From contig MPDC01000024.1 of the NCBI GenBank assembly GCA_001874255.1, positions 1 through 64,000 of the forward strand: a stretch of DNA of 64,000 bases, in the 5' to 3' direction. A program made the position numbers and the translations under genes. Shown in pieces: positions 1-64,000 of this stretch; the first letter of the stretch is position 1; every line of letters begins with the position of its first letter. The stretch is from Alphaproteobacteria bacterium MedPE-SWcel (GTDB taxonomy: Bacteria; Pseudomonadota; Alphaproteobacteria; Rhodobacterales; Rhodobacteraceae). A model generated the notes under the pieces. It worked only from the letters and a program-made list of their open reading frames with translations, did not search any database and was not told the DNA's origin.

Positions 1-14
1 CGCGCCCCCGCCCA

Positions 15-37
15 CCTCCTTCGAAAATCGAAGGAGG
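15..37 (-). terminator. hairpin downstream of scoB
   Basis: A perfect 10-bp stem (CCTCCTTCGA / TCGAAGGAGG) with an AAA loop lies just beyond the scoB stop codon. No T-run follows it on either strand, so it is at best a weak or factor-assisted terminator, or a 3' stabilising hairpin. Confidence 0.4.
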
Positions 38-43
38 GCCAGG

Positions 44-673
44 TCAATCGACGATGGTCGCTTCGGTCGCCGCACGCAGCTCGTCTTCGCTGACGCCCTC
101 GGCGGTCTCAACGATCCGCAGCCCGCCGTCAACGACGTCGAGCACCCCGAGGTTGGTAATGATGCGGTCGACCACTCCGGTTCCGGTCAAGGGCAAGGTG
201 CATTCTTTCAGAACCTTGGATTGGCCGTGTTTGTTGGCGTGATCCATGACGACCACCACGCGGCCAACGCCGGCCACCAGATCCATGGCGCCGCCCATGC
301 CCTTGACCAGCTTGCCCGGGATCATCCAGTTTGCCAGATCGCCATTCTCGGCGACTTCCATCGCACCGAGGATAGCCATGGCGATCTTGCCGCCGCGGAT
401 CATGCCAAAGGACGTCGCACTATCGAAATAGGACGTATGCGGCAGTTCAGTGATCGTCTGTTTGCCCGCATTGATCAGGTCCGGATCCTCTTCGCCCTCG
501 ACCGGGAAAGGACCCATGCCCAGCATGCCGTTCTCCGATTGCAGCGTCACCGAGACGCCCTCGGGGATATAGTTTGACACCAGCGTCGGAATGCCGATGC
601 CGAGGTTCACATACCAGCCGTCCTGCAGTTCCTGTGCGGCGCGTGCCGCCATTTGATTGCGGTCCCAAGCCAT
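44..673 (-). CDS. scoB: 3-oxoacid CoA-transferase subunit B
   Basis: Beta subunit of a class I CoA-transferase (succinyl-CoA:3-ketoacid or acetoacetate type), a cytoplasmic enzyme that moves CoA between acyl donors and activates acetoacetate or related ketoacids. The family signature SENGMLG (about residues 46-52) carries the catalytic glutamate that forms the acyl and CoA thioester intermediates. The N-terminus has the usual [11 protein letters not shown] and GIGIPTLV motifs. The 209-residue length is normal for the separate B subunit. It follows the A-subunit gene by only 3 bases on the same strand, so the two are co-transcribed and surely form one enzyme. The exact ketoacid substrate cannot be read from the sequence. 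Confidence 0.93.
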
Positions 674-676
674 GGA

Positions 677-1381
677 TCAGGCCTCCTCTTTCTGGCGCAC
701 GGTGCGCTGTTCGATGCGCTTTTCATGCTCGCCCTGGATCAGGCGGTGCACATATATGCCGGGCAGGTGAATCCCGTCGGGATCGAGGCTCCCTGCGGGC
801 ACGATCTCTTCCACCTCGGCGACGCAGATCTTGCCACAGGTCGCTGCGGGGGCGTTGAAATTGCGGGCGGTCTTGCGGAAGATCAGGTTCCCGGTCTCAT
901 CGGCCTTCCAGGCCTTGACGATGGCCAGATCGGCAAAGATGCCTTCCTCAAGGATATAGGTCTGACCGGTGAAGTCCTTGTGTTCCTTGCCCTCGGCGAT
1001 CTGGGTGCCTACGCCGGTCCGGGTGTAGAAACCGGGTATGCCTGCGCCACCGGCACGCATGCGCTCGGCCAATGTGCCCTGCGGGTTGAACTCCAGTTCC
1101 AATTCGCCGGAGAGATACTGACGCATGAACTCTGCGTTTTCACCGACATAGGAGGACATCATCTTCTTGACCTGTTTGGTCTGCAACAGGATGCCGATGC
1201 CGAAATCGTCGACGCCTGCATTGTTGGACGCAAAAGTCAGGTCTTGCGTGCCGGCCTGTTTGATCGCCTCCAGCAAAATCTCGGGAATGCCGCAGAGGCC
1301 AAAGCCGCCTGCAGCGATCGTCATGCCATCGAAGAGCACCCCATCGAGGGCCTCCGCAGCAGAGCCGTATACTTTTTTCAT
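677..1381 (-). CDS. scoA: 3-oxoacid CoA-transferase subunit A
   Basis: Alpha subunit of the CoA-transferase, paired with the B-subunit gene directly downstream. It begins with the typical [14 protein letters not shown] segment, followed by the glycine-rich [10 protein letters not shown] motif (about residues 26-35) that helps bind CoA, and [10 protein letters not shown] nearby. At 234 residues it matches the family. A purine-rich ribosome-binding site (GGGAGAG on the coding strand) sits about 6 bases before the ATG. The pair is known from ketone-body, polyhydroxybutyrate and leucine catabolism. Which pathway it serves here is not shown by its neighbours. Confidence 0.93.
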
Positions 1382-1546
1382 GGAACTCTCCCTTCCATTT
1401 CCTCTGGCTCAAGCTAATCGCCTCAGCGGCGGTGTCGAGTCAACGAATACGGAACGGGATACGTATTTCTACCGAGGCCACGTGGGTACGATGCCCGGCG
1501 CCGGCTCTGCAACTTGCCCGCCAGCTCGCCTGAATTGCCTCTGTGG

Positions 1547-1600
1547 ACCTGGGATCGGGAGCACGGGATCGGGGGCCTGGGATCGGAGGCATGGGGCTGC
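1547..1600. repeat. short GGGATCGG repeats in the scoA-topA gap
   Basis: The roughly 300-base gap between scoA (start side) and the topA stop contains three to four loosely spaced copies of GGGATCGG(G/A) within about 50 bases. They are imperfect and spaced 13-18 bases apart. No gene, promoter or clear terminator is recognisable in the rest of the gap. Confidence 0.4.
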
Positions 1601-1684
1601 GTGCGACTGCACCCGCAGATCGGGGCGGTCGGTGCGCGGCCTCCAGGCCGACCCGATCCCCACGGCTGCTCCCCCCGGAGGACA

Positions 1685-4375
1685 TCAATCCCCGGTTGCG
1701 GCCTTTTTCGTGGTTTTCTTGGCCGCAGTCGTCTTGGCCGCAGTCTTCTTGGGAGCAGTCTTCTTGGGAGCGGCCTTCTTCTTGGCCGGCGCTTTCTTCT
1801 TGCTGGTCTTGCCGGTCTTCTCGGTGATGAGACCGACGGCCATTTCCATGGTCACATCCTTGGCTTCGACGTCCTTGGGCAGGGTGGCATTGACCTTGCC
1901 CCATTTGACATAGGGGCCATAGCGCCCGTCGAGCACATTCACCGGCCCGCCTTCGGAAGGGTGTTCCCCCAGCTCCTTCAGCGGTTTCGCGGCCGCAGCA
2001 GACCGGCCTCTGCCGGGGTTGGCGCGTTTCTGAGCCAGCATTTCGACCGCACGGTTCATGCCGATTTCAAACACGTCCAGCGTTTCCTTGAGGTTGGCAT
2101 AAACCGGTTTTTCCTCGTCGGGGCGTTGGTGCATGATGTAGGGGCCGAACCGGCCGAGGTTCGCGGCCACCAAGCCCCCGTCCGGATGCTGTCCGATTTC
2201 GCGAGGCAGGGTCAGAAGGGTGACCGCCTGCTCCAGCGTGACATCATTCGGGCCCCAGCCAGGCAGATAGTCCTTGCCCTGTTTCGGCAGGGACGAGCGC
2301 GGTGGCTTCTTGTTCTCGGGCGTGGCCTCGCCACGCTGCACATAGGGGCCGAAACGGCCTGACTTCAGATGAATTTCGTCACCGTCGTCCTCGCCGAGGA
2401 TACGTTCATACCCCTCGGCGCCCTCGCCTGAAATCGGTCGGGTATAGTTGCACTCGGGGTAGTTGCCGCAGCCGACAAAACCGCCGGTGCGCGAGGATTT
2501 CAGGTGCAACTGACCGGCGCCGCATTTCGGACAGAGGCGCGGATCGCCGCCGTCTTCGCGTGGCGGATAAAGCTGCGGTGCCAATGCATCGTCCAGCACA
2601 TCCAGCACTTCCGAAATCCGCAGGTCCGAGGTCTCAGAGATCGCGGCCGAAAAATCGCGCCAGAAACTCTCCAGCAACTCTTTGTAGTCCTTGCCACCGG
2701 CGCTGACATCATCAAGCTGGTTTTCCAGGGCTGCGGTGAAATCATATTCCACGTAGCGTTTGAAAAAGTTCAGCAGGAAAATGGTCACGATCCGGCCCTT
2801 GTCCTCCGGGAACAGGCGGTTCTTGTCCTTGCGGACGTATTCGCGGTCCTGGATGGTGGTGATGACGCTGGCATAGGTCGACGGCCGCCCGATCCCCAGC
2901 TCTTCCATCCGTTTGACCAATGTCGCTTCGGTGTAGCGCGGCGGTGGCTGAGTGTGGTGCTGCAGCGCCAGTGTCGCCCCGTCGTCGGACAGCCGGGAGC
3001 CGTCAGTGCCGGATTTTTCCGCCTGCGCCGCAAGGCTGCCTGCAAATTTCAGATTTTCGCCCTGCATGATCTGGGGCAGGCGCTTGTCGTCATCGTCGAC
3101 AACATCATCGCGGCCTTCCTCATAGACGCGCATGAAGCCGTCAAACAGCACAACCTGACCTGTCGCCCGCAGCACGACCTGTTGGTCCTCCGACCCGATG
3201 TCGACCGTTGTGCGCTCCAGTCGGGCGCCGGCCATCTGGCAGGCCAGGGTCCGCTTCCAGATCAGATCATAGAGCTTGCGTTGATCCTCTTCCGAGACCT
3301 TCAGGCTTTTGGCGTCGCGGCTCATGTCCGTGGGGCGGATACATTCGTGCGCTTCCTGCGCGTTCTTGGCCTTGTTCTTGTAGATGCGCGGCTCGGACGG
3401 CACATAGTCCTTGCCGTAGCGGGTGCCGATCTCGGCGCGGGTGGCCTGCACGGCTTCGGGCGCCATGTCGATACCGTCGGTCCGCATGTAGGTAATCAGC
3501 CCGGCCTCGTAGAGGCGCTGCGCCGTATTCATGCATTGCCGCGCGCCCATGCCGAACTTGCGGCTGGCTTCCTGTTGCAGGGTCGAGGTCATGAAGGGAG
3601 CCGAAGGGTTGCGCGCGGCCGGTTTCGCTTCCACCGACAGGACCGACAGCTTCCGGCTGGTGACGGCCTGCACCGCCAGTTCGGCGGCGGTGGCGTTACC
3701 GAGGCTGAACTTTTCCAGCTTCTCGCCGCCCAGAACGGTCAGGCGGGCCTCGAACGACTGGCCACGAGGGGTCGCGACATTGGCGCGGACCGACCAGTAT
3801 TCCTGCGGATTGAAGGCTTCGATTTCCATCTCGCGCTCGACGATGAGCCGCAGGCAGACGGATTGAACACGACCGGCGGAGCGGGCGCCGGGCAGCTTGC
3901 GCCACAAGACGGGCGACAGGTTGAAGCCGACCAGATAGTCGAGCGCCCGGCGGGCCAGATAGGCCTCCACCAAAGGCATGTCGACCTGGCGCGGATTGCG
4001 CATCGCCTCGGTCACCGCATCCTTGGTGATCGCATTGAAGGTGACGCGCTTGACCTCCGTGTCCTTCTTGATCGACCGGCGCTTGGTCAGCGCCTCCTGC
4101 AGGTGCCAGGAAATGGCTTCGCCTTCGCGATCGGGGTCAGTCGCCAGGATCAGGGAGTTGTCGTCTTTCAGCGCGTCGGCAATGGCGCGAACATGTTTCT
4201 TGCTGTCATTACCGATCTCCCAGGTCATTGCGAAATCGTCATCGGGAGCGACAGATCCGTTCTTGGCCGGCAGGTCGCGAACGTGACCATATGAAGCCAG
4301 CACAACGTAGTCGGAGCCCAGGTATTTGTTGATCGTTTTAGCTTTGGCCGGAGATTCAACGACGACGACTGGCAT
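1685..4375 (-). CDS. topA: DNA topoisomerase I (type IA)
   Basis: Relaxes negatively supercoiled DNA through a transient 5'-phosphotyrosine link. The N-terminal Toprim domain starts at once (VVVVESPAKAKTINKYLG; acidic DPDREGE near residue 110). The active-site region reads LITYMRTDG, whose Tyr is the nucleophile. A C-terminal zinc-ribbon unit is visible (CPKCGAG...CGNYPEC), followed by further topoisomerase C-terminal repeats and a Lys/Ala-rich tail of about 45 residues (KKAPAKKKAAPKKTAPKK and similar). I chose the ATG at 4375, not one 10 codons upstream, because the Toprim motif follows immediately and an AAAGGTG ribosome-binding site lies just before it. The protein is then 896 residues. 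dprA lies upstream on the same strand, an arrangement common in alphaproteobacteria. Confidence 0.97.
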   Translation of the reverse strand: MPVVVVESPAKAKTINKYLGSDYVVLASYGHVRDLPAKNGSVAPDDDFAMTWEIGNDSKKHVRAIADALKDDNSLILATDPDREGEAISWHLQEALTKRRSIKKDTEVKRVTFNAITKDAVTEAMRNPRQVDMPLVEAYLARRALDYLVGFNLSPVLWRKLPGARSAGRVQSVCLRLIVEREMEIEAFNPQEYWSVRANVATPRGQSFEARLTVLGGEKLEKFSLGNATAAELAVQAVTSRKLSVLSVEAKPAARNPSAPFMTSTLQQEASRKFGMGARQCMNTAQRLYEAGLITYMRTDGIDMAPEAVQATRAEIGTRYGKDYVPSEPRIYKNKAKNAQEAHECIRPTDMSRDAKSLKVSEEDQRKLYDLIWKRTLACQMAGARLERTTVDIGSEDQQVVLRATGQVVLFDGFMRVYEEGRDDVVDDDDKRLPQIMQGENLKFAGSLAAQAEKSGTDGSRLSDDGATLALQHHTQPPPRYTEATLVKRMEELGIGRPSTYASVITTIQDREYVRKDKNRLFPEDKGRIVTIFLLNFFKRYVEYDFTAALENQLDDVSAGGKDYKELLESFWRDFSAAISETSDLRISEVLDVLDDALAPQLYPPREDGGDPRLCPKCGAGQLHLKSSRTGGFVGCGNYPECNYTRPISGEGAEGYERILGEDDGDEIHLKSGRFGPYVQRGEATPENKKPPRSSLPKQGKDYLPGWGPNDVTLEQAVTLLTLPREIGQHPDGGLVAANLGRFGPYIMHQRPDEEKPVYANLKETLDVFEIGMNRAVEMLAQKRANPGRGRSAAAAKPLKELGEHPSEGGPVNVLDGRYGPYVKWGKVNATLPKDVEAKDVTMEMAVGLITEKTGKTSKKKAPAKKKAAPKKTAPKKTAAKTTAAKKTTKKAATGD

Positions 4376-4515
4376 AAATTGGGGCACCTTTCGATACGGG
4401 TTCAAGCGGCTCTATGGCCGCGCAAAATGTGTCGCGCAAGGGGAGAATGTCAATCCATACGAAGAAAACACTGTCCGGTCGGGCGTGTTGGTCAGCTGTT
4501 TCGCACAAAATGAAA

Positions 4516-5667
4516 TCAGCGTTTTTTCAGGATTACGCCACCCGGACCCCGGTCAATTTCGCCGGATAATTCCAGATCCATCAGCACGGTTCGCACCTTG
4601 CGAGCGGGCGTGTTCAGGTCTTCGATCAGCTGGGGTTCAGGTGTCGGAGCGGCGGCCAGCCGGTCCAGGATCTGCTGGTGAAGCGCGGCCGTCTGACGCA
4701 GGCTGCGCCGCTCCGGTGGCGGCGGCGGCAGGTCCTCAAGGCGGCGCCGAGGTGTCGGCGCAGTGTGGGGCATGAGTTCCGGCAGGGCGTCGATCACATC
4801 CTGGGCATTGCGCACCAGCACGGCGCCATCGCGGATCAGCAGATTGCCGCCGCTGGCGCGCGCGTCAAAGGGGTGGCCGGGGACGGCCATGACATCACGG
4901 CCAAGGTCGAGCGCATCGCGGGCGGTTATCAGGCTGCCGGATTTGACGGCGGCCTCCACCACGATCGTGGCCAGCCCGATACCCGCGATGATCCGGTTGC
5001 GGGGCGGGAAATGCCGCGCCTGGGGCTGCAGCCCCATTGGTTGTTCCGACAGGCGCAGGCCCTGGGCGCCGATCGCCTCTGCAAGGCGGGTGTTCTCGGT
5101 CGGATAGATCACATCGACGCCGCCGCCCTGCACCGCGATGGTGCCGCTGGCAAGGGAGCCGTCATGGGCGCTCGCGTCGATGCCGCGCGCCAGTCCGGAG
5201 ACAACAGAAAACCCGGCCGCGCCGAGGTCGCGTGCCAGAGAATAGGCCATGCGCCGCCCCAGCGACGAGGCATTGCGCGCCCCTACAATGGCAACGGTCG
5301 GTCGCGCCGCCAGGGTCGCATCCCCAATCGCCCAAAGCGCGGGCGGCGGGTTCTGGATGGTGCTGAGATAGTCCGGGTAGTCGGGATCGCCAAAACACAA
5401 AAGCCGCGCATTGGCGGCTTTTGCAGTTGAGAACTCGGTGTCTATTATGGTGGTCGGGCATGTTTTATACCCTTTGACACCTGCAGCCGCCGCCACTTCG
5501 GGCAGCATGTCCAGCACATTCTGTGCTGACCCGTGTTCGGACAGAAGCCGGTAAAAGGTCACTGTCCCGACACCACGGGAGCGCAAAAGGCGAAGCCAGG
5601 AATACCGTTGATCTTCCGTGGTGGGTGGGAGTGGGGGGTGAGTGGAAGAAAGTACTTCTTCGGTCAT
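4516..5667 (-). CDS. dprA: DNA-processing protein DprA
   Basis: DprA/Smf binds incoming single-stranded DNA during natural transformation and loads RecA. The central Rossmann-like domain is clear: IVGARNASSLGRR, then GFSVVSGLARGIDASAH and GGGVDVIYPTEN, followed by ISEQP-like (LSEQPMG) and PRNRIIAG motifs. The N-terminus has a helical SAM-like region, and the last 65 residues form the winged-helix domain (DprA_WH). At 383 residues the length is normal. It sits upstream of topA on the same strand with a 140-base gap. Whether the host is competent cannot be judged, since no other com genes are in view. Confidence 0.95.
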   Translation of the reverse strand: MTEEVLSSTHPPLPPTTEDQRYSWLRLLRSRGVGTVTFYRLLSEHGSAQNVLDMLPEVAAAAGVKGYKTCPTTIIDTEFSTAKAANARLLCFGDPDYPDYLSTIQNPPPALWAIGDATLAARPTVAIVGARNASSLGRRMAYSLARDLGAAGFSVVSGLARGIDASAHDGSLASGTIAVQGGGVDVIYPTENTRLAEAIGAQGLRLSEQPMGLQPQARHFPPRNRIIAGIGLATIVVEAAVKSGSLITARDALDLGRDVMAVPGHPFDARASGGNLLIRDGAVLVRNAQDVIDALPELMPHTAPTPRRRLEDLPPPPPERRSLRQTAALHQQILDRLAAAPTPEPQLIEDLNTPARKVRTVLMDLELSGEIDRGPGGVILKKR

Positions 5668-6078
5668 GCCCTTGCCTCGCCTTGTTGCAAGACAAGGTTT
5701 ACGACTTCAGGGGTTAACAGGTGGTGAATATCGAGACAGTTTATCGCGATTTTTCACTACTTTTTTCTAATGTACTGATTTAAAAGGAATTATCATATTC
5801 AGGGGGCTGTGACCCTGCTGGGTGTGATCAGCCTGTCTCAGAGAGATATGGTAAATTCCCTCCACCACACCGCCGCAAATCCTCATCTTCGTAAAGGCAT
5901 CGTAAAGCGGCCGTAAAGCGTTTGGCGCGTGCCTCCTGGCGCAATGCTTTTCGCGCGCAGCATTCTGGAGCGGCGCCCGAACGGGCGGAGCCGACAAGAC
6001 ATGTCGCCGCCGCCTGCACGAGTGATTACAGAGCCGCCGCTACACCCATCCGGGGTCGTGGCATCATCGCCAGACTGG
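5668..6078. other. intergenic gap, no gene recognised
   Basis: About 410 bases between dprA (5' end) and the stop of tldD. The part near 5720-5810 is distinctly AT-rich and probably holds the dprA promoter. A short direct repeat (CGTAAAG, three times around 5890-5920) is visible. Short open frames here have no ribosome-binding site and no family likeness. Confidence 0.4.
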
Positions 6079-7500
6079 TCAGGTCGCCGAGCCTCCGACG
6101 GTCAGACCGCCCATCAGGACACTGGGCTGGCCGACACCGACCGGCACCCATTGACCCTGTTTGCCGCAGTTCCCCATTCCGGGATCCAGCGCCATATCAT
6201 TGCCGAGGCCGCGAATTTTCTGCAAGGCCGTGGCGCCATCCCCGATCAGGGTGGCCCCTTTGACCGGTGCGCCGATCTTGCCGTTCTTCACCCTGTAGGC
6301 CTCGGTGCAGGAAAACACGAACTTGCCGTTGGTAATGTCCACCTGGCCGCCCCCGAATCCAACGGCCCAGATGCCGTCCTTTATATCCTTGATCAGATCA
6401 TCGGGCGCGGCCGTTCCGGCCAGCATATAGGTGTTGGTCATGCGCGGCATCGGCGCATGGGCAAAGCTCTGGCGCCGCCCGTTGCCTGTGGGCTCCACGC
6501 CCATCAGGCGGGCGTTCTGCCGGTCCTGCATGAAACCGACCAGAATGCCGTCTTCGATCAATGTGGTCTTCTGGCTGGCCGTGCCCTCGTCGTCGACCGA
6601 GATCGATCCGCGCCGATCCGGGATCGTCCCATCGTCCAGTACAGTGACGCCCGGTGCGGCAATCCGCTGCCCCATCAGGCCCGCAAACGCGGAGGAACCC
6701 TTGCGGTTGAAGTCGCCCTCCAGCCCGTGACCGATGGCCTCATGCAGCAGGATGCCGGGCCAGCCGGGGCCGAGAACCACGTCGAGCTCTCCCGCGGGGG
6801 CCGGTTCGGCCTCCAGATTGACCAAGGCGATGCGCAGCGCCTCGCGCGCTTTGGCCTGCCAGTCCTGTGGCGCGATCAACCCATCAAGCCCGACACGACC
6901 GCCGCCGCCGGCGCTGCCGCTTTCCCGACGTCCCGAGTCTTCGACAATGACGGAGACATTGACGCGGGTCATGGGGCGCACGTCGCGGACGCGAACCCCA
7001 TCGGCGCGCAGGATTTCCACTTCCTGGATGGAGGCCGCGAGCGACGCCGAAACCTGCACCACACGAGAATCAAGGCCGCGGGCAAAGGCGTCGATCTCGC
7101 GCAGCGTGTCGACCTTGACCGGAAAACCCTCGGCCGCAATCGGGTCAGTGTCACTATAAAGTCTCTGGTTGGTCGCCGGTGGGGCAGGGGCCATTGTGCC
7201 GCCGCCATCCCCGACCGCGAGCCGCGCCGTCTCGGCGGCACGCTTCAACGCCGAGACCGACATGGTGGTGGAATGGGCATATCCGGCCACCTCGCCGCGG
7301 ACCGCGCGCAGGCCAAATCCCTCGGCGGCGTCATAGCTGGCTGTGCGCAAACGCCCGTCGTCAAAGACCAGCGCCTCGGATTTTGTCCGTTCCGCAAAGA
7401 TCTCTCCGTCGTCGGCGCCTTGCAGGGCCGCACGCAGCACCGGCAGGGCTTCATCCTCCGGAAGGGTGGTCTCAAAGGGTCGAAACGCGGTGGTATCCAT
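6079..7500 (-). CDS. tldD: metalloprotease TldD
   Basis: TldD is the metal-dependent subunit of the TldD/TldE (PmbA) protease, which acts in microcin maturation, CcdA turnover and general peptide degradation in the cytoplasm. The zinc motif HEAIGH, extended as LLHEAIGHGLEGDF, lies near residue 245. The C-terminal sequence GFGGGQVDITNG...FSCTEAY and the ending GLTVGGSA are typical of the family. I use the ATG at 7500 and not the TTG one codon upstream, giving 473 residues. It is divergent from coxB, with a shared intergenic region of 181 bases. tldE is not in the window. Confidence 0.95.
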   Translation of the reverse strand: MDTTAFRPFETTLPEDEALPVLRAALQGADDGEIFAERTKSEALVFDDGRLRTASYDAAEGFGLRAVRGEVAGYAHSTTMSVSALKRAAETARLAVGDGGGTMAPAPPATNQRLYSDTDPIAAEGFPVKVDTLREIDAFARGLDSRVVQVSASLAASIQEVEILRADGVRVRDVRPMTRVNVSVIVEDSGRRESGSAGGGGRVGLDGLIAPQDWQAKAREALRIALVNLEAEPAPAGELDVVLGPGWPGILLHEAIGHGLEGDFNRKGSSAFAGLMGQRIAAPGVTVLDDGTIPDRRGSISVDDEGTASQKTTLIEDGILVGFMQDRQNARLMGVEPTGNGRRQSFAHAPMPRMTNTYMLAGTAAPDDLIKDIKDGIWAVGFGGGQVDITNGKFVFSCTEAYRVKNGKIGAPVKGATLIGDGATALQKIRGLGNDMALDPGMGNCGKQGQWVPVGVGQPSVLMGGLTVGGSAT

Positions 7501-7681
7501 CAAATGGGCCTCGATTTTTTTGTTCTATCTCAAGAAAGCGACGCTATGACGCGAGCAACCCTCTTTATAACCTCTCAAGAATATGATTTTTAACGGCACC
7601 AAAGACAACGGCTACGGTACGATTATTCACAATCGATTCCGAACACCGACACATGCAACGATCAAGCGATCAGGAAACGAC

Positions 7682-8590
7682 ATGAAGAATGCTTTGACGC
7701 TTTCGGGCTTTTTCGCCGCTCTCACGAGCCTTCCAGCAATGGCGCAAGAAGGACTGGAAACCATTGGGAAGCCGACTGACGGCCACCTTGGCTTCCAGCC
7801 GGCAGGCTCCGAACTGGCCGAAGGTATTCACAAACTGGACTACATGCTGCTGATCATCATCACGGTGATCTGCGTGTTCGTCGCGGGACTGATGATTTAT
7901 GCCATCATCCGCTTCAACCGCCGCGCCAACCCGGAAGCGGCGAGCTTTACCCACCATACGCCGATTGAAATCGCCTGGACCGTGGTGCCGATCATCATCC
8001 TGATCTTCATCGGATCCTTCTCCTTGCCGGAACTGCTGCGCCAGCAGGAAATCCCCGAGGCGGACGTGACCATCAAGGTGACCGGCTACCAGTGGTACTG
8101 GGGCTATGAATATGTCGATCACGATTTTGCCTTCGACAGCTATGCCATCGGTCACAGCGCGACGATCACGGATGAAGAAGAGGCCGCCGGTGCCATTCCG
8201 TTCGTGCGCAGCGATATCATGGTCGCGAAACTGGCAGAGGCGGGCTATGCGGCGGACGAATTCCTGCTGGCCACCGACACCGCCGTGGTCGTACCGGTCA
8301 ACAAGACCATCGTGATGCAGGTCACCGGCGCGGATGTGATCCATTCCTGGGCGCTGCCTGCCTTTGGTGTGAAACAGGATGCTGTGCCGGGCCGTCTGGC
8401 CGAGCTTTGGTTCAAACCCACCCGGGAAGGCATCTACTTCGGTCAGTGCTCCGAACTCTGTGGCCAGGACCATGCCTATATGCCGATCACCGTCAAAGTG
8501 GTCAGCCAGGAGGCCTATGACGCCTGGCTGAACGGCGCGATCGAAGAATACGCGGGCACGCCGCGCCCCTTCAAGGTTGCCTCCAACTGA
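7682..8590 (+). CDS. coxB: cytochrome c oxidase subunit II
   Basis: Subunit II of the aa3-type cytochrome c oxidase accepts electrons from cytochrome c at its binuclear CuA centre. A signal peptide ends at about AMA-QEG (residues 17-20). Two transmembrane hairpin helices follow (around YMLLIIITVICVFVAG and WTVVPIIILIFIG). The C-terminal cupredoxin domain shows the aromatic GYQWYWGY patch and the CuA ligands in HSWALPAFG and GQCSELCGQDHAYM. The ATG was chosen because AGGAAA precedes it and a signal peptide starts there; an in-frame codon 33 residues upstream would spoil both. It heads the cox cluster ctaB-small gene-ctaG-ctaE. Confidence 0.97.
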   Translation: MKNALTLSGFFAALTSLPAMAQEGLETIGKPTDGHLGFQPAGSELAEGIHKLDYMLLIIITVICVFVAGLMIYAIIRFNRRANPEAASFTHHTPIEIAWTVVPIIILIFIGSFSLPELLRQQEIPEADVTIKVTGYQWYWGYEYVDHDFAFDSYAIGHSATITDEEEAAGAIPFVRSDIMVAKLAEAGYAADEFLLATDTAVVVPVNKTIVMQVTGADVIHSWALPAFGVKQDAVPGRLAELWFKPTREGIYFGQCSELCGQDHAYMPITVKVVSQEAYDAWLNGAIEEYAGTPRPFKVASN

Positions 8591-8714
8591 GACAGCAACG
8601 GCCCTGTTGCCTGACCCCGAGGGGGAGGGCCGGGGCCGACCCGATCCTGACTGCCCCTTTGAGACTGGCCGCGCGGCATGCGCGGCCGTCCCTGACGAAA
8701 GAAGAGCCTGAAAC

Positions 8715-9656
8715 ATGAGCGACGCCAGCCTCAACGCAAGCATGATCCGCGAAGATGACGCCTCCTTTGGCGATTATTTCGCATTGCTGAAACCGCGGGT
8801 GATGTCGCTTGTGGTCTTTACCGCATTTGTCGGCCTGCTGGCGGCCCCCGTGGGGGTGCATCCGGTCATCGGGTTCTCGGCCATCCTGTTCATCGCCATC
8901 GGTGGCGGCGCCTCCGGGGCGCTGAACATGTGGTGGGATGCAGACATTGATCAGGTGATGAAACGCACCAAAACGCGGCCGATTCCCGCCGGCAAGGTCG
9001 ACAAGGGCGAGGCGCTGAGCCTCGGTCTGGCGCTTTCGGGCCTGTCGGTCATCATGTTGGCGCTGGCGACCAATATCTTTGCCGGGGCCTTTCTCGCCTT
9101 CACGATCTTTTTCTATGTGGTGATCTATACCATGTGGCTCAAACGGGCGACGCCGCAGAATATCGTGATCGGCGGGGCGGCGGGGGCCTTTCCGCCGGTG
9201 ATCGGCTGGATCGCCGCCACCGGGTCCATGTCCATCGAACCCTGGCTGATGTTTGCCCTGACCTTCCTGTGGACGCCGCCGCATTTCTGGGCGCTGGCCC
9301 TGTTCATGCGCAACGACTATGACATGGCCGATGTGCCGATGCTGACGGTGACCCACGGCCGCCGTTCCACCCGCAACCACATCCTGGCCTATACGGTGAT
9401 CCTGGCGATCTTTGCGATCGCGACGGCGTTCACCGGCGTCGGTGGGCCGATCTACCTGGCAGTGGCCGTCTTGCTGAACCTGCTGTTCCTGAAAGGCGCC
9501 GTGCAGATCTGGCGCCGCAATGAGGACCTCTGCGAAGCCGATAATTTCAGGGTCGAGCGGTCTTTCTTCAAGCTTTCTCTGCTCTATCTGTTCCTGCACT
9601 TCGGCGCGATTCTCGCGGAAGCGCTGTTGAAACCCTATGGCCTGGGAGGCTGGTAA
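8715..9656 (+). CDS. ctaB: protohaem IX farnesyltransferase
   Basis: Makes haem O by adding a farnesyl group to haem B, the first step towards haem A of the aa3 oxidase. It is an integral membrane UbiA-family prenyltransferase with about nine hydrophobic segments. The diagnostic aspartate-rich sequence MWWDADIDQVMKRTKTRP (about residues 75-92) and the second loop motif around FLWTPPHFWALAL and NDYDMADVPM are present. The 313-residue length fits. A GC-rich hairpin (stem GGCCGCGC) in the 124-base spacer after coxB may set relative expression. It lies in the oxidase cluster, four bases before the next small gene. Confidence 0.96.
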   Translation: MSDASLNASMIREDDASFGDYFALLKPRVMSLVVFTAFVGLLAAPVGVHPVIGFSAILFIAIGGGASGALNMWWDADIDQVMKRTKTRPIPAGKVDKGEALSLGLALSGLSVIMLALATNIFAGAFLAFTIFFYVVIYTMWLKRATPQNIVIGGAAGAFPPVIGWIAATGSMSIEPWLMFALTFLWTPPHFWALALFMRNDYDMADVPMLTVTHGRRSTRNHILAYTVILAIFAIATAFTGVGGPIYLAVAVLLNLLFLKGAVQIWRRNEDLCEADNFRVERSFFKLSLLYLFLHFGAILAEALLKPYGLGGW

Positions 9657-9659
9657 CTG

Positions 9660-9827
9660 ATGAGCCTGCGCAAGGAACATGAACTCCATTCGCGTCGCAA
9701 GGGGCGCAACCTCGGGGTCGGGCTGCTGCTGGGGGCCTTTGTTGTGCTCGTGCTGTCGCTGACGATGGTCAAGGTCACATCCAGCAATTTCGCCTGGCCC
9801 GAAATCGACAGCGGAGAGCAGAACTGA
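9660..9827 (+). CDS. small cytochrome oxidase-associated membrane protein (CoxF-like)
   Basis: A 55-residue protein with a basic N-terminus (MSLRKEHELHSRRKGRN) and one transmembrane helix (VGLLLGAFVVLVLSLTMV), then a short exported tail. Its ATG overlaps the end of the ctaB region, and its stop codon shares one base with the ctaG start (TGATG), so translation is coupled. A short gene of this kind between ctaB and ctaG is usual in Rhodobacterales and Paracoccus and is annotated as CoxF or an oxidase assembly protein. That name rests on position, size and topology; the biochemical role is not established by the sequence. Confidence 0.78.
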   Translation: MSLRKEHELHSRRKGRNLGVGLLLGAFVVLVLSLTMVKVTSSNFAWPEIDSGEQN

Positions 9828-10414
9828 TGGCCCTGAACGGCCCCCAAAAAACGGTGGTTCAGCTGGTCGGCGTCGTCGTGGTCATGGGCGCGCTCGCCTG
9901 GGCCTCGGTGCCGTTTTACAACTGGTTTTGCCGAGTGACCGGTTTTGGCGGTGTCACCCAGGTGGCCGCGGGCGATTCTGACACCGTGCTGGATCAGACC
10001 ATCAAGGTCCGATTCGACGCCTCCAAGGATCGCGGCATGCCGTGGGAGTTCAAACCTGTTGAACGGATCATGGAACTGAAGATCGGCGAAACCGGTCTTG
10101 CCTTCTACGAGGCATACAACCCGACCGACCGGCCCGTTGCGGGCCAGGCGTCTTATAACGTGGCACCTTATTCGGCGGGTTATTACTTTGAAAAGATACA
10201 GTGTTTCTGCTTTAACGAGCAGGTGCTGCAACCGGGGGAGCGGGTGATGATGCCCGTGACCTTCTTCGTGGACCCCGAGATCGTCGAGGACCCGGAGGCA
10301 AAATATGTGCATACGATCACCTTGTCGTACACATTTCACGAGATCGATCTGCCAGAGGGCATGGCCGCCCTCGACACCGGACAAATGTCCGGGGCAGAAA
10401 CAGAACTGAACTAA
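9827..10414 (+). CDS. ctaG: cytochrome c oxidase assembly protein CtaG (Cox11)
   Basis: Copper chaperone that delivers Cu(I) to the CuB site of subunit I. A single N-terminal helix (VVQLVGVVVVMGALAWASV) anchors it, and the rest is a periplasmic immunoglobulin-like domain. The copper-binding pair is visible as CFCFNEQ (about residues 126-132). An additional Cys is seen in YNWFCRVTGFGG, also typical of Cox11. The 195-residue length is normal. Its start overlaps the stop of the preceding small gene, and ctaE follows after 25 bases. Confidence 0.96.
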   Translation: MALNGPQKTVVQLVGVVVVMGALAWASVPFYNWFCRVTGFGGVTQVAAGDSDTVLDQTIKVRFDASKDRGMPWEFKPVERIMELKIGETGLAFYEAYNPTDRPVAGQASYNVAPYSAGYYFEKIQCFCFNEQVLQPGERVMMPVTFFVDPEIVEDPEAKYVHTITLSYTFHEIDLPEGMAALDTGQMSGAETELN

Positions 10415-10439
10415 GGCCGCTTTGGTGAGGGACACTTAA

Positions 10440-11252
10440 ATGGCGCATGCTAAAAATCACGACTTTCACATCCTGCCGCCGTCGATCTGGCCGCTGCTAA
10501 GCGCTGTCGGCGCCTTTGTCATGCTGTACGGCGCGGTGCGCTGGATGCATGAAATGAGCTCCTGGATCTTCTGGGCCGGTCTGGTCGCCGTGCTCTACTC
10601 CGCTTTCTGCTGGTGGGCCGAGACCGTGGCCGAGAACAAGGCAGGCGACCATACGCCGGTTGTTCTGATCGGCCTTCGCTACGGGTTCATCCTGTTCGTC
10701 ATGTCCGAGGTGATGTTCTTTTTCGCCTGGTTCTGGTCGTTCTTCAAACACGCCATCTATCCGATGGAGGCCTATGTCGGGACCGAATATGTGGCCCCGG
10801 CGATCCACGCGGTTGACCCGTTCCACCTGCCGCTGATCAACACGCTGGTGCTGTTGATCTCCGGATGTGCCGTGACCTGGGCCCACCATGCCCTGGTGCA
10901 TGAAAACGACCGCAAGGGGCTGATCAATGGTCTGGCCTTCGGCATCGTGCTGGGGGTCTTCTTCACCATCCTGCAGGGCTATGAATATGCCGAGCTGATC
11001 CTGCATGAGGGCTGGGAATTCGGCGGCGATGAATTCTACTCCAACTTCTTCATGGCGACGGGGTTCCACGGTTTCCACGTGGTGCTCGGCACCATCTTCC
11101 TGACCGTATGTCTGATCCGGGCGATGAAGGGGGACTTCACCCCGAAACAGCACGCCGGTTTCGAGATGGCAGCCTGGTACTGGCACTTCGTCGATGTGGT
11201 CTGGCTGTTCCTGTTCGTCGCCGTCTACATCTGGGGCGCATCCGCCCTGTAA
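10440..11252 (+). CDS. ctaE: cytochrome c oxidase subunit III
   Basis: Subunit III stabilises the aa3 oxidase and supports proton uptake. It has seven hydrophobic helices and family motifs such as [23 protein letters not shown]-like ([14 protein letters not shown]), [14 protein letters not shown] and a C-terminal [13 protein letters not shown]. The N-terminus [15 protein letters not shown] is typical of Rhodobacterales. At 270 residues the length is right. A strong hairpin ending in TTTGT follows about 95 bases downstream, which suggests that the structural cox cluster ends here and surf1 is transcribed separately or by read-through. Confidence 0.97.
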
Positions 11253-11345
11253 TCCGGATCGGGCTGGGGCAGGCGATGGGTCTGGTCCCAATGTACCGGG
11301 TACATGATTGCGGTTTTCCTTTCCGCAGACAGGACGTATCTAACG

Positions 11346-11376
11346 AGGCGCGCGGGGATGACCCTGCGCGCCTTTG
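11346..11376 (+). terminator. intrinsic terminator after ctaE
   Basis: A 12-bp stem with one G-T pair (AGGCGCGCGGGG / CCCTGCGCGCCT) and the 4-base loop ATGA is followed by TTTGT. It lies between ctaE and the chosen start of the SURF1 gene, and supports a start for that gene downstream of it. Confidence 0.55.
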
Positions 11377-11444
11377 TGCATGACCTGCCTCAATCCGACC
11401 CGCCACGGGCCGGGCAGGCGGGGCAACCGGATCAGGAGCGACCA

Positions 11445-12116
11445 ATGGGACGGGTGATCTTTCTCTGCCTGATAGGGGGGCTGGGGGCGGCGATGCTGCT
11501 GTCCCTCGGCATCTGGCAGCTGCAGCGCCTGGCGTGGAAACGCGATATCCTCGCCACCATTGAACACCGCATTGCAGCCGATCCTGTGGCGCTGCCCTCC
11601 ACCCCCGATCCCGAGGCCGACAAATACCGGCCGGTCAGGGTCACGGGACAGTATGACCCGGCCGAGATCCACGTGCTGACCTCGGTCAAGGATCTGGGGC
11701 CGGGGTATCGGATCATCGCCGCCTTTGTCACCGAGACGGGGCGGCGCATCATGGTCGACCGGGGCTTTGTCAAAAGTCGCGACCGCGAGACCCGGCGCCC
11801 CCTGGGGCAGGCGGAGCTGATCGGAAACCTGCACTGGCCGGATGAAGTCGACGGCTACACGCCCGCGCCGGAGATCGATGCCAATATCTGGTACGCCCGT
11901 GACGTGCCCCACATGGCAGAGGTTCTGGCGACCGAACCGTTGCTGGTGGTGCTGCGCGGCGCGTCCGATGATGCCTCCGCGCCGCGGGTGCTGCCGGTCT
12001 CGACCCGGACCATTGCCAACGATCATCTGCAATATGCCATCACCTGGTTCTCTCTGGCCCTGATCTGGGTCACCATGACGGCCACTTTTCTTCTGCGTAC
12101 GCGCGCCAAAACCTGA
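11445..12116 (+). CDS. SURF1 family cytochrome oxidase assembly protein
   Basis: SURF1 (Shy1) proteins help insert haem A into subunit I. It has the family topology: one N-terminal helix (IFLCLIGGLGAAMLLSLG) running into GIWQLQRLAWK, a periplasmic domain with RPVRVTGQYD and a second helix at the end (YAITWFSLALIWVTMTATF). The ATG at 11445 has AGGAGCG nine bases upstream and begins just before the first helix. Starting 47 codons earlier would add an unrelated stretch across a terminator-like hairpin. The protein is then 223 residues. The gene lies 14 bases before thrC, as in relatives. Confidence 0.92.
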   Translation: MGRVIFLCLIGGLGAAMLLSLGIWQLQRLAWKRDILATIEHRIAADPVALPSTPDPEADKYRPVRVTGQYDPAEIHVLTSVKDLGPGYRIIAAFVTETGRRIMVDRGFVKSRDRETRRPLGQAELIGNLHWPDEVDGYTPAPEIDANIWYARDVPHMAEVLATEPLLVVLRGASDDASAPRVLPVSTRTIANDHLQYAITWFSLALIWVTMTATFLLRTRAKT

Positions 12117-12130
12117 CAGGATCTGACGCC

Positions 12131-13522
12131 ATGAAATACATCTCTACCCGCGGCCAAGCGCCGGAACTCTCCTTCGAGGAGGCGATGCTGACCGGGCTTG
12201 CCCGCGATGGCGGCCTCTATGTGCCCTCCGAGATCCCGACGCTGAGCCACGACGAGATCGCCGGTTTCGCCGGGCTGCCCTACGAGGAGGTGGCCTTTCG
12301 GGTGATGTGGCCCTATGTGTCCGGCTCGTTTTCGGCCGAGGAATTCAAGGGCATCATCGCCCGCGCCTACGCCGGTTTCGGCCATGCCGCCCTGGCGCCG
12401 CTGAAACAGCTGGACAGCAACCATTTCCTGCTGGAGCTGTTCCACGGCCCGACGCTGGCGTTCAAGGATTTCGCCATGCAGCTGATCGGCCAGCTGTTCC
12501 AGACTGCATTGAAGCGGCGCGGCGACAGTGTGACCATCGTCGGCGCCACCTCCGGGGATACGGGATCGGCCGCCATCGAGGCCTTTCGGGGGCTGGATGC
12601 GGTCAATGTCTTCATCATGTATCCGCACGGCCGGGTTTCCGAGGTGCAGCGCCGCCAGATGACCACCCCGGTCGAAGCCAATGTGCACGCGCTGGCGGTG
12701 GATGGCGACTTTGATGACTGTCAGGCCGCGGTCAAGGACATGTTCAACGATTTCGACTTTCGTGATTCGGTGCATCTGGCCGGGGTGAACTCGATCAACT
12801 TTGCCCGGGTGCTGGCGCAGGTTGTCTATTATTTCACCTCTGCCGTGGCCCTGGGCGCGCCGCATCGCAGGGTCTCCTTCACGGTGCCCACCGGCAACTT
12901 CGGTGACATCTTCGCAGGCTTCATCGCGCGCCAGATGGGCCTGCCGATCGAACAGTTGGTGGTGGCCACCAACCAGAACGACATTCTGCACCGCTGCCTG
13001 TCCGGCGAGGGGTATTTCAAGGGCGACACCATCCCGTCGATCTCGCCGTCGATGGATATCCAGGTCTCGTCGAATTTTGAACGGGCGCTGTTTTACGCCT
13101 ATGATCAGGACGGTAGCGCGGTGGCGCAGCTGATGGACGAGCTGAAATCCGGCGGCGGTTTCAATGTCAGTCAGGGGGCGATGCAGGCTCTGAGCGAGGT
13201 CTACACCTCCGGCCGGGCCTCCGAGGCAGAGACATCTGCGACCATCAAATCCGAACTCGCCGCCTCGGGAGAGCTGCTCTGCCCGCATGGTGCCGTGGGC
13301 GTGAAGGTGGCGCAGGAGCATCTCAAGCCGCCGGTGCCGATGGTCACGCTGGCCACCGCGCATCCGGCCAAGTTCCCGGCTGCGGTGGAAGATGCCTGTG
13401 GTGTGCATCCGCCTCTTCCCCCCCGCATGGCAGATCTGTATGAAAGGCCGGAACGGGTGACCCGGATCGCCAATGATCTGGGCGCAATCGAAGATCATAT
13501 CAGAAAGCACAGCGTCCATTGA
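12131..13522 (+). CDS. thrC: threonine synthase
   Basis: PLP enzyme that converts O-phosphohomoserine to threonine. The N-terminus (MKYISTRGQAPELSFEEAML) is that of the long, gamma-proteobacterial/fungal class. The PLP lysine lies in HGPTLAFKDFAMQ (about residue 111), and the phosphate-binding loop is GATSGDTGSAA. At 463 residues the length is as expected. Its stop codon overlaps the start of the following peptidase gene by 4 bases, so the two are translationally coupled, an order widespread in Rhodobacterales. Confidence 0.97.
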   Translation: MKYISTRGQAPELSFEEAMLTGLARDGGLYVPSEIPTLSHDEIAGFAGLPYEEVAFRVMWPYVSGSFSAEEFKGIIARAYAGFGHAALAPLKQLDSNHFLLELFHGPTLAFKDFAMQLIGQLFQTALKRRGDSVTIVGATSGDTGSAAIEAFRGLDAVNVFIMYPHGRVSEVQRRQMTTPVEANVHALAVDGDFDDCQAAVKDMFNDFDFRDSVHLAGVNSINFARVLAQVVYYFTSAVALGAPHRRVSFTVPTGNFGDIFAGFIARQMGLPIEQLVVATNQNDILHRCLSGEGYFKGDTIPSISPSMDIQVSSNFERALFYAYDQDGSAVAQLMDELKSGGGFNVSQGAMQALSEVYTSGRASEAETSATIKSELAASGELLCPHGAVGVKVAQEHLKPPVPMVTLATAHPAKFPAAVEDACGVHPPLPPRMADLYERPERVTRIANDLGAIEDHIRKHSVH

Positions 13523-14781
13523 CCGTCAAACAAGACCGCCTGCCAAACGGGTTTCGCATCGTCACTGAACATATGCCGGGGCTGCAGTCTGCCTCTCTTG
13601 GTATCTGGGTTTCGGCCGGCGGGCGCCACGAGCGGCTGGAACAGAATGGCATCGCCCATTTCCTCGAGCACATGGCCTTCAAGGGGACCAGGACACGCAG
13701 CGCGCTGCAGATCGCTGAGGCGATCGAGGATGTGGGCGGCTACATCAACGCCTATACCAGCCGCGAGGTCACGGCCTATTATGCGCGGGTCTTGAAGGAC
13801 GACGTGGATCTGGCGCTTGATGTCATGTCCGATATCGTACTGAACTCGGTCTTTGACGAGCGCGAGATCGAGATCGAGCGCGGCGTCATCCTGCAGGAAA
13901 TCGGCCAGTCTCTGGACACGCCGGATGACATCATCTTTGACTGGCTGCAGGAAGAAAGCTACCGCGATCAGGCCATCGGCCGCACGATCCTCGGCCCCGC
14001 CGAGAAGGTGCGCAGCTTTTCCAAAGAGGATCTGCGCCGCTTTGTCAGCGAACATTACGGCCCCGGTCAGATGATCCTCTCTGCAGCCGGCGCGGTGGAT
14101 CACGACCGCCTCGTCAAGGCCGCCGAGGCGGTGTTCGGCGATCTGGAGCCGCAGAAACAGGACCTGCTGGAAACCGCTCGGTTTGTCGGCGGCGAGGTCC
14201 GGCGCGACAAGGCGCTGGAACAGGCGCATGTGGCCCTGGCCTTCGAGAGCCCCAGTTATCGCGCGGATGATATCTATACCGCCCAGATCTATGCGGCGGC
14301 CCTGGGCGGCGGCATGTCTTCGCGCCTGTTTCAGGAAGTGCGCGAGAAACGGGGCCTGTGCTACACGATCTTCTCGCAGGCCGGCGCCTATGAGGATACC
14401 GGCATGATGACGGTCTACGCGGGCACCTCGGGCGATCAGGTCGGCGATCTCCTCGGGATTACTGTGGATGAGCTGAAACGCGCCGCGGATGACATGTCCG
14501 ACGCCGAGGTCGAACGGGCCCGGGCGCAGATGAAGGCCGGCATGCTGATGGGGCTGGAAAGCCCCTCCAACCGCGCCGAACGTCTGGCCCGGCTGGTGCA
14601 GATCTGGGACGAGGTTCCCAGCCTCGAAGCAACCGTCGCCAAGATCGACGCGGTCACCACCGCAGACGTGCGCGCCATGGCGAGCCGGATCGGATGCGAG
14701 GCGCCGGCCGCGCTGGCGCTCTACGGTCCGGTGGCTGCGGCCCCCGGTCTGGAGGAGATCGCCCGGAGGCGCGCTGCCTGA
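13519..14781 (+). CDS. M16 family zinc peptidase (processing peptidase-like)
   Basis: A pitrilysin-family metallopeptidase related to mitochondrial processing peptidase beta. The inverted zinc motif HFLEH (about residues 50-54) is present in GIAHFLEHMAFKGT, and the third ligand glutamate lies in the expected region near EREIEIERGVILQEI. The C-terminal half has the usual GGGMSSRLFQEVREKRGLCY sequence. The start is a TTG that overlaps the thrC stop (TTGA). No ATG fits, and the protein begins with the conserved TLPNG-like RLPNGFRIV segment. The substrate is unknown; such proteins are probably cytoplasmic, since no signal peptide is seen. Confidence 0.93.
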   Translation: MTVKQDRLPNGFRIVTEHMPGLQSASLGIWVSAGGRHERLEQNGIAHFLEHMAFKGTRTRSALQIAEAIEDVGGYINAYTSREVTAYYARVLKDDVDLALDVMSDIVLNSVFDEREIEIERGVILQEIGQSLDTPDDIIFDWLQEESYRDQAIGRTILGPAEKVRSFSKEDLRRFVSEHYGPGQMILSAAGAVDHDRLVKAAEAVFGDLEPQKQDLLETARFVGGEVRRDKALEQAHVALAFESPSYRADDIYTAQIYAAALGGGMSSRLFQEVREKRGLCYTIFSQAGAYEDTGMMTVYAGTSGDQVGDLLGITVDELKRAADDMSDAEVERARAQMKAGMLMGLESPSNRAERLARLVQIWDEVPSLEATVAKIDAVTTADVRAMASRIGCEAPAALALYGPVAAAPGLEEIARRRAA

Positions 14782-15371
14782 TGCTGTTGTCCCGCCGGAC
14801 GCTGAAACTGGAAACGGAGCGGCTGACGCTCCGTCCGCCGGTGCATTCGGATTTCCGGCCTTGGACGGCTCTGCGCCAGAAGAGCCTGCAGCATCTGGTG
14901 CCGTGGGAACCGGCCTGGTCGCCTGACCATCTGACCCGCAAGTCCTTCACCAACCGGGTCTATTGGGCCAAACGGTCGATCACCCAGGGCTCGGCCCTGC
15001 CGCTGTTCCTGTTTCGGCGTGAGGACGAACAGCTGATCGGGGCCATCACGCTCGACAATATCCGGCGGGGGCCTGCCATGGCGGGCACCATCGGCTATTG
15101 GACGGGAACCCCGTTTGCCCGCCAGGGCTACATGCGCGAGGCCATTGGCTCCGTGGTGCATCACGCCTTCACCCGGCTCGACCTCAGCCGGATCGAGGCC
15201 GCCTGCCTGCCGGAAAACGCCGCCTCGCGTGGGTTGCTGGAACGGTCGGGGTTCAAATATGAAGGCGTCGCCCAGTCCTATTTGCAGATCAACGGCCGCT
15301 GGCGCACGCATGTTCTGTATTCGGCGCTGCGCAACGACCGCCGGGGCAAGACACTGGCCGGGCAGGTCTGA
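14781..15371 (+). CDS. GNAT family N-acetyltransferase (RimJ/RimL type)
   Basis: A 196-residue acetyl-CoA-dependent N-acetyltransferase. It opens with LETERLTLRPPVHSDF, typical of the ribosomal-protein-serine/alanine acetyltransferase subgroup, and has a GYWTGTPFARQGYMREA segment that corresponds to the acetyl-CoA binding motif A, followed by N-A-S-R-G-L-L-E-R-S-G-F. The ATG shares one base with the stop of the peptidase gene. The acceptor could be the N-terminus of RimJ-type protein targets or a small molecule; nothing here decides it. Confidence 0.9.
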   Translation: MLLSRRTLKLETERLTLRPPVHSDFRPWTALRQKSLQHLVPWEPAWSPDHLTRKSFTNRVYWAKRSITQGSALPLFLFRREDEQLIGAITLDNIRRGPAMAGTIGYWTGTPFARQGYMREAIGSVVHHAFTRLDLSRIEAACLPENAASRGLLERSGFKYEGVAQSYLQINGRWRTHVLYSALRNDRRGKTLAGQV

Positions 15372-15470
15372 GCCGCCCCTGAGGCGCCCCTGAGCCCCCT
15401 CTGCGCGCCTGCTCCGCAACAATCTGCAATTTCTGCGTGACCTTCGATCCCCGCGATCTATCCTCAGGTC

Positions 15471-16307
15471 ATGGGCATTCTTTCACGGTTCATTATTGCG
15501 GGTGTCATGGGCATCCTGGCGGCAGGCGCCGCGGGCGCGCAGGAGCGTAGGCCGAGCCATTGCATTGCGGTCGCCGAGGCTGTTCCGGGGCTGCAGTACC
15601 TCCACAAGGCCAGCTGGCGCGACCCGCTGCCCGACGACTATTCGGTGCGACTGCGCTACATTGCCCATGCGTCCTTTCTGATCCAGACCGCAGGCGGGCT
15701 GAACGCGGTCACCGACTTCACGGGGTTCATCGGCTCGGCGCCGCTCATTCCCGATGTGGTCACCATGAACCATGCGCATGCCACCCATTGGACCGAATTT
15801 CCCGACCCCGCCATTCCCCATGTGCTGGAGGGCTGGGGCGATTTCGGCGCAGGCATCAGCCACCATCTGGACCTCGATGAAATGCTGATCCGGAATGTCT
15901 CTACCGATATCCGCTCCGGCGGCGGGGTGGAGACCTTTGGCAATTCGATATTCGTGTTCGAAGTGGCGGGGCTGTGTATCGGCCATCTCGGCCATCTGCA
16001 CCACGTGCCGACGCCGGAACAATTCGCGGCGCTTGGGCGGCTCGACGTGGTGATGGCGGCGGTGGACGGCGGATCGACCCTGCCGCTGCCCGAGATGCTG
16101 CAGGTCCTGTCCCGGTTGCGCTCTTCGGTGGTGATCCCGATGCATTGGTTCGGTGACTACACGCTGGACCGGTTCCTGACCCGCATTGGCGAAACCTTTG
16201 CCGTCGAACGCCCCGGCACGTCAGAGCTGGTGATCTCCCTGCGCAGCCTGCCGGACCGTCCCACGGTCTACGTCCTCGAACCGGCCTATCTCCGGGCGGA
16301 GGAATAG
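15471..16307 (+). CDS. exported MBL-fold hydrolase-like protein (UlaG type)
   Basis: A 278-residue metallo-beta-lactamase-fold protein with a signal peptide (MGILSRFIIAGVMGILAAG, cleavage near AGA-QER). The sequence YIAHASFLIQT and the later GHLGHLHH and IPMHWFGDYT stretches are typical of the UlaG-like branch. The principal metal motif reads HAHATH, so the aspartate of the usual HxHxDH is replaced by threonine. It may bind metal differently or act on another substrate. It stands alone between the GNAT gene (about 100 bases away) and the FAD oxidase. Confidence 0.8.
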   Translation: MGILSRFIIAGVMGILAAGAAGAQERRPSHCIAVAEAVPGLQYLHKASWRDPLPDDYSVRLRYIAHASFLIQTAGGLNAVTDFTGFIGSAPLIPDVVTMNHAHATHWTEFPDPAIPHVLEGWGDFGAGISHHLDLDEMLIRNVSTDIRSGGGVETFGNSIFVFEVAGLCIGHLGHLHHVPTPEQFAALGRLDVVMAAVDGGSTLPLPEMLQVLSRLRSSVVIPMHWFGDYTLDRFLTRIGETFAVERPGTSELVISLRSLPDRPTVYVLEPAYLRAEE

Positions 16308-16373
16308 CGCGCGTCAGCGGCGGATGGAATTTGGACGCTTGCCATTGACCCGCAGATTGGGGATGCAGGAGGG

Positions 16374-17798
16374 ATGATCCTCAATGCCGCCGACCCCGCC
16401 TTTCTCGACATGCTGGCCGCCCGACTGCCTGCCGATACCCTGCGCCCGCCGGACCCGCGCCATCTGGAAGAGCCGCGCGGGCGGTATCAGGGGCAGGCGG
16501 CCGCCATCGCCTTGCCCCGCTCCGTGGAGGAGGTGGCCGAGGTGATCAAGGCCGCGCATCAGTCCCGCGTCGGCGTGGTGCCCTATGGCGGCGGCACCGG
16601 TCTGGTGGGCGGGCAGGTCATGCCCGAGGGCCCCGCGCCGATCCTGTTGTCGCTGGAGCGCATGCGGGCCATCCGCGCCGTCTACGCCGAGGAAAACGTG
16701 ATCCTGGCCGAGGCGGGCGCGGTGCTCGCCGAGGTTCAGGCTGCGGCACAAGCGGCGGGGCGGCTGTTTCCGCTCTCGCTCGCGGCCGAGGGCTCTGCCC
16801 GGATCGGCGGCAACCTGTCAACCAACGCAGGCGGTGTGAATGTGCTGCGCTATGGCAATGCCCGTGATCTGTGCCTGGGGCTCGAGGCGGTGCTGCCGAC
16901 CGGCCAGATCTGGAACGGGCTGACGCGCCTGCGCAAGGACAACACCGGATATGATCTGCGCAACCTTCTGGTCGGGGCGGAGGGGACGCTCGGGGTGATC
17001 ACGGCCGCGGCGCTCAAACTGTCGCCGATCCCGGCCAGTCCCGGCACCGCGATCTTTACCGTCACCGATCCCCGCGCCGCGATACGCCTTCTGGCAATGG
17101 CGCGCGATGCTGTTGGCGAAGGGGTCAGTGCCTTCGAGCTCATTCACCGGCAGGGGCTGGAGTTTCTGGCCGAGACCCTGCCCGAGCTGCGCCAGCCGTT
17201 TGCGACCCGCCCCGAATGGTGCGTGCTGATCGACCTCGGCCTCGGCAGGGGACAAAACGGCGAAGACGCATTGGCGGATCTCTTTGCCGAAGCCTTGGAG
17301 GCCGGCCTGTCTGATGACGGGGTGATTGCCCAATCCGAGGCGCAGCGGGGCGCGCTCTGGTCGCTGCGCGAGCACATCCCCGAAGCCAACCGCCGCATCG
17401 GCTCGGTCTCGAGCCACGATATTTCGGTGCCGATCTCGCGCATTCCCGACTTCATTCCGGCGGGGCGCGCCGCCATTGCGCAGTTGGAGCCAAGCCTGCG
17501 GATCAACTGTTTTGGCCATCTCGGCGATGGCAACCTGCATTACAACGTCTTTCCCGGCCCGGGACGGACCCGCGCCGACTATGATCCTCTGCGCGCGCAG
17601 GTGAAACGGATCATCCATGATCTGGTGGCGGATTATGACGGCTCGATCAGCGCCGAACACGGCATCGGGCGGATGAAGGTCGACGATCTGCAGCGCTACG
17701 GCGATCCTGCGAAACTGGCGGCCATGCAGGCGATCAAACAGGCGCTGGACCCGCATGGCATCATGAACCCGGGCGCCGTGATGGCGCCGCTGGCATGA
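16374..17798 (+). CDS. FAD-linked 2-hydroxyacid dehydrogenase (GlcD/D-2-HGDH type)
   Basis: A 474-residue flavoprotein of the vanillyl-alcohol oxidase/PCMH superfamily, which oxidises D-2-hydroxy acids such as glycolate, D-lactate or D-2-hydroxyglutarate. The FAD-binding domain shows VPYGGGTGLVGG, NLSTNAGGVNVLRYGN and LLVGAEGTLGVIT. The C-terminal substrate domain has the metal-ligand histidines in GHLGDGNLHYN and the ending SAEHGIGRMK...MNPGAVM. AGGAGGG lies almost directly before the ATG, closer than ideal, but no better start is nearby. It is a single gene closed by a two-way terminator. The precise substrate is not determined. Confidence 0.9.
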   Translation: MILNAADPAFLDMLAARLPADTLRPPDPRHLEEPRGRYQGQAAAIALPRSVEEVAEVIKAAHQSRVGVVPYGGGTGLVGGQVMPEGPAPILLSLERMRAIRAVYAEENVILAEAGAVLAEVQAAAQAAGRLFPLSLAAEGSARIGGNLSTNAGGVNVLRYGNARDLCLGLEAVLPTGQIWNGLTRLRKDNTGYDLRNLLVGAEGTLGVITAAALKLSPIPASPGTAIFTVTDPRAAIRLLAMARDAVGEGVSAFELIHRQGLEFLAETLPELRQPFATRPEWCVLIDLGLGRGQNGEDALADLFAEALEAGLSDDGVIAQSEAQRGALWSLREHIPEANRRIGSVSSHDISVPISRIPDFIPAGRAAIAQLEPSLRINCFGHLGDGNLHYNVFPGPGRTRADYDPLRAQVKRIIHDLVADYDGSISAEHGIGRMKVDDLQRYGDPAKLAAMQAIKQALDPHGIMNPGAVMAPLA

Positions 17799-17827
17799 TG
17801 CCCCAGCGCCTGCGGTGCCTTGACCCG

Positions 17828-17860
17828 AAAGGAGGAGCCCGCAAGCTCCTCCTTCTTTGT
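17828..17860. terminator. bidirectional terminator between FAD oxidase and fasciclin genes
   Basis: Stem GGAGGAGC / GCTCCTCC with loop CCGCAA, flanked by AAA on the left and TTCTTTGT on the right. It can serve both convergent genes. Confidence 0.65.
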
Positions 17861-17897
17861 CGTAGCAACGACATTGATCTGCGCCGTGGGGCCGGGA

Positions 17898-18380
17898 TCA
17901 GTCAGCCGGCAGGATGACCTTGTCGATGACATGGATGACGCCGTTTTCGGCTTCGATATCAGCCTGGATGACATTGGCGTCATCGATCATCACACCGCCG
18001 GTCAGGCTGACGGTGATCGCGCTGCCCTCCACGGTGGCAGCCTTCATGCCATCAACCAGATCGGTGGAACTGACCTTGCCCGGCACCACGTGGTAGGACA
18101 GGATGGCGGCCAGCTGGTCCTTGTTTTCCGGCTTCAGAAGGTTGTCGACAGTGCCCTCGGGCAGGGCGGCAAAGGCAGCGTCGGTGGGGGCGAAGACGGT
18201 GAAGGGACCGTCGCCTTTCAGCGTGTCGACCAAATCGGCGGCGGTCACGGCCGCGACGAGGGTTGCGAAATCGTCATTGCCCGCGGCAATGTCGACGATG
18301 TCTTTGGAGTGGCCACCGGCGATCGCGGTGGAGGTCAGGGCGAGGCCGGCAAGGGCACTGAATGCAAACGTGCGGAACAT
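17898..18380 (-). CDS. secreted fasciclin (FAS1) domain protein
   Basis: A 160-residue protein with a clear signal peptide ([23 protein letters not shown]), followed by one FAS1 domain. The H1 and H2 boxes are visible as [17 protein letters not shown] and the C-terminal [13 protein letters not shown], with YHVVPG between them. FAS1 proteins mediate adhesion or scaffold roles in the periplasm or outside the cell. A good ribosome-binding site (GAGGAG) lies upstream. It is a single gene, convergent with the FAD oxidase. Confidence 0.93.
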
Positions 18381-18617
18381 GTGAATATCTCCTCATTTCT
18401 CTCTGTCAGGGACGTCGCGACCGCGACATCTGAGGAGGAAACGTCGCAGCCTTGCGTTTGGATCAGTCGGATTTCAGCCGCGTTCGGGTTGACAGATCGC
18501 CAAGGCCCGCTAAGCCGCGTGCCTTGCCAGTATCCAGTCACATCTGCGCGATGAATTGTGTTCCGACGTGAGAAATCCAAGGCCCTCGGCAGGGCTGCAG
18601 AGGGTTATCCGGCGCCC

Positions 18618-19157
18618 TCAGAGCCCGTCGAATTCACACAGGACATGCACATCCATCCCGAGATCCTCGAGGTGTTTGCGCCCGCCCAGTTCCGGCAGGT
18701 CGATGATGAAGGCGCAGGAGATGATCTCGCCGCCGAGTTTCTCGATCAGCTTGATGCCGGCGCCCGCCGTGCCGCCGGTGGCCAGCAGGTCATCCACCAC
18801 CAGGATCTTTTCGCCCGGCTGGATGGCGTCCTTGTGCAGTTCGACCACCGCTTCGCCGTATTCGAGCTTGTAGGCCTGGCTGATGGTGGCCCCGGGCAGT
18901 TTGCCCTTCTTGCGGACCGGCACAAAACCAGTGCCGAGCTGATGCGCGATGGCCCCGCCCAGAATGAAGCCGCGCGCCTCGAGGCCCACGACCTTGTCAA
19001 TCCGCTCGCCCGCATAGGGATGCAGCATCTGGTCCACGGCCATGCGAAACCCGCGCGGATCGGCAAACAGGGTGGTCACATCCCGGAACATGATCCCTTC
19101 GTGTGGGAAATCGACGATGGTACGGATGTAATCCTTGACGGTTTTCGATTTGCTCAT
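18618..19157 (-). CDS. apt: adenine phosphoribosyltransferase
   Basis: Converts adenine and PRPP to AMP in purine salvage. The PRPP-binding motif is [14 protein letters not shown] (about residues 121-134), and the N-terminal [20 protein letters not shown] is classic for Apt. I start at the ATG giving [10 protein letters not shown] (179 residues, the normal length); the open frame continues 45 codons further with no family likeness. mtnP, which releases adenine from methylthioadenosine, lies about 700 bases away on the same strand, so the two can act in sequence. Confidence 0.96.
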
Positions 19158-19318
19158 GGGGGTGCGGTCCCTGATGTGGCTTCCGTGATCAGCTCGCGTC
19201 TGCGCCCTTGGGGGTTCCAAGAGTTTCAGACCATCGCGGTTTGACCGAAGCCCGCCCATCATGCAAGCGTCAACGCCCTTTGAGGTTACCAAATTTGCCG
19301 GATTTACGTCGTTTTCGC

Positions 19319-19435
19319 TTATTTGCGCAGAGTCAGATAGGTGCGATACAGGTTCTCGGGCAGCCAGGCGAGATGCGGGCGCAACCAGTCCTGACGGCGC
19401 ACCGTCAGCAAATTTCTAGCAACATGCAGGTTCAT
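19319..19435 (-). CDS. 38-residue hypothetical protein
   Basis: A very short gene ([18 protein letters not shown] and so on to YRTYLTLRK), rich in Arg and Leu, with Trp residues and no membrane segment. I accept it because a strong AAGGAG ribosome-binding site stands at ideal spacing before the ATG and the coding direction faces a promoter-like, palindrome-rich region. It is divergent from the ribbon-helix-helix gene. No function can be assigned. Confidence 0.5.
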
Positions 19436-19491
19436 TGTTGAACTCTCCTTTACGAAAACAAATACTGATGCTCGACTATGCAGCACAGAAC

Positions 19492-19512
19492 TGCATATGC
19501 AATGTATATACA
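19492..19512. promoter_or_regulatory. two adjacent 10-bp palindromes, candidate operator
   Basis: TGCATATGCA and TGTATATACA are both perfect palindromes separated by one base, with centres 11 bp apart (one helical turn). They lie between the divergent 38-residue gene and the ribbon-helix-helix gene. Dimeric RHH regulators commonly bind such paired sites, so autoregulation is a reasonable inference. Confidence 0.5.
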
Positions 19513-19542
19513 AATGCGACACGCGAATCAAGCGCGGGGACA

Positions 19543-19719
19543 ATGACGGCCTTGACCAAGAAAGAAAAATCCAAACTACCCAAGAAAGATGGTCAACTGG
19601 TGCTGCGTCTCGACAAGGCGGATCGGGACGAGTTCGTCGAACTGTGCAAAAAGCTCGACACCTCCGCGGCGCGGGAAATCCGCCATTTCATGCGGGACTT
19701 TGTAAAGAAGAACAAATGA
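19543..19719 (+). CDS. small ribbon-helix-helix (RHH) DNA-binding protein
   Basis: A 58-residue protein: a basic N-terminal arm (MTALTKKEKSKLPKKD), a short strand (GQLVLRLD) and two helices (KADRDEFVELCKKLD and SAAREIRHFMRDFVKK). This is the MetJ/Arc ribbon-helix-helix pattern of small regulators and antitoxins. A purine-rich GGGGA precedes the chosen ATG; starting 36 codons upstream would read through the palindromes. No toxin gene follows: downstream there is only a tandem repeat and the convergent mtnP. It could be an orphan regulator controlling itself and the divergent micro-gene. Confidence 0.7.
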   Translation: MTALTKKEKSKLPKKDGQLVLRLDKADRDEFVELCKKLDTSAAREIRHFMRDFVKKNK

Positions 19720-19767
19720 GACCGGCTGCTCTTTCGGCGGTGCTCTCCGGACGGGCCGCCAACAACC

Positions 19768-19870
19768 GATGACAGCCGCCGGCGGCCGGTGAAAGCAGCC
19801 GACGGTCGATGGCAGCAGCCGACGGCCGGTGAAAGCAGTCGGCGGTCGATGACAGCAGCCGACGGCCGGT
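19768..19870. repeat. 40-bp tandem repeat, about 2.6 copies
   Basis: Three successive units of 40, 40 and 23 bases, each starting GATG(A/G)CAGC and containing two related 20-bp halves built on GCAGCCGACGG. They fill the gap between the stop codons of the convergent RHH gene and mtnP. There are no spacers of CRISPR type, since the units are directly adjoining. Confidence 0.85.
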
Positions 19871-19874
19871 GCGC

Positions 19875-20753
19875 CTAGGCCAAAACCCGGCCCGCAACCG
19901 CGTCGAGCTTTGCCAGCAGCGCCGCATCGCGCTTGTCCGGTGCCGTCATGATGGCATTGTCCAGCGCCCGGTCGCAGCCATGTGGGCATGGGGCCCGCTC
20001 TGCGCCGAGGCGGGCAGGCAGGCCCTTGACCAGCGCCCGGGCCTTGTCGGAATTGCCCTGCAAGGTTGCGATAATGTCGGAAATGTCGACGGCACCATGA
20101 TCGGGATGCCAGCTGTCGTAGTCCGTGACCATGGCAATGGAGGCGTAGCAGAGCTCGGCCTCGCGGGCGAGTTTCGCCTCCGGCATGTTGGTCATGCCGA
20201 TCACATCCGCGCCCCAGACCTCACGGTACATCTTCGATTCCGCCACCGAGGAGAACTGCGGCCCTTCCATCGCCAGATAGGTGCCGCCCCGATGGACGTT
20301 GATGCCTGCCGCCCGAGCCGCGGCCTCGCAGGCATCGCCCAGACGGGGACAGGTCGGGTGGGCGACAGAGACATGCGCCACGCAGCCCGACGAAAAGAAG
20401 CTCTTGTCACGGGCAAACGTCCGGTCGATGAATTGATCGACGATCACGAAATCGCCTGGCGCCATTTCTTCGCGGAAGGACCCGCAGGCGGAGACAGAGA
20501 TCACATCTGTCGCCCCGATGCGTTTCAGCGCGTCGATATTTGCGCGATAGGGCACATCGGTGGGGCTGTGCACATGGCCGCGCCCGTGGCGGGGCAGAAA
20601 CGCCATCTTCACGCCGTTCAAGCGCCCGGTGAGGATCTGGTCGGAGGGCTGTCCCCAGGGGCTGCTGACGCTGGTCCAGCTGGCCTCGTCCAGGCCGTTG
20701 ATTTCGTAGATGCCGGATCCGCCGATGACGGCGATCACTGTCTCTTGGGTCAT
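19875..20753 (-). CDS. mtnP: S-methyl-5'-thioadenosine phosphorylase
   Basis: Splits methylthioadenosine, a by-product of polyamine or homoserine-lactone synthesis, into adenine and methylthioribose-1-phosphate. Family motifs are IAVIGGSGIYEINGL at the N-terminus, FLPRHGRGH (phosphate site), SACGSFREEM and YLAMEGPQFSSVAES, with GMTNMPEAKLAREAE and VTDYDSWH near the purine site. The 292-residue length fits MTAP. The purine-site pattern (TDYDSW) resembles MTA phosphorylases and not inosine phosphorylases. The released adenine can be used by the apt product encoded nearby. Confidence 0.95.
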   Translation of the reverse strand: MTQETVIAVIGGSGIYEINGLDEASWTSVSSPWGQPSDQILTGRLNGVKMAFLPRHGRGHVHSPTDVPYRANIDALKRIGATDVISVSACGSFREEMAPGDFVIVDQFIDRTFARDKSFFSSGCVAHVSVAHPTCPRLGDACEAAARAAGINVHRGGTYLAMEGPQFSSVAESKMYREVWGADVIGMTNMPEAKLAREAELCYASIAMVTDYDSWHPDHGAVDISDIIATLQGNSDKARALVKGLPARLGAERAPCPHGCDRALDNAIMTAPDKRDAALLAKLDAVAGRVLA

Positions 20754-20818
20754 GGGGGTCTCCTGCGGCTGGTGTTCAACCTATGGCCGGGGATAGGGCG
20801 GTTTGGCAAGTCGCAGAT

Positions 20819-20851
20819 GCCTCCGGCGGAGGTATTTATGAAAAGATGAAG
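20819..20851 (+). repeat. conserved intergenic tail element, copy 1
   Basis: Small GC hairpin CCTCCGGCGGAGG followed by TATTTATGAAAAGATGAAG. Two further copies with the same order (hairpin, GGTATTT, AAAAGATGAA-like) lie after glmM and after the YqeY gene. Similar elements are common near gene ends in Rhodobacteraceae. Confidence 0.6.
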
Positions 20852-20943
20852 GCTGAAAGACTGCAGCAGGTCCGGGGATCGGGCAAAGATTTGGCAGGGG
20901 CTGGGTGCAGAGGTTAAGATTTGGTTCGTGGCAGACAGCACTG

Positions 20944-20979
20944 CTGACCTATTGTTTCGCACGCGAAACATTGGGTCAG
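20944..20979. promoter_or_regulatory. 36-bp imperfect palindrome upstream of sulP
   Basis: The core TGTTTCGC-AC-GCGAAACA is perfect apart from the two central bases, and outer arms CTGACC / GGTCAG extend the symmetry. It lies about 140 bases before the transporter start and may be a regulator site. The rest of this 370-base gap holds the tail element and no gene. Confidence 0.45.
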
Positions 20980-21120
20980 TCATGCTGACATAATGCGCCA
21001 TGGTGCCATTCAGCGTGGCAGGCATGGTCCGCATGGGCTGCGTTCCCTTGTGTCGCAGCCGCTTTGGCGCTAACAGGCGCTTGACACATTCCCCTTTTCG
21101 ACGATCACAGGTTTGATTTC

Positions 21121-22755
21121 ATGACACGCGGCGTAATGGGCCTATTGGCCAAGAATATATCTCCTCCGAACCTCTCCATCATGCAGGATGAGGGTCTGAC
21201 CGTCGGCCGCGTCAGAACAGAGTTGTTGTCCGGCCTGACCGTGGCCCTGGCGCTGGTGCCGGAGGCGGTGGCCTTTGCGTTCGTGGCCGGGGTGCACCCG
21301 CTGGTGGGGCTTTATGCGGCTTTTCTGGTCGGGTTGATCACGGCGCTGATCGGCGGCCGGCCGGGGATGATTTCCGGCGCAACCGGCGCATTGGCCGTCG
21401 TGATGGTGGCCCTGGTGGCGCAGCATGGGGTGGAGTATCTGTTCGCCACCGTGGTGCTGATGGGTATTCTTCAGCTGATTGCGGGGGCGATGCATTGGGG
21501 TAAATTCATCCGTCTGGTGCCGCATCCGGTGATGCTGGGCTTCGTCAACGGGCTGGCCATCGTGATCTTTCTCGCCCAGCTGACCCAGTTCAAGGTGCCC
21601 GGCACCGTCGAGAGCACCGGCCACGGGGCTGGCGGCGGCGAGTGGCTGTCGGGGCTGCAGCTGGCGATCATGCTGGGGTTGGTTGCGCTGACCATGGCGA
21701 TCATCTGGGCGATGCCGCGCCTGACCAAGATCATCCCGGCGCCATTGGCCGGTATCGGCATCACGGCGGCCATCGTCATCGTCTTTGGCCTTGATGTGCC
21801 GCGGGTTGGCGATCTGGCGTCGATCGAGGGGGGGCTGCCGCTGTTTCATATTCCGATGGTGCCGCTCAACTGGGCGACGTTTGAGATCATTCTGCCCTAT
21901 GCGGTGATCCTCGCGGCGATCGGGCTGATCGAAAGCCTGCTGACCCTGAACCTGGTGGGCGAAATCACCGGCAAGCGCGGTGGTGCCAGCCAGGAGTGCA
22001 TTGCGCAGGGGGTCTCCAATGTGGTCACCGGATTTTTCGGTGGCATGGGGGGCTGTGCGATGATCGGTCAGTCGATGATCAACGTGAATTCCGGCGGACG
22101 CACCCGGATCGCGGGCATTGCGGCGGCGCTGTTCCTGCTGATCTTCATTGTTGCCGCCTCGCCGCTGATCGAGCAGATCCCGCTGGCCGCTCTGGTCGGG
22201 GTGATGTTCATGGTGGTGATCGGCACCTTCGCGTGGAACAGCTTCAAGATCATGACCAAAGTGCCGCTGACAGATGCCTTTGTCATCGTGCTGGTCACGG
22301 TTGTCACCGTGATGACCGACCTGGCGATCGCCGTGGTGGTCGGGGTCATTGTTTCGGCGCTGGCCTATGCCTGGAACAACGCCCGGCGCATTCACGCCAT
22401 CACCCGCGACAGCATCAGCGAAGCAGGCGCCAAGGTCTATGAGATCCAGGGGCCGCTGTTTTTCGGCTCGACCGAAGGGTTCATCGAACTGTTCGATATC
22501 GAACAGGACCCCGGCGTGGTCATCGTCGATTTTGCCGCCTCCCGGGTGGTGGATCAGTCTGCGCTGCAGGCGATCGAGACGGTTGCGATGAAATATCAGG
22601 CGGCGGGCAAGACCCTGCAACTGCGTCACCTGAGCCGCGACTGTCACCAACTGCTGTCGAAAGCGGGTCATCTGGTGGTCGATAGCGATGACGATCCGGA
22701 ATACGGGCTGGCGGTGGACTATTCGGTCAAGACCGGCATCCTTGGCGGCCACTGA
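21121..22755 (+). CDS. SulP family inorganic anion transporter
   Basis: A 544-residue inner-membrane transporter of the SulP/SLC26 family, which takes up sulfate, bicarbonate or other anions. Many hydrophobic helices are seen, with the family stretch LTVALALVPEAVAFAFVAGVHPLVGLYAAF near the start described here in short: VPEAVAFAFVAGV then PLVGLYAAF. The C-terminal STAS domain is present (QGPLFFGSTEGF, VIVDFAASRVVDQSAL). The first ATG has no obvious ribosome-binding site; other in-frame ATGs lie 5 and 20 codons later. A strong terminator follows. The substrate is undetermined. Confidence 0.92.
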   Translation: MTRGVMGLLAKNISPPNLSIMQDEGLTVGRVRTELLSGLTVALALVPEAVAFAFVAGVHPLVGLYAAFLVGLITALIGGRPGMISGATGALAVVMVALVAQHGVEYLFATVVLMGILQLIAGAMHWGKFIRLVPHPVMLGFVNGLAIVIFLAQLTQFKVPGTVESTGHGAGGGEWLSGLQLAIMLGLVALTMAIIWAMPRLTKIIPAPLAGIGITAAIVIVFGLDVPRVGDLASIEGGLPLFHIPMVPLNWATFEIILPYAVILAAIGLIESLLTLNLVGEITGKRGGASQECIAQGVSNVVTGFFGGMGGCAMIGQSMINVNSGGRTRIAGIAAALFLLIFIVAASPLIEQIPLAALVGVMFMVVIGTFAWNSFKIMTKVPLTDAFVIVLVTVVTVMTDLAIAVVVGVIVSALAYAWNNARRIHAITRDSISEAGAKVYEIQGPLFFGSTEGFIELFDIEQDPGVVIVDFAASRVVDQSALQAIETVAMKYQAAGKTLQLRHLSRDCHQLLSKAGHLVVDSDDDPEYGLAVDYSVKTGILGGH

Positions 22756-22785
22756 CGCCGCTCCGCAAGGCTGTTCGAAAACGGT

Positions 22786-22816
22786 CGCGGTCCCTGGTCG
22801 GGACCGCGGCTTTTTT
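22786..22816 (+). terminator. intrinsic terminator after sulP
   Basis: A perfect 9-bp stem CGCGGTCCC / GGGACCGCG with loop TGGTC, followed by GC and six T. A textbook rho-independent terminator. Confidence 0.85.
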
Positions 22817-22833
22817 GTGCAGGGGTCGCCCGG

Positions 22834-23475
22834 TCAATCCGGTGCGAGCGCATCAAGCATGTCGAGATCGCCAGAGAGAATGGCGGGTTCGGCGCGGGTG
22901 ATCAGCTCGGCAGGCCAGTCCCACCATCGGAGCGCCAGCAGCCGGGCAACCTGTGGTTTCGGAAACCGGTGGCGGGCCACGGTGGCCGGGTTGCCGGTCA
23001 TGATCGCATAGGGCGGCACCGTGCCCCGCACCACGGCGCCTGCGCCGATGATGGCGCCGTCCCCGATCCGCGCGCCGGGCAGGATCAAGGCTCCGTAGCC
23101 GATCCAGACATCATGGCCGATGATCGTGTCACGGGTATCCGGCTGAAACCCTGCCATTTGGGCGGGATCGAACACCGGGAAGGGATAGCAACTGAGCCCG
23201 TCCTGTGCATGGTTGGCCGAGGCGGTGATGAATTTCACGCCATGCGCGATCTGGCAGAAGCGACCGATCTTCAGCCGCTCCCGGGCCCCGGCAAAGAGAT
23301 AGGGCGCCAGATGGCTGCCCCAGTCGCGCGGAGGATCGAAGTCGCTGGCATAGGTGAAGTCGCCAACGACGAAATTCGGGTTCTCCACCACGCGGGACAG
23401 CATGACGGTGCCGGTGTGGGCCGCGCCGTCGGGCAGGATGATCGGGTGGCGCAGGCGTGGGTCGGGCAGGGGCAT
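22834..23475 (-). CDS. CatB-related O-acetyltransferase
   Basis: A left-handed beta-helix acetyltransferase of the xenobiotic/streptogramin (Vat, CatB) family, 213 residues. Hexapeptide repeats run through LKIGRFCQIAHGVKF and later VWIGYGALILPGARI, with GDGAIIGAGAVV. The catalytic histidine lies in SANHAQDG, followed by YPFPVF, as in CatB. Despite the family name, chromosomal members often act on unknown endogenous acceptors, so drug resistance must not be assumed. It lies 10 bases downstream of a flavin reductase gene, probably one operon. Confidence 0.88.
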   Translation of the reverse strand: MPLPDPRLRHPIILPDGAAHTGTVMLSRVVENPNFVVGDFTYASDFDPPRDWGSHLAPYLFAGARERLKIGRFCQIAHGVKFITASANHAQDGLSCYPFPVFDPAQMAGFQPDTRDTIIGHDVWIGYGALILPGARIGDGAIIGAGAVVRGTVPPYAIMTGNPATVARHRFPKPQVARLLALRWWDWPAELITRAEPAILSGDLDMLDALAPD

Positions 23476-23485
23476 CGGAACCGCT

Positions 23486-24091
23486 TCAGTCGTCGGGACG
23501 GGAGAGGGAGAACAGATCGCCGACCTTTGCGTAGTCGCGATAACCGAGGCGCGACAGGGGCTGGTAGCGGGTCACGTCAAAGATGCCGTCGACCAGACAA
23601 TCGTCCCGCAAATACACGCCGACCACCTCGCCAAAGGCGACCTTGTTGGCCTCGCCCGGCAGGTCGACAATCTGCGTCAACCGGCATTCCAGCGCGGCCG
23701 GAACGCCTGCGACGCGGGCGCAGTCAATCGTTTCGCAGGGAACCGCCTCCAGGCCTGCATGTGCGAATTCATCCGCGTCCCTGCCGAGCGCGGCAGAGGA
23801 TTTGTTCATCGCATCGCGCATCGCATATTCCACGATATTGACGCAGAAGACGCCGGTATCGCGGATATTGGCCATGGAATCCTTGGTGCCGTCCTGGTCG
23901 GCCTTGGCCGAGGTCGAGGCAAACATCACCTGTGGCGGCACATAGGCGACCGCATTGAAAAAGGAATAGGGCGCGAGATTGTTGACCCCCTCTGCCGAAC
24001 GGGTGGAAATCCAGCCGATCGGACGCGGGGTGACAATTGCGTTGAACGGGTTATGCGGCAGGCCGTGGCCATCCTCTGGGCGATAGAACAT
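23486..24091 (-). CDS. flavin reductase-like FMN-binding protein
   Basis: A 201-residue split-barrel flavoprotein. The N-terminal NAIVTPRPIGWISTRS and LAPYSFFNAVAY sequences are typical of the DUF447/flavin-reductase-like family that binds FMN and reduces flavin or a small substrate. I use the ATG at 24091 and not the GTG codon before it. Its stop is 10 bases before the CatB-like gene, suggesting co-transcription. Physiological partner unknown. Confidence 0.88.
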   Translation of the reverse strand: MFYRPEDGHGLPHNPFNAIVTPRPIGWISTRSAEGVNNLAPYSFFNAVAYVPPQVMFASTSAKADQDGTKDSMANIRDTGVFCVNIVEYAMRDAMNKSSAALGRDADEFAHAGLEAVPCETIDCARVAGVPAALECRLTQIVDLPGEANKVAFGEVVGVYLRDDCLVDGIFDVTRYQPLSRLGYRDYAKVGDLFSLSRPDD

Positions 24092-24227
24092 CACATGACT
24101 CCAAATGTTTGCCCCAGACTTACGCGCGTGCTAGGGCGAAATCCACCCCTGCGTCACCCCGGCCTTGCGGCGGGGCGGCGTCACTGACGGCGCAAGAAGA
24201 CGGCGCACGAAACGGAGCCTGAACCAC

Positions 24228-24746
24228 GTGATCACCATCGCGCCCGAGATGCCTGAGGACTCCTGGGAAGTCGAAGCCCTGTATGACCTGTGTTTCGCAC
24301 CGGGACGGACGGCCCTGTCGTCCTATCGGCTGCGCGATGACGTGGCCCCGGTGCGCGCTCTCAGTCAGGTGGCACGCGATGGCGATCATATTCTGGCCGG
24401 TGCGATCCGATTCTGGCCGGTGCATGTGGGCGGGGCCGATGCGCTGCTGCTGGGGCCGGTGGCGGTCCACCCGACGCGTCAGGGCGAGGGCATCGGGGCC
24501 TCGTTGATCCGCGACAGCCTGTGGCATGCGGAACATAGCCACTGGGATCGGGTGATCCTTGTGGGCGATGCGCCATATTATCGCCGCTTCGGGTTTTCCC
24601 GCCTCGAGGGGGTGGAAATGCCGCCGCCGACGAACCCCGACCGGGTTCTGGGGCTGGAGTTGCGTCCCGGGGCCTGGGCGCAGGTGCAGGGCCGGGTCTG
24701 CCGCTGGACCGGTGCGGCAGAGGGGGAACAGGCGGGCACGTCCTGA
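24228..24746 (+). CDS. GNAT family N-acetyltransferase
   Basis: A 172-residue protein. The central acetyl-CoA motif is visible in LLGPVAVHPTRQGEGIGASLIRD, described by its key part HPTRQGEGIGASL, and the C-terminal YYRRFGF segment is common in this subgroup (COG3153, predicted acetyltransferases). The start is a GTG with GGAG nine bases before it; it gives VITIAPEMPEDSW, matching the usual beginning. It is divergent from the flavin reductase gene. Acceptor unknown. Confidence 0.87.
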   Translation: MITIAPEMPEDSWEVEALYDLCFAPGRTALSSYRLRDDVAPVRALSQVARDGDHILAGAIRFWPVHVGGADALLLGPVAVHPTRQGEGIGASLIRDSLWHAEHSHWDRVILVGDAPYYRRFGFSRLEGVEMPPPTNPDRVLGLELRPGAWAQVQGRVCRWTGAAEGEQAGTS

Positions 24747-24831
24747 CCGGTGTGGCCTTGAAATTCCCGGATCGGCTGCTGATCTCGGATATATCACGGG
24801 AGACAGGACAGGGGCGAGGCAGGGGCGAGAG

Positions 24832-25596
24832 ATGGGTGAGCTACTGGATCAAGGAGCCCGCAGCCTGAGCGCTGCGGATATTGAGGCCGAGCTGGACGCG
24901 ATCGCGGCGCGCTACCGGGCGGCCGGGCATTTTGGCATGCGGCTGCTCAATGCGCTGGGCGGGCGGACGGAGGATCTGATGCGCAGCTTGCCCGGCCCTC
25001 TGCGCAGCGGCGTCGAGGCCACGGTGCAGCAGGCGTTGCATCTGGCGGTGCGCGGCGCGGCGCACAGTCGCCGGGTGGTTCAGGACCAGCCCGCCCGGAC
25101 CGACCGCCTGATCAGTACGACCATGGGGATGGTCGGCGGTGCGGCCGGCTTGCCCGGGGCTTTGATCGAACTGCCGGCGACCACGACCTTCCTGCTGCGC
25201 AGCATTCAGGGGGTGGCCGTGGGCTACGGGTTCGACCCCTCCGCCGATGCGGTCCGCTTTGACGCGGTCGAGGTTTTTGCCGCTGCCGGTCCGATGGCCC
25301 ATGATGATGGCGCCGATACCGGGTTCCTGACCCTGCGTCTGGGGCTGTCGGGGGCCGGGGTGTCACATCTGATTGCCGCCGTCGCCCCGCGTCTGGCGGT
25401 GGCGCTGGGCCCGAAACTGGCGGCGCAGATGGTGCCGGTTCTGGGGGCTGTCGCGGGTGGCGGTATCAATTACATCTATTCGGGCTACTATCAGGAGATG
25501 GCGCATGTGCATTTTGCCCTGCGCCGGCTGGCGCTGGAGGCCGATATGCCGCATCAGCAGATGGTGGAGCGGCTGCAACATCGCTTGCATAGCTGA
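24832..25596 (+). CDS. EcsC family protein
   Basis: A 254-residue protein of the EcsC family (named after a Bacillus subtilis exoprotein locus), function poorly known. Hydrophobic, Gly/Ala-rich segments (STTMGMVGGAAGLPGALIELP and LAAQMVPVLGAVAGGG are typical, cited here in part) and the motif YIYSGYYQEMAHVHFALRRL near the end support the call. The ATG follows a purine-rich GGGGCGAGAG. It lies 85 bases after the GNAT gene on the same strand. Confidence 0.85.
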   Translation: MGELLDQGARSLSAADIEAELDAIAARYRAAGHFGMRLLNALGGRTEDLMRSLPGPLRSGVEATVQQALHLAVRGAAHSRRVVQDQPARTDRLISTTMGMVGGAAGLPGALIELPATTTFLLRSIQGVAVGYGFDPSADAVRFDAVEVFAAAGPMAHDDGADTGFLTLRLGLSGAGVSHLIAAVAPRLAVALGPKLAAQMVPVLGAVAGGGINYIYSGYYQEMAHVHFALRRLALEADMPHQQMVERLQHRLHS

Positions 25597-25806
25597 GCGG
25601 CGCGGCGCCGATAGAGCGCAGCCGGAAGAGGGGCGGCTCGCGCGGTTCCGGTGATTGGCATCTTCGGGGATTGGCAAAGCGAAGATCCGCGCAGTATCTG
25701 GCGTTGGAGCCGGGATGATATATGAATTCTTTACCATTTCGTAACACATTGGAGACCGAGAGGTCTGGCAGAGATGGCGCGTATCGCATGAAGGCAGGGC
25801 AACATC

Positions 25807-26364
25807 ATGGAGCAGTCTGAAAGAGCCGCCACCCCCCTGCCGTCGCAGACCGGCGACGGACCTGCGGCCGGATTGGCTGATGCGGCCGGTTCAGCGGGGG
25901 GCTGCGGTCTGGCGAGCGGGGCGGACCAGCTCTATCATCAGGTTGGCGCGCTGTGTTTCCGGCAGTCGCGAAAGGGGCGTATCAAGGTGCTGCTGGTGAC
26001 CTCGCGGCGGACGGGGCGCTGGGTCATTCCGAAAGGCTGGCCAATGGTCGGCAAGACGGATGCCGAGGCCGCCACGCAGGAGGCCTGGGAAGAAGCGGGC
26101 GTTCAGGGCCGGGTGGACGGCACCGCCGGTATCGGCTGTTTCAGCTACAACAAGATCCGGCCCGGCGAGAAGACGCTGCTGTGCCGGGTGGAGGTCTTTG
26201 CCCTGCGGGTCCAGAGCCTTGCCGACCGGTTTCCGGAAAGGCGCATGCGGGAGCGCGAGTGGATGTCGCCGAGTCGGGCCGCCAAACAGGTCGCCGAACC
26301 GGAGCTTGCGGCGCTGCTGAAAGACTTTCGACCGGAGCAGATACAGCATCCGCTGCCGGGGTGA
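25807..26364 (+). CDS. NUDIX hydrolase (DIPP-like)
   Basis: Hydrolyses a nucleoside diphosphate linked to another moiety. The Nudix box is GKTDAEAATQEAWEEAGV (about residues 81-98), with WVIPKGWPM before it, a context typical of diphosphoinositol-polyphosphate/diadenosine hydrolases. The first 38 residues are low-complexity, rich in Gly and Ala, and unlike the family, so the true start may be further in. The 210 bases upstream hold no gene; an AT-richer part near 25720-25750 may be its promoter. Confidence 0.9.
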   Translation: MEQSERAATPLPSQTGDGPAAGLADAAGSAGGCGLASGADQLYHQVGALCFRQSRKGRIKVLLVTSRRTGRWVIPKGWPMVGKTDAEAATQEAWEEAGVQGRVDGTAGIGCFSYNKIRPGEKTLLCRVEVFALRVQSLADRFPERRMREREWMSPSRAAKQVAEPELAALLKDFRPEQIQHPLPG

Positions 26365-26477
26365 CGGGATCTGCCGCAGACCCGCTCCGGACGGGGCGCG
26401 GGCCGCCTGAACACTGCGGACCCTTGCAAACACGGCCCGGGCGTATTTAATGATCCGCTCTGAAGACGGGATACGAA

Positions 26478-26993
26478 ATGATACGCTATTCTCTGAAATG
26501 TGCCGAAGGCCACGGGTTCGAGAGCTGGTTCCAGTCCGCTCAGGCCTATGACAAGCTGTTGGGCGCGGGGATGGTGGTCTGTACGCAATGTGGCTCCTGC
26601 GAGGTGGAAAAGGCGCTCATGGCACCGCGCGTGCGCCCGGCCCGCGCGGCCGCCGGGGCGATCCCCCCTGAGACCCCTGAGACCGCTGGGGCTTCTGCGG
26701 CTCCGACGGCAACTGCCACCGATGGTCCGGTGCCGCAGCAGGCTGCGGCCGCGCCGCTCAGCGCGCCTCGCTCTGAACTGGAGACCGCAATCGCGGCCTT
26801 GAGGAAACAGGTTGAAGCCAATTCGGACTATGTTGGCACGGATTTCGCAAAACAGGCCCGGGACATGTATCTTGGGGATACGCCGGCGCGGTCAATCCAC
26901 GGGGAAGCCAAACTCGAGGACGCAAAGGCGCTGATCGACGACGGGGTGCCGGTGCTGCCGCTGCCCTTTGCGCCGAACCGAAAGATGAACTGA
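26478..26993 (+). CDS. DUF1178 family protein
   Basis: A 171-residue protein of a conserved alphaproteobacterial family of unknown function. It starts MIRYSLKCAEGHGFESWF, then has a second Cys pair (VCTQCGS), together a likely zinc ribbon, followed by EKALMAPRV. A Pro/Ala-rich linker (residues about 60-95) leads to a conserved end with YVGTDFAKQARDMYLGD and PVLPLPFAP. The pattern suggests a small metal-binding protein. Confidence 0.9.
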   Translation: MIRYSLKCAEGHGFESWFQSAQAYDKLLGAGMVVCTQCGSCEVEKALMAPRVRPARAAAGAIPPETPETAGASAAPTATATDGPVPQQAAAAPLSAPRSELETAIAALRKQVEANSDYVGTDFAKQARDMYLGDTPARSIHGEAKLEDAKALIDDGVPVLPLPFAPNRKMN

Positions 26994-27044
26994 GACCAGA
27001 GACGACGGGCAGAGCACAACAGAACAAAAATAAGGAGACCGCCG

Positions 27045-27686
27045 ATGCATGTGGTGGTGACAGGCAGCAGCCGCGGCATTGGCCGCGAGCTGAAGACACG
27101 GCTGGCGGCCCGCGGTGACCGGGTGACGGGAACCTCGCGGGATCATTCCTCGGGCACCCGGCTGGATGTGAGCGATCCGGGACAGCAGGCGCGTTTTGCC
27201 GCCCAGATCAAGGGCGACGCGGTTGACCTTCTGATCTGCAACGCCGGGGTCTATCTGGATAAATCCATGGGGCTCGAGGAATATTCGGCCGAGGTCTGGG
27301 CCAAGACCCTGACGGTGAATGTCTCTGGCGTCTTTTTGACGGTGCAGGCGATGTTGCCGAACCTGCGCCTGTCCGCGGCGCCCAAGATCGCCATCATTTC
27401 CTCGCAGATGGCCAGCCATGCGCGGGCGCCGGGCGGGTCCTATGCCTATCGCGCCTCGAAGGCGGCGGTGCTCAACCTCGGGCGCAATCTGGCCACCGAT
27501 CTGCAGTCCGAGGAGATTGCGGTCGGCATCTACCATCCGGGCTGGGTGCGCACCGATATGGGCGGGGATGCGGGCGAGATTTCGGTCGAAGAAAGCGCCG
27601 TGGGGCTGATGCAGGAATTCGACAATCTGTCGATGCAGACGACCGGGTGTTTTCACAGCTGGGACGGACGGCTGCAGGCCTACTGA
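27045..27686 (+). CDS. short-chain dehydrogenase/reductase
   Basis: A 213-residue SDR oxidoreductase. The NAD(P) fingerprint is TGSSRGIG at the N-terminus, CNAGVY follows, the catalytic Ser lies in IISSQMAS, and the Tyr/Lys pair is in YRASK. The ATG has AAGGAGA at good spacing. It belongs to the short 'classical' type similar to C-factor-like SDRs. The substrate cannot be inferred. A strong hairpin closes the unit. Confidence 0.92.
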   Translation: MHVVVTGSSRGIGRELKTRLAARGDRVTGTSRDHSSGTRLDVSDPGQQARFAAQIKGDAVDLLICNAGVYLDKSMGLEEYSAEVWAKTLTVNVSGVFLTVQAMLPNLRLSAAPKIAIISSQMASHARAPGGSYAYRASKAAVLNLGRNLATDLQSEEIAVGIYHPGWVRTDMGGDAGEISVEESAVGLMQEFDNLSMQTTGCFHSWDGRLQAY

Positions 27687-27768
27687 GGTCTGCGCGCAAC
27701 GCACGTCTGTCGCCCGGTGCCCTGGCAATCTCTGCGGATAGCCGCCGGAATCTGCACGGATCAAACAA

Positions 27769-27798
27769 CAAAAGCCGGGCGATTTGCCCGGCTTTTGT
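27769..27798. terminator. bidirectional terminator
   Basis: A 12-bp stem CAAAAGCCGGGC / GCCCGGCTTTTG with loop GATTT. It has T-rich tails in both directions and separates the convergent SDR and protease-like genes. Confidence 0.85.
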
Positions 27799-27824
27799 CA
27801 TGTCAGCATCGGCCGCTGCGCGGG

Positions 27825-29618
27825 TTACTCCCAGCAGCTGACCAAAGTGGTGAGCCCGGTTGCCTCTTTCTGCAGAACCGACATCGGCAATTCACCAGAG
27901 GTGGCGGCCTCGGTCGAGGGCAGGCCGACACCGGCCTTCTCCAGCGCCATGCGGATCAATTCTCCCTTCAGCGCGAACCTTACGCCGTCGGGCAGGACAG
28001 GCCCCGAGGCGGGCTGCGGCAGCAGCATGCCATGCACGGTGCCCTGCTTGTCCAGAAGCGGCCCGCCCGCATCTCCGGGCTGCGCCATGAGGTCCAGCCG
28101 CGCGAGATGGGCCTCGCCCTGCAACCCTTTCAGGTCATCGAGGCTGCCCCAGGTCAGGCTCGGTGCGCCGAGAACGCCGCCATAGGAATAGCCCGACACG
28201 GCCAGGGCGCTGCGCAGACGCGGGGCACTGGCCGCCAGCGGCGCCGTGGCCATGGGCGAGAGGGCGACGGAGGGTTTCAATACCGCAATCCCGGCCGCCT
28301 CGTCAGAGAGCATCACCTCGGCCGTCACATCGCGGTCGATCGTCACCCGCCCGCAGCCCGTCACCGCATCGGCGGTTGTCACGACCACCCCGTCGCTGGT
28401 GACGAAAAAGCCCGAACGCGACAGGCGCGGTTTGCGGATCTCAAGCCCCGAAACCAGATCGATGGATTGGGTCTCGTCGCCTCCGGCGGCGGGGTCCAGC
28501 ACCCCGTCCAGGCGGGAAAAACTCGCCTGCATGGCGGCCAGCACCCGGGTGCGGCGCCCCTCGTCACCGGCGGGCCAGATCAGGCTGAACCCCTTGATTT
28601 CGCCATTGGCGAGACGCGCTTCGGTATAGGAGACGATCCGGCCGTTGCGACCTTCGAGGGTGAACTGGTCCCCTGACCGGGCGCGCGGGCCGTCGAGGGG
28701 CACGATCTCCAGCGTCTGCATGATGTCATAGAGACCATAGAGCGTCCGGCGGTCGCCGGGCTGCGAGATCAGCAGCACCTGCACGCCGAGGTCTCCGATG
28801 GGGTCGAAATGCGCGAAGGGCGGCTCGTAGCGGCTGAAGGAGACCTCCCTCAGCGGCAGATCGATGCTGATGCCCGCGCGCGTGTCGGTATAGGGCGCCA
28901 TGCCGGCCGAAATCAGCGGTGCGTTATATTCGTCCATCAGGGCCTGACGCTGGAGCGTCGTCAGGACGCCGGTCGGTTCATAGCCGCGCGCGCTCTGCCA
29001 GTCGGCCATGGAGCCGCGGGTGCCGCGACCAAAGGCGCCGTCGATGGCGGAGGTATAAAAGCCGGCGGCCTTCAGGGCCACTTGCAGATCCATGCGCTCT
29101 GGTCGGGACAGGGATTGCTCGCTGCGGCGGGCCTGGGCCGGGGTTTCATCGGGAAGGGTGGGAACGGGAGTGGCCTCGGCTGTTTGCGTCGCGGCGTCTG
29201 CCTGCTGTGGTACGGGCTGTTGCGGCACGGGTTGTTGCGGTACGGGCGAGGTCGCGGGGGCTGCGGCCTCGGGTCCGACCGGGTAGAACCGGGTGTTCAG
29301 GTTGCTCGAGAAGGTGATGAAGCTGTCGCGCGGGATCTGACCTTCGGCGCGGTAGACGCGCAGCACCTGTTCCGCGTCGGCGCGGGCGTAGGGGCCGATG
29401 ACGATGCCGTACCAGCCGCCCCCCAGGGCATAGCCCGCAACATCGGGGAGCCGGGCGGACAGGGCGCGGGCTTCGTCCTGCGCCTCGAGCAGAGAGGGGC
29501 GTGCCGCGACCTGGATCCAGACACCGGCAGCATCGGATTGTTGTGCCTGGGGCTGGCCCGGCAGCATCGCGAATAGAACAGTCAATGCCAGAAACACCGA
29601 GGTAAATAGGGTCTTCAT
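27825..29618 (-). CDS. secreted trypsin-like pseudoprotease with peptidoglycan-binding-like region
   Basis: A 597-residue exported protein. The signal peptide runs to about PQAQQ (residues 1-26). A SPOR-like segment follows (WIQVAARPSLLEAQDEA, YGIVIGPYA), then a Pro/Gln linker with PVPQQ repeated three times (about residues 125-139), a peptidoglycan-binding-like unit (AIDGAFGRGTRGSM), and a C-terminal chymotrypsin-fold part. In that part the histidine motif reads VVTTADAV (His replaced by Asp) and the serine motif reads GDAGGP (Ser replaced by Ala), so proteolysis by the usual triad is not expected. A scaffold or regulatory role in the cell envelope is inferred. Confidence 0.8.
   Translation of the reverse strand: MKTLFTSVFLALTVLFAMLPGQPQAQQSDAAGVWIQVAARPSLLEAQDEARALSARLPDVAGYALGGGWYGIVIGPYARADAEQVLRVYRAEGQIPRDSFITFSSNLNTRFYPVGPEAAAPATSPVPQQPVPQQPVPQQADAATQTAEATPVPTLPDETPAQARRSEQSLSRPERMDLQVALKAAGFYTSAIDGAFGRGTRGSMADWQSARGYEPTGVLTTLQRQALMDEYNAPLISAGMAPYTDTRAGISIDLPLREVSFSRYEPPFAHFDPIGDLGVQVLLISQPGDRRTLYGLYDIMQTLEIVPLDGPRARSGDQFTLEGRNGRIVSYTEARLANGEIKGFSLIWPAGDEGRRTRVLAAMQASFSRLDGVLDPAAGGDETQSIDLVSGLEIRKPRLSRSGFFVTSDGVVVTTADAVTGCGRVTIDRDVTAEVMLSDEAAGIAVLKPSVALSPMATAPLAASAPRLRSALAVSGYSYGGVLGAPSLTWGSLDDLKGLQGEAHLARLDLMAQPGDAGGPLLDKQGTVHGMLLPQPASGPVLPDGVRFALKGELIRMALEKAGVGLPSTEAATSGELPMSVLQKEATGLTTLVSCWE
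29202..29246 (-). repeat. 15-bp coding repeat, 3 copies
   Basis: Three adjoining 15-base units, each like TTGTTGCGGTACGGG on the plus strand, encode PVPQQ three times in the linker of the pseudoprotease. Confidence 0.8.
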
Positions 29619-29772
29619 TGCGAAACCTCTGTACGAAGAAACGGATTTTGTTCACGGCGCAGATAACCACTCTGTGACCGCAAAGGGAACGGTGCTGACC
29701 TGCACAATGGCGTGTGCGGTGTAAATGCTTCTTTTCCCGTCGGGGCGGGTTCGGTCATCCTGCGTGTCGCTT

Positions 29773-29820
29773 GGGTCACGGGGGCGTTGGCCCCGGTCGG
29801 GTCACGGGGGCGTTGACCCC
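29773..29820. repeat. 26-bp direct repeat upstream of glyQ
   Basis: GGGTCACGGGGGCGTTG(G/A)CCCC occurs twice with a period of 26 bases, about 100 bases before the glyQ start. The gap between the pseudoprotease and glyQ (305 bases) contains no recognisable gene. Confidence 0.75.
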
Positions 29821-29923
29821 GCCGGGGGGCTTGCATAGGAAGGCGGTCGTATATTCTACCGCCCGAACCGGCCGACCATGGCCGGGGCAGGCGGGTGATC
29901 CGTGGCTCCCGAAGGGATTTGAG

Positions 29924-30859
29924 ATGACCGAGACCACCGCCCCGCGTTCGTTCCAGGAGATCATCCTGCGTTTGCAGACCTATTGGTCCGCCAAGGGCTG
30001 CGCCGTGCTGCAACCCTACGATATGGAAGTGGGCGCCGGGACCTTCCATCCCGCAACCACCCTCAGGTCGCTGGGGACGCGGGCCTGGTCTGCCGCCTAT
30101 GTCCAGCCGTCGCGCCGCCCCACCGACGGGCGATACGGCGAGAACCCCAACCGGCTGCAGCACTACTATCAGTTCCAGGTGGTGATCAAACCAAGCCCAC
30201 CGGACCTGCAGGCGCTGTATCTAGGATCGCTGCAGGCGATTGGCGTGGATATGGAGCTGCACGACATCCGCTTTGTCGAAGATGACTGGGAAAGCCCGAC
30301 CTTGGGGGCCTGGGGGCTGGGCTGGGAGGTCTGGTGCGACGGGATGGAAGTCAGTCAGTTCACCTATTTCCAGCAGGTCGGCGGCCACGATTGCCACCCG
30401 GTTTCGGGCGAGCTGACCTATGGTCTGGAGCGTCTGGCAATGTATGTGCTGGGGGTCGATCACGTGATGGACATGCCGTTCAACGATCCGCAGTCGCCCA
30501 GCCCGCTGACCTATGGCGACATCTTTCGCCAGACCGAAGAGGAATACGCGCGCTGGAATTTCGATGTGGCCAATACGGAGGTGCTGCTGCGTCATTTCGA
30601 GGAAGCCGAGGCCGAATGCGCCGCGATCCTCGCGCAGGAGCCGCTGGACCCAAAGACCGGCAAGCGCATCATCATGGCGCATCCCGCCTATGATCAGTGC
30701 ATCAAGGCCAGCCACATCTTCAACCTGCTGGATGCACGCGGGGTGATTTCCGTCACCGAGCGACAGGCCTATATCGGTCGGGTGCGGGCGCTGGCCAGGC
30801 AATGCGCCGATGCCTTTGTGCTGACGGATGCAGGTGGCCACGTGGCGGAGCCCGTCTGA
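29924..30859 (+). CDS. glyQ: glycine--tRNA ligase alpha subunit
   Basis: Catalytic subunit of the bacterial alpha2-beta2 glycyl-tRNA synthetase. It starts [20 protein letters not shown] and has [19 protein letters not shown], class II motif 2-like [20 protein letters not shown] (key part [15 protein letters not shown]), and [13 protein letters not shown]. At 311 residues the length is usual. The ATG was chosen for its match to the family; the frame is open 70 codons further upstream, across a repeat. glyS lies 1.4 kb downstream with two other genes and a micro-ORF between. Confidence 0.97.
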
Positions 30860-30925
30860 ACGCGGGAACGGCAGAGCCCGCCTGAACGCGGGAACGGCAG
30901 CGCCCGCCGGATCGCGGGAACGGGC
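30848..30925. repeat. 26-bp tandem repeat, 3 copies, overlapping the glyQ stop
   Basis: Units of the form GAGCCCG(T/C)CTGAACGCGGGA-ACGGCA repeat three times. The first contains the last codons and stop of glyQ; the third is less well conserved. The array ends about 25 bases before the FkbM gene. Confidence 0.85.
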
Positions 30926-30950
30926 AGGCTATAGGAAACGGAACCGGGCC

Positions 30951-31649
30951 ATGGACGAAGATGACCACAGCGCAGAAGCCACCGTTACGCGGTTGCGCAA
31001 TCGCCTGAAGCGGGTGCGCGGGCGGCTGGAAAAGGAAACCCGGCAGGCGGAGTCTGTCGGCTTCCTGCAGGGGGTTGTCGCCACTCTGCGTCCCGGTGAT
31101 CTGGTGGTGGATTGTGGCGCCAACGTGGGCCGTGTGACGGTGCTTCTGGCCGAAAGCGGCGCCGATGTGGTCGCCTTTGAACCGGACCCCTGGGCCTTTG
31201 AACGCCTGGTCGAGGCCACCGCGCATCTTGACAATGTGACCCGCGTCAATGCAGCCGTCGGCGCAGAGGCTGCGACGCTCATGCTCTATCGTACGGCCCG
31301 TTTCGAGCAGGATCCGGCCAGGCAATCCGAGAGCAGCTCGATCATGCAGGACGCCCGCACGGTCGATGCCACAGGTGACGGCATCGCCGTCGAGGTTGTC
31401 GACTTTCCCGCCTGGCTGCAGGCGCGGCTGGACGAGGGGCGACGCATCGGGCTGGTGAAAATGGATATTGAAGGGGCGGAGCTGGAGCTGATGGAGGTCC
31501 TGCTGGACCGGCGCATCCCGGACCGGACCGGCCCGTTTCTGGTGGAAACCCACCCAGGTCTTTTTCCGGGGAAACGGTCCCGGTTTGAGGCCCTGGCACA
31601 GCGTGCGGCGGAGTATCCGGCCAAGCGCGTCAATCTGGACTGGATCTGA
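30951..31649 (+). CDS. FkbM family methyltransferase
   Basis: A 232-residue S-adenosylmethionine-dependent methyltransferase of the FkbM type, often acting on sugars or secondary metabolites. The SAM-binding motif I is LVVDCGANVGRVTVLLAE (about residues 51-68), with AFEPDPWAFERL as the acidic loop after strand 2, and LVKMDIEGAELELM corresponds to the later conserved motif. The first 40 residues are a charged, probably coiled helix. It is placed between glyQ and DUF6446; the link to tRNA charging is only positional. Confidence 0.9.
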   Translation: MDEDDHSAEATVTRLRNRLKRVRGRLEKETRQAESVGFLQGVVATLRPGDLVVDCGANVGRVTVLLAESGADVVAFEPDPWAFERLVEATAHLDNVTRVNAAVGAEAATLMLYRTARFEQDPARQSESSSIMQDARTVDATGDGIAVEVVDFPAWLQARLDEGRRIGLVKMDIEGAELELMEVLLDRRIPDRTGPFLVETHPGLFPGKRSRFEALAQRAAEYPAKRVNLDWI

Positions 31650-31651
31650 AC

Positions 31652-32182
31652 ATGACCGGAAAAATCCTCTCCGTCATCCTCGTGCTGTCGGGCCTCCTGG
31701 CCGGTGTCGCGATGTATTACCTGCAAGTCTATGGCTATTATGACGAGGTAGAGGCCAGACCCGGACAGGATGTGGTGCTGCTGCCGATCGGCGCAGATCT
31801 GCCCGAGCCGATCCCCTATGGCGACTTTCAGGCGATTGACGCAGGCAGTTCGCCGATCCGCTACCGGGCCTGTTTCACCACGCAGCTCACCCCGGCCGCA
31901 GCGGCCCGGCTCTATCAGGTGTCCGACGCGCGCGACCCGCGCAACGCGCCCGGCTGGTTCGGGTGTTTTGATGCGACCGCGATCGGCGAAGCGCTGCGCG
32001 CCGGGCGGGCCACCGCCTTCATCTCGGAAAAGAACATCGACTTTGGCGTCGACCGGATCGTCGCCATCACCGAGGACGGCCATGGCTATGTCTGGCACGA
32101 ATTGAACAATTGCGGCGAAAAGGCCTATGACGGAACTGTCGTCGGCGAGGATTGTCCGCAACGCCCGGAGGTCAGTCAATGA
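31652..32182 (+). CDS. DUF6446 family protein
   Basis: A 176-residue protein with one N-terminal membrane helix (ILSVILVLSGLLAGVAMYYL) and an exported domain with four Cys residues (RACFTT, GWFGCFD, NNCGEK, EDCPQ), probably forming disulfides in the periplasm. A gene of this family stands before glyS in many Rhodobacterales. It starts two bases after the FkbM stop and its own stop overlaps the following micro-ORF (ATGA). The function is unknown. Confidence 0.85.
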   Translation: MTGKILSVILVLSGLLAGVAMYYLQVYGYYDEVEARPGQDVVLLPIGADLPEPIPYGDFQAIDAGSSPIRYRACFTTQLTPAAAARLYQVSDARDPRNAPGWFGCFDATAIGEALRAGRATAFISEKNIDFGVDRIVAITEDGHGYVWHELNNCGEKAYDGTVVGEDCPQRPEVSQ

Positions 32183-32292
32183 TCTCTGCCCTGTCTTCCG
32201 CCGCTCTGCGGCTGATCCGAACTCTCGCCGCTCTGCGGCTGGCCCGAACTCTGGCCGCACTGCGGCGCACCCGAACCCTTGAGGACATCTGA
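32179..32292 (+). CDS. coupled micro-ORF made of 9-residue repeats
   Basis: A 37-residue open frame fitted exactly between its neighbours: its ATG overlaps the stop of the DUF6446 gene (ATGA) and its TGA shares one base with the glyS start (TGATG). After MISALSS it consists of AALRLIRTL, AALRLARTL and AALRRTRTL, then EDI. The repeats would form a basic amphipathic helix. It may be a real micro-protein, or a read-through device that keeps ribosomes moving into glyS. No Shine-Dalgarno site stands before its start other than coupling. Confidence 0.45.
   Translation: MISALSSAALRLIRTLAALRLARTLAALRRTRTLEDI
32200..32280 (+). repeat. 27-bp tandem repeat, 3 copies
   Basis: Three directly adjoining 27-base units starting GCCGC(T/A)CTGCGGC, each encoding one 9-residue unit of the micro-ORF before glyS. 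The period is a multiple of three, so copy-number change would keep the frame. Confidence 0.88.
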
Positions 32293-34463
32293 TGGCTGAT
32301 CTTCTGATCGAACTTTTCTCCGAGGAAATCCCGGCCCGCATGCAGGCGCGTGCAGCCGCGGATCTGAAGACGCGGATGACCAACGGTCTGGTCGACGCCG
32401 GCCTGACCTACGCCGGCGCCCATGCCCTGTCGACGCCGCGCCGCCTGACGCTGGCCATCGAAGGTCTGCTGGATCACTCGCCCACCGTGCGCGAGGAGCG
32501 CAAGGGCCCGAAGGTCGGCGCGCCGGACAAGGCCATCGAGGGGTTCCTGCGCGGCGCGGGCCTGAGCCGGGACCAGCTGGAAGAGCGCGACACCCCCAAG
32601 GGGGCCGTCTATTTCGCGCAGATCGAAAAACCGGGTCGCCCGGCGGCCGAGATCATCGCCGAGGTGCTGGAAGACCTCATTCGCAATTTCCCCTGGCCGA
32701 AATCAATGCGCTGGGGGGCGGGCGCCCTGCGCTGGGTGCGGCCCCTGCAGTCGATCCTCTGTGTGATCACGCGGGAGGATGGCAGCGAGGTGGTGCCGCT
32801 GGATATCGACGGCATCGAGGCAGGCGACAGCACTGCGGGCCACCGGTTCATGGCGCCGGGGCGGTTCACGGTCACCGACTTCGAGGACTACGCCGCCAAG
32901 CTGAAACGCGCCTTTGTGGTGCTGGACCCCGCCGAGCGCGAGGCCGCGATCTGGCAGGAGGCGACCAACCAGGCCTTTGCCTCGGGTCTTGAGGTCGTGG
33001 AGGACAAGGGGCTTCTGGCAGAGGTCGCCGGTCTGGTGGAATGGCCGGTGGTGCTGATGGGGTCCATCGATGAGGCGTTCCTCGGCCTGCCGCCAGAAGT
33101 GCTGCAGACCTCGATGAAGGAACATCAGAAGTTCTTTTCGGTGAGGAACCCGCGCTCCGGGCGGATTGAAAAGTTCATCACCGTCGCCAATCGCGAAACC
33201 GCCGACAATGGGGCCACCATTCTGGCGGGCAACCAGAAGGTGCTGTCGGCGCGTCTGGCGGATGCGAAGTTCTTCTGGGAGAATGATCTGCGTCTCGTGA
33301 AATCCGAGGCGGGCATGGAAGGCTGGTTGGCGAGCCTCGGCAATGTGACCTTCCACAACAAGCTGGGCACGCAGGCGGCGCGGATCGACCGGATCGCGGC
33401 GCTGGCCCGCGAGATCGCGCCCATGGTCGCGGCGGATGCGGGTCTGGCAGCGCAGGCGGCCCGGGTTGCCAAGGCGGATCTGTCGTCGGAAATGGTCTAT
33501 GAGTTCCCGGAGCTGCAGGGGCTGATGGGGCGCTACTACGCCGAGGCTGCGGGCCTGCCACAGGCGGTCGCAAACGCCTGCGAGCAGCATTATTCGCCGC
33601 TCGGCCCGTCGGATGATGTGCCGGTGGAGCCGGTGTCCGTGGCGGTGGCCCTGGCCGACAAGATCGACACGCTGACCGGGTTCTGGGCGATTGACGAAAA
33701 GCCCACGGGGTCAAAAGACCCCTACGCCCTGCGCCGCGCCGCGTTGGGCGTGATCCGGTTGGTGCTGGAGAATGATGTGCGGTTTGATTTGAGCAGGGTG
33801 CTGCTGTCTGGATTCGGACCGCAGCCTTCTGAGCGGTTGGCGCAGTCTGCCAAAGGGGCAAAAGGTGACGCCAAATTTAAAGCTGCGATACGCCTTGAAG
33901 AAACATCACTGGAGTACGATGAAAAACAGGCTGTCAATTTTGACCTCCTCTTTTTCTTCCATGACCGGCTCAAGGTGTTCCTGCGGGATCAGGGCATTCG
34001 CCATGATGTGATCGATGCCTGTATCGCGATGGAGGGCAGTGACGACCTGACCCTGTTGGTGAAACGGGCGCGGGCGTTGCAGGATTTCATGACGTCGGAG
34101 GATGGCGAAAACCTGCTGCAGGGCTTCAAACGGGCCAACAACATCCTGTCGCAGGCCGAGGAAAAGGATGGTGTCGAATATTCCTACGGGGCGGACAGGA
34201 AGTTCATCGAGGATCCGGCGGAATTGAGCCTGTTCGAGGCGCTTGCAGCGGGCGGGGGGGCGATCTCTTCGGCCATCGAGGCCGAAGATTTCGCGGCCGC
34301 AATGAGCGGCATGGCGGCGCTGCGGGGACCTGTCGATGCATTCTTCGACGCGGTGCAGGTCAATTCCGACAACGAGGTGGTGCGGCGGAACCGTTTGAAT
34401 TTGTTGAGTCAGATCCGGAAAGTCTGTGGTCAGGTGGCGGATCTGGGCCGGATCGAGGGCTGA
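32292..34463 (+). CDS. glyS: glycine--tRNA ligase beta subunit
   Basis: The large subunit, needed for tRNA recognition by the alpha2-beta2 synthetase. It begins MADLLIELFSEEIPARMQ, a hallmark, and contains FPKSMRWG-type (FPWPKSMRWG), EHQKFFSVR, VSDMVYEFPELQG-type (SSEMVYEFPELQGLMGRYY) and a C-terminal anticodon-binding HD-like domain. The 723-residue length is normal for alphaproteobacteria. Translation is coupled to the preceding micro-ORF (TGATG). A good terminator follows. Confidence 0.97.
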   Translation: MADLLIELFSEEIPARMQARAAADLKTRMTNGLVDAGLTYAGAHALSTPRRLTLAIEGLLDHSPTVREERKGPKVGAPDKAIEGFLRGAGLSRDQLEERDTPKGAVYFAQIEKPGRPAAEIIAEVLEDLIRNFPWPKSMRWGAGALRWVRPLQSILCVITREDGSEVVPLDIDGIEAGDSTAGHRFMAPGRFTVTDFEDYAAKLKRAFVVLDPAEREAAIWQEATNQAFASGLEVVEDKGLLAEVAGLVEWPVVLMGSIDEAFLGLPPEVLQTSMKEHQKFFSVRNPRSGRIEKFITVANRETADNGATILAGNQKVLSARLADAKFFWENDLRLVKSEAGMEGWLASLGNVTFHNKLGTQAARIDRIAALAREIAPMVAADAGLAAQAARVAKADLSSEMVYEFPELQGLMGRYYAEAAGLPQAVANACEQHYSPLGPSDDVPVEPVSVAVALADKIDTLTGFWAIDEKPTGSKDPYALRRAALGVIRLVLENDVRFDLSRVLLSGFGPQPSERLAQSAKGAKGDAKFKAAIRLEETSLEYDEKQAVNFDLLFFFHDRLKVFLRDQGIRHDVIDACIAMEGSDDLTLLVKRARALQDFMTSEDGENLLQGFKRANNILSQAEEKDGVEYSYGADRKFIEDPAELSLFEALAAGGGAISSAIEAEDFAAAMSGMAALRGPVDAFFDAVQVNSDNEVVRRNRLNLLSQIRKVCGQVADLGRIEG

Positions 34464-34493
34464 TTTCCGCGTCTGCGGCGCCGGTGACGCGAG

Positions 34494-34522
34494 GCCTCCG
34501 CCATGGCTGGCGGGGGCTTTTT
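34494..34522 (+). terminator. intrinsic terminator after glyS
   Basis: Stem GCCTCCGCCA / TGGCGGGGGC (with G-T pairs), loop TGGC, then TTTTT. Confidence 0.75.
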
Positions 34523-34625
34523 GTATGGCCGCGTGGCATCATGGCCCTTGCGGGGGCGCTTGCCATGCTTATGCTCAGGGCGATCACGATATGCTGCATC
34601 GCAGAAATGAACGGGGACCGAGGGT

Positions 34626-37181
34626 ATGAACGACACGCCAAAGGCAGTGCTGATCACGCCGGTCGCGCCAGTCGCGACCCATACGCATGGCGGGCGGGCA
34701 AAATGTCTGCAGCGTCTGGTGCGGCTGGATTTGCCGGTGCCGCAGACCGTGGCGCTGTCTTTTGACGCCGTTCACGAGATCGCGGCAGGCTATATGGTCG
34801 ATGTCCGCGCGATCCTCGCGGATCTGCGCCCTGAGGCCCTGTTGTGCGTCCGCCCCTCGTCTGAGGATCCCGACTGGGGCGGCCCCGGCGCGGTTTTGAA
34901 CATCGGCATGAACGATGCCCGCTATCTGGAACTGAGCCAGACGCTGGGCCGGGAGGCGGCGACGGCGCTGTATCTGCGGTTCGTGAAGTCCTATGCGGTG
35001 CATGTGGCGCGGCTGGATCCGGACGTGTTCGAAGATGTCGAGGACGGCGGTCCCAACGCGCTGAGCGAGATGTTGCAGGCCTATGAGGCGGAGGCGGAGG
35101 AGCCCTTTCCCCAGGATCCGGGAGAGCAGCTCGCGGCGGTTCTGCGGTCCATGGCGCGGGCCTGGGAGGGGACATCGGCGCGCTTGCTGCGGGCGGCAAA
35201 AGGGGCGCCCGAGGACGCCGGTCTGGGCCTTGTGGTGCAGGAAATGGTGCCGGGGCTGGGGCAGGGGGAATGCGGCTCTGGTGTGTTGCAACTGGTGAGT
35301 TCGCAAACCGGGATGCCGCAGGTCACCGGCCGATACCTGAGCCAGAGCCAGGGCCGTGACGCGCTGGGCAATGATGCGGAGGCGCTCTATCTGGAACAGG
35401 ACGACCGTGGCCCGTCGCTGGAAGATCTGGCGCCAGAGGCGTTTCAGGCGCTGAAGGCCCATGCGGCATTGATGCGTCTGCGGCTGCGCGAAGAAATGCA
35501 GGCCGAATTCGTGATCGAGAGCGGTCAGGTCCATATCCTGGATGGCGTGCCGGTTGCGCGATCCGCGCGGGCGGCGCTGCGGATTGCGGTGCGTCTGGCG
35601 CAGGACGGGATCATCAGCATCGAGGACGCGGTGATGCGGGTCGATGCGCATTCGATGAATGAATTGCTGCACCGGCAGATCGATCCGGGCGCCCGCCGGG
35701 ATGTGATCGGCACCGGAATCGCGGCCAGCCCCGGCGCCGCAACCGGTCGGTTGGTGTTCACGGCCGCCGATGCCCAGGCCAGCAAGTCGCGGGGCGAACC
35801 CTGTATCCTTGCGCGGCGCGAGACCTCGCCCGAGGATGTTCGGGGCATGCATGCGGCGGCGGCGGTACTGACCGAAAAGGGCGGCATGACCAGCCACGCG
35901 GCGGTCATCGGGCGCGGGCTGGGCCTGCCGTGCATCGTCGGGGCGTCTTCCCTGCGGTTTGACAGTCGGCGCAACCAGCTGACGGCCCGGGATGGGCGGG
36001 TGTTCAGGGGCGGCGACACGGTGACCATCGACGGCACCTCGGGACAGATCCTCGCAGGCGAGCCTGCGATGATGGAGGCGGCTCAGGATGATGCGTTCCA
36101 GACGCTGATGGGCTGGGCCGATGAGGCGCGGGACATTGGAATTCGCGCCAATGCGGATACGCCGGCTGATGCGCAAACGGCGCGAAATTTCAATGCGCAG
36201 GGAATCGGCCTGTGTCGGACGGAACATATGTTCTTTGATCCCGGTCGCCTGACGGTCATGCGCGAGATGATCTTTGCGGAGACCTCCTCCGGGCGGGCGG
36301 CGGTGCTGGCGCGGCTGTTGCCGATGCAGCGCAATGACTTTCGCGAGCTGTTTCGGATCATGGAAGGCCTGCCGGTCTGCATCCGGCTGTTTGATCCGCC
36401 GCTGCATGAGTTTCTGCCGACAACCAATGCAGGCCAGCGTGAATTGTCCGAGGCCCTGGGCCTGCCGGTCCGCGATGTGACCCGGCGGGTGGAGGAAATG
36501 GGGGAATACAACCCCATGTTGGGGCTGCGCGGCGTGCGGCTCGGGGTGACGGTGCCGGAGATCTACGACATGCAGGCGCGCGCGATCTTCGAGGCAACGC
36601 TGGAAGCGTCGCATGACGGCGATCCGGTGGTGCCGGAGATCATGATCCCGCTGGTGTCGGCGAAACGCGAGGTGGAGCTGGTCAAGACCCGCGTCGATGC
36701 CGTCGCGGCGGCGGTAAAGGCCGAACGCGGCCGCGATTTCACCTATCGTCTCGGGGTCATGGTGGAAACGCCGCGGGCGGCCCTGCGCGCCGATGAGATC
36801 GCGCTTCATACTGCCTTCATGAGCTTCGGCACCAATGACCTGACCCAGATGACCTATGGTCTGTCCCGCGATGACGCCGGGCGGTTCATGTCGGACTATG
36901 TGCAGCAGGGGGTGTTCCCGGAAGACCCGTTTCACGTGCTTGATGTCGATGGTGTGGGCGAGCTGCTGCAGCTCGGGGCGCAGCGCGGTCGCAAGACACG
37001 CCCAGGAATTACGCTTTCGATCTGCGGAGAGCACGGTGGCAACCCCGAATCGATTGCATTTTGTCGCGCGTCAGGGTTCGATTATGTCTCTTGTTCGCCC
37101 TATCGTGTCCCCGTCGCACGGCTGGCCGCCGCGCAGCTTGCCATCGCAGACAAAGCTGGCCAAATTGTGCCGAAGCCTTAA
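34626..37181 (+). CDS. ppdK: pyruvate phosphate dikinase-like enzyme
   Basis: PPDK interconverts pyruvate, ATP and phosphate with PEP, AMP and PPi. The swivelling phosphohistidine domain is intact (GGMTSHAAVIGRGLGLPC, His near residue 424). So is the C-terminal PEP/pyruvate barrel: GIGLCRTEHMFF, NPMLGLRGVRLG, MVETPRAAL, SFGTNDLTQM and the catalytic-Cys region YVSCSPYRVPVARLAAAQ. The N-terminal ATP-grasp part is divergent: the usual LQTRNGKRTA region reads ILDGVPVARSA, and the usual FTRNPSTG motif reads VSSQTGMP. At 851 residues it is slightly short. It may be a normal PPDK variant of this group or an enzyme with altered nucleotide use. Confidence 0.85.
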   Translation: MNDTPKAVLITPVAPVATHTHGGRAKCLQRLVRLDLPVPQTVALSFDAVHEIAAGYMVDVRAILADLRPEALLCVRPSSEDPDWGGPGAVLNIGMNDARYLELSQTLGREAATALYLRFVKSYAVHVARLDPDVFEDVEDGGPNALSEMLQAYEAEAEEPFPQDPGEQLAAVLRSMARAWEGTSARLLRAAKGAPEDAGLGLVVQEMVPGLGQGECGSGVLQLVSSQTGMPQVTGRYLSQSQGRDALGNDAEALYLEQDDRGPSLEDLAPEAFQALKAHAALMRLRLREEMQAEFVIESGQVHILDGVPVARSARAALRIAVRLAQDGIISIEDAVMRVDAHSMNELLHRQIDPGARRDVIGTGIAASPGAATGRLVFTAADAQASKSRGEPCILARRETSPEDVRGMHAAAAVLTEKGGMTSHAAVIGRGLGLPCIVGASSLRFDSRRNQLTARDGRVFRGGDTVTIDGTSGQILAGEPAMMEAAQDDAFQTLMGWADEARDIGIRANADTPADAQTARNFNAQGIGLCRTEHMFFDPGRLTVMREMIFAETSSGRAAVLARLLPMQRNDFRELFRIMEGLPVCIRLFDPPLHEFLPTTNAGQRELSEALGLPVRDVTRRVEEMGEYNPMLGLRGVRLGVTVPEIYDMQARAIFEATLEASHDGDPVVPEIMIPLVSAKREVELVKTRVDAVAAAVKAERGRDFTYRLGVMVETPRAALRADEIALHTAFMSFGTNDLTQMTYGLSRDDAGRFMSDYVQQGVFPEDPFHVLDVDGVGELLQLGAQRGRKTRPGITLSICGEHGGNPESIAFCRASGFDYVSCSPYRVPVARLAAAQLAIADKAGQIVPKP

Positions 37182-37359
37182 AAGTTTAACGATTTCAGTC
37201 TTCTTCAGGAAAAACAACGGCGTGCATACTGCACGGTGAACGATCGAGCATAGCTGCTATACGTTCGGTTGGCTGGACGCGCTGATACAATTCCGTTACC
37301 TCGAGCCGTCGCTTGCGCATGGAATGCCATCGCGAGCTGTTGGACCGGGGGTGACCTGA

Positions 37360-38004
37360 ATGAAACGAATTCTTTTGTGCGCCGCATTTGTCGCGGCAAC
37401 ACTTGGTGGTGGCGCAGCCTTTGCCGACGTCGGGCTGGACGCGCTTTTCAAGCAAGAACAGTCGACGCTTCAGGCCGCACCAAAGGAGCGCATGCAGCGA
37501 TTCCTTGGCGGCAAGCGCAACAGCCGGACCGAGGCTGTGACCAAAGTGAAATTTACCCGTGCGTTTCTCGACAGCCGTCCCGAAGCCAGCGGCGGCAGCG
37601 AGTTTGAATGCCTCGCCGAAGCGCTCTACTTCGAAGCGCGCGGCGAGACGGTCAAAGGCCAGTTCGCGGTTGGCGAAGTGATCCTGAACCGGGTCAAGAG
37701 CGCACAGTTCCCGGATACCGTATGCGGGGTCATCAATCAGGGCACGGGCCGCCGCTATCAGTGTCAGTTCACCTACACCTGCGATGGCCACGAAGAGGTG
37801 ATCCGCGAGCCGACGGCCTATGAACGGGTGTCCAAAGTGGCGCGGCTGATTCTTGACGGTGTGAACCCAAGGCTGACTCAGGGCGCGACCTATTACCACA
37901 CAACGGCCGTGAAACCGCGCTGGTCGCGCAGTTTTACAAACACGACGCGCATTGGTGTGCATCTGTTCTATCGGGACGAACGCTACCGTACGGCATCGAA
38001 TTAA
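37360..38004 (+). CDS. secreted cell wall hydrolase (SleB family)
   Basis: A 214-residue exported protein with a signal peptide (MKRILLCAAFVAATLGGGAAFA). The hydrolase_2 (SleB) domain starts at FECLAEALYFEARGE, whose Glu residues are the likely catalytic acids of this lytic transglycosylase-like family, and continues with QFAVGEVILNRV, YQCQFTYTCDG and GATYYHT. It probably cleaves peptidoglycan in the periplasm. It is a single gene downstream of ppdK, with its own 180-base upstream region, which has two promoter-like AT-richer parts. Confidence 0.92.
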   Translation: MKRILLCAAFVAATLGGGAAFADVGLDALFKQEQSTLQAAPKERMQRFLGGKRNSRTEAVTKVKFTRAFLDSRPEASGGSEFECLAEALYFEARGETVKGQFAVGEVILNRVKSAQFPDTVCGVINQGTGRRYQCQFTYTCDGHEEVIREPTAYERVSKVARLILDGVNPRLTQGATYYHTTAVKPRWSRSFTNTTRIGVHLFYRDERYRTASN

Positions 38005-38157
38005 TTCGCCTCGGATGGGGTGTCAGCGACAGGCATACGCCGCTTTCTGTCGCTGGCACGGCGGCTCTGGGCCTGATAGTTGGGTCCAAAGGGCATAATT
38101 CTGTGACTCCTGTCACAGTGTCGCCCTGCGATCCAAAGCCAGCCAAAGGCCACGCTC

Positions 38158-39078
38158 ATGAGTTCCGATATCCATCTCGCGTTTGCGCACCCCTCTGAAC
38201 GGTCCGCTGCAACCGCTCGTCCCGGCCCGTTGGACCGCATTTCCCTGCGCGATCATATCGTCGATGTCGAGATCGGCGCATTCCAGCAGGAACGGGGAAC
38301 GACGCAGCGGGTCTGCTTCAACGTGGTCGTGGAAATCGCACCGCTGCCGGCGGATCTGGACGACGATGTGGATCGCATCCTGTCCTATGACAAGGTCACC
38401 GAGGCAATTGCCCATGAATTGGCGCGCGAGCGGCTGGCGTTGCTGGAAACGCTTGCGGAGCGGGTGGCCGAACGCATCTTGCTGGAGCCTCAGGCGGTGC
38501 GGGCGTTTGTCCGTATTGAAAAGCTGGACCGCGGACCGGGCGCGCTCGGGGTTGAGATCGTGCGTTCCGCCAGTGACGTCACCCATGAGGTGGACGAGGA
38601 GGACAGGCCCCACCCCCGTTTGATGTTTCTGTCGAACACGGCGATCGACAGCGGCTATCTGTCGGGCTGGATCGACCAGATGGCAAGCGATGAGCGGCCC
38701 TTGATCCTATGCGTCGGCGCGCATGAGCTGGCGGTGCCACGCACCGGTCACAAATGGACCCAGCGTCGGATTGATATGCTGGCAATTGAACAAAATGCCT
38801 GGCGTTTGGCCGCCAAGGATGACCGTTGTGTGGTGGTTTCCACCCGGACAGAGCTGGACTGGGCGATGAAGAACGGGCAGATTTGTGTCTGGGCGCCGTC
38901 CAAGATCGTACTGGACGCTGTTGAGGGCCCGACCGAGCCACCGTCGAATGCGGTGGCGCTTGCCGCTTGGTTTGCCTCGACGTTTGAAGCGGATGAAATG
39001 ATCGTGATTGGGGCCGAACTGCCGGAGGATCCCGGCGTTCCGTTGCGTGCCCATGCTGAGGAGCATCAGACCCTGTGA
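38158..39078 (+). CDS. folB: dihydroneopterin aldolase with extra C-terminal domain
   Basis: Folate synthesis enzyme that makes 6-hydroxymethyl-dihydropterin. The FolB domain occupies about residues 25-140 (LDRISLRDHIVDVEIGAF, DRILSYDKVTEAI, LLETLAERVAERIL). FolB alone is about 120 residues; here a further 150 residues follow. That part (LCVGAHEL, VWAPSKIVL, NAVALAAWFASTFEADEMIVIGAE) resembles the end of amino-acid-kinase-fold proteins, but without clear ATP-binding residues. The stop overlaps the GTG start of folP (GTGA), so the two are coupled. Confidence 0.88.
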   Translation: MSSDIHLAFAHPSERSAATARPGPLDRISLRDHIVDVEIGAFQQERGTTQRVCFNVVVEIAPLPADLDDDVDRILSYDKVTEAIAHELARERLALLETLAERVAERILLEPQAVRAFVRIEKLDRGPGALGVEIVRSASDVTHEVDEEDRPHPRLMFLSNTAIDSGYLSGWIDQMASDERPLILCVGAHELAVPRTGHKWTQRRIDMLAIEQNAWRLAAKDDRCVVVSTRTELDWAMKNGQICVWAPSKIVLDAVEGPTEPPSNAVALAAWFASTFEADEMIVIGAELPEDPGVPLRAHAEEHQTL

Positions 39079-40070
39079 GTTATTTCCGCCCGTTGGTCCG
39101 TCACGGAGAAGCGCGCCCTGAAGGGGCCATTCATCTGGCAGGCAGTGCGCTCTGGTTTACCGAGGTCGAAATTCTGGACCGGGCCGCGCCACCGCGTATC
39201 GCGCCGGCAGGGTTGCTGCCGGAGGACGTGCGGCTGCGTCTGATGAGCCGCCGCGCCGCGATTGCGGGCCTCGACATGACCCACCCGCAGATTATGGGCA
39301 TCCTGAATGTCACGCCGGACAGCTTTTCCGACGGCGGCCGCCATGACGAATGTTCGGTAGCCAAGGCTGCGGCTCTGCGTATGCTGGAAGATGGCGCATC
39401 GATTATCGATGTGGGCGGCGAGAGCACCCGCCCCGGCGCCGATGATGTCGAAGAGATGGAAGAGATCGCCCGAACCGCCCCGGTGATTGCCGCGATCCGG
39501 GAGGTCAGTGCGGCACCGATTTCCATCGATACCCGCAAGGCGACGGTCGCGATGGAGGCGCTGGATGCGGGGGCTTCGCTGATCAACGATGTGTCGGGCT
39601 TTACTTTTGACCCGGCTCTGGCGCCTCTGGCCGCTCAGGCCGGGGTTCCGGTCTGCGTGATGCATTCCCAGGGCGATCCAAAGACCATGCAGGACAGCCC
39701 GACCTATGAGAATGTGGTGCTGGACGTCTATGATGCGCTGTCGGCGCAGGTCGATCAGCTGGAGGCCACGGGTATCCTGCGCGAGCAGATCATGATCGAT
39801 CCCGGTATCGGGTTCGGCAAGAGCCAGGCCCATAACATCGCATTGCTGCGCAACCTCAGCCTGTTTCACAGCATTGGATGCCCGATCCTGTTGGGCGTGT
39901 CGCGCAAGGGGTTTATCGGCGCCATCGGCAAGGAGCCGCGGGCCAATCGCCGTGCGGCGGGCTCGATTGCGGTGGGGCTTGCGGGGTTTGCCCAAGGTGT
40001 GCAAATGCTACGCGTACATGATGTGGCCGAAACGGCGCAGGCGCTGCGCCTGTGGCAGGCGACGCGATAA
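39075..40070 (+). CDS. folP: dihydropteroate synthase
   Basis: Joins hydroxymethyl-dihydropterin pyrophosphate to 4-aminobenzoate; the target of sulfonamides. All signature motifs are present: [45 protein letters not shown] and GVSRKGFIG. The N-terminal 70 residues precede the TIM barrel and are typical of Rhodobacterales. The start is a GTG overlapping the folB stop. glmM follows after 70 bases, giving the folB-folP-glmM order. Confidence 0.96.
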
Positions 40071-40140
40071 CAAGACTACGGCCAGATCGCGGCACGCTTC
40101 TCGGAGCCTGGCGAAGCGGCCGGGCAGAGGAGCAGTGGCA

Positions 40141-41484
40141 ATGCGCAAACTCTTTGGAACCGATGGTGTGCGGGGCAAGGCAAACCTGCATCCGATGACC
40201 GCCGATATGGCCCTGCGCATCGGCGCGGCGGTCGGGCGCTACTTTCGGCGGGAAACCAACACGGCGCACCGGGTGGTGATTGGCAAGGACACGCGGCTGT
40301 CCGGCTATATGTTCGAGAGTGCGCTGACGGCGGGGTTGACCTCCACCGGGATGAACGTGCTGCTTCTGGGGCCGGTGCCGACGCCGGCCGTCGGGTTGAT
40401 GACCCGCTCGATGCGGGCGGATCTGGGCGTGATGATTTCGGCCAGCCACAATCCCGCAGAGGACAATGGGATCAAATTCTTCGGTCCCGATGGGTTCAAA
40501 CTGTCGGATGAGGCCGAGTTGGAACTGGAAGCCCTGATCGAGAGCGGTGTGGAGCCGGCGCAGGCCGACAACATCGGGCGCGCCAAGCGGATTGACGACG
40601 CGCGGTTTCGCTATGGCGAGCGGGTGAAGGGATCCCTGCCGAGAGATATGCGTCTCGATGGGCTGAAGGTGGTCGTGGATTGCGCCAACGGGGCGGCGCA
40701 CCGGGCCGCGCCCGAGATCCTGTGGGAGCTTGGCGCCGAAGTGATCCCGGTGGGCGTCTCTCCGGACGGCAAGAATATCAACCGGGGCTGCGGGTCGACC
40801 CAGCCTGCGGTGGCGGCCGAGACGGTGGTGGCCCATGGCGCCCATGTGGGGATCTGTCTGGACGGAGATGCGGACCGGGTTCTGGTGATCGATGAGACCG
40901 GCACGGTGGCAGATGGCGATCAACTGATGGCGCTGTTGGCCTCGACCTGGTCGCAGGACGGACGTCTGACCGGTGGCGCATTGGTAGCGACCGTCATGTC
41001 CAACCTCGGTCTGGAGCGGTTCTTGCAGAGCAGGGGCCTGCGTTTGGAGCGCACAGCGGTCGGGGATCGCTACGTGGTGGAGCGCATGCGGGAGGGCGGT
41101 TTCAATCTCGGTGGTGAACAGTCCGGCCATATCGTGATGAGCGACTATGCCACCACCGGCGACGGGTTGATGGCGGGTTTGCATTTTCTGGCAGAAATGG
41201 TGCGTCGGGGCAAAAGGGCTTCGGAATTGGCGCGCCAGTTCGAGCCGGTGCCGCAGCTTTTGCAGAATGTCCGTTTCGAGATCGGTCAGACACCGTTGGA
41301 GGATGCCATGGTCCAACGCGCGATTGCGCGAGCCGAGGCAGAGCTTGAAGGCCGGGGGCGGTTATTGATCCGCAAATCGGGAACCGAGCCGTTGATCCGG
41401 GTTATGGCAGAAAGTGAAGACCCAGACGTCTTGGCGCGGACGGTTGCCGATGTTGTTGCAGCCGTGAGGGCCGCGACGGTCTGA
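40141..41484 (+). CDS. glmM: phosphoglucosamine mutase
   Basis: Interconverts glucosamine-6-phosphate and glucosamine-1-phosphate for peptidoglycan and lipopolysaccharide precursors. The starting sequence [15 protein letters not shown], the phosphoserine loop [18 protein letters not shown], the metal-binding DGDADRVL and the C-terminal phosphate-binding [13 protein letters not shown] are all clear. The length of 447 residues is normal. The ATG with GAGG upstream is preferred over the open frame extending into folP. Its stop codon lies inside the stem of a terminator. Confidence 0.97.
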
Positions 41485-41500
41485 TATCAGGCCGTTTTTT
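41476..41500 (+). terminator. intrinsic terminator overlapping the glmM stop codon
   Basis: An 8-bp stem ACGGTCTG / CAGGCCGT (one T-G pair) with loop ATAT, followed by five T. The glmM TGA lies at the top of the left arm, an unusually tight layout. Confidence 0.7.
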
Positions 41501-41508
41501 GAAGCGGG

Positions 41509-41535
41509 CTGGCCCGGCCCTGTGGGCCGGGCCAG
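41509..41535. terminator. second GC-rich hairpin after glmM
   Basis: A perfect 12-bp stem CTGGCCCGGCCC / GGGCCGGGCCAG with a 3-base loop and no T-run. It is probably a transcript-end stabiliser or backup terminator. Confidence 0.5.
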
Positions 41536-41568
41536 CAGGGGGCGCTGCCCCCTCGGTGCGTTGCACCT

Positions 41569-41600
41569 CACCCCCGCGGTATTTTGAAAAGGTGAATGGC
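41569..41600 (+). repeat. conserved intergenic tail element, copy 2 (degenerate)
   Basis: CCCCCGCGGTATTTTGAAAAGGTGAA; same order of parts as the copies near 20.8 and 52.75 kb (GC block, GGTATTT, AAAAGATGAA-like). It lies in the 229-base gap between glmM and the EamA gene, which holds no gene. Confidence 0.5.
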
Positions 41601-41713
41601 TGAGCGGTACCGCGCCGCGCCAGCGGCGCCCGGCCCAACGGGGGAGGGTGCATGTTTCATGCGACCGACACGGGCGGGAGCCCCACCGGCCCGGCTTTTG
41701 CGGCCGACCGGGG

Positions 41714-42613
41714 TCAGGTCAATCCGAACAGTCGGCGCAATGCACCGTATTGACTGAGTGCGACGCCGCTGAGAATCAATCCCAGCGACCAAAGTAGTGT
41801 CGCGGGGAGCGGTTCGTTGAGGATCAAGGCCCCCAGAAGAACGGCGCAAACCGGCACCAGATAGTTCGTGAGGCTCATGAAGGTCGGACCCGCGCCTCTG
41901 ATCACGAGTACCCGCAGGAGGTTTGCGCCGGCGGTTGGAATTAACCCGAGGATCGCGAGCCAGATCCAGGTGACGGATGAAATGTCCGGGGGTGGGCCTT
42001 CGACCAGCCAGGCGGCGGGGAGGATGCCGAGAGAGCCGATCAGCAGGAGCACCGTCGCCAGTCCGACGGGGTCGACATCCGGCAGGCGACGCACGGAAAT
42101 CGACGAAATGGCATAGCAGGCCGCGGCTCCGAGGCAGGCGAAACGTCCGGCCCATTCCTGCGCCGCGTCTAGGGTCTGGAAGGCCTGCCCGCCGATCAGC
42201 AGAGCGACCCCGACAAAGCCGAGGATCACACCGACCAGCCGCCGTGCGGTCAAGGGCTCGGAGGCGAAGAAATGCGCCAGCGGCAGCACCATCAGCGGGA
42301 TCGCGGCCATGCTGACTCCGGCAAAACCGGAATTGACGTGCTGGAGACCCCAGCTGATCAGGATGAACGGCATGGTGGAGCTCAGAATTCCCACCATGAT
42401 CACAACGGGCCAATTGGAGGTGCCCGTAAAAAGGCGAAAGCCGCGCGCGGCCCAGACCGCTGTCAGCAAGAGGGCAGCAAACCCGATACGGCCTGCTGCG
42501 AGCCAAAACGGGGTAATGCCCTGCAATGCCAGTTCTACCATCAGGAAGGTGCCGCCCCAGGTGATGCCGAGGGCCGCAACCATGATCCAGTAACGCGCTG
42601 AAATATCTGGCAT
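41714..42613 (-). CDS. EamA family transporter
   Basis: A drug/metabolite-transporter-superfamily permease with ten hydrophobic helices in two EamA repeats. Family motifs: ALGITWGGTFLMVELAL at the start of repeat one and GAGPTFMSLTNYLVPVCAVLLG in repeat two. Such proteins export amino acids or other metabolites. I prefer the ATG at 42613 (MPDISARYW, 299 residues) because AAAGGT stands before it; an ATG 12 codons upstream has no such site. The substrate is unknown. Confidence 0.88.
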   Translation of the reverse strand: MPDISARYWIMVAALGITWGGTFLMVELALQGITPFWLAAGRIGFAALLLTAVWAARGFRLFTGTSNWPVVIMVGILSSTMPFILISWGLQHVNSGFAGVSMAAIPLMVLPLAHFFASEPLTARRLVGVILGFVGVALLIGGQAFQTLDAAQEWAGRFACLGAAACYAISSISVRRLPDVDPVGLATVLLLIGSLGILPAAWLVEGPPPDISSVTWIWLAILGLIPTAGANLLRVLVIRGAGPTFMSLTNYLVPVCAVLLGALILNEPLPATLLWSLGLILSGVALSQYGALRRLFGLT

Positions 42614-42737
42614 TCGGGAGACCTTTGGGTCGGAGGGCAGGGAGGGCATTCGAATATGCGCAAAAGGCCGCGATCGCAGCGAAAGGTCAATGTAAACCGC
42701 TTCGGCGCAGGACGAAATCTTTGCTCAGAACGCCGAA

Positions 42738-42760
42738 GCGCCCCGGAATGTCCGGGGCGC
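42738..42760. terminator. hairpin downstream of ilvC
   Basis: A perfect 10-bp stem GCGCCCCGGA / TCCGGGGCGC with a 3-base loop, between the ilvC stop and the EamA start. It has no T-run, so termination strength is uncertain. Confidence 0.45.
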
Positions 42761-42800
42761 CCAGCAGAAGGTCCGGTCTGGGGGCTTCCCCATGCGGGCC

Positions 42801-43859
<1,059 letters not shown>

Positions 43860-43945
43860 TCATAGCTATGTCAAAGATGGAGGCGAGGGCTTTGCGGACG
43901 GAATATTTCGATAATTCGCAATAGCTATTCGTAGTTCATGAGATT

Positions 43946-44413
43946 ATGAATGGATTCATGCTTGATGACGTGGACAGGCGCATATTGCGCAACCTTCAGG
44001 ATGATCCGGGGCAATCGCTGCCGGATCTGGCGGATCGCCTGGGGCTGACGGCCTCGCGCTTGTCGCGGCGGCTGGAGAAGCTGCGCGAGGCCTCTGTACT
44101 GAAGGGGATGCGCGCGGTGATCGACTGGGCCGCTTTGGGCTATGCGGTGGAAGTGTCGCTGCGGGTAACATTGGACAAGACCAACCCGCGCGCCTTTGAT
44201 GAATTCATCCCGGCCGCGCGCGAGATTCCGGAAGTTCTGGAAATCCAGACCTTTCTGGGACAGGTTGACGTGCGCCTCAGCGTGATCGCGCGGGACATGC
44301 CGCACTATCAGGCGATCTATCGCGAGCGTATCCTGCAATTGCCAAATATCGCGGATATCGAGGCGCTGATGCATGTGGCGCGGATCAAGACCAGCGCAGG
44401 CTTGCCGCTGTGA
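43946..44413 (+). CDS. Lrp/AsnC family transcriptional regulator
   Basis: A 155-residue regulator with an N-terminal winged helix (LDDVDRRILRNLQDDPG, LTASRLSRRLEKLRE) and a C-terminal RAM/ferredoxin-like ligand domain (EIQTFLGQVDVRLSVIARD). The start could be here or at the ATG four codons later. The 120-base region shared with ilvC contains AATAGCTATT and other AT-rich symmetrical stretches of the type Lrp proteins bind. Its stop overlaps the next Lrp gene (GTGA). Confidence 0.92.
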   Translation: MNGFMLDDVDRRILRNLQDDPGQSLPDLADRLGLTASRLSRRLEKLREASVLKGMRAVIDWAALGYAVEVSLRVTLDKTNPRAFDEFIPAAREIPEVLEIQTFLGQVDVRLSVIARDMPHYQAIYRERILQLPNIADIEALMHVARIKTSAGLPL

Positions 44414-44868
44414 CCGGGTTGGATCAGATCGACCTGGCGCTGTTGCGGGCGTTGTCGGAGGATGCCAATCAATCGGCCGGCGCCTTGGGCCGCAGGCTGG
44501 GGCTGTCGCAGCCTGCGACCTGGCGCCGGATCAAGCGGCTGGAGGAGACCGGTATCCTCTCTCACAGGGTGCTGGATCTCGATACTGAAAAGCTCGGATT
44601 TGGTGTGACGGTTTTTCTGGGGGTCAAGCTGGCCACCAAGGGGCGGGTCAGTCTGGACGATTTCGAACGCGCCGTGTCCGCCATTCCCGAGGTGCAGACC
44701 GTGGAGCATGTGTTGGGGCTCTATGATTACCGGCTGCGGGTGGTGGCCCGGAACATCGCGGATTTCGAACGGGTCCTGCGCCGCCGTATCATGACCCTGC
44801 CGGGCGTCGGCAATGTGGATGCCAACGTGCTGTTGTCGGAAGAACGCCGCCCGGGACCCCTGGGATAG
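44410..44868 (+). CDS. Lrp/AsnC family transcriptional regulator, second copy
   Basis: A 152-residue paralogue of the preceding regulator, started by a GTG that overlaps its stop. The helix-turn-helix region is LDQIDLALLRALSEDANQ then LSQPATWRRIKRLEETG, and the RAM domain includes TVEHVLGLYDYRLRVVARN. Coupled translation of two different Lrp proteins suggests that they may form mixed oligomers. An aminotransferase gene follows. Confidence 0.92.
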   Translation: MTGLDQIDLALLRALSEDANQSAGALGRRLGLSQPATWRRIKRLEETGILSHRVLDLDTEKLGFGVTVFLGVKLATKGRVSLDDFERAVSAIPEVQTVEHVLGLYDYRLRVVARNIADFERVLRRRIMTLPGVGNVDANVLLSEERRPGPLG

Positions 44869-45003
44869 GGCGCGGTGACGCGCGTCTGATGCGTCCCCGA
44901 TACATGCTTGACGCTTGAGCCGGACTGCTGCCTCTGCCATGACTGGCGTAGATTTCGGGGCGGTGCGCCCCGGCCGGATACCGAACACAGTGAGGAGAAA
45001 ACC

Positions 45004-46128
45004 ATGGCCCTGTTGGATACAGTCGACCCCGAGGGACTGGACGAATTTTCGGTGGTCTTCACCGACCGGTCGCTGAACCACATGTCCAAAGCCTTCCAGC
45101 AGGTGATGACCGACATCAACGCGATCCTAAAAGAGGTCTACCATGCCGACGCGGTCGCGATCGTGCCGGGGGGCGGGACCTTCGCGATGGAGGCCGTGGC
45201 GCGCCAGTTCGCGCGGGGGCAGGATGTGCTGGTGGTCCGCAATGGCTGGTTTTCCTACCGCTGGAGCCAGATCTTCGAGGCGGGGGATCTCACCCGCTCT
45301 GCCACGGTGATGAAGGCGCGCCCGACCGGCAATACGGCGGCATCCCCCTTTGCACCCGCTCCGATTCAGGAGGTCGTGGCGGCGATCCGCGAGCAGAAAC
45401 CCGGCATCGTTTTTGCGCCTCATGTGGAAACATCCGCCGGGGTGATCCTGCCGGACGACTATGTGACGGCCATGGCAGAGGCGGCGCATGAGGTCGGGGC
45501 GTTGATGGTTCTGGATTGCATCGCCTCCGGCTGTGCCTGGGTGGACATGAAGACCACCGGTGTCGATCTGCTGATCTCGGCGCCGCAAAAGGGCTGGAGC
45601 GCGGCCCCTTCGGCCGGGTTGGTGATGTTCTCGCCCCGCGCGCAGGCGCGGCTGGAGGAAACCACCTCGGACAGTTTTGCCATTGATCTGAAGAAATGGC
45701 GCGCGATCATGCAGGCCTATGAGGACGGTGGCCATGCCTATCACGCGACCATGCCGACGGATGCGTTGCGCGCCTTCCGGGACACGATGGTCGAGACGCG
45801 CGACTATGGTCTCGACCGGCTGCGCGAGGCGCAGTGGAAACTCGGCAACGGCGTGCGCGACATGCTGGCGAACAAAGGAGTGACCTCTGTCGCGGCCGAG
45901 GGATTTGGTGCGCCGGGCGTCGTGGTCAGCTACACGACGGTTCCCGAAATCCAGAACGGCAAGGCCTTTGCCGCCCATGGCATGCAGATTGCAGCCGGGG
46001 TGCCGCTTGCGGTTGACGAGCCTGCGGGGTTCATGACCTTCCGGCTCGGTCTGTTCGGGCTCGACAAGCTCTATGATGTGGAGGCGACCTTGTCCCGCCT
46101 CGGGACGGTCGTCGATCAAGTGCTCTGA
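45004..46128 (+). CDS. class V aminotransferase (alanine-glyoxylate type)
   Basis: A 374-residue PLP enzyme of the serine/alanine-glyoxylate aminotransferase branch. VPGGGTFAMEAVARQF is the cofactor phosphate loop, VLDCIASGCAWVDMK contains the pyridine-nitrogen Asp, and SAPQKGWSAAPSAG holds the PLP lysine. GAGGAGAA precedes the ATG at good distance. Its position after two Lrp-type genes suggests amino-acid-responsive control. The actual amino donor is not known. Confidence 0.88.
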   Translation: MALLDTVDPEGLDEFSVVFTDRSLNHMSKAFQQVMTDINAILKEVYHADAVAIVPGGGTFAMEAVARQFARGQDVLVVRNGWFSYRWSQIFEAGDLTRSATVMKARPTGNTAASPFAPAPIQEVVAAIREQKPGIVFAPHVETSAGVILPDDYVTAMAEAAHEVGALMVLDCIASGCAWVDMKTTGVDLLISAPQKGWSAAPSAGLVMFSPRAQARLEETTSDSFAIDLKKWRAIMQAYEDGGHAYHATMPTDALRAFRDTMVETRDYGLDRLREAQWKLGNGVRDMLANKGVTSVAAEGFGAPGVVVSYTTVPEIQNGKAFAAHGMQIAAGVPLAVDEPAGFMTFRLGLFGLDKLYDVEATLSRLGTVVDQVL

Positions 46129-46191
46129 CGCACGCAGGCGTGTCGCTCGGTGGAGCTGCGGGCTTGCCTGTCGCGGCACGCCTCTTTGGCC

Positions 46192-47388
46192 TCAGCGCAG
46201 GCCGAGGCCCATCTGCATCAACATCCGCCGCACCTGCGGCAGGGAATAGAGCGTATTCAGGCCTGTGGCGCGCAGGTCGCGCAGGGGGCGCGCCTCGAGC
46301 ATCGAGGCGCGATTGAGCAGATCAATCCCGCTGACGCGCAGCTTGATATCACCGTGCCGGGCTTTGTCATAGGCGTCGAGCATGGCCTGATCGCCCAGGG
46401 TGTCCGGACTTGCCAGCGCCAGATCCAGAAGGCTCCGCAGGTCCGACAGTGACATGTTGAGCCCTTGCGCCCCGATTGGCGGCAGCACATGCGCGGCTTC
46501 GGCCATCAGGGCAATGCGTTCCCCGGTCAGACGGTCCGCGCGCTGGCTGATGATCGGCCAGAGACTGCGGCGCGAGACCAGCCGCAGCGTTCCGAGAACG
46601 CCGCAGGACCGGATATTCATCTCGGTTTCAAAGGCCGCCTCGTCCAATGCGGCCAGCCGATCTGCATTGGCGCTGGTGTCCATCCAGACAATCGCAGAGC
46701 AGGGGCGGCCATCGTGATCGGGCAGCGGCACGAGCGTGAAGGGCCCACCGGAGCGGTGTATTTCCGTCGACACATTGTCGTGCGGATGATCATGAGTGAC
46801 AGAAAAGGCCAATGCCTTCTGGCCGTAGCGGATGGTGTGGACGTTGATCCCCGCCGCCTGCCGCATGGGCGAATGGCGTCCGTCGCAGGCCAGCACCATC
46901 TTGCACCGCACCCGGGCGCCGTCGCTGAGCGTCACCCGTGCCTCGCCGGTGCGGGTGAACAGGGCGGTGGTGCCGATGCCGGGCCGGAAATCTGCATTGG
47001 CCAATGCGTCGATCCGCGCCAGCATCTCGCGCCGCAGGAGCCAATTCGGCAGGTTCCAGCCAAACGGCAGGTCCGAGATCTCTGTCGCGTTGAATTCGCG
47101 CACGACGCGCGGCTCCGGGTGCTCTCCGCCCGCATCGATGATCCGCATGATCTGCAGCGGCGCCGCATGGGGCGCAAGCCGGGTCCAGAGGCCCGCATCC
47201 TCCAGCAGGGATTTTGCAGGCTGCAGAAACGCGGTGCTGCGCTGGTCGGCGCCTCTGTCCTCGCGCGAGGTGACAGGGGCGGCGGGATCGACGCAGATGA
47301 CGGAAAACCCGCTGGCTGCAAATGTCGCGGCCGCCGTGAGCCCGGCGATGCCGCCGCCCGAAATCAGGATGTCACAGGTTTCGTTCAT
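46192..47388 (-). CDS. FAD-dependent UbiH/UbiF-type hydroxylase
   Basis: A 398-residue flavin monooxygenase resembling ubiquinone-ring hydroxylases. The dinucleotide fold is ILISGGGIAGLTAA, the DG motif is LACDGRHSPMR, and the second FAD motif is AHVLPPIGAQGLNMSLSDL. The normally conserved GDAAH is AEAAH here. The ATG at 47388 has GAGG eight bases before it, while the upstream start has none. A role in ubiquinone synthesis is probable; other aromatic substrates remain possible. Confidence 0.87.
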   Translation of the reverse strand: MNETCDILISGGGIAGLTAAATFAASGFSVICVDPAAPVTSREDRGADQRSTAFLQPAKSLLEDAGLWTRLAPHAAPLQIMRIIDAGGEHPEPRVVREFNATEISDLPFGWNLPNWLLRREMLARIDALANADFRPGIGTTALFTRTGEARVTLSDGARVRCKMVLACDGRHSPMRQAAGINVHTIRYGQKALAFSVTHDHPHDNVSTEIHRSGGPFTLVPLPDHDGRPCSAIVWMDTSANADRLAALDEAAFETEMNIRSCGVLGTLRLVSRRSLWPIISQRADRLTGERIALMAEAAHVLPPIGAQGLNMSLSDLRSLLDLALASPDTLGDQAMLDAYDKARHGDIKLRVSGIDLLNRASMLEARPLRDLRATGLNTLYSLPQVRRMLMQMGLGLR

Positions 47389-47489
47389 CGCGGCGGCCTC
47401 ATCTGCTGTCCGTATATGAGACATAGGGCGGGGGGTGGGGGTCTGACAAGCGATGCCAGGGGGATGCTGATTGCAGGTGCTGCGGCAGG

Positions 47490-48134
47490 TTACCGCAGCT
47501 GGCCGAGAAAACCGGTCAGATCTACCGTATGATGGTGGATGTGGTCGCCATCGACAGCCTCGGGCGCGACATGCACCGTGCGCATCCCCATCTCGTGAGG
47601 TGCGTTCAGATTGCGCGGGTCATCTTCGAACATGGCCGCGCGGCCGGTGTCCACGCCTGCCTGCGCAAAGACGCGTTCAAAGGCGCGGCGCTCCGGTTTC
47701 GGGCGATAGCCTGCGTGTTCCACCCCGAATATGCCATCGAACAGACCGGAGAGCCCGCGAGCGGCAAGCACCCGCTCCGCATAGGGGGCGGAGCCATTGG
47801 TATAGACGATCTTGCGCCCCGGAAGCGCGCCGATATGTGCGGCCAGCGCCTGATCCGGCTCGAGATGCGTCAAGGAGATGTCATGGACGGCCACGAGGAA
47901 GGGATCGGGGTCGATGTCGTGATCGGCCATCAGGCCGGCCAGCGTGGTCCCGTGGTTGCGCCAGTAGTCCCCCCGCAATCGGTCGGCGGCGCTGTGATCG
48001 AGCCCCAGAGCCTGCACCATATAGGCGATCATCTTCGCTTCAATCTGATCGAAGAGCCGCGCTGACGGGGGGTAGAGCGTGTTGTCGAGATCGAACACCC
48101 AGTGTTCGACATGAGAAAAAGACTGTTTGACCAT
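47490..48134 (-). CDS. HAD family pyrimidine 5'-nucleotidase-like hydrolase
   Basis: A 214-residue HAD phosphatase of the Sdt1/SSM1 branch, which removes phosphate from UMP/CMP or related nucleotides. Motif I is FDLDNTLYP (nucleophile Asp), motif II YTNGSAPYAERVL, the lysine lies in YRPKPERRAF, and motif IV is MFEDDPRNL. The true start is the ATG before VKQSFSHVEHWVFD; the open frame upstream overlaps the divergent GntR gene. Confidence 0.88.
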   Translation of the reverse strand: MVKQSFSHVEHWVFDLDNTLYPPSARLFDQIEAKMIAYMVQALGLDHSAADRLRGDYWRNHGTTLAGLMADHDIDPDPFLVAVHDISLTHLEPDQALAAHIGALPGRKIVYTNGSAPYAERVLAARGLSGLFDGIFGVEHAGYRPKPERRAFERVFAQAGVDTGRAAMFEDDPRNLNAPHEMGMRTVHVAPEAVDGDHIHHHTVDLTGFLGQLR

Positions 48135-48258
48135 GGTGCGAGACCTAGGCGGCGGCGGTAGAATTTGCAATGGCCGAAAGAGGTCGGGGTGGCGCCAGAC
48201 TTGATCGGCGCCGGGGCAGGGCGTAGACAGATGCGAGGCAAGGGAGAGCACTGCACCG

Positions 48259-48909
48259 ATGAGCCAGATGAAGAGCAGCACACAAACAGATGCCTACGGG
48301 CTGATCCTTGATGCCATCGACGTCGGTGTCTTTCGGCCCGGTGACCGTCTGGTCGAAAGCGATCTGGCAGAGCGGTTCGGGGTGTCCCGCACCCCCATTC
48401 GCGAAGCGCTGCAGCGGCTGGAAACCCAAAGCCTGCTGGAACGCGATGGCAGGTCATTGATCGTGGCGTCGCTGGATCACAATCAAATGGCAGAGCTTTA
48501 TATGGTCCGGCGCGAGCTGGAGGGGCTGGCGGCGGCGCTGGCGGCCCGGCACGCCACCAAGGAAGAGGTACAGGTTCTGCGCGATATGGTCGCGGCCGAT
48601 GACGGGCTGGTGGATCAGCCGGTCGAATTGGCCAAGGCGAACCGGCGGTTCCATCAGCAAATCCATCTCGCCTCCCATAACCGGTATCTGGTGCAGCAAC
48701 TCGACCTCGTGCATCGCTCCATGGCGCTGATGGCGACCACATCGCTGGCGGCAGAAGGACGGGGCCGGATTGCCCAGGCCGAGCACAAGGCCATTGTCTC
48801 GGCGATTGCACGGCGCGATGAGGAGGCGGCAGGTCAGGCGCTGAAGGATCATATCTCGGTGGCCTTCACCACCCGGCTGAAGCAGGATGCCGGCGCGCGC
48901 AGCGCGTGA
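48259..48909 (+). CDS. GntR family transcriptional regulator (FadR/FCD type)
   Basis: A 216-residue repressor. The winged helix contains GDRLVESDLAERFGVSRTPIREAL, whose part FGVSRTPIREAL is diagnostic. The all-helical FCD ligand domain follows, with metal-type ligands in LAKANRRFHQQIHLASHN and AEHKAIVSAI. It is divergent from the HAD gene and convergent with the glycosyltransferase. Its effector, probably an organic acid, is unknown. Confidence 0.93.
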   Translation: MSQMKSSTQTDAYGLILDAIDVGVFRPGDRLVESDLAERFGVSRTPIREALQRLETQSLLERDGRSLIVASLDHNQMAELYMVRRELEGLAAALAARHATKEEVQVLRDMVAADDGLVDQPVELAKANRRFHQQIHLASHNRYLVQQLDLVHRSMALMATTSLAAEGRGRIAQAEHKAIVSAIARRDEEAAGQALKDHISVAFTTRLKQDAGARSA

Positions 48910-48925
48910 TCTGCCTGCGCAGCGC

Positions 48926-50722
48926 TCAGCCGTGCGAGGCGCCGCCGTGGTCACCATGCGAGGTCTTATCCCAGAAGAATGGCGCGGCAAAGACTTCCCA
49001 CAGGGCTTTGTAGGCGGCCAGACAGCCCATCAGGAAATAGAGCGGCATCAGCGGCGCCCAGAGCGCCAGCATGGGTCTGCCCGAGGCGCGGGCGCCACAG
49101 ATCCAGATGCAGATGTTGAGGGTTTCGAAGACAACAAGGCTGCTGGCGGCAAAAACGAGGGCGGGTTGCGGCAGAACCGCAGAGCTCGGATGAGGCAGGC
49201 CGAGGGTGATGAGCCAGAAGCTCCAGAGGACGGGGGCAAGCAGGAACTGACCGAGGGTTCCGACGAAAAAGGCCTGAAAGCCGAGAAAACGACGCCAGCC
49301 GAGGTCCCTGAGCAACCGCCCCGGCGCGCGCATATGCACCAGATAGGTCATCATGAACCCCTTGAGCCAGCGGGAGCGTTGCTTGATCCAGGGCAGAATC
49401 CGGCTGTTGGCCTCTTCGTAGGTCGCGGTCGGCAACATGTCGGTGCGATAGCCTGCGCGGGCCAGACGGACCCCCAGATCCGCGTCCTCGGTGACGTTAT
49501 GGGCATCCCAGGCACCAAGGTGTTCCAGAGCGCTGCGCCGTATGAACAGCGTGGTGCCGCCGAGGGGCACCACCAGCCGCAGGCCTGCAATTCCCTGTAG
49601 CAGAACCCGGAACCAGCCGGCGTATTCCAGCGTGAAACAGCGGGAAATCCAGTTTCGGGAAGGGTTGTAGAAATCGAGGACCCCCTGCAGGCAGGCAACA
49701 TCCGGCGGCGCCGTCTCAAAGGCGCTGGCCACGACCTCGAGCTGGTTGGCCTCCGGCGCATCCTCGGCATCCCAAATTCCGATGATATCGCCATGGCAGA
49801 AGTTCAGCGCATAGTTCATGGCGCGGGGTTTCGTGGTCAGCGGGCCATCCCGGGGCACTTCGACCACGCGGAACGAGTCCGGCAGATCGGCACATTTGAC
49901 TGCGGCGCGGGTCACGTCATCATCGGCTTCGAGAACCAGCAGGACTTCCATCCGGTCGCGGGGGTAGGTCAGCTGGCAGAGGCGGCGCAGAAGGTGGCGT
50001 CCGATTTCGGCTTCGCGGTACAGGGGCACCATCACCGAAATCAGAGGTGTATCATGGTGCTGATTGTCCTGCGGTCGTGGGGCCGGCCCGGCGCGCATGG
50101 CCGCGATCAGCCCGGTCATCCGAAGCCCGGTGAAGAGCAGGAGCGACACGAGCGACAGGGCGGCAAATACAGAGAGCGTCTGGCCCGGCGCAAGCAGGGT
50201 ACAGAGCAAAACGACCGCGATGACGCAGATCGCAGGGGCTCTGGCACCACGGGCGTCAAAGCTGCGACAGCTCAGGGAGCTCGGCACGCTTTGTGCGGCG
50301 GCCTGCGTCAAGGGTTCGCTGAAATGCTGGGTCAGGCTGGCCTCGATGCCGGCCGCGGGCGCCGGTACGGGGATCACGTCGTCAAAGGTGGCGGACAAAT
50401 CGCGCAGGAGCGACGGCGCTTGGGACGGGTTCGCCATCAGCAGCAGGACCGTCCGTCCCAGCTTGTCCAGAGGGACGGCCTGATGACGGAGCCAGAAGCG
50501 GGCGGGGCGCAGGGCCAGGAGTTCCGGGTCGGGTCTGTGGGCGGCGGCAATTCGCGTCGGGGCAGGACGAAGCGCTTCGAGGCGGGCGATATTGTTCAGG
50601 TGATCGTGATTGAGGTCGAAGACGGCAGCCTTTTCACGGGGGATGCGGCCCGCGGCTGCGCGATCCGGGCGGCGAAAAAGGACGCGGCTATGCCTGTGGA
50701 GTTCTACCTGGTCTTTGCCCAT
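48926..50722 (-). CDS. membrane glycosyltransferase family 2 with GspE-N-like N-terminus
   Basis: A 598-residue membrane protein. Residues about 60-135 (LALRPARFWLRHQAVPLDKLG, VLLLMANPSQAP) resemble the N-terminal domain of type II secretion ATPases (T2SSE_N/MshEN). Two membrane helices follow, then a processive GT2 domain with PLISVMVPLYREAEIG, DAEDAPE, TEDADLGVRLA and QRSRWLKG (the QxxRW motif), and further helices. The C-terminus is His/Gly-rich (SHGDHGGASHG). It probably makes or extends a surface polysaccharide; no other polysaccharide genes are adjacent. Confidence 0.85.
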   Translation of the reverse strand: MGKDQVELHRHSRVLFRRPDRAAAGRIPREKAAVFDLNHDHLNNIARLEALRPAPTRIAAAHRPDPELLALRPARFWLRHQAVPLDKLGRTVLLLMANPSQAPSLLRDLSATFDDVIPVPAPAAGIEASLTQHFSEPLTQAAAQSVPSSLSCRSFDARGARAPAICVIAVVLLCTLLAPGQTLSVFAALSLVSLLLFTGLRMTGLIAAMRAGPAPRPQDNQHHDTPLISVMVPLYREAEIGRHLLRRLCQLTYPRDRMEVLLVLEADDDVTRAAVKCADLPDSFRVVEVPRDGPLTTKPRAMNYALNFCHGDIIGIWDAEDAPEANQLEVVASAFETAPPDVACLQGVLDFYNPSRNWISRCFTLEYAGWFRVLLQGIAGLRLVVPLGGTTLFIRRSALEHLGAWDAHNVTEDADLGVRLARAGYRTDMLPTATYEEANSRILPWIKQRSRWLKGFMMTYLVHMRAPGRLLRDLGWRRFLGFQAFFVGTLGQFLLAPVLWSFWLITLGLPHPSSAVLPQPALVFAASSLVVFETLNICIWICGARASGRPMLALWAPLMPLYFLMGCLAAYKALWEVFAAPFFWDKTSHGDHGGASHG

Positions 50723-50808
50723 TCGACATGGCTAACAGGCTCTGAAAAAAGCACAAAGTTAAAGCTGCGTGATTAGTTGGACCTGGTCTCGACAGCAACG
50801 CATGAGGG

Positions 50809-50831
50809 GCCCGGCGCGAGGGGCGCCGGGC
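50809..50831. terminator. hairpin downstream of carA
   Basis: A perfect 9-bp stem GCCCGGCGC / GCGCCGGGC with a 5-base loop just beyond the carA stop. It lacks a T-run. Confidence 0.4.
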
Positions 50832-50837
50832 CGGGGA

Positions 50838-51998
50838 TCAGGTCTTGCGGGCTGCCATGGCTTCGGCGAAACGCTCGAACAGATAGAAACTGTCCTGGGG
50901 GCCGGGGCTGGCTTCGGGGTGGTGCTGTACGGAATACACCGGGCGCCCCACCATGCGAATGCCGCAGTTGGATCCGTCAAAGAGCGAGACATGGGTCTCT
51001 TCGACGCCCTCGGGCAGGGATTGGGCATCCACCGCGAACCCGTGGTTCATCGAGGTGATCTCGACCTTGCCGGTGCCGTTTTCCTTGACCGGATGATTGG
51101 CGCCATGGTGGCCGTGGTTCATCTTGATGGTCTTTGCCCCGAGCGCCAGCGCCAGAATCTGGTGGCCAAGGCAGATGCCGAAGACCGGCAGGTCGGTCTT
51201 GTCGAGAATATCCTTGATCATGGGCACGGCGTAGCTGCCTGTTGCTGCCGGATCCCCCGGCCCGTTCGACAGGAAGATCCCGTCCGGAGCATGCGCCAGA
51301 ACCTCTTCTGACGATGCGGAGGCGGGCAGAACCGTGACATCGCATCCGGCCGAGGCCAGACAGCGCAGGATATTGCGTTTGGCGCCATAGTCGATCGCGA
51401 CGACCTTGTGTTTTGGCGCCGTCTGCCGGGTGTAGCCTTCGGGCCAGGCCCAGCGCATTTCATCCCAGCGATAGCTTTGGGCGCAGGTCACGTCTTTGGC
51501 CAGATCCATGCCTTCGAGACCCGGCCAGGCGCGGGCCTCGGCCACCAATGCCTCGATGTCAAAGACGCCATCGGGATTGTGTTCAAGGGCAACATGAGGC
51601 GCACCCTGCTGCCGGATCGCCCGGGTCAGGCGGCGGGTATCGATGCCGCCAATGGCGATCCGTCCGGTCCGGGCGAGCCAGGATTGCAACTCTTCGGTTG
51701 CACGCCAGTTTGACGCCAGTGTCGGGTCCCATTTCACGACCATGCCCGCCGCGACCGGCTCTGCGGTTTCGTCATCCTCGGGGGTGACACCGGTATTGCC
51801 GATATGGGGGAAGGTGAATGTGACGACCTGACCGGCGTAGGAGGGATCGGTCATGATTTCCTGATAGCCGGTCATGGCGGTGTTGAAGCACAGCTCGGCC
51901 ACGCATCGGCCGGTTGCTCCAAATCCGTGCCCATAGAATACGGTGCCATCCGCGAGGGCCAGGCAGGCGGTTGGCTTCGGCGAAACGGTATCGACCAT
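50838..51998 (-). CDS. carA: carbamoyl-phosphate synthase small subunit
   Basis: Glutamine amidotransferase subunit that feeds ammonia to CarB for arginine and pyrimidine synthesis. The N-terminal CPSase_sm domain starts TACLALADGTVFYGHGFG. The class I amidotransferase domain has FLSNGPGDPA, the nucleophile in FGICLGHQ and the His/Glu pair in YSVQHHPEASPGP. I prefer the inner ATG (MVDTVSPKP, 386 residues), which has GGAG nine bases upstream, over one five codons earlier. carB is not in the window. Confidence 0.96.
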   Translation of the reverse strand: MVDTVSPKPTACLALADGTVFYGHGFGATGRCVAELCFNTAMTGYQEIMTDPSYAGQVVTFTFPHIGNTGVTPEDDETAEPVAAGMVVKWDPTLASNWRATEELQSWLARTGRIAIGGIDTRRLTRAIRQQGAPHVALEHNPDGVFDIEALVAEARAWPGLEGMDLAKDVTCAQSYRWDEMRWAWPEGYTRQTAPKHKVVAIDYGAKRNILRCLASAGCDVTVLPASASSEEVLAHAPDGIFLSNGPGDPAATGSYAVPMIKDILDKTDLPVFGICLGHQILALALGAKTIKMNHGHHGANHPVKENGTGKVEITSMNHGFAVDAQSLPEGVEETHVSLFDGSNCGIRMVGRPVYSVQHHPEASPGPQDSFYLFERFAEAMAARKT

Positions 51999-52219
51999 GA
52001 CTCGGATCTCCATGCGGGCAAAATTCGCGCATCAATAGGAGCCGCACCGCCCGGGGTCAAGCGTAGAACGGGCGCTACGGGGTTCGGTCGGGATTAGAAG
52101 TCAACATCTGTGGCGGAGTTGACCTTGGGGATGTGAGGCCGGGAGAGAGGGGTGCTTGAAAACCACACAGGATTTGATTAATACTGCGCCTTCTTGTTCC
52201 AAATGAACGAAGAGAGCAC

Positions 52220-52693
52220 ATGGATACGCGAGATCGGGTCAATCTGGCCCTCAAACAGGCGATGAAGGACAAGGCGACTGCACGTCTGTGTACACTTCGC
52301 CTGATCAATGCGGCCATCAAGGATCGCGAAATCGCGGCTCGGGGTGATGGCGAAGAGGGGAGCATCGGGGACGGTGATATCCTGGCCATCCTGAGCAAGA
52401 TGACCAAGCAACGTCAGGAAAGCGCGCGCGCCTATGAAGAGGGCGGACGGCTGGATCTGGCGGAGCGTGAAATGGCGGAAATCGGTATAATAGAAGAGTT
52501 TTTGCCGAAGCAGTTGTCGGATGACGAGGTCTCCGATGCGGTCAAGGTCGCGGTGGATGAGACCGGTGCCGAGTCGATTCGGGATATGGGCAAGGTGATG
52601 GGTGCGCTGAAAGCAAAATACACCGGTCAAATGGATTTTGGCAAAGTCGGACCCATGGTCAAGGATCAGCTTTGTACGGCTGGCGGTTGCTGA
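52220..52693 (+). CDS. GatB/YqeY domain-containing protein
   Basis: A 157-residue protein of the YqeY family, related to the tRNA-binding tail domain of GatB. It begins MDTRDRVNLALKQAMKDKAT, has LRLINAAIKDREIAARG, and ends MGKVMGALKAKYTGQMDFG...VKDQL, all typical. It is suspected to act in tRNA-dependent amidation, though its function is not proven. It is divergent from carA, an association widespread in alphaproteobacteria, and is closed by a terminator. Confidence 0.93.
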   Translation: MDTRDRVNLALKQAMKDKATARLCTLRLINAAIKDREIAARGDGEEGSIGDGDILAILSKMTKQRQESARAYEEGGRLDLAEREMAEIGIIEEFLPKQLSDDEVSDAVKVAVDETGAESIRDMGKVMGALKAKYTGQMDFGKVGPMVKDQLCTAGGC

Positions 52694-52750
52694 TCACAGG
52701 GTGATCAGAGGGCTTTTGCCGTCAGCAAAAGCGGGGCGCGGACGCGCCCG

Positions 52751-52784
52751 GCCTGCGGCGCAGGTATTTATCAAAAGATGAAAT
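52751..52784 (+). repeat. conserved intergenic tail element, copy 3
   Basis: GCCTGCGGCGCAGGTATTTATC-AAAAGATGAA: the same arrangement as the copy near 20.8 kb, with a compensating change in the hairpin (CCTGCGGCGCAGG for CCTCCGGCGGAGG). Confidence 0.6.
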
Positions 52785-52818
52785 ATACCCCGGGCTCGTC
52801 AGGAGGTCGGGGTATTTT
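52785..52818 (+). terminator. terminator after the YqeY gene
   Basis: Stem ATACCCCG / CGGGGTAT with a 15-base loop, followed by TTT. Its AT-containing ends also work in the opposite direction for the convergent DUF2244 gene. Confidence 0.6.
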
Positions 52819-52848
52819 GATTCGAACTATCCTGGCGGGGAAACATGG

Positions 52849-53331
52849 CTATGGGGACAGGGCGCGCACCAGATCATCATAGAGGGCCTTGCGTTCGTCT
52901 TCCGACAGGAATGCGCCGATTTCAACTTCCCGTCCGGTGCCGCGCAGGGTGACGTAATTCGGAACCGGACCGGTTTCGGCGTGCAGCGTGACCTTTGTCC
53001 AATGCCGGTTGCAGGACCAACGCTGTTCCTGACCGCGGCCATCGCGGCGGGTGAGTTCGGCATTTTCCGGCGTGAGTTTCAGAATTTCCAGCAACTGGGC
53101 GTTGCGCCGGTTTTGGTCCAGCGCGAATTTCACCCCGAAGAGAGCCAGCGCCAGAAAGGGAATGACCCCCCAGAACACCGGGCTTCCGATCAGGGGCAGT
53201 AATGGCACCGTGAGCAGCACGGCCGTCGCGCCCAGAAAGCGCACATAGCCTTTGGGCGGAAGCGACTGATGTGGCCACAGGTGCAGCTCGCCATCGCTGT
53301 CGCTGGGGGGGCGGGTCCAGTCATAGGGCAT
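52849..53331 (-). CDS. DUF2244 family membrane protein
   Basis: A 160-residue protein with two close membrane helices (YVRFLGATAVLLTVPLLPLIG, WGVIPFLALALFGVKFAL) and a cytoplasmic end containing ELTRRDGRGQEQRW and EIGAFLSEDERKALYDDL. This is the DUF2244 (integral membrane, often DUF2244-near-ctaD) pattern. It lies beside ctaD on the same strand, 145 bases downstream, with a terminator in between, so a role linked to the oxidase is only suggested by position. Confidence 0.88.
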   Translation of the reverse strand: MPYDWTRPPSDSDGELHLWPHQSLPPKGYVRFLGATAVLLTVPLLPLIGSPVFWGVIPFLALALFGVKFALDQNRRNAQLLEILKLTPENAELTRRDGRGQEQRWSCNRHWTKVTLHAETGPVPNYVTLRGTGREVEIGAFLSEDERKALYDDLVRALSP

Positions 53332-53412
53332 GGCGTCAGTCTACGTCTCCTCTGTTGGAAGTCGAGACCTGTCCGCCGGGAAAGCGGATGCGCGCAAACC
53401 TGCGGTGAGGGA

Positions 53413-53451
53413 AAACAAAAAACGCCCCGGAGCGACAGGGCTCCGGGGCGT
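53413..53451 (-). terminator. intrinsic terminator after ctaD
   Basis: A perfect 12-bp stem ACGCCCCGGAGC / GCTCCGGGGCGT with a 6-base loop; on the coding (minus) strand it is followed by TTTTTTGTTTT. Strong. Confidence 0.9.
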
Positions 53452-53475
53452 CTTCCTCTCAGGTCAGGCGGTGCT

Positions 53476-55134
53476 TCAGTGTGCGTGGCCTTTGTCCCAG
53501 TCTTCCTGCTTGGGCAGGATTTCGAAGGTATGTTCCGGCGGCGGAGACGGCAGGGTCCACTCCAGCGTATCGGCGTATTCGTTCCAGTAGTTGTTCTGGG
53601 TGATCCGCGCGCCGCGCAGCAGCGAATAGATCACGACACCGAAGAACAGGATGAACGAGGCGAAGGACAGGAACGCGCCATAGGACGAGATCTTGTTCCA
53701 GTAGGCAAAGCCCTCGGGGTAGTCGATGTAACGGCGCGGCATGCCCTGACGTCCCAGGAAGTGCTGTGGGAAGAAAGTGATGTTTGCGCCGATGAAGAAC
53801 ATCCAGAAATGAATCTGGGCGCCCAGCTCGGAGTACTGACGGCCGGTCATCTTGCCGAAGTAGAAATAGACCCCGGCAAAGATCGCAAATACGGCACCAA
53901 GCGACATCACATAGTGGAAGTGTGCAACCACATAGTAGGTGTCGTGATAGGCGCGGTCCACGGCAGCCTGCGACAGCACCACACCGGTTACGCCGCCGAC
54001 GGTGAACAGGAACAGGAAGCCAAAGGCGAACAGCATCGGAGCTTTGAATTCGATGGAACCGCCCCACATGGTGGCAATCCAGGAGAACACCTTGACCCCT
54101 GTCGGAACCGCAATGACCATGGTGGCCAGCATGAAGTAGGCCTGTTGGTTCAGCGACATGCCGACCGTGTACATGTGGTGCGCCCAGACGACGAAGCCCA
54201 GTACGCCGATCGCGATGATCGCCCAGACCATCGGCAGGTAGCCAAACACCGGCTTGCGCGAGAAGGTTGCGATCACATGGGAGATGATACCAAAGCCCGG
54301 CAGGATCACGATGTAGACTTCAGGGTGCCCGAAGAACCACAGGATATGCTGGTAGAGGATCGGATCGCCACCGCCTGCGGGATCGAAGAAGGTGAAGCCG
54401 AAGTTGCGGTCCATCAGCAGCATGGTGATCGCGCCCGCCAGAACCGGCAGGGACAGCAGGATCAACCACGATGTGACGAAGATCGACCAGCTGAACAGCG
54501 GCACTTTGAACAGGGTCATGCCCGGCGCGCGCATGTTCAGGAAGGTGGTGATCATGTTGATGGCGCCAAGGATCGAGGAGGCGCCCGAGACGTGTACGGC
54601 GAAGATCGCCAGATCCATCGAATAGCCGCCTTCCTTGACCGAGAGCGGCGGGTACAGCACCCAGCCCACACCGGAGCCGAGCTGGCCGTTGCCGCCCGGA
54701 GAGAACACGGAGCAGACCGCAAGGGCGGTGCCTGCGACATACATCCAGAACGACAGGTTGTTCATCCGCGGGAACGCCATGTCCGGCGCGCCGATCTGCA
54801 GGGGCATGAAGTAGTTGCCGAAACCACCGAACAGCGCCGGGATGACGACGAAGAACATCATCAGGATACCGTGTCCGGTGATCAGGACGTTCCAGAGATG
54901 GCCGTTCGGGGTGCAGGGATCGGCCATGAAGCCTTCCTGACACATGTATTGAACGCCGGGATCCATCAGTTCCAGTCGCATGTAGACGGTGAATGCGACG
55001 GAAATGAAGCCCGTGAGCGCCGAAACGATAAGGTAAAGGATACCGATATCCTTGTGGTTCGTGCTCATGAACCAGCGGGTAAAGAAACTCCGCTCGTCCT
55101 CGTGGCCGTGACCTTGAATGGCTGCGTCTGCCAT
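53476..55134 (-). CDS. ctaD: cytochrome c oxidase subunit I (aa3 type)
   Basis: Catalytic subunit containing haem a and the haem a3-CuB centre, with twelve membrane helices. Clear motifs: [34 protein letters not shown] with the haem a ligand, [17 protein letters not shown] with the His-Tyr crosslink pair, [10 protein letters not shown] with CuB ligands, and [17 protein letters not shown] with the haem ligands. The length of 552 residues fits. AGGAGG is spaced 7 bases from the ATG. It is separated by 42 kb from the other oxidase genes, as in relatives. Confidence 0.98.
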
Positions 55135-55420
55135 TTGGGTGCCTCCTGTTGATACTCTTCAGTGGCCGCACGGGGGATTCCCGGCGGTCCTGATCTCGGT
55201 TTGGTTTTAGAGTGGCAATCCTTACCCTTCAATGGTCGAGTTCGATATGGATAAAGAATAATTGTCGCGGCCACTTGAGTTTTTCGCCAGATTTACGTGC
55301 GCGGAGGCTTTGCGCGGTGCGGGGCGCGATGGGGGGCCTGCCGCTGACGCAGGTGGCTTGACCGGGGGCACCGGGCCTGTAAGACCTCGGGGAGGAAGCC
55401 AAAAACGGAGACGCGCGACA

Positions 55421-55837
55421 ATGCAGGCCTATGATCCCGACAATGTATTTGCGAAGATTCTACGCGGAGAAATCCCTTCCACGCGCGTGTATGAAGATAG
55501 CGACACGCTGGCGTTCATGGACATTATGCCGCGGTCGGACGGGCATCTCCTGGTGATCCCCAAGACCCCCTGCCGCAATGTTCTGGACGCGTCGCCGGCC
55601 CAGCTCGAGACGGTGATCCGCACGGTGAAAACCCTGGCCGTGGCGGCGAAAGCGGCTTTTTCAGCGGACGGTGTCACCATTCAGCAGTTCAACGAGGCCG
55701 CCGGCGGGCAGGAGGTGTTTCACCTGCACTTTCATATTCTGCCCCGCTACGAGGGCGTCGGGCTGCGGGCGCCGGGCGTGATGGGGGATATGGCCGCGAT
55801 TGCGACGCAGGCCGAAAAAATCCGCGCCGCTCTCTGA
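55421..55837 (+). CDS. HIT family hydrolase
   Basis: A 138-residue histidine-triad nucleotide-binding protein. The N-terminus NVFAKILRGEIPS and the triad HLHFHILPRY (about residues 98-107) are clear, as is the phosphate-binding QEVFHLHFH context. It probably hydrolyses AMP-lysine or similar adenylates. I start at MQAYDPDN; the open frame upstream has no likeness. It is divergent from ctaD, with a 286-base gap that has no further gene. Confidence 0.94.
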   Translation: MQAYDPDNVFAKILRGEIPSTRVYEDSDTLAFMDIMPRSDGHLLVIPKTPCRNVLDASPAQLETVIRTVKTLAVAAKAAFSADGVTIQQFNEAAGGQEVFHLHFHILPRYEGVGLRAPGVMGDMAAIATQAEKIRAAL

Positions 55838-55926
55838 CGGGGTTCCCAGGGTAGGACGGCGCGCACCCAGTGGTGGTCCGGTGGGGCCCGCGGGGCCCCG
55901 CATGCATCCCGTCTGGGCTTGATGCG

Positions 55927-56622
55927 CTACGCCCCTGTGCAGGTCGGTGAGGCCTCGGGGGCGAAGGCGATATCAAAGGTGCGCTTCAGCGCGACATCCA
56001 CGTCGGCCATGGTCACCGGAAGGCCGAGATCGACCAGGCTGGTGACCCCGTGTTCGGTGATGCCGCAGGGGACGATGCCGCCAAAATGGCTGAGGTCGGG
56101 TTCGACGTTGATGGAAATGCCGTGAAAGCTCACCCATTTGCGGAGGCGAATGCCGATCGCTGCGATCTTGTCCTCGGAGAGCGCGCCACTGGCGGTATGA
56201 GGTTTGTCCGGCTGTTCGACCCAGACACCGACGCGCCCGTCGCGGATATGGCCGGTGACGTTGAATTGCTCGAGCGCGAGGATGACCCAGCGTTCCAGCT
56301 GGCGGACAAAACAGCGCACGTCCTTGCCGCGCCGCGCGACATCGAGCATGACATAGACGACGCGCTGACCGGGACCGTGATAGGTATATTGCCCGCCGCG
56401 TTTGCTCGTATAGACGGGAAAGCGGTCCGGGTCCGTCAGGTCAGAGCTCCGCGCCGACGTGCCGGCGGTATAAAGCGGCGGATGTTCCAGCAGCCAAATG
56501 CATTCGTTTGCGTCGCCACGGGCGATTGCTTCGGCGCGGGCCTCCATGAATGCGGTGGCTTCCGGGTATGGAACCAGTGTGTCTGAGGTGATCCAGTCCA
56601 CGATAGGGATACTTTCTGTCAT
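55927..56622 (-). CDS. lipB: lipoyl(octanoyl) transferase
   Basis: Transfers octanoyl groups from acyl carrier protein to lipoyl domains, the first step of lipoate cofactor synthesis. Conserved parts are [26 protein letters not shown] and the Lys/Cys pair in [12 protein letters not shown] (lysine) and GGIVPCGI (cysteine). I start at [10 protein letters not shown] (231 residues), because the family likeness begins there; another in-frame ATG is 18 codons upstream. Neither has a strong ribosome-binding site. Confidence 0.95.
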
Positions 56623-56728
56623 GATTGATTTTATTTGTCCGAACGGATGACTCGCGATTTTCCGACTGTCGCTCATACTATTTTTTGATTCCTACTATTC
56701 ACATAGTTGCAGTACAGGGTTTAATTCA

Positions 56729-57682
56729 ATGGCATCTAAATTCATCAAAGCCGCTTTGGTCGCATCCGTTTTCACCAGCTCTGCCGGAGCCGCGGTGGCC
56801 GGAGACCTCGGCGCGGCGCTTGTTGGCGGCATCATCGGTGGCGTCTTCATGAATGAGGTCAACAAGAGCAAGCGGACCCGGTCGCGATTGCCTTCGACCA
56901 ATCAGGGCCGACAGATCCAAAGTTCGCTGAACTACTTCGGATTTAACGCGGGCACTGTGGATGGGCAGTTGGGCCGCAAGTCGAAAACCGCAATCTCGCA
57001 ATATCAGGCCTACATCGGCTATCCATCAACCGGCGCGCTGAGTGACCTCGAGTTTGATTTCCTGACGTCCTCCTACCAGCGCGCCATTGCCAGCGGACCA
57101 CTCGCCACGCAGCAGGCGATGGGGCACCCGGATGGCACGCGGGGCCTGCTTCGGGTCTACATGCAGGAACGCCTCGCCTTGCAGCAACAGATGCAGCAAC
57201 AGCAGATGCTGCAATATGCCGGGCAGCAGCCGCTCGGGGCGGTGCAATATGGCGTCCCGAATGGCGCCGTTGCCGTACCGGGGCAGCAGGGGGGCGTCCC
57301 ACAACAGGGTCAGGGTATGGTATATGCCAAGACTGGTCAGCCGCAGGCCTATGTGCCTCAGGGCCAGCAACTGATGGTTCAGCAGGGGCAGCAACAGCTG
57401 ACCTATGCCGCTCCGCAAATGGTGCCTCAGGCCTATCGCCCTCAGGCGGCGGCGGGCGGCGGTGCTGTTGGCGTGGTTCCTCAGCCATTGCCCCAGCAGG
57501 GGCAGGTCGTTGCATTGCCCCAGCAGGGGCAGGTCGCTGCATTGCAGCAGCCCACGGCGACGACGCAGAGCCAGGCCGGCGTGTTTGCCGCGCCTTCGGC
57601 GAAACAGCCGCAGGGCGAGCTTGTACCGTTGCGCCGCCGGGTGATGACCGTCGGTGTCGAACCCGCTCAAGACTCGAACTGA
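56729..57682 (+). CDS. Gln/Pro-rich peptidoglycan-binding-like protein
   Basis: A 317-residue protein with an N-terminal signal-like segment (FIKAALVASVFTSSAGAAVAG), a glycine-zipper-like LGAALVGGIIGGVF and a putative peptidoglycan-binding domain (GRQIQSSLNYFGFNAGTVDGQLGRKSK, where GFNAGTVDGQLG is the typical core). From about residue 140 on it is low-complexity, dominated by Gln, Pro and Gly (QQQMQQQQML, YVPQGQQL), including the 9-residue repeat PQQGQVVAL. It is probably located in the envelope. Function unknown. Confidence 0.8.
   Translation: MASKFIKAALVASVFTSSAGAAVAGDLGAALVGGIIGGVFMNEVNKSKRTRSRLPSTNQGRQIQSSLNYFGFNAGTVDGQLGRKSKTAISQYQAYIGYPSTGALSDLEFDFLTSSYQRAIASGPLATQQAMGHPDGTRGLLRVYMQERLALQQQMQQQQMLQYAGQQPLGAVQYGVPNGAVAVPGQQGGVPQQGQGMVYAKTGQPQAYVPQGQQLMVQQGQQQLTYAAPQMVPQAYRPQAAAGGGAVGVVPQPLPQQGQVVALPQQGQVAALQQPTATTQSQAGVFAAPSAKQPQGELVPLRRRVMTVGVEPAQDSN
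57488..57541 (+). repeat. 27-bp coding repeat, 2 copies
   Basis: Two adjoining 27-base units (starting TTGCCCCAGCAGGGGCAGG) differing by one base, encoding LPQQGQVVA/LPQQGQVAA in the Gln-rich protein. Confidence 0.9.
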
Positions 57683-57887
57683 CGTACTGGCGGTCAACAA
57701 TCCGCTCTTGGGAATCGAGCTTGAGTTGATCAAGCTCTGTGAAGCCGACCGGCGCGAGATCAACTGCGCCGTGTCGCGTTTTGCGGCCCAGATCGACCTG
57801 AGCAATGAGATCGTATTCTGTTGCGCGAGCCACGGATTCGAAGTGGTCCGCCGAAACAACCTGTCGCCTGCGGATGTGCGGTGGTGA
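57654..57887 (+). CDS. possible 77-residue hypothetical protein
   Basis: An open frame overlapping the end of the preceding gene by 29 bases, beginning with GTG. The part from LLGIELELIKLCEADRRE on has a protein-like composition and GC-rich third positions like the neighbours. There is no ribosome-binding site, and no family is recognised. The real start, if it is a gene, may be later. The roughly 275 bases that follow up to the tRNA hold no recognisable gene; the tRNA promoter must lie there. Confidence 0.3.
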   Translation: MSNPLKTRTDVLAVNNPLLGIELELIKLCEADRREINCAVSRFAAQIDLSNEIVFCCASHGFEVVRRNNLSPADVRW

Positions 57888-58144
57888 ACGTCGGCGAGAC
57901 GAGATTTCTCAGGGGCGCGAGCATTGCCGCCGATCGGGTGCTCACCGGAGAGTTCCGCCATGCCAATGTGGCGGCGGCTTCTGTCGATTAGGCCTTGTGC
58001 GATCCGGGCAAGAATGAACGCTCCAGCAATGGCTTTGGCGCTCCATGCAACCGTATCGGAGCGCCTGATTGCCGCCAGTGGGAAAACATCAAGATTGTGC
58101 GTTTTGCCCCTTCACATAGCTGATAGGCTGGTCTATACGCCCCT

Positions 58145-59773
58145 TCACCAAGTCATAGACAGTGCGGTCGTGGCGGAATTGGTAGACGCGCAGCGTTGAG
58201 GTCGCTGTGGGGTAACACCCGTGGAAGTTCGAGTCTTCTCGACCGCACCATTTTTCAACTGCCTCTGTTGAAACACCCCTAAAGCCTTGAATGGTAAGGC
58301 TATGGACGGTGTTCTAGCTCCCGCATTTCGATGATACGCAATCCGGTCCGTAAAGGCCAATCTAAGCAGTGTTCTGCGTAGTGTCATATCGCCACTTTCC
58401 CATAGTTTCCAAGGACTTGAGAGGAACTTGAGAGAGAGTTCTAGCATGTCTTCTAGCCTCCCCGCTGCTGGCACCCCATTTTGGGCATTTTCCATCAAGC
58501 GAAGCTTGTCTTTTTCGAGGCCAGCAATCTTGGCCTCATAGGCTCCAATCACTGTATCATTGCTCGTGGCCATGATCCGACCCAACAGTGATTCAATCTG
58601 TGTTTCAATTTGGGTGATTTGCCGCTTGGCAGAGGCAACTGCCTCCTCCGCCTGAGACAGGCGCGCTTGCCATGCGTGTTGGAACATCACCTTTGCCAAC
58701 GCAAACAGCGAAGCGCTCGGCTGTAGCGTTTTCACAACCTCACCAAAATCAGCCTCCAAGCGATCACGCGGGATCGACTTGCCATAGCTTGGACAGCCTT
58801 TGGTCTGGCAGAGATAATAGGGATAGCGTTTGTACTTCCCCTTAGCCCAAGAGGAGCGCAAAGGCACACAACAATCCCCACAGGTCACAAAACCACGAAG
58901 CGCGAAATCCTCTCCGATATCTTTGCGAGCGGGCGCATAGGCCGTCTCACGACGCGCCTTCTGGATCTTATCGAATGTCTTGAGTGAGATCAGCGGTTCA
59001 TGCTGCCCCTTGAGAAAACTCAGGCCGTAAGTTTCACTACAAATATACCCAGCATATAGAGGCTGCGACAGCATATCAGAAATCCGTTGCTGGATGATCT
59101 GGCCATGCTTGTTGCGTGGAAAATCCGGACACGTTTCAAAGAAGCGTTTGACCTCAACTTGTGTCTGGAACCGACCGGAGGCAAACCCCTCCAAACCTTC
59201 CTTGACCAAGCTCGCCAGTGGCTCATCCGGGATCAGAAGCTTCCCGTGCCCTTTGATCGTCTTGTAGCGATATCCAGTGGGCGCATTATGCACCCAATAT
59301 CCCGACTGCATGCGGGCTTTCATTTTCTGAGAGACCTGACGCCCGTTTTGTTTACGCTCCAAGGCACCTTGGGCGGCCATAATGGTTTCGATAAACTCGC
59401 CTTCTGGCGTGTCTTCAAACTTGAAGTTCAGGCATTCGATTTCAGCTTTGCGTTTGCGGAAGGCTTCCCTCAGATCGAGATGGAAGCGCGTGTCGCGAGC
59501 AAATCGTTTCAGATCATCAAAGATCACCACAAAGCGGGTATCGGGTTGCGCATCCAAGAATGACAGTAAAGCCACCATACCAGGGCGCTTCATAAAATCC
59601 CCCCCGCCTGTGAAGGTATCTGGGAAGACCGCAGCCACATGATAGCCCTTGCTCACGGCATATTCCCGACATCGTGTCTCTTGAGACTGCAACCCATGCC
59701 CGTCAGCCTCCTGCGCGCGCGATGAGACCCTGCAATAGATGATGGCTTGTTTGTTTTGCTGCGTATCTTTCAT
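58145..59773 (-). CDS. large serine recombinase (island integrase)
   Basis: A 542-residue site-specific recombinase. The catalytic resolvase domain starts at YCRVSSRAQ (nucleophile Ser, residue 17), with DDLKRFARD and GALERKQNGRQ further on. A recombinase domain follows, then a zinc ribbon (CGDC...CQTKGC, about residues 295-325) and a coiled coil (SQAEEAVASAKRQITQIETQIESLL). The last roughly 30 codons, ending ATTALSMTW, are the antisense of the tRNA-Leu gene and some flanking bases, so this end comes from the host chromosome. It probably integrates and excises the island at this tRNA. The upstream small gene overlaps its start (ATGA). Confidence 0.93.
   Translation of the reverse strand: MKDTQQNKQAIIYCRVSSRAQEADGHGLQSQETRCREYAVSKGYHVAAVFPDTFTGGGDFMKRPGMVALLSFLDAQPDTRFVVIFDDLKRFARDTRFHLDLREAFRKRKAEIECLNFKFEDTPEGEFIETIMAAQGALERKQNGRQVSQKMKARMQSGYWVHNAPTGYRYKTIKGHGKLLIPDEPLASLVKEGLEGFASGRFQTQVEVKRFFETCPDFPRNKHGQIIQQRISDMLSQPLYAGYICSETYGLSFLKGQHEPLISLKTFDKIQKARRETAYAPARKDIGEDFALRGFVTCGDCCVPLRSSWAKGKYKRYPYYLCQTKGCPSYGKSIPRDRLEADFGEVVKTLQPSASLFALAKVMFQHAWQARLSQAEEAVASAKRQITQIETQIESLLGRIMATSNDTVIGAYEAKIAGLEKDKLRLMENAQNGVPAAGRLEDMLELSLKFLSSPWKLWESGDMTLRRTLLRLAFTDRIAYHRNAGARTPSIALPFKALGVFQQRQLKNGAVEKTRTSTGVTPQRPQRCASTNSATTALSMTW
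58164..58250 (+). tRNA. tRNA-Leu (anticodon GAG)
   Basis: An 87-base cloverleaf with 3'-CCA encoded. Acceptor arms GCGGTCG / CGACCGC pair fully; the D-arm contains AATTGGTAGACGC; the anticodon stem CAGCG / CGCTG encloses loop TTGAGGT with anticodon GAG (reads CUC/CUU). A long variable arm (TGGGGTAACACCCGTG) is typical of leucine tRNAs, and the T-loop is TTCGAGT. Its 3' end is the likely integration site of the island that follows. Confidence 0.96.
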
Positions 59774-60084
59774 CGGGACTCCTTTCTCGCGGCGGCACTC
59801 TCTGGGATGACCGTCTGGCTGTCTTGTATGTGTTTGGGGTGATCACAGGATACCATATCAGCAATGGCATCAGCCAAAGCTTTCTCCTGTTCTCCACAGA
59901 CCTGTTGGACAGGGTGCAAGCCGAAGCCAAGGTCAACAAAACCAACCATAATGGCCCAGAGGGTTTTGATCAGCTCACGCTTTTGCTCTTCTGGAATATC
60001 CTCATTCTCAAGATATGGAAGATAGGCATCCCAATCGATAGATAGGGTTGGACGAGACGCATCAGCGTCTTTGAGGTGGCACAT
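59770..60084 (-). CDS. small recombinase-linked protein
   Basis: A 104-residue acidic protein whose stop overlaps the recombinase start (ATGA), so both are made together. It contains LPYLENEDIPEEQKRELI, then MVGFVDLGFGLHPVQQ and CGEQEKALADAI. Short genes with this pattern stand before serine recombinases in many alphaproteobacterial islands. It has no recognised domain. A role as partner or directionality factor of the recombinase is inferred from the conserved pairing only. Confidence 0.75.
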   Translation of the reverse strand: MCHLKDADASRPTLSIDWDAYLPYLENEDIPEEQKRELIKTLWAIMVGFVDLGFGLHPVQQVCGEQEKALADAIADMVSCDHPKHIQDSQTVIPESAAARKESR

Positions 60085-60196
60085 GGCAGGCTTCTCCTTT
60101 CTCCGGGGCCGGGTATGTTGGGATTGGGTCTATCTCTGTGCAAAAGGCACAATGAGAACAAATATAGAACACCATACCGCAAACCCGGCGATCTCC

Positions 60197-60223
60197 CAAG
60201 AGGTTTTTGTAAAAAATCTCTTG
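60197..60223. promoter_or_regulatory. 27-bp inverted repeat in divergent promoter region
   Basis: Arms CAAGAGGTTTTT and AAAAAATCTCTTG are nearly complementary around the centre GTA. The site lies between the recombinase unit and the divergent accessory gene, so it may bind a regulator of both. It could also form a hairpin, but no gene ends here. Confidence 0.45.
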
Positions 60224-60302
60224 ATGATAAGGAGATACCTTGCTGAGATTTTAGCTGCTAAGGGTAGTACCAGTGCAAAACCGGGTAATAGGATCAGGGT
60301 GC

Positions 60303-61052
60303 ATGATGGGCGATGCGTCAGAGTTCGATTGGCTAAACACATCAGTGAGAGACCGAGAAGAGCCGACCAAGGCCCTCTATCAGATTTTACGAGAGGTATC
60401 GCGACAAAGCGGCATCCAGTTTGAAACGCTTCTTGAACAGGCTCAAAAGTCCCCAATGAGCCATGCAGAAGATGCGCTCAGAAATTTTCGACGGGGCCGC
60501 ATTGCAAAAGAGCGCGCCATGCTCATCCATGAATGGCTGGCCAAAGAGCATTTCGATCTCGCTCAGCAGATCACCCCGTACCTGTTTCAATATCGTCGTG
60601 TCTCAAATTGGGAGACCTTCCTCACCAAACACACTGTCGAAGGTGGCGTGACTGCTAAGCCTGCCGCAGAATTTGGTCTTGCGCGGCGTGACCCACCCGC
60701 CGATGGCATTCCAATATTTCGCATCGGGCAAGAGTTTCTATTTGAGCTTCAATCATCTGCTCCGGCCTATGTTCTGGCCTTTGAGGGCTATCAAAACAAA
60801 TGGCATCCGCTGCCTTTAGGTCAGAATGAGTGTGACCTGCGAGTCCGCATGCCCGAAGGTGTTAGCCTACTACCCTGTGATGGGGATGGCGCGATCATAC
60901 CACTAGCAGAATATGACGATACAGGTGAGCATCGCTTTGTTTTTGTACTCTGCTTTGGGCCTAAACCTCTGCGGGATCAATCAAGCCTCATCACTTACGC
61001 CGAAGAACACCCGCTCACAGTCTACCAAACCAAGACACTGATCATTGCATAG
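60303..61052 (+). CDS. hypothetical protein with DUF4384-like C-terminus
   Basis: About 249 residues, start uncertain: two successive ATGs (MMGDASEFDW) preceded by an AGG-rich stretch. The N-terminal 90 residues are helical and charged (TKALYQILREVSRQSG, EDALRNFRRGRIAKERAMLI), of no recognised family. The C-terminal part (GQEFLFELQSSAPAYVLAFEG, WHPLPLG, LPCDGDGAIIPLAEYD, HRFVFVL) has the strand pattern of DUF4384, a domain found in some conflict-system proteins; this likeness is weak. It is convergent with the Lit-like gene, the two stops only 4 bases apart. Confidence 0.75.
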   Translation: MMGDASEFDWLNTSVRDREEPTKALYQILREVSRQSGIQFETLLEQAQKSPMSHAEDALRNFRRGRIAKERAMLIHEWLAKEHFDLAQQITPYLFQYRRVSNWETFLTKHTVEGGVTAKPAAEFGLARRDPPADGIPIFRIGQEFLFELQSSAPAYVLAFEGYQNKWHPLPLGQNECDLRVRMPEGVSLLPCDGDGAIIPLAEYDDTGEHRFVFVLCFGPKPLRDQSSLITYAEEHPLTVYQTKTLIIA

Positions 61053-61056
61053 CCCC

Positions 61057-61992
61057 TTACTGCCCAGCCTGAAAAGGTTTGAGGCGGTCATTGATCAATA
61101 CAAGCTTCGCCCATTCCCTCGCCCCAGAGGTTTTAAGCTGAGATAATTGATCAGAGGCAGCAAGCTTGGCAGTGGCGATATCTTGAAAGAAATCAGCCGG
61201 ATCACCCAAATCGGCCCGGATCGTATCCGCCTCAACCACACGCGCGAGATTCACTGCGTCAAAGAAGCAAGGCAACGTCACCGCACGCCCAAAGGCTTGG
61301 ATTTCATCGGCTGATGGGATGTCATCAGGATCAACGGCTTTGGCTCCAGCCTGCTTGGCCTTCACTTGCGCGCGGATCAACGGCATCTCAGTGACATGTC
61401 CCAATAGCTGAAAGATACGTGTTGCAGCTTTTGGATGTGTCAAACTCTCCTCGTTGTACTTGGCATCCGCACGCTCAATGAGCATCATCATCCCAGAAAT
61501 TGCCGTGATCTTGCATCGCAGGTCCTCCCAACCCTCTGTTGAGTAAGCCTCAAGTAACAGATCCGCCGCATCATGATCAGCTTGTAACTCAAGACATTGC
61601 GGTGTCTCAGCCCGCATATCCACAGGTAATTTGAGCATAGGACCAAGCTGGCGATCTGCACGTCTGGCAATCCCAAAGGCAGGTGTATTAGGGGTTTCTG
61701 AGATTTGAAAATCACCGAGCAAGTCGAAGTGGTTCAGCTCAATATGTTGAAACTCATGCAAGAACAGCCAAACGAGAGAGTTGTAGGCCATCTGCTCAGG
61801 CTCAGACGAAAACGGGATACCAATACCTGCGGAAAAGGTTTCATCATGAACGGCGTCAGCCCAGAGGGCCTCAATGCGTTCAACCAAACCTTCACTGATC
61901 TGAATGATGTGCTGCGCCCCACTGCGAGTGACGCCAGCATAGAATGCTTCACCAGCGATGACTTCGATCACACTTTGATTGATTTGACCCAT
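61057..61992 (-). CDS. Lit-like zinc metallopeptidase (U49 type)
   Basis: A 311-residue protein. The zinc motif is FLHEFQHIELNH (HExxH, near residue 80), preceded by AYNSLVW; the third-ligand region reads ELQADHDAADLLL, and a later THPKAATRIFQLL follows. The same three blocks in the same order are found in E. coli Lit (WILHHEISHVVLQH, EREADSHATKWIL, THPAAYERIYSN, recalled from the family). Lit cleaves EF-Tu when triggered by a T4 capsid peptide, stopping phage growth. Target and trigger of this protein are unknown. I start at the ATG and not at a TTG two codons before. It is a single gene on the island. Confidence 0.8.
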   Translation of the reverse strand: MGQINQSVIEVIAGEAFYAGVTRSGAQHIIQISEGLVERIEALWADAVHDETFSAGIGIPFSSEPEQMAYNSLVWLFLHEFQHIELNHFDLLGDFQISETPNTPAFGIARRADRQLGPMLKLPVDMRAETPQCLELQADHDAADLLLEAYSTEGWEDLRCKITAISGMMMLIERADAKYNEESLTHPKAATRIFQLLGHVTEMPLIRAQVKAKQAGAKAVDPDDIPSADEIQAFGRAVTLPCFFDAVNLARVVEADTIRADLGDPADFFQDIATAKLAASDQLSQLKTSGAREWAKLVLINDRLKPFQAGQ

Positions 61993-62216
61993 ATTCAATC
62001 ACTTGTGCTGGTTTCATTGCTGAGGAGCAATATAGACACACTGGACGACCGCGAAGATCGTCCCAGAAACTGCAAGTTGCAGCATCACTACGGTTACTTT
62101 GCACTAATCACCAATAATGCCTAGCTTGCACTGTTTCGTTACGAATTAGTAATGCTCACTCAGAATGAGCGATCACTTCACTGTGGGCAAATAAAGGTGA
62201 ATTCCAAAATGAGATT

Positions 62217-62510
62217 TTACATAGCTTCTAGTTTTGGCAATAGGTTTCTCTCCATGTATTCAATGGCTTCTTTCCCATCTTTGGTGATTTTCCATTCGAA
62301 GGAAGAAGTCTTCCCGACAAATCCATCCAGAACACATCTATTAAATAGCGCATCAAGCGTTTCAGGTGATTTGGCAAAATTTATGCTGCCATACATAAGT
62401 TCAGATTCGCGTTCCATATCCTTTCGAATTTCGGCTTTTAACGCGCCATCACTGTACTTAACTAAAGTTTTCAAAAGTAAGTGTCTTTGTATTGTGAAGT
62501 CGGTACACAT
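62217..62510 (-). CDS. small winged-helix-like protein
   Basis: A 97-residue protein starting MCTDFTIQRHLLLKTLV. The order of helices, then DALFNRCVLDGFVGKTSSFEWKITKDGKEAIEY, which looks like a recognition helix and a beta-wing ending in an ITxxGxxxI motif, suggests a winged-helix domain. Its ATG lies one base behind the stop of the upstream phosphohydrolase gene, with AAGGA at good spacing, so the two form one operon. It may be its regulator or partner. AT-rich codon use differs from the chromosome. Confidence 0.65.
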   Translation of the reverse strand: MCTDFTIQRHLLLKTLVKYSDGALKAEIRKDMERESELMYGSINFAKSPETLDALFNRCVLDGFVGKTSSFEWKITKDGKEAIEYMERNLLPKLEAM

Positions 62511-62511
62511 T

Positions 62512-64000
62512 TTATTTTCCTTTCGTGGTTTCTTCATATTTCTTCCGAATGATGTCTTTTGCTTCATTCTCGGCAATGGATCTTTCTTTTGAGTTTTGCG
62601 ATTTCATATCGCGACCCACAGCAAAAACAAATGACAGTCTGTCATCCCGCTCACGCCCTGCCATAGACTGTAGAGCTGGAGAGACTGCCGCAACTCTACT
62701 ATTGTCCCCTTCGGCACTCACGATCCATGTCTCTTCTTCAAACGTACGGTTCATCTCGTATTTTCCGTTACTGCCTTTAAGTTTGGCGTTGTATACTTTT
62801 GCGCCACTAGTGGCCCAAAAGATGACGACGGGATGACCCAACTCGTTTAGGCTTTTACTCCAAACTCGTTTGCGCAGCTCGTGGACTGTTTCCTCAGAAT
62901 ATCGAAGCAAGTGTACTGCAAGTTTCTTAATTCTATTTGTGTCAACATCAGTCTTTATGCTTTTTTCCACAACTTTTTTAAGACTATTGTCTTTAAATAG
63001 CGTAACTATTTTAGAAAAATCCCGGAACAGAACTATGTCTGCAAGGTATCGTATGAGCTGCGATGCCTCGAAGCTTCCATCTTCTCTACTTTTCAACAAC
63101 TCTTCGGCCTCTTTTTTGCTGGTGTATTCCTTCAGTTCAAATAAGAGAGACCTCAGTGTTGCATCATCTATCTTTTCAACGGGCCCAGAAGCCGCTGGGA
63201 TCAGGTCCAAAATATTTCCATCTGGATCTCTTTTTATGTATCCATAGCGCTCTATGGCATCTGCAAGTTCTGTTTCGGGGTAAATAAATGCGAAGGCGAG
63301 CAGTGATGATATTAACTCTTCAACACACTTGTTTGACCTAAAAGATGTTCTGTTGAATATCTGATATTTGTAAGATTGATATCTCGATTCAAAGAATTGC
63401 TCTAAGGAATCTGTGGCGCGATGAAAGAATCCAAATGAGAAGAGAGATTCATCATCATTGGATACGAGAAGTGAAAATTTGCTTATCTTTTCACAGTCGA
63501 AAAGACCAGTCTTTAACCCTGCCTCCAAGCTATCTCTAATCGTGTAGTCAATGCGATCTCCGTCAACCTCACCATCAACTAATTGGCGCACTGCAAACAA
63601 AAACGAATGCTTGTGAAGTGGTTTTTTTGCTTCACCGTGCGCCCTTTCGCTTTCGTCAGGGGAGATGGAGGATGATAATATTATTGATAACGACAAATGG
63701 TGCAATAAAAGGCCGTATTTGTTTATTTGCTGCTGCTCGGCTTGATTGAAATTTGCAGCAGGTTCGGAGTAGCGTGAGATGAAGATATTATATAAGGAAA
63801 TGCCTCTTGTTTCATGAAGATCTTTGCTCTTTGAGACAGATTGAACGGCCTCTTCGGAGACATCTAGTAATGTGGCGAAGTTTCGGAAGTAATCTTTACT
63901 TTGACCTCCATCTTCCAGTCCCGTGAAGTCATCTCTGCGCTTAATCGAAAGGTCGCGTGCATGACTTACCAAATCTTGATTGGCACCTAGGCTTCTTAAT
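62512..64000 (-). CDS. HD/SAMHD1-type phosphohydrolase-like protein, 5' end outside window
   Basis: About 495 residues are visible; the frame stays open to the window edge, so the true start is beyond it. The block GEVDGDRIDYTIRDSLEAGL (about 140 residues in), followed by GLFDCEKISKF and then SLEQFFESRYQSYKYQIFNR, is the conserved DxDRxDY...RDs...G...D region and Y-helix of COG1078 HD hydrolases (SAMHD1/YdhJ type). The HD metal ligands themselves would be upstream, outside the view. The C-terminal 250 residues are unrecognised. It is coupled to a small winged-helix gene. A nucleotide-acting defence enzyme is a plausible inference. Confidence 0.7.
   Translation of the reverse strand, partial: LRSLGANQDLVSHARDLSIKRRDDFTGLEDGGQSKDYFRNFATLLDVSEEAVQSVSKSKDLHETRGISLYNIFISRYSEPAANFNQAEQQQINKYGLLLHHLSLSIILSSSISPDESERAHGEAKKPLHKHSFLFAVRQLVDGEVDGDRIDYTIRDSLEAGLKTGLFDCEKISKFSLLVSNDDESLFSFGFFHRATDSLEQFFESRYQSYKYQIFNRTSFRSNKCVEELISSLLAFAFIYPETELADAIERYGYIKRDPDGNILDLIPAASGPVEKIDDATLRSLLFELKEYTSKKEAEELLKSREDGSFEASQLIRYLADIVLFRDFSKIVTLFKDNSLKKVVEKSIKTDVDTNRIKKLAVHLLRYSEETVHELRKRVWSKSLNELGHPVVIFWATSGAKVYNAKLKGSNGKYEMNRTFEEETWIVSAEGDNSRVAAVSPALQSMAGRERDDRLSFVFAVGRDMKSQNSKERSIAENEAKDIIRKKYEETTKGK

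Follow-up and report, generated by a model that had tools for sequence, protein, structure and literature searches.

The locus

The window, as we call the whole stretch of 64,000 nucleotides under analysis, comes from a genome of 4.08 Mb and is part of its contig 17, which has 65,018 bases and extends 1,018 bases beyond it. At this end lie two genes on the minus strand. The first encodes a SAMHD1-type HD phosphohydrolase, a relative of SAMHD1, which in humans acts against viruses; the C-terminal 495 of its 704 codons are in the window (62512..64000). Read from the contig DNA past the window end, the complete gene occupies contig positions 62512-64626 and encodes 704 amino acids. The second (62217..62510) encodes a small winged-helix partner of 97 amino acids with the N-terminus Met-Cys. 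It starts one nucleotide past the HD stop, with its ATG at 62508-62510 and the sequence AAAGGA upstream. A sequence-only reading of the window had placed both reading frames here, the small one directly behind the HD gene, and had called the two AT-rich. All of this is borne out by the one-base gap, the shared strand and the AAAGGA before the ATG, and by a G+C content of 41% over 62217-64000 and of 42% over the full length of the HD gene, compared with 63% for window positions 1-58144.

Beside the pair lies the gene of a peptidase with the motif HEFQH (61057..61998, minus strand), a constant gene of the island family described below and probably not a component of the pair. It is matched by the Lit models of PADLOC (9.9e-6) and NCBIfam (5.2e-5), the latter with 22.6 bits against a cut-off of 274; because it stays under this cut-off, we call it Lit-like only. 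Its earlier description as a Lit-like protease thus holds for the HExxH motif, but the profile matches are weak and the curated cut-off for Lit is not reached. Convergent to it is P0004 (60273..61052, plus strand), a conserved island gene for which Pfam, NCBIfam and PHROGs gave no match and PADLOC a weak one to GajB (0.034); it is possibly a regulator or partner of the Lit-like peptidase. The small conserved gene P0006 (59770..60084, minus strand), recognised like P0004 by synteny, lies just upstream of a gene for a large serine recombinase (58145..59773, minus strand; Pfam Resolvase 3.8e-24, Zn_ribbon_recom and Recombinase). The 3' end of the recombinase gene reads through a tRNA-Leu (GAG) gene (58164..58250, plus strand), the probable attachment site. 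The related island of Poseidonocella pacifica has a tRNA-Leu (GAG) at the corresponding position.

Sister islands

The Lit-like protein was matched at 15 places in 9 of 388 genomes of the family. Twelve such loci were examined, namely the window, the Poseidonocella locus (L010) and ten 20-kb stretches that cover 10 of the 13 remaining places. The recombinase is present in ten of the twelve, the window included, while L063 and L069 have none within 20 kb. This leaves nine sister islands besides the window (L010, L060-L062 and L064-L068), in which P0006 is found nine times out of nine and P0004 eight times (not in L068). In L068 the Lit-like gene appears to be broken in pieces (positions 9021-10474).

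Strongly matched defence genes were found among the selected frames scanned in six of the nine sister islands: Pycsar in L010, AbiH and PD-T7-1 in L061, Hachiman in L062 and L064, SIR2 in L066, and Gabija GajA and GajB in L067. They share the Lit-like neighbourhood with the HD pair, but their proteins are unrelated to it. In L065, a helicase-like protein and a large ATPase gave weaker matches; the one frame scanned in L060 gave no match, and the one frame checked in L068 no Pfam match. In both the window and L010, the HD pair comes beyond the Lit-like gene, on the side that Hachiman, SIR2 and PD-T7-1 occupy in four sisters; further cargo separates the Lit-like gene from P0004 in L061, L065 and L067. 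Recombinase islands with such frequent defence cargo are a practical place to seek new defence systems.

The Lit-like gene was considered as a component of the system and rejected. It adjoins the pair in two loci, the window and Poseidonocella, and in no others; no relative was found at 1e-3 in the locus DNA of the other eight pair loci or of L020, and the gene also occurs in islands where a search of 20 kb gave no relative of the pair.

The HD protein

The full-length protein contains the H...HD...D metal ligands and the HE/H-E catalytic residues of SAMHD1-like (COG1078) dNTP triphosphohydrolases. The metal and catalytic residues (R61/H64, H188/D189, H192, H197, E200, H271/E272 and D355/D357) are invariant in all eight aligned proteins, and the HD ligands in the 5' part, which the sequence-only reading had to do without, are all present. 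The DxDRxDY/RD signature that it had reported reads VDGDRIDYTIRDS. Pfam HD matches the protein at 0.0033, under its cut-off, and the PADLOC dGTPase model matches weakly (0.014); among protein families, PHROG 35128, to which no function is assigned, matches best (1e-23). The nearest solved structures by sequence are SAMHD1-type enzymes (9mr6 at 9.8e-13), and a profile search with the HD family yielded 2hek (2.2e-28) and SAMHD1 (2.7e-25). By this homology, the protein is predicted to be a SAMHD1/COG1078-type dNTP triphosphohydrolase, an enzyme class that splits dNTPs into nucleoside and triphosphate. Two ordinary dGTPases are encoded elsewhere in the same genome.

Tal and colleagues, cited in PMC12265719, reportedly described, in 2022, single-gene defence dGTPases, HD hydrolases thought to deplete deoxynucleotides. 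Such enzymes match Dgt-type models and are not known to have a fixed partner. The window protein is likewise an HD hydrolase, but it falls far below the curated cut-off of TIGR01353 (Dgt-type dGTPase), with 16.7 bits (E 0.004) against 152.35.

An AlphaFold2 model of the protein (8-row alignment, pLDDT 77.3, pTM 0.81) predicts the SAMHD1 fold. Its Foldseek matches include the Enterococcus faecalis HD protein EF1143 (4lrl, with dGTP and dTTP; 2e-11), fungal and human SAMHD1, the worm (C. elegans) orthologue, BT4208 and 9mr6. Among the 50 matches listed, the TM-scores by query length are modest (0.36-0.43), which is expected given the insertions in the protein. The best matches in a library of viral protein models are giant-virus HD phosphohydrolases (8.5e-9). 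The model aligns with solved SAMHD1-type enzymes across about 700 columns, gaps included, which does not fit the earlier description of the C-terminus as unrecognised. Compared with an ordinary relative of 510 amino acids (L041), the protein is longer by 71 residues between the first His and HD, by 54 between HD and DxD, and by 65 after DxD. Since most of the extra length is thus within the core and just a part of it at the C-terminus, the long C-terminal extension proposed before has to be corrected: some added length does follow DxD, but the extension was overstated.

The paired clade

The pair was found in nine other loci, from Alpha- and Gammaproteobacteria, Campylobacterota, Planctomycetota and one viral contig. 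In a tree of 22 HD proteins, the ten paired proteins and that of a further viral contig, L020, stand on one side of a branch with 100/99 support; the tree has several long branches, and joins between long branches, that of the clade included, may be false. Ten of 20 viral loci, near-copies or fragments (L026-L030, L032-L034, L037, L039), and loci without a full HD frame (L007-L009) were left out of it. HD and HE motifs are present in all 11 clade members.

In the ten clade members with readable downstream DNA, a frame of 71-112 amino acids always follows the HD gene on the same strand, at offsets of -14 to +151 bases from the HD stop; in three of the ten pairs the two genes overlap. At L020, the eleventh member, the DNA ends at the HD stop, which is overlapped by an ATG behind GGAGG. 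The control was a set of 11 ordinary HD loci, seven of whose proteins are close kin of one another: two have any small same-strand frame in the same search range (-25 to +160 bases, fixed after the pairs had been seen), and none has a partner-like frame. When each partner was left out of the profile in turn, the profile put the true partner at the top of its locus in seven of ten cases, six of them with E-values of 0.0081 or better and L016 at 0.1. The partners of L018 and L021 were not recovered, and the true frame of L040 came second at 1.4; in these three, kinship is assigned by position only, plus the Met-Cys start in two. The L018 partner has a doubtful start codon, a TTG that comes 151 bases after the HD stop. 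The pairing of the HD gene with a small frame is more than chance.

The clade also differs from ordinary relatives within the HD protein. Between the first His and HD, its 11 members have 100-131 residues, against 36-53 in 11 ordinary HD proteins. At the residue aligned to SAMHD1 Arg145, ten of the 11 members have His (L018 has Arg), and none of the 11 others does. The equivalents of D137 and Q142 are kept in all eight aligned proteins, and L020, L021 and L040 have Asn at the Q142 position. SAMHD1 and the bacterial enzymes EF1143 and BT4208, which we take to be members of the COG1078 family, have the predicted fold and the catalytic residues in common with the window protein; the wide spacing, the His and the fixed small partner set the clade apart from them. 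D137, Q142, R145 and R451 read guanine in the A1 pocket, and PMC7854603 describes a high degree of conservation for them among prokaryotic SAMHD1-like enzymes. Given this conservation, the change from Arg145 to His suggests that activation is altered in the clade; with His in place of a guanine-reading Arg, either substrate or activation may be different.

The small partner

Modelling of the window's partner gave a confident structure (pLDDT 91.1) with the order of elements H-H-H-H-E-E-H; the helices precede a two-stranded wing, as in a winged-helix protein. The solved structures nearest to it are mostly winged-helix proteins, but they match weakly (E 0.018 or worse). Profile, model and fold searches gave no nucleotidyltransferase match for the 97 amino acids, and in a search up to E 1 the partner occurs once in its own genome.

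The closest folds, again weakly matched, are the DNA-binding proteins F93, PadR and MarR, as might be expected if the HD protein were an autonomous allosteric defence dGTPase or dNTPase and the winged-helix protein merely a DNA-binding autorepressor of the operon. We consider this explanation rather unlikely, though still the foremost of the alternatives to the gated module proposed below. Across the pairs, the net charge of the partner ranges from -6 to +5 and its pI from 4.5 to 10, so that the partners do not have in common the positive charge that DNA binding would call for, unlike in a conserved DNA binder. The partner is moreover the second gene, overlapping the first in three of ten pairs, and the HD protein has lost the allosteric Arg145 in ten of 11 clade members. 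Since this charge is not conserved, we also rejected a nuclease role in which the partner would act as DNA-binding guide.

Eight of the ten partners start with Met-Cys (the window, L005, L013, L014, L015, L016, L021 and L040), and in seven of these eight the cysteine is the only one. The exceptions are Poseidonocella (Met-His) and Phycisphaerae, where the start is uncertain; the cut-off partner frame of L020 would start with Met-Phe. For L013 and L015, in which an alternative upstream ATG is present, starts were chosen for their resemblance to those of the other partners and for their distance from the purine-rich stretch. A Met before Cys is removed by methionine aminopeptidase. We infer that Cys2 of the partner has a function.

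Distribution and genomic contexts

The HD gene is rare. Of the 394 family genomes searched, three carry it: the window's own, G071 (Poseidonocella pacifica) and G391 (Pseudorhodobacter sp. E13). Among 398 genomes of the phylum, the search returned the own full copy and four short matches, all within frames whose length (489-537 amino acids) is ordinary, and a profile search at E 1e-20 only the own copy. The single protein found no relative in a scan of genome contigs; an alignment of three orthologues found seven loci, two of which belong to those orthologues. A first scan of viral sequences gave nothing, and one with an eight-row alignment 20 loci; 19 of these have an HD frame (not L039), and the wide spacing is seen only in L020 and L021.

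Plasmids and phages were searched by tblastn. The matches inspected, on plasmids of Nitrosophilus labii, Klebsiella, Methylocystis, Fusobacterium, Sinorhizobium and Acaryochloris, comprise one true member, that of Nitrosophilus labii; further matches lie on Vibrio, Listeria and Paenibacillus plasmids and in two Klebsiella phages. The Klebsiella, Methylocystis, Fusobacterium (HD spacing 43) and Sinorhizobium plasmids encode HD proteins of ordinary length, and that of Acaryochloris has an annotated HD gene of 122 codons; no partner-like gene was seen on any of these five (for Acaryochloris, from the annotation).

Other HD dGTPases are housekeeping enzymes, and the Hoeflea pair is surrounded by metabolic genes, which would suit a part in housekeeping nucleotide metabolism. 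We disfavour this reading and give it next to no credence: the HD gene is present in three of 394 family genomes, the genome has its two ordinary dGTPases elsewhere, and 41% G+C stands beside a region of 63%. A place mainly in core genomes and housekeeping contexts, which the sequence-only reading had named as evidence against a defence role, is thus not what was seen.

Mobile elements, or restriction or Pycsar genes alongside, accompany seven of the ten pairs. The pair of the window lies in the serine-recombinase island at tRNA-Leu, and that of Poseidonocella in the same island type, where a relaxase is also present. The Pseudorhodobacter pair (L011:6269-8882) has a T2SSE/VirB11-type ATPase on one side and a T4SS coupling protein on the other, with a relaxase nearby; the Roseicyclus pair (L015) has a relaxase on one side, and on the other a cytosine methyltransferase and an ATPase with a weak type II restriction match. 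The Bauldia pair stands behind a phage-type integrase at tRNA-Phe, the Nitrosophilus pair on a plasmid with an N-6 methylase and TniQ, and the L021 pair on an 84.7-kb viral contig. Reading the frames of the locus DNA by eye revealed no recognisable mobile or defence gene at the other three pairs (Hoeflea, Granulosicoccus and Phycisphaerae).

Just upstream of the Poseidonocella pair lie Pycsar genes for the cyclase PycC (2e-177), an effector (4e-149) and an E2 protein (2e-144). This neighbourhood, together with the altered A1-site residue, would suit an HD protein that cleaves another nucleotide (cyclic or signalling) or a nucleic acid, for example in tuning the neighbouring Pycsar. Such a role seems very improbable to us: at 1e-3, the locus DNA of eight other pairs yielded no relative of the Poseidonocella Pycsar cyclase (the window's contig being outside this search), and the closest folds are dNTPases.

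Function of the pair

Since known systems of phage defence stand at the corresponding place in sister islands, the pair is probably an undescribed defence system. The context, with the Pycsar genes at the Poseidonocella pair and the defence systems in the sister islands, argues strongly by association for this role. The account that we favour, with somewhat better than even confidence, is a mobile two-gene anti-phage module in which a dNTP hydrolase is gated by a bound winged-helix partner. Infection would trigger the HD protein, which would then deplete deoxynucleotides, and the depletion would halt replication of phage DNA. The co-translated partner would bind the HD protein and gate its activity, either holding it off in uninfected cells or relaying an infection signal. 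Co-translation and the absence of a shared positive charge suiting DNA binding suggest such a protein regulator.

Of the systems described, Clover comes nearest; it consists of the dGTPase CloA, regulated by dTTP and p3diT, and the nucleotidyltransferase CloB with an [D/E]h[D/E] active site (PMC12265719). Like the present pair, it combines an HD-superfamily dNTPase and a dedicated regulator in two genes within a defence context. CloB, however, is a Pol-beta nucleotidyltransferase, whereas the partner here has 71-112 amino acids and, in the window, a winged-helix fold; because its partner differs from that described for Clover, the pair is not Clover. By analogy it may work like Clover, and the partner would then stand in for the inhibitory nucleotide made by CloB. 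The titles and abstract openings returned by searches of the open-access literature, a body that does not cover subscription journals, described no HD plus winged-helix pair.

A more specific version of the gated module, which we hold to be doubtful, makes the partner an inhibitory sensor subunit whose exposed Cys2 would dock at or near the HD metal site, or would sense infection chemically, and which would be released on attack. If the Cys2 plug were true, deoxynucleotide depletion would be controlled by a protein, not by the nucleotide signals of SAMHD1 and Clover.

Two co-translated genes, often on mobile elements, are also what one would expect of a toxin-antitoxin or island-stabilising module, in which a toxic dNTPase is neutralised by its partner and kept for maintenance of the element. 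A paired dNTPase can indeed be toxic without its regulator, as CloA of Clover is (PMC12265719). The partner gene, however, comes after the effector gene, and defence systems are found as the neighbour in Poseidonocella and as cargo in six of nine sister islands. We judge this explanation improbable; it overlaps strongly with the gated module.

Nucleotide-depleting immune enzymes are toxic if always on, which makes their control a central question. A SAMHD1-type clade with a changed guanine-sensing residue and a fixed protein partner would be a second, genetically separable solution beside the nucleotide signalling of Clover, and the pair is small enough for direct cloning and testing.

Additional observations

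Although Hoeflea and Pseudorhodobacter are members of separate families and have the pair in different contexts, their HD proteins share 71% identity, an indication of transfer. The Pseudorhodobacter pair is inserted in a conjugation cluster (L011:6269-8882). On the viral contig L020, which is outside the count of seven in ten, the divergent HD member (positions 9986-11932) stands behind holin and amidase genes, a place usual for prophage cargo. Beside the Roseicyclus pair (L015:3243-9251), the cytosine methyltransferase, the ATPase (weak REase_II match) and a protein of 639 amino acids form one operon, which looks like an unusual restriction-type module.
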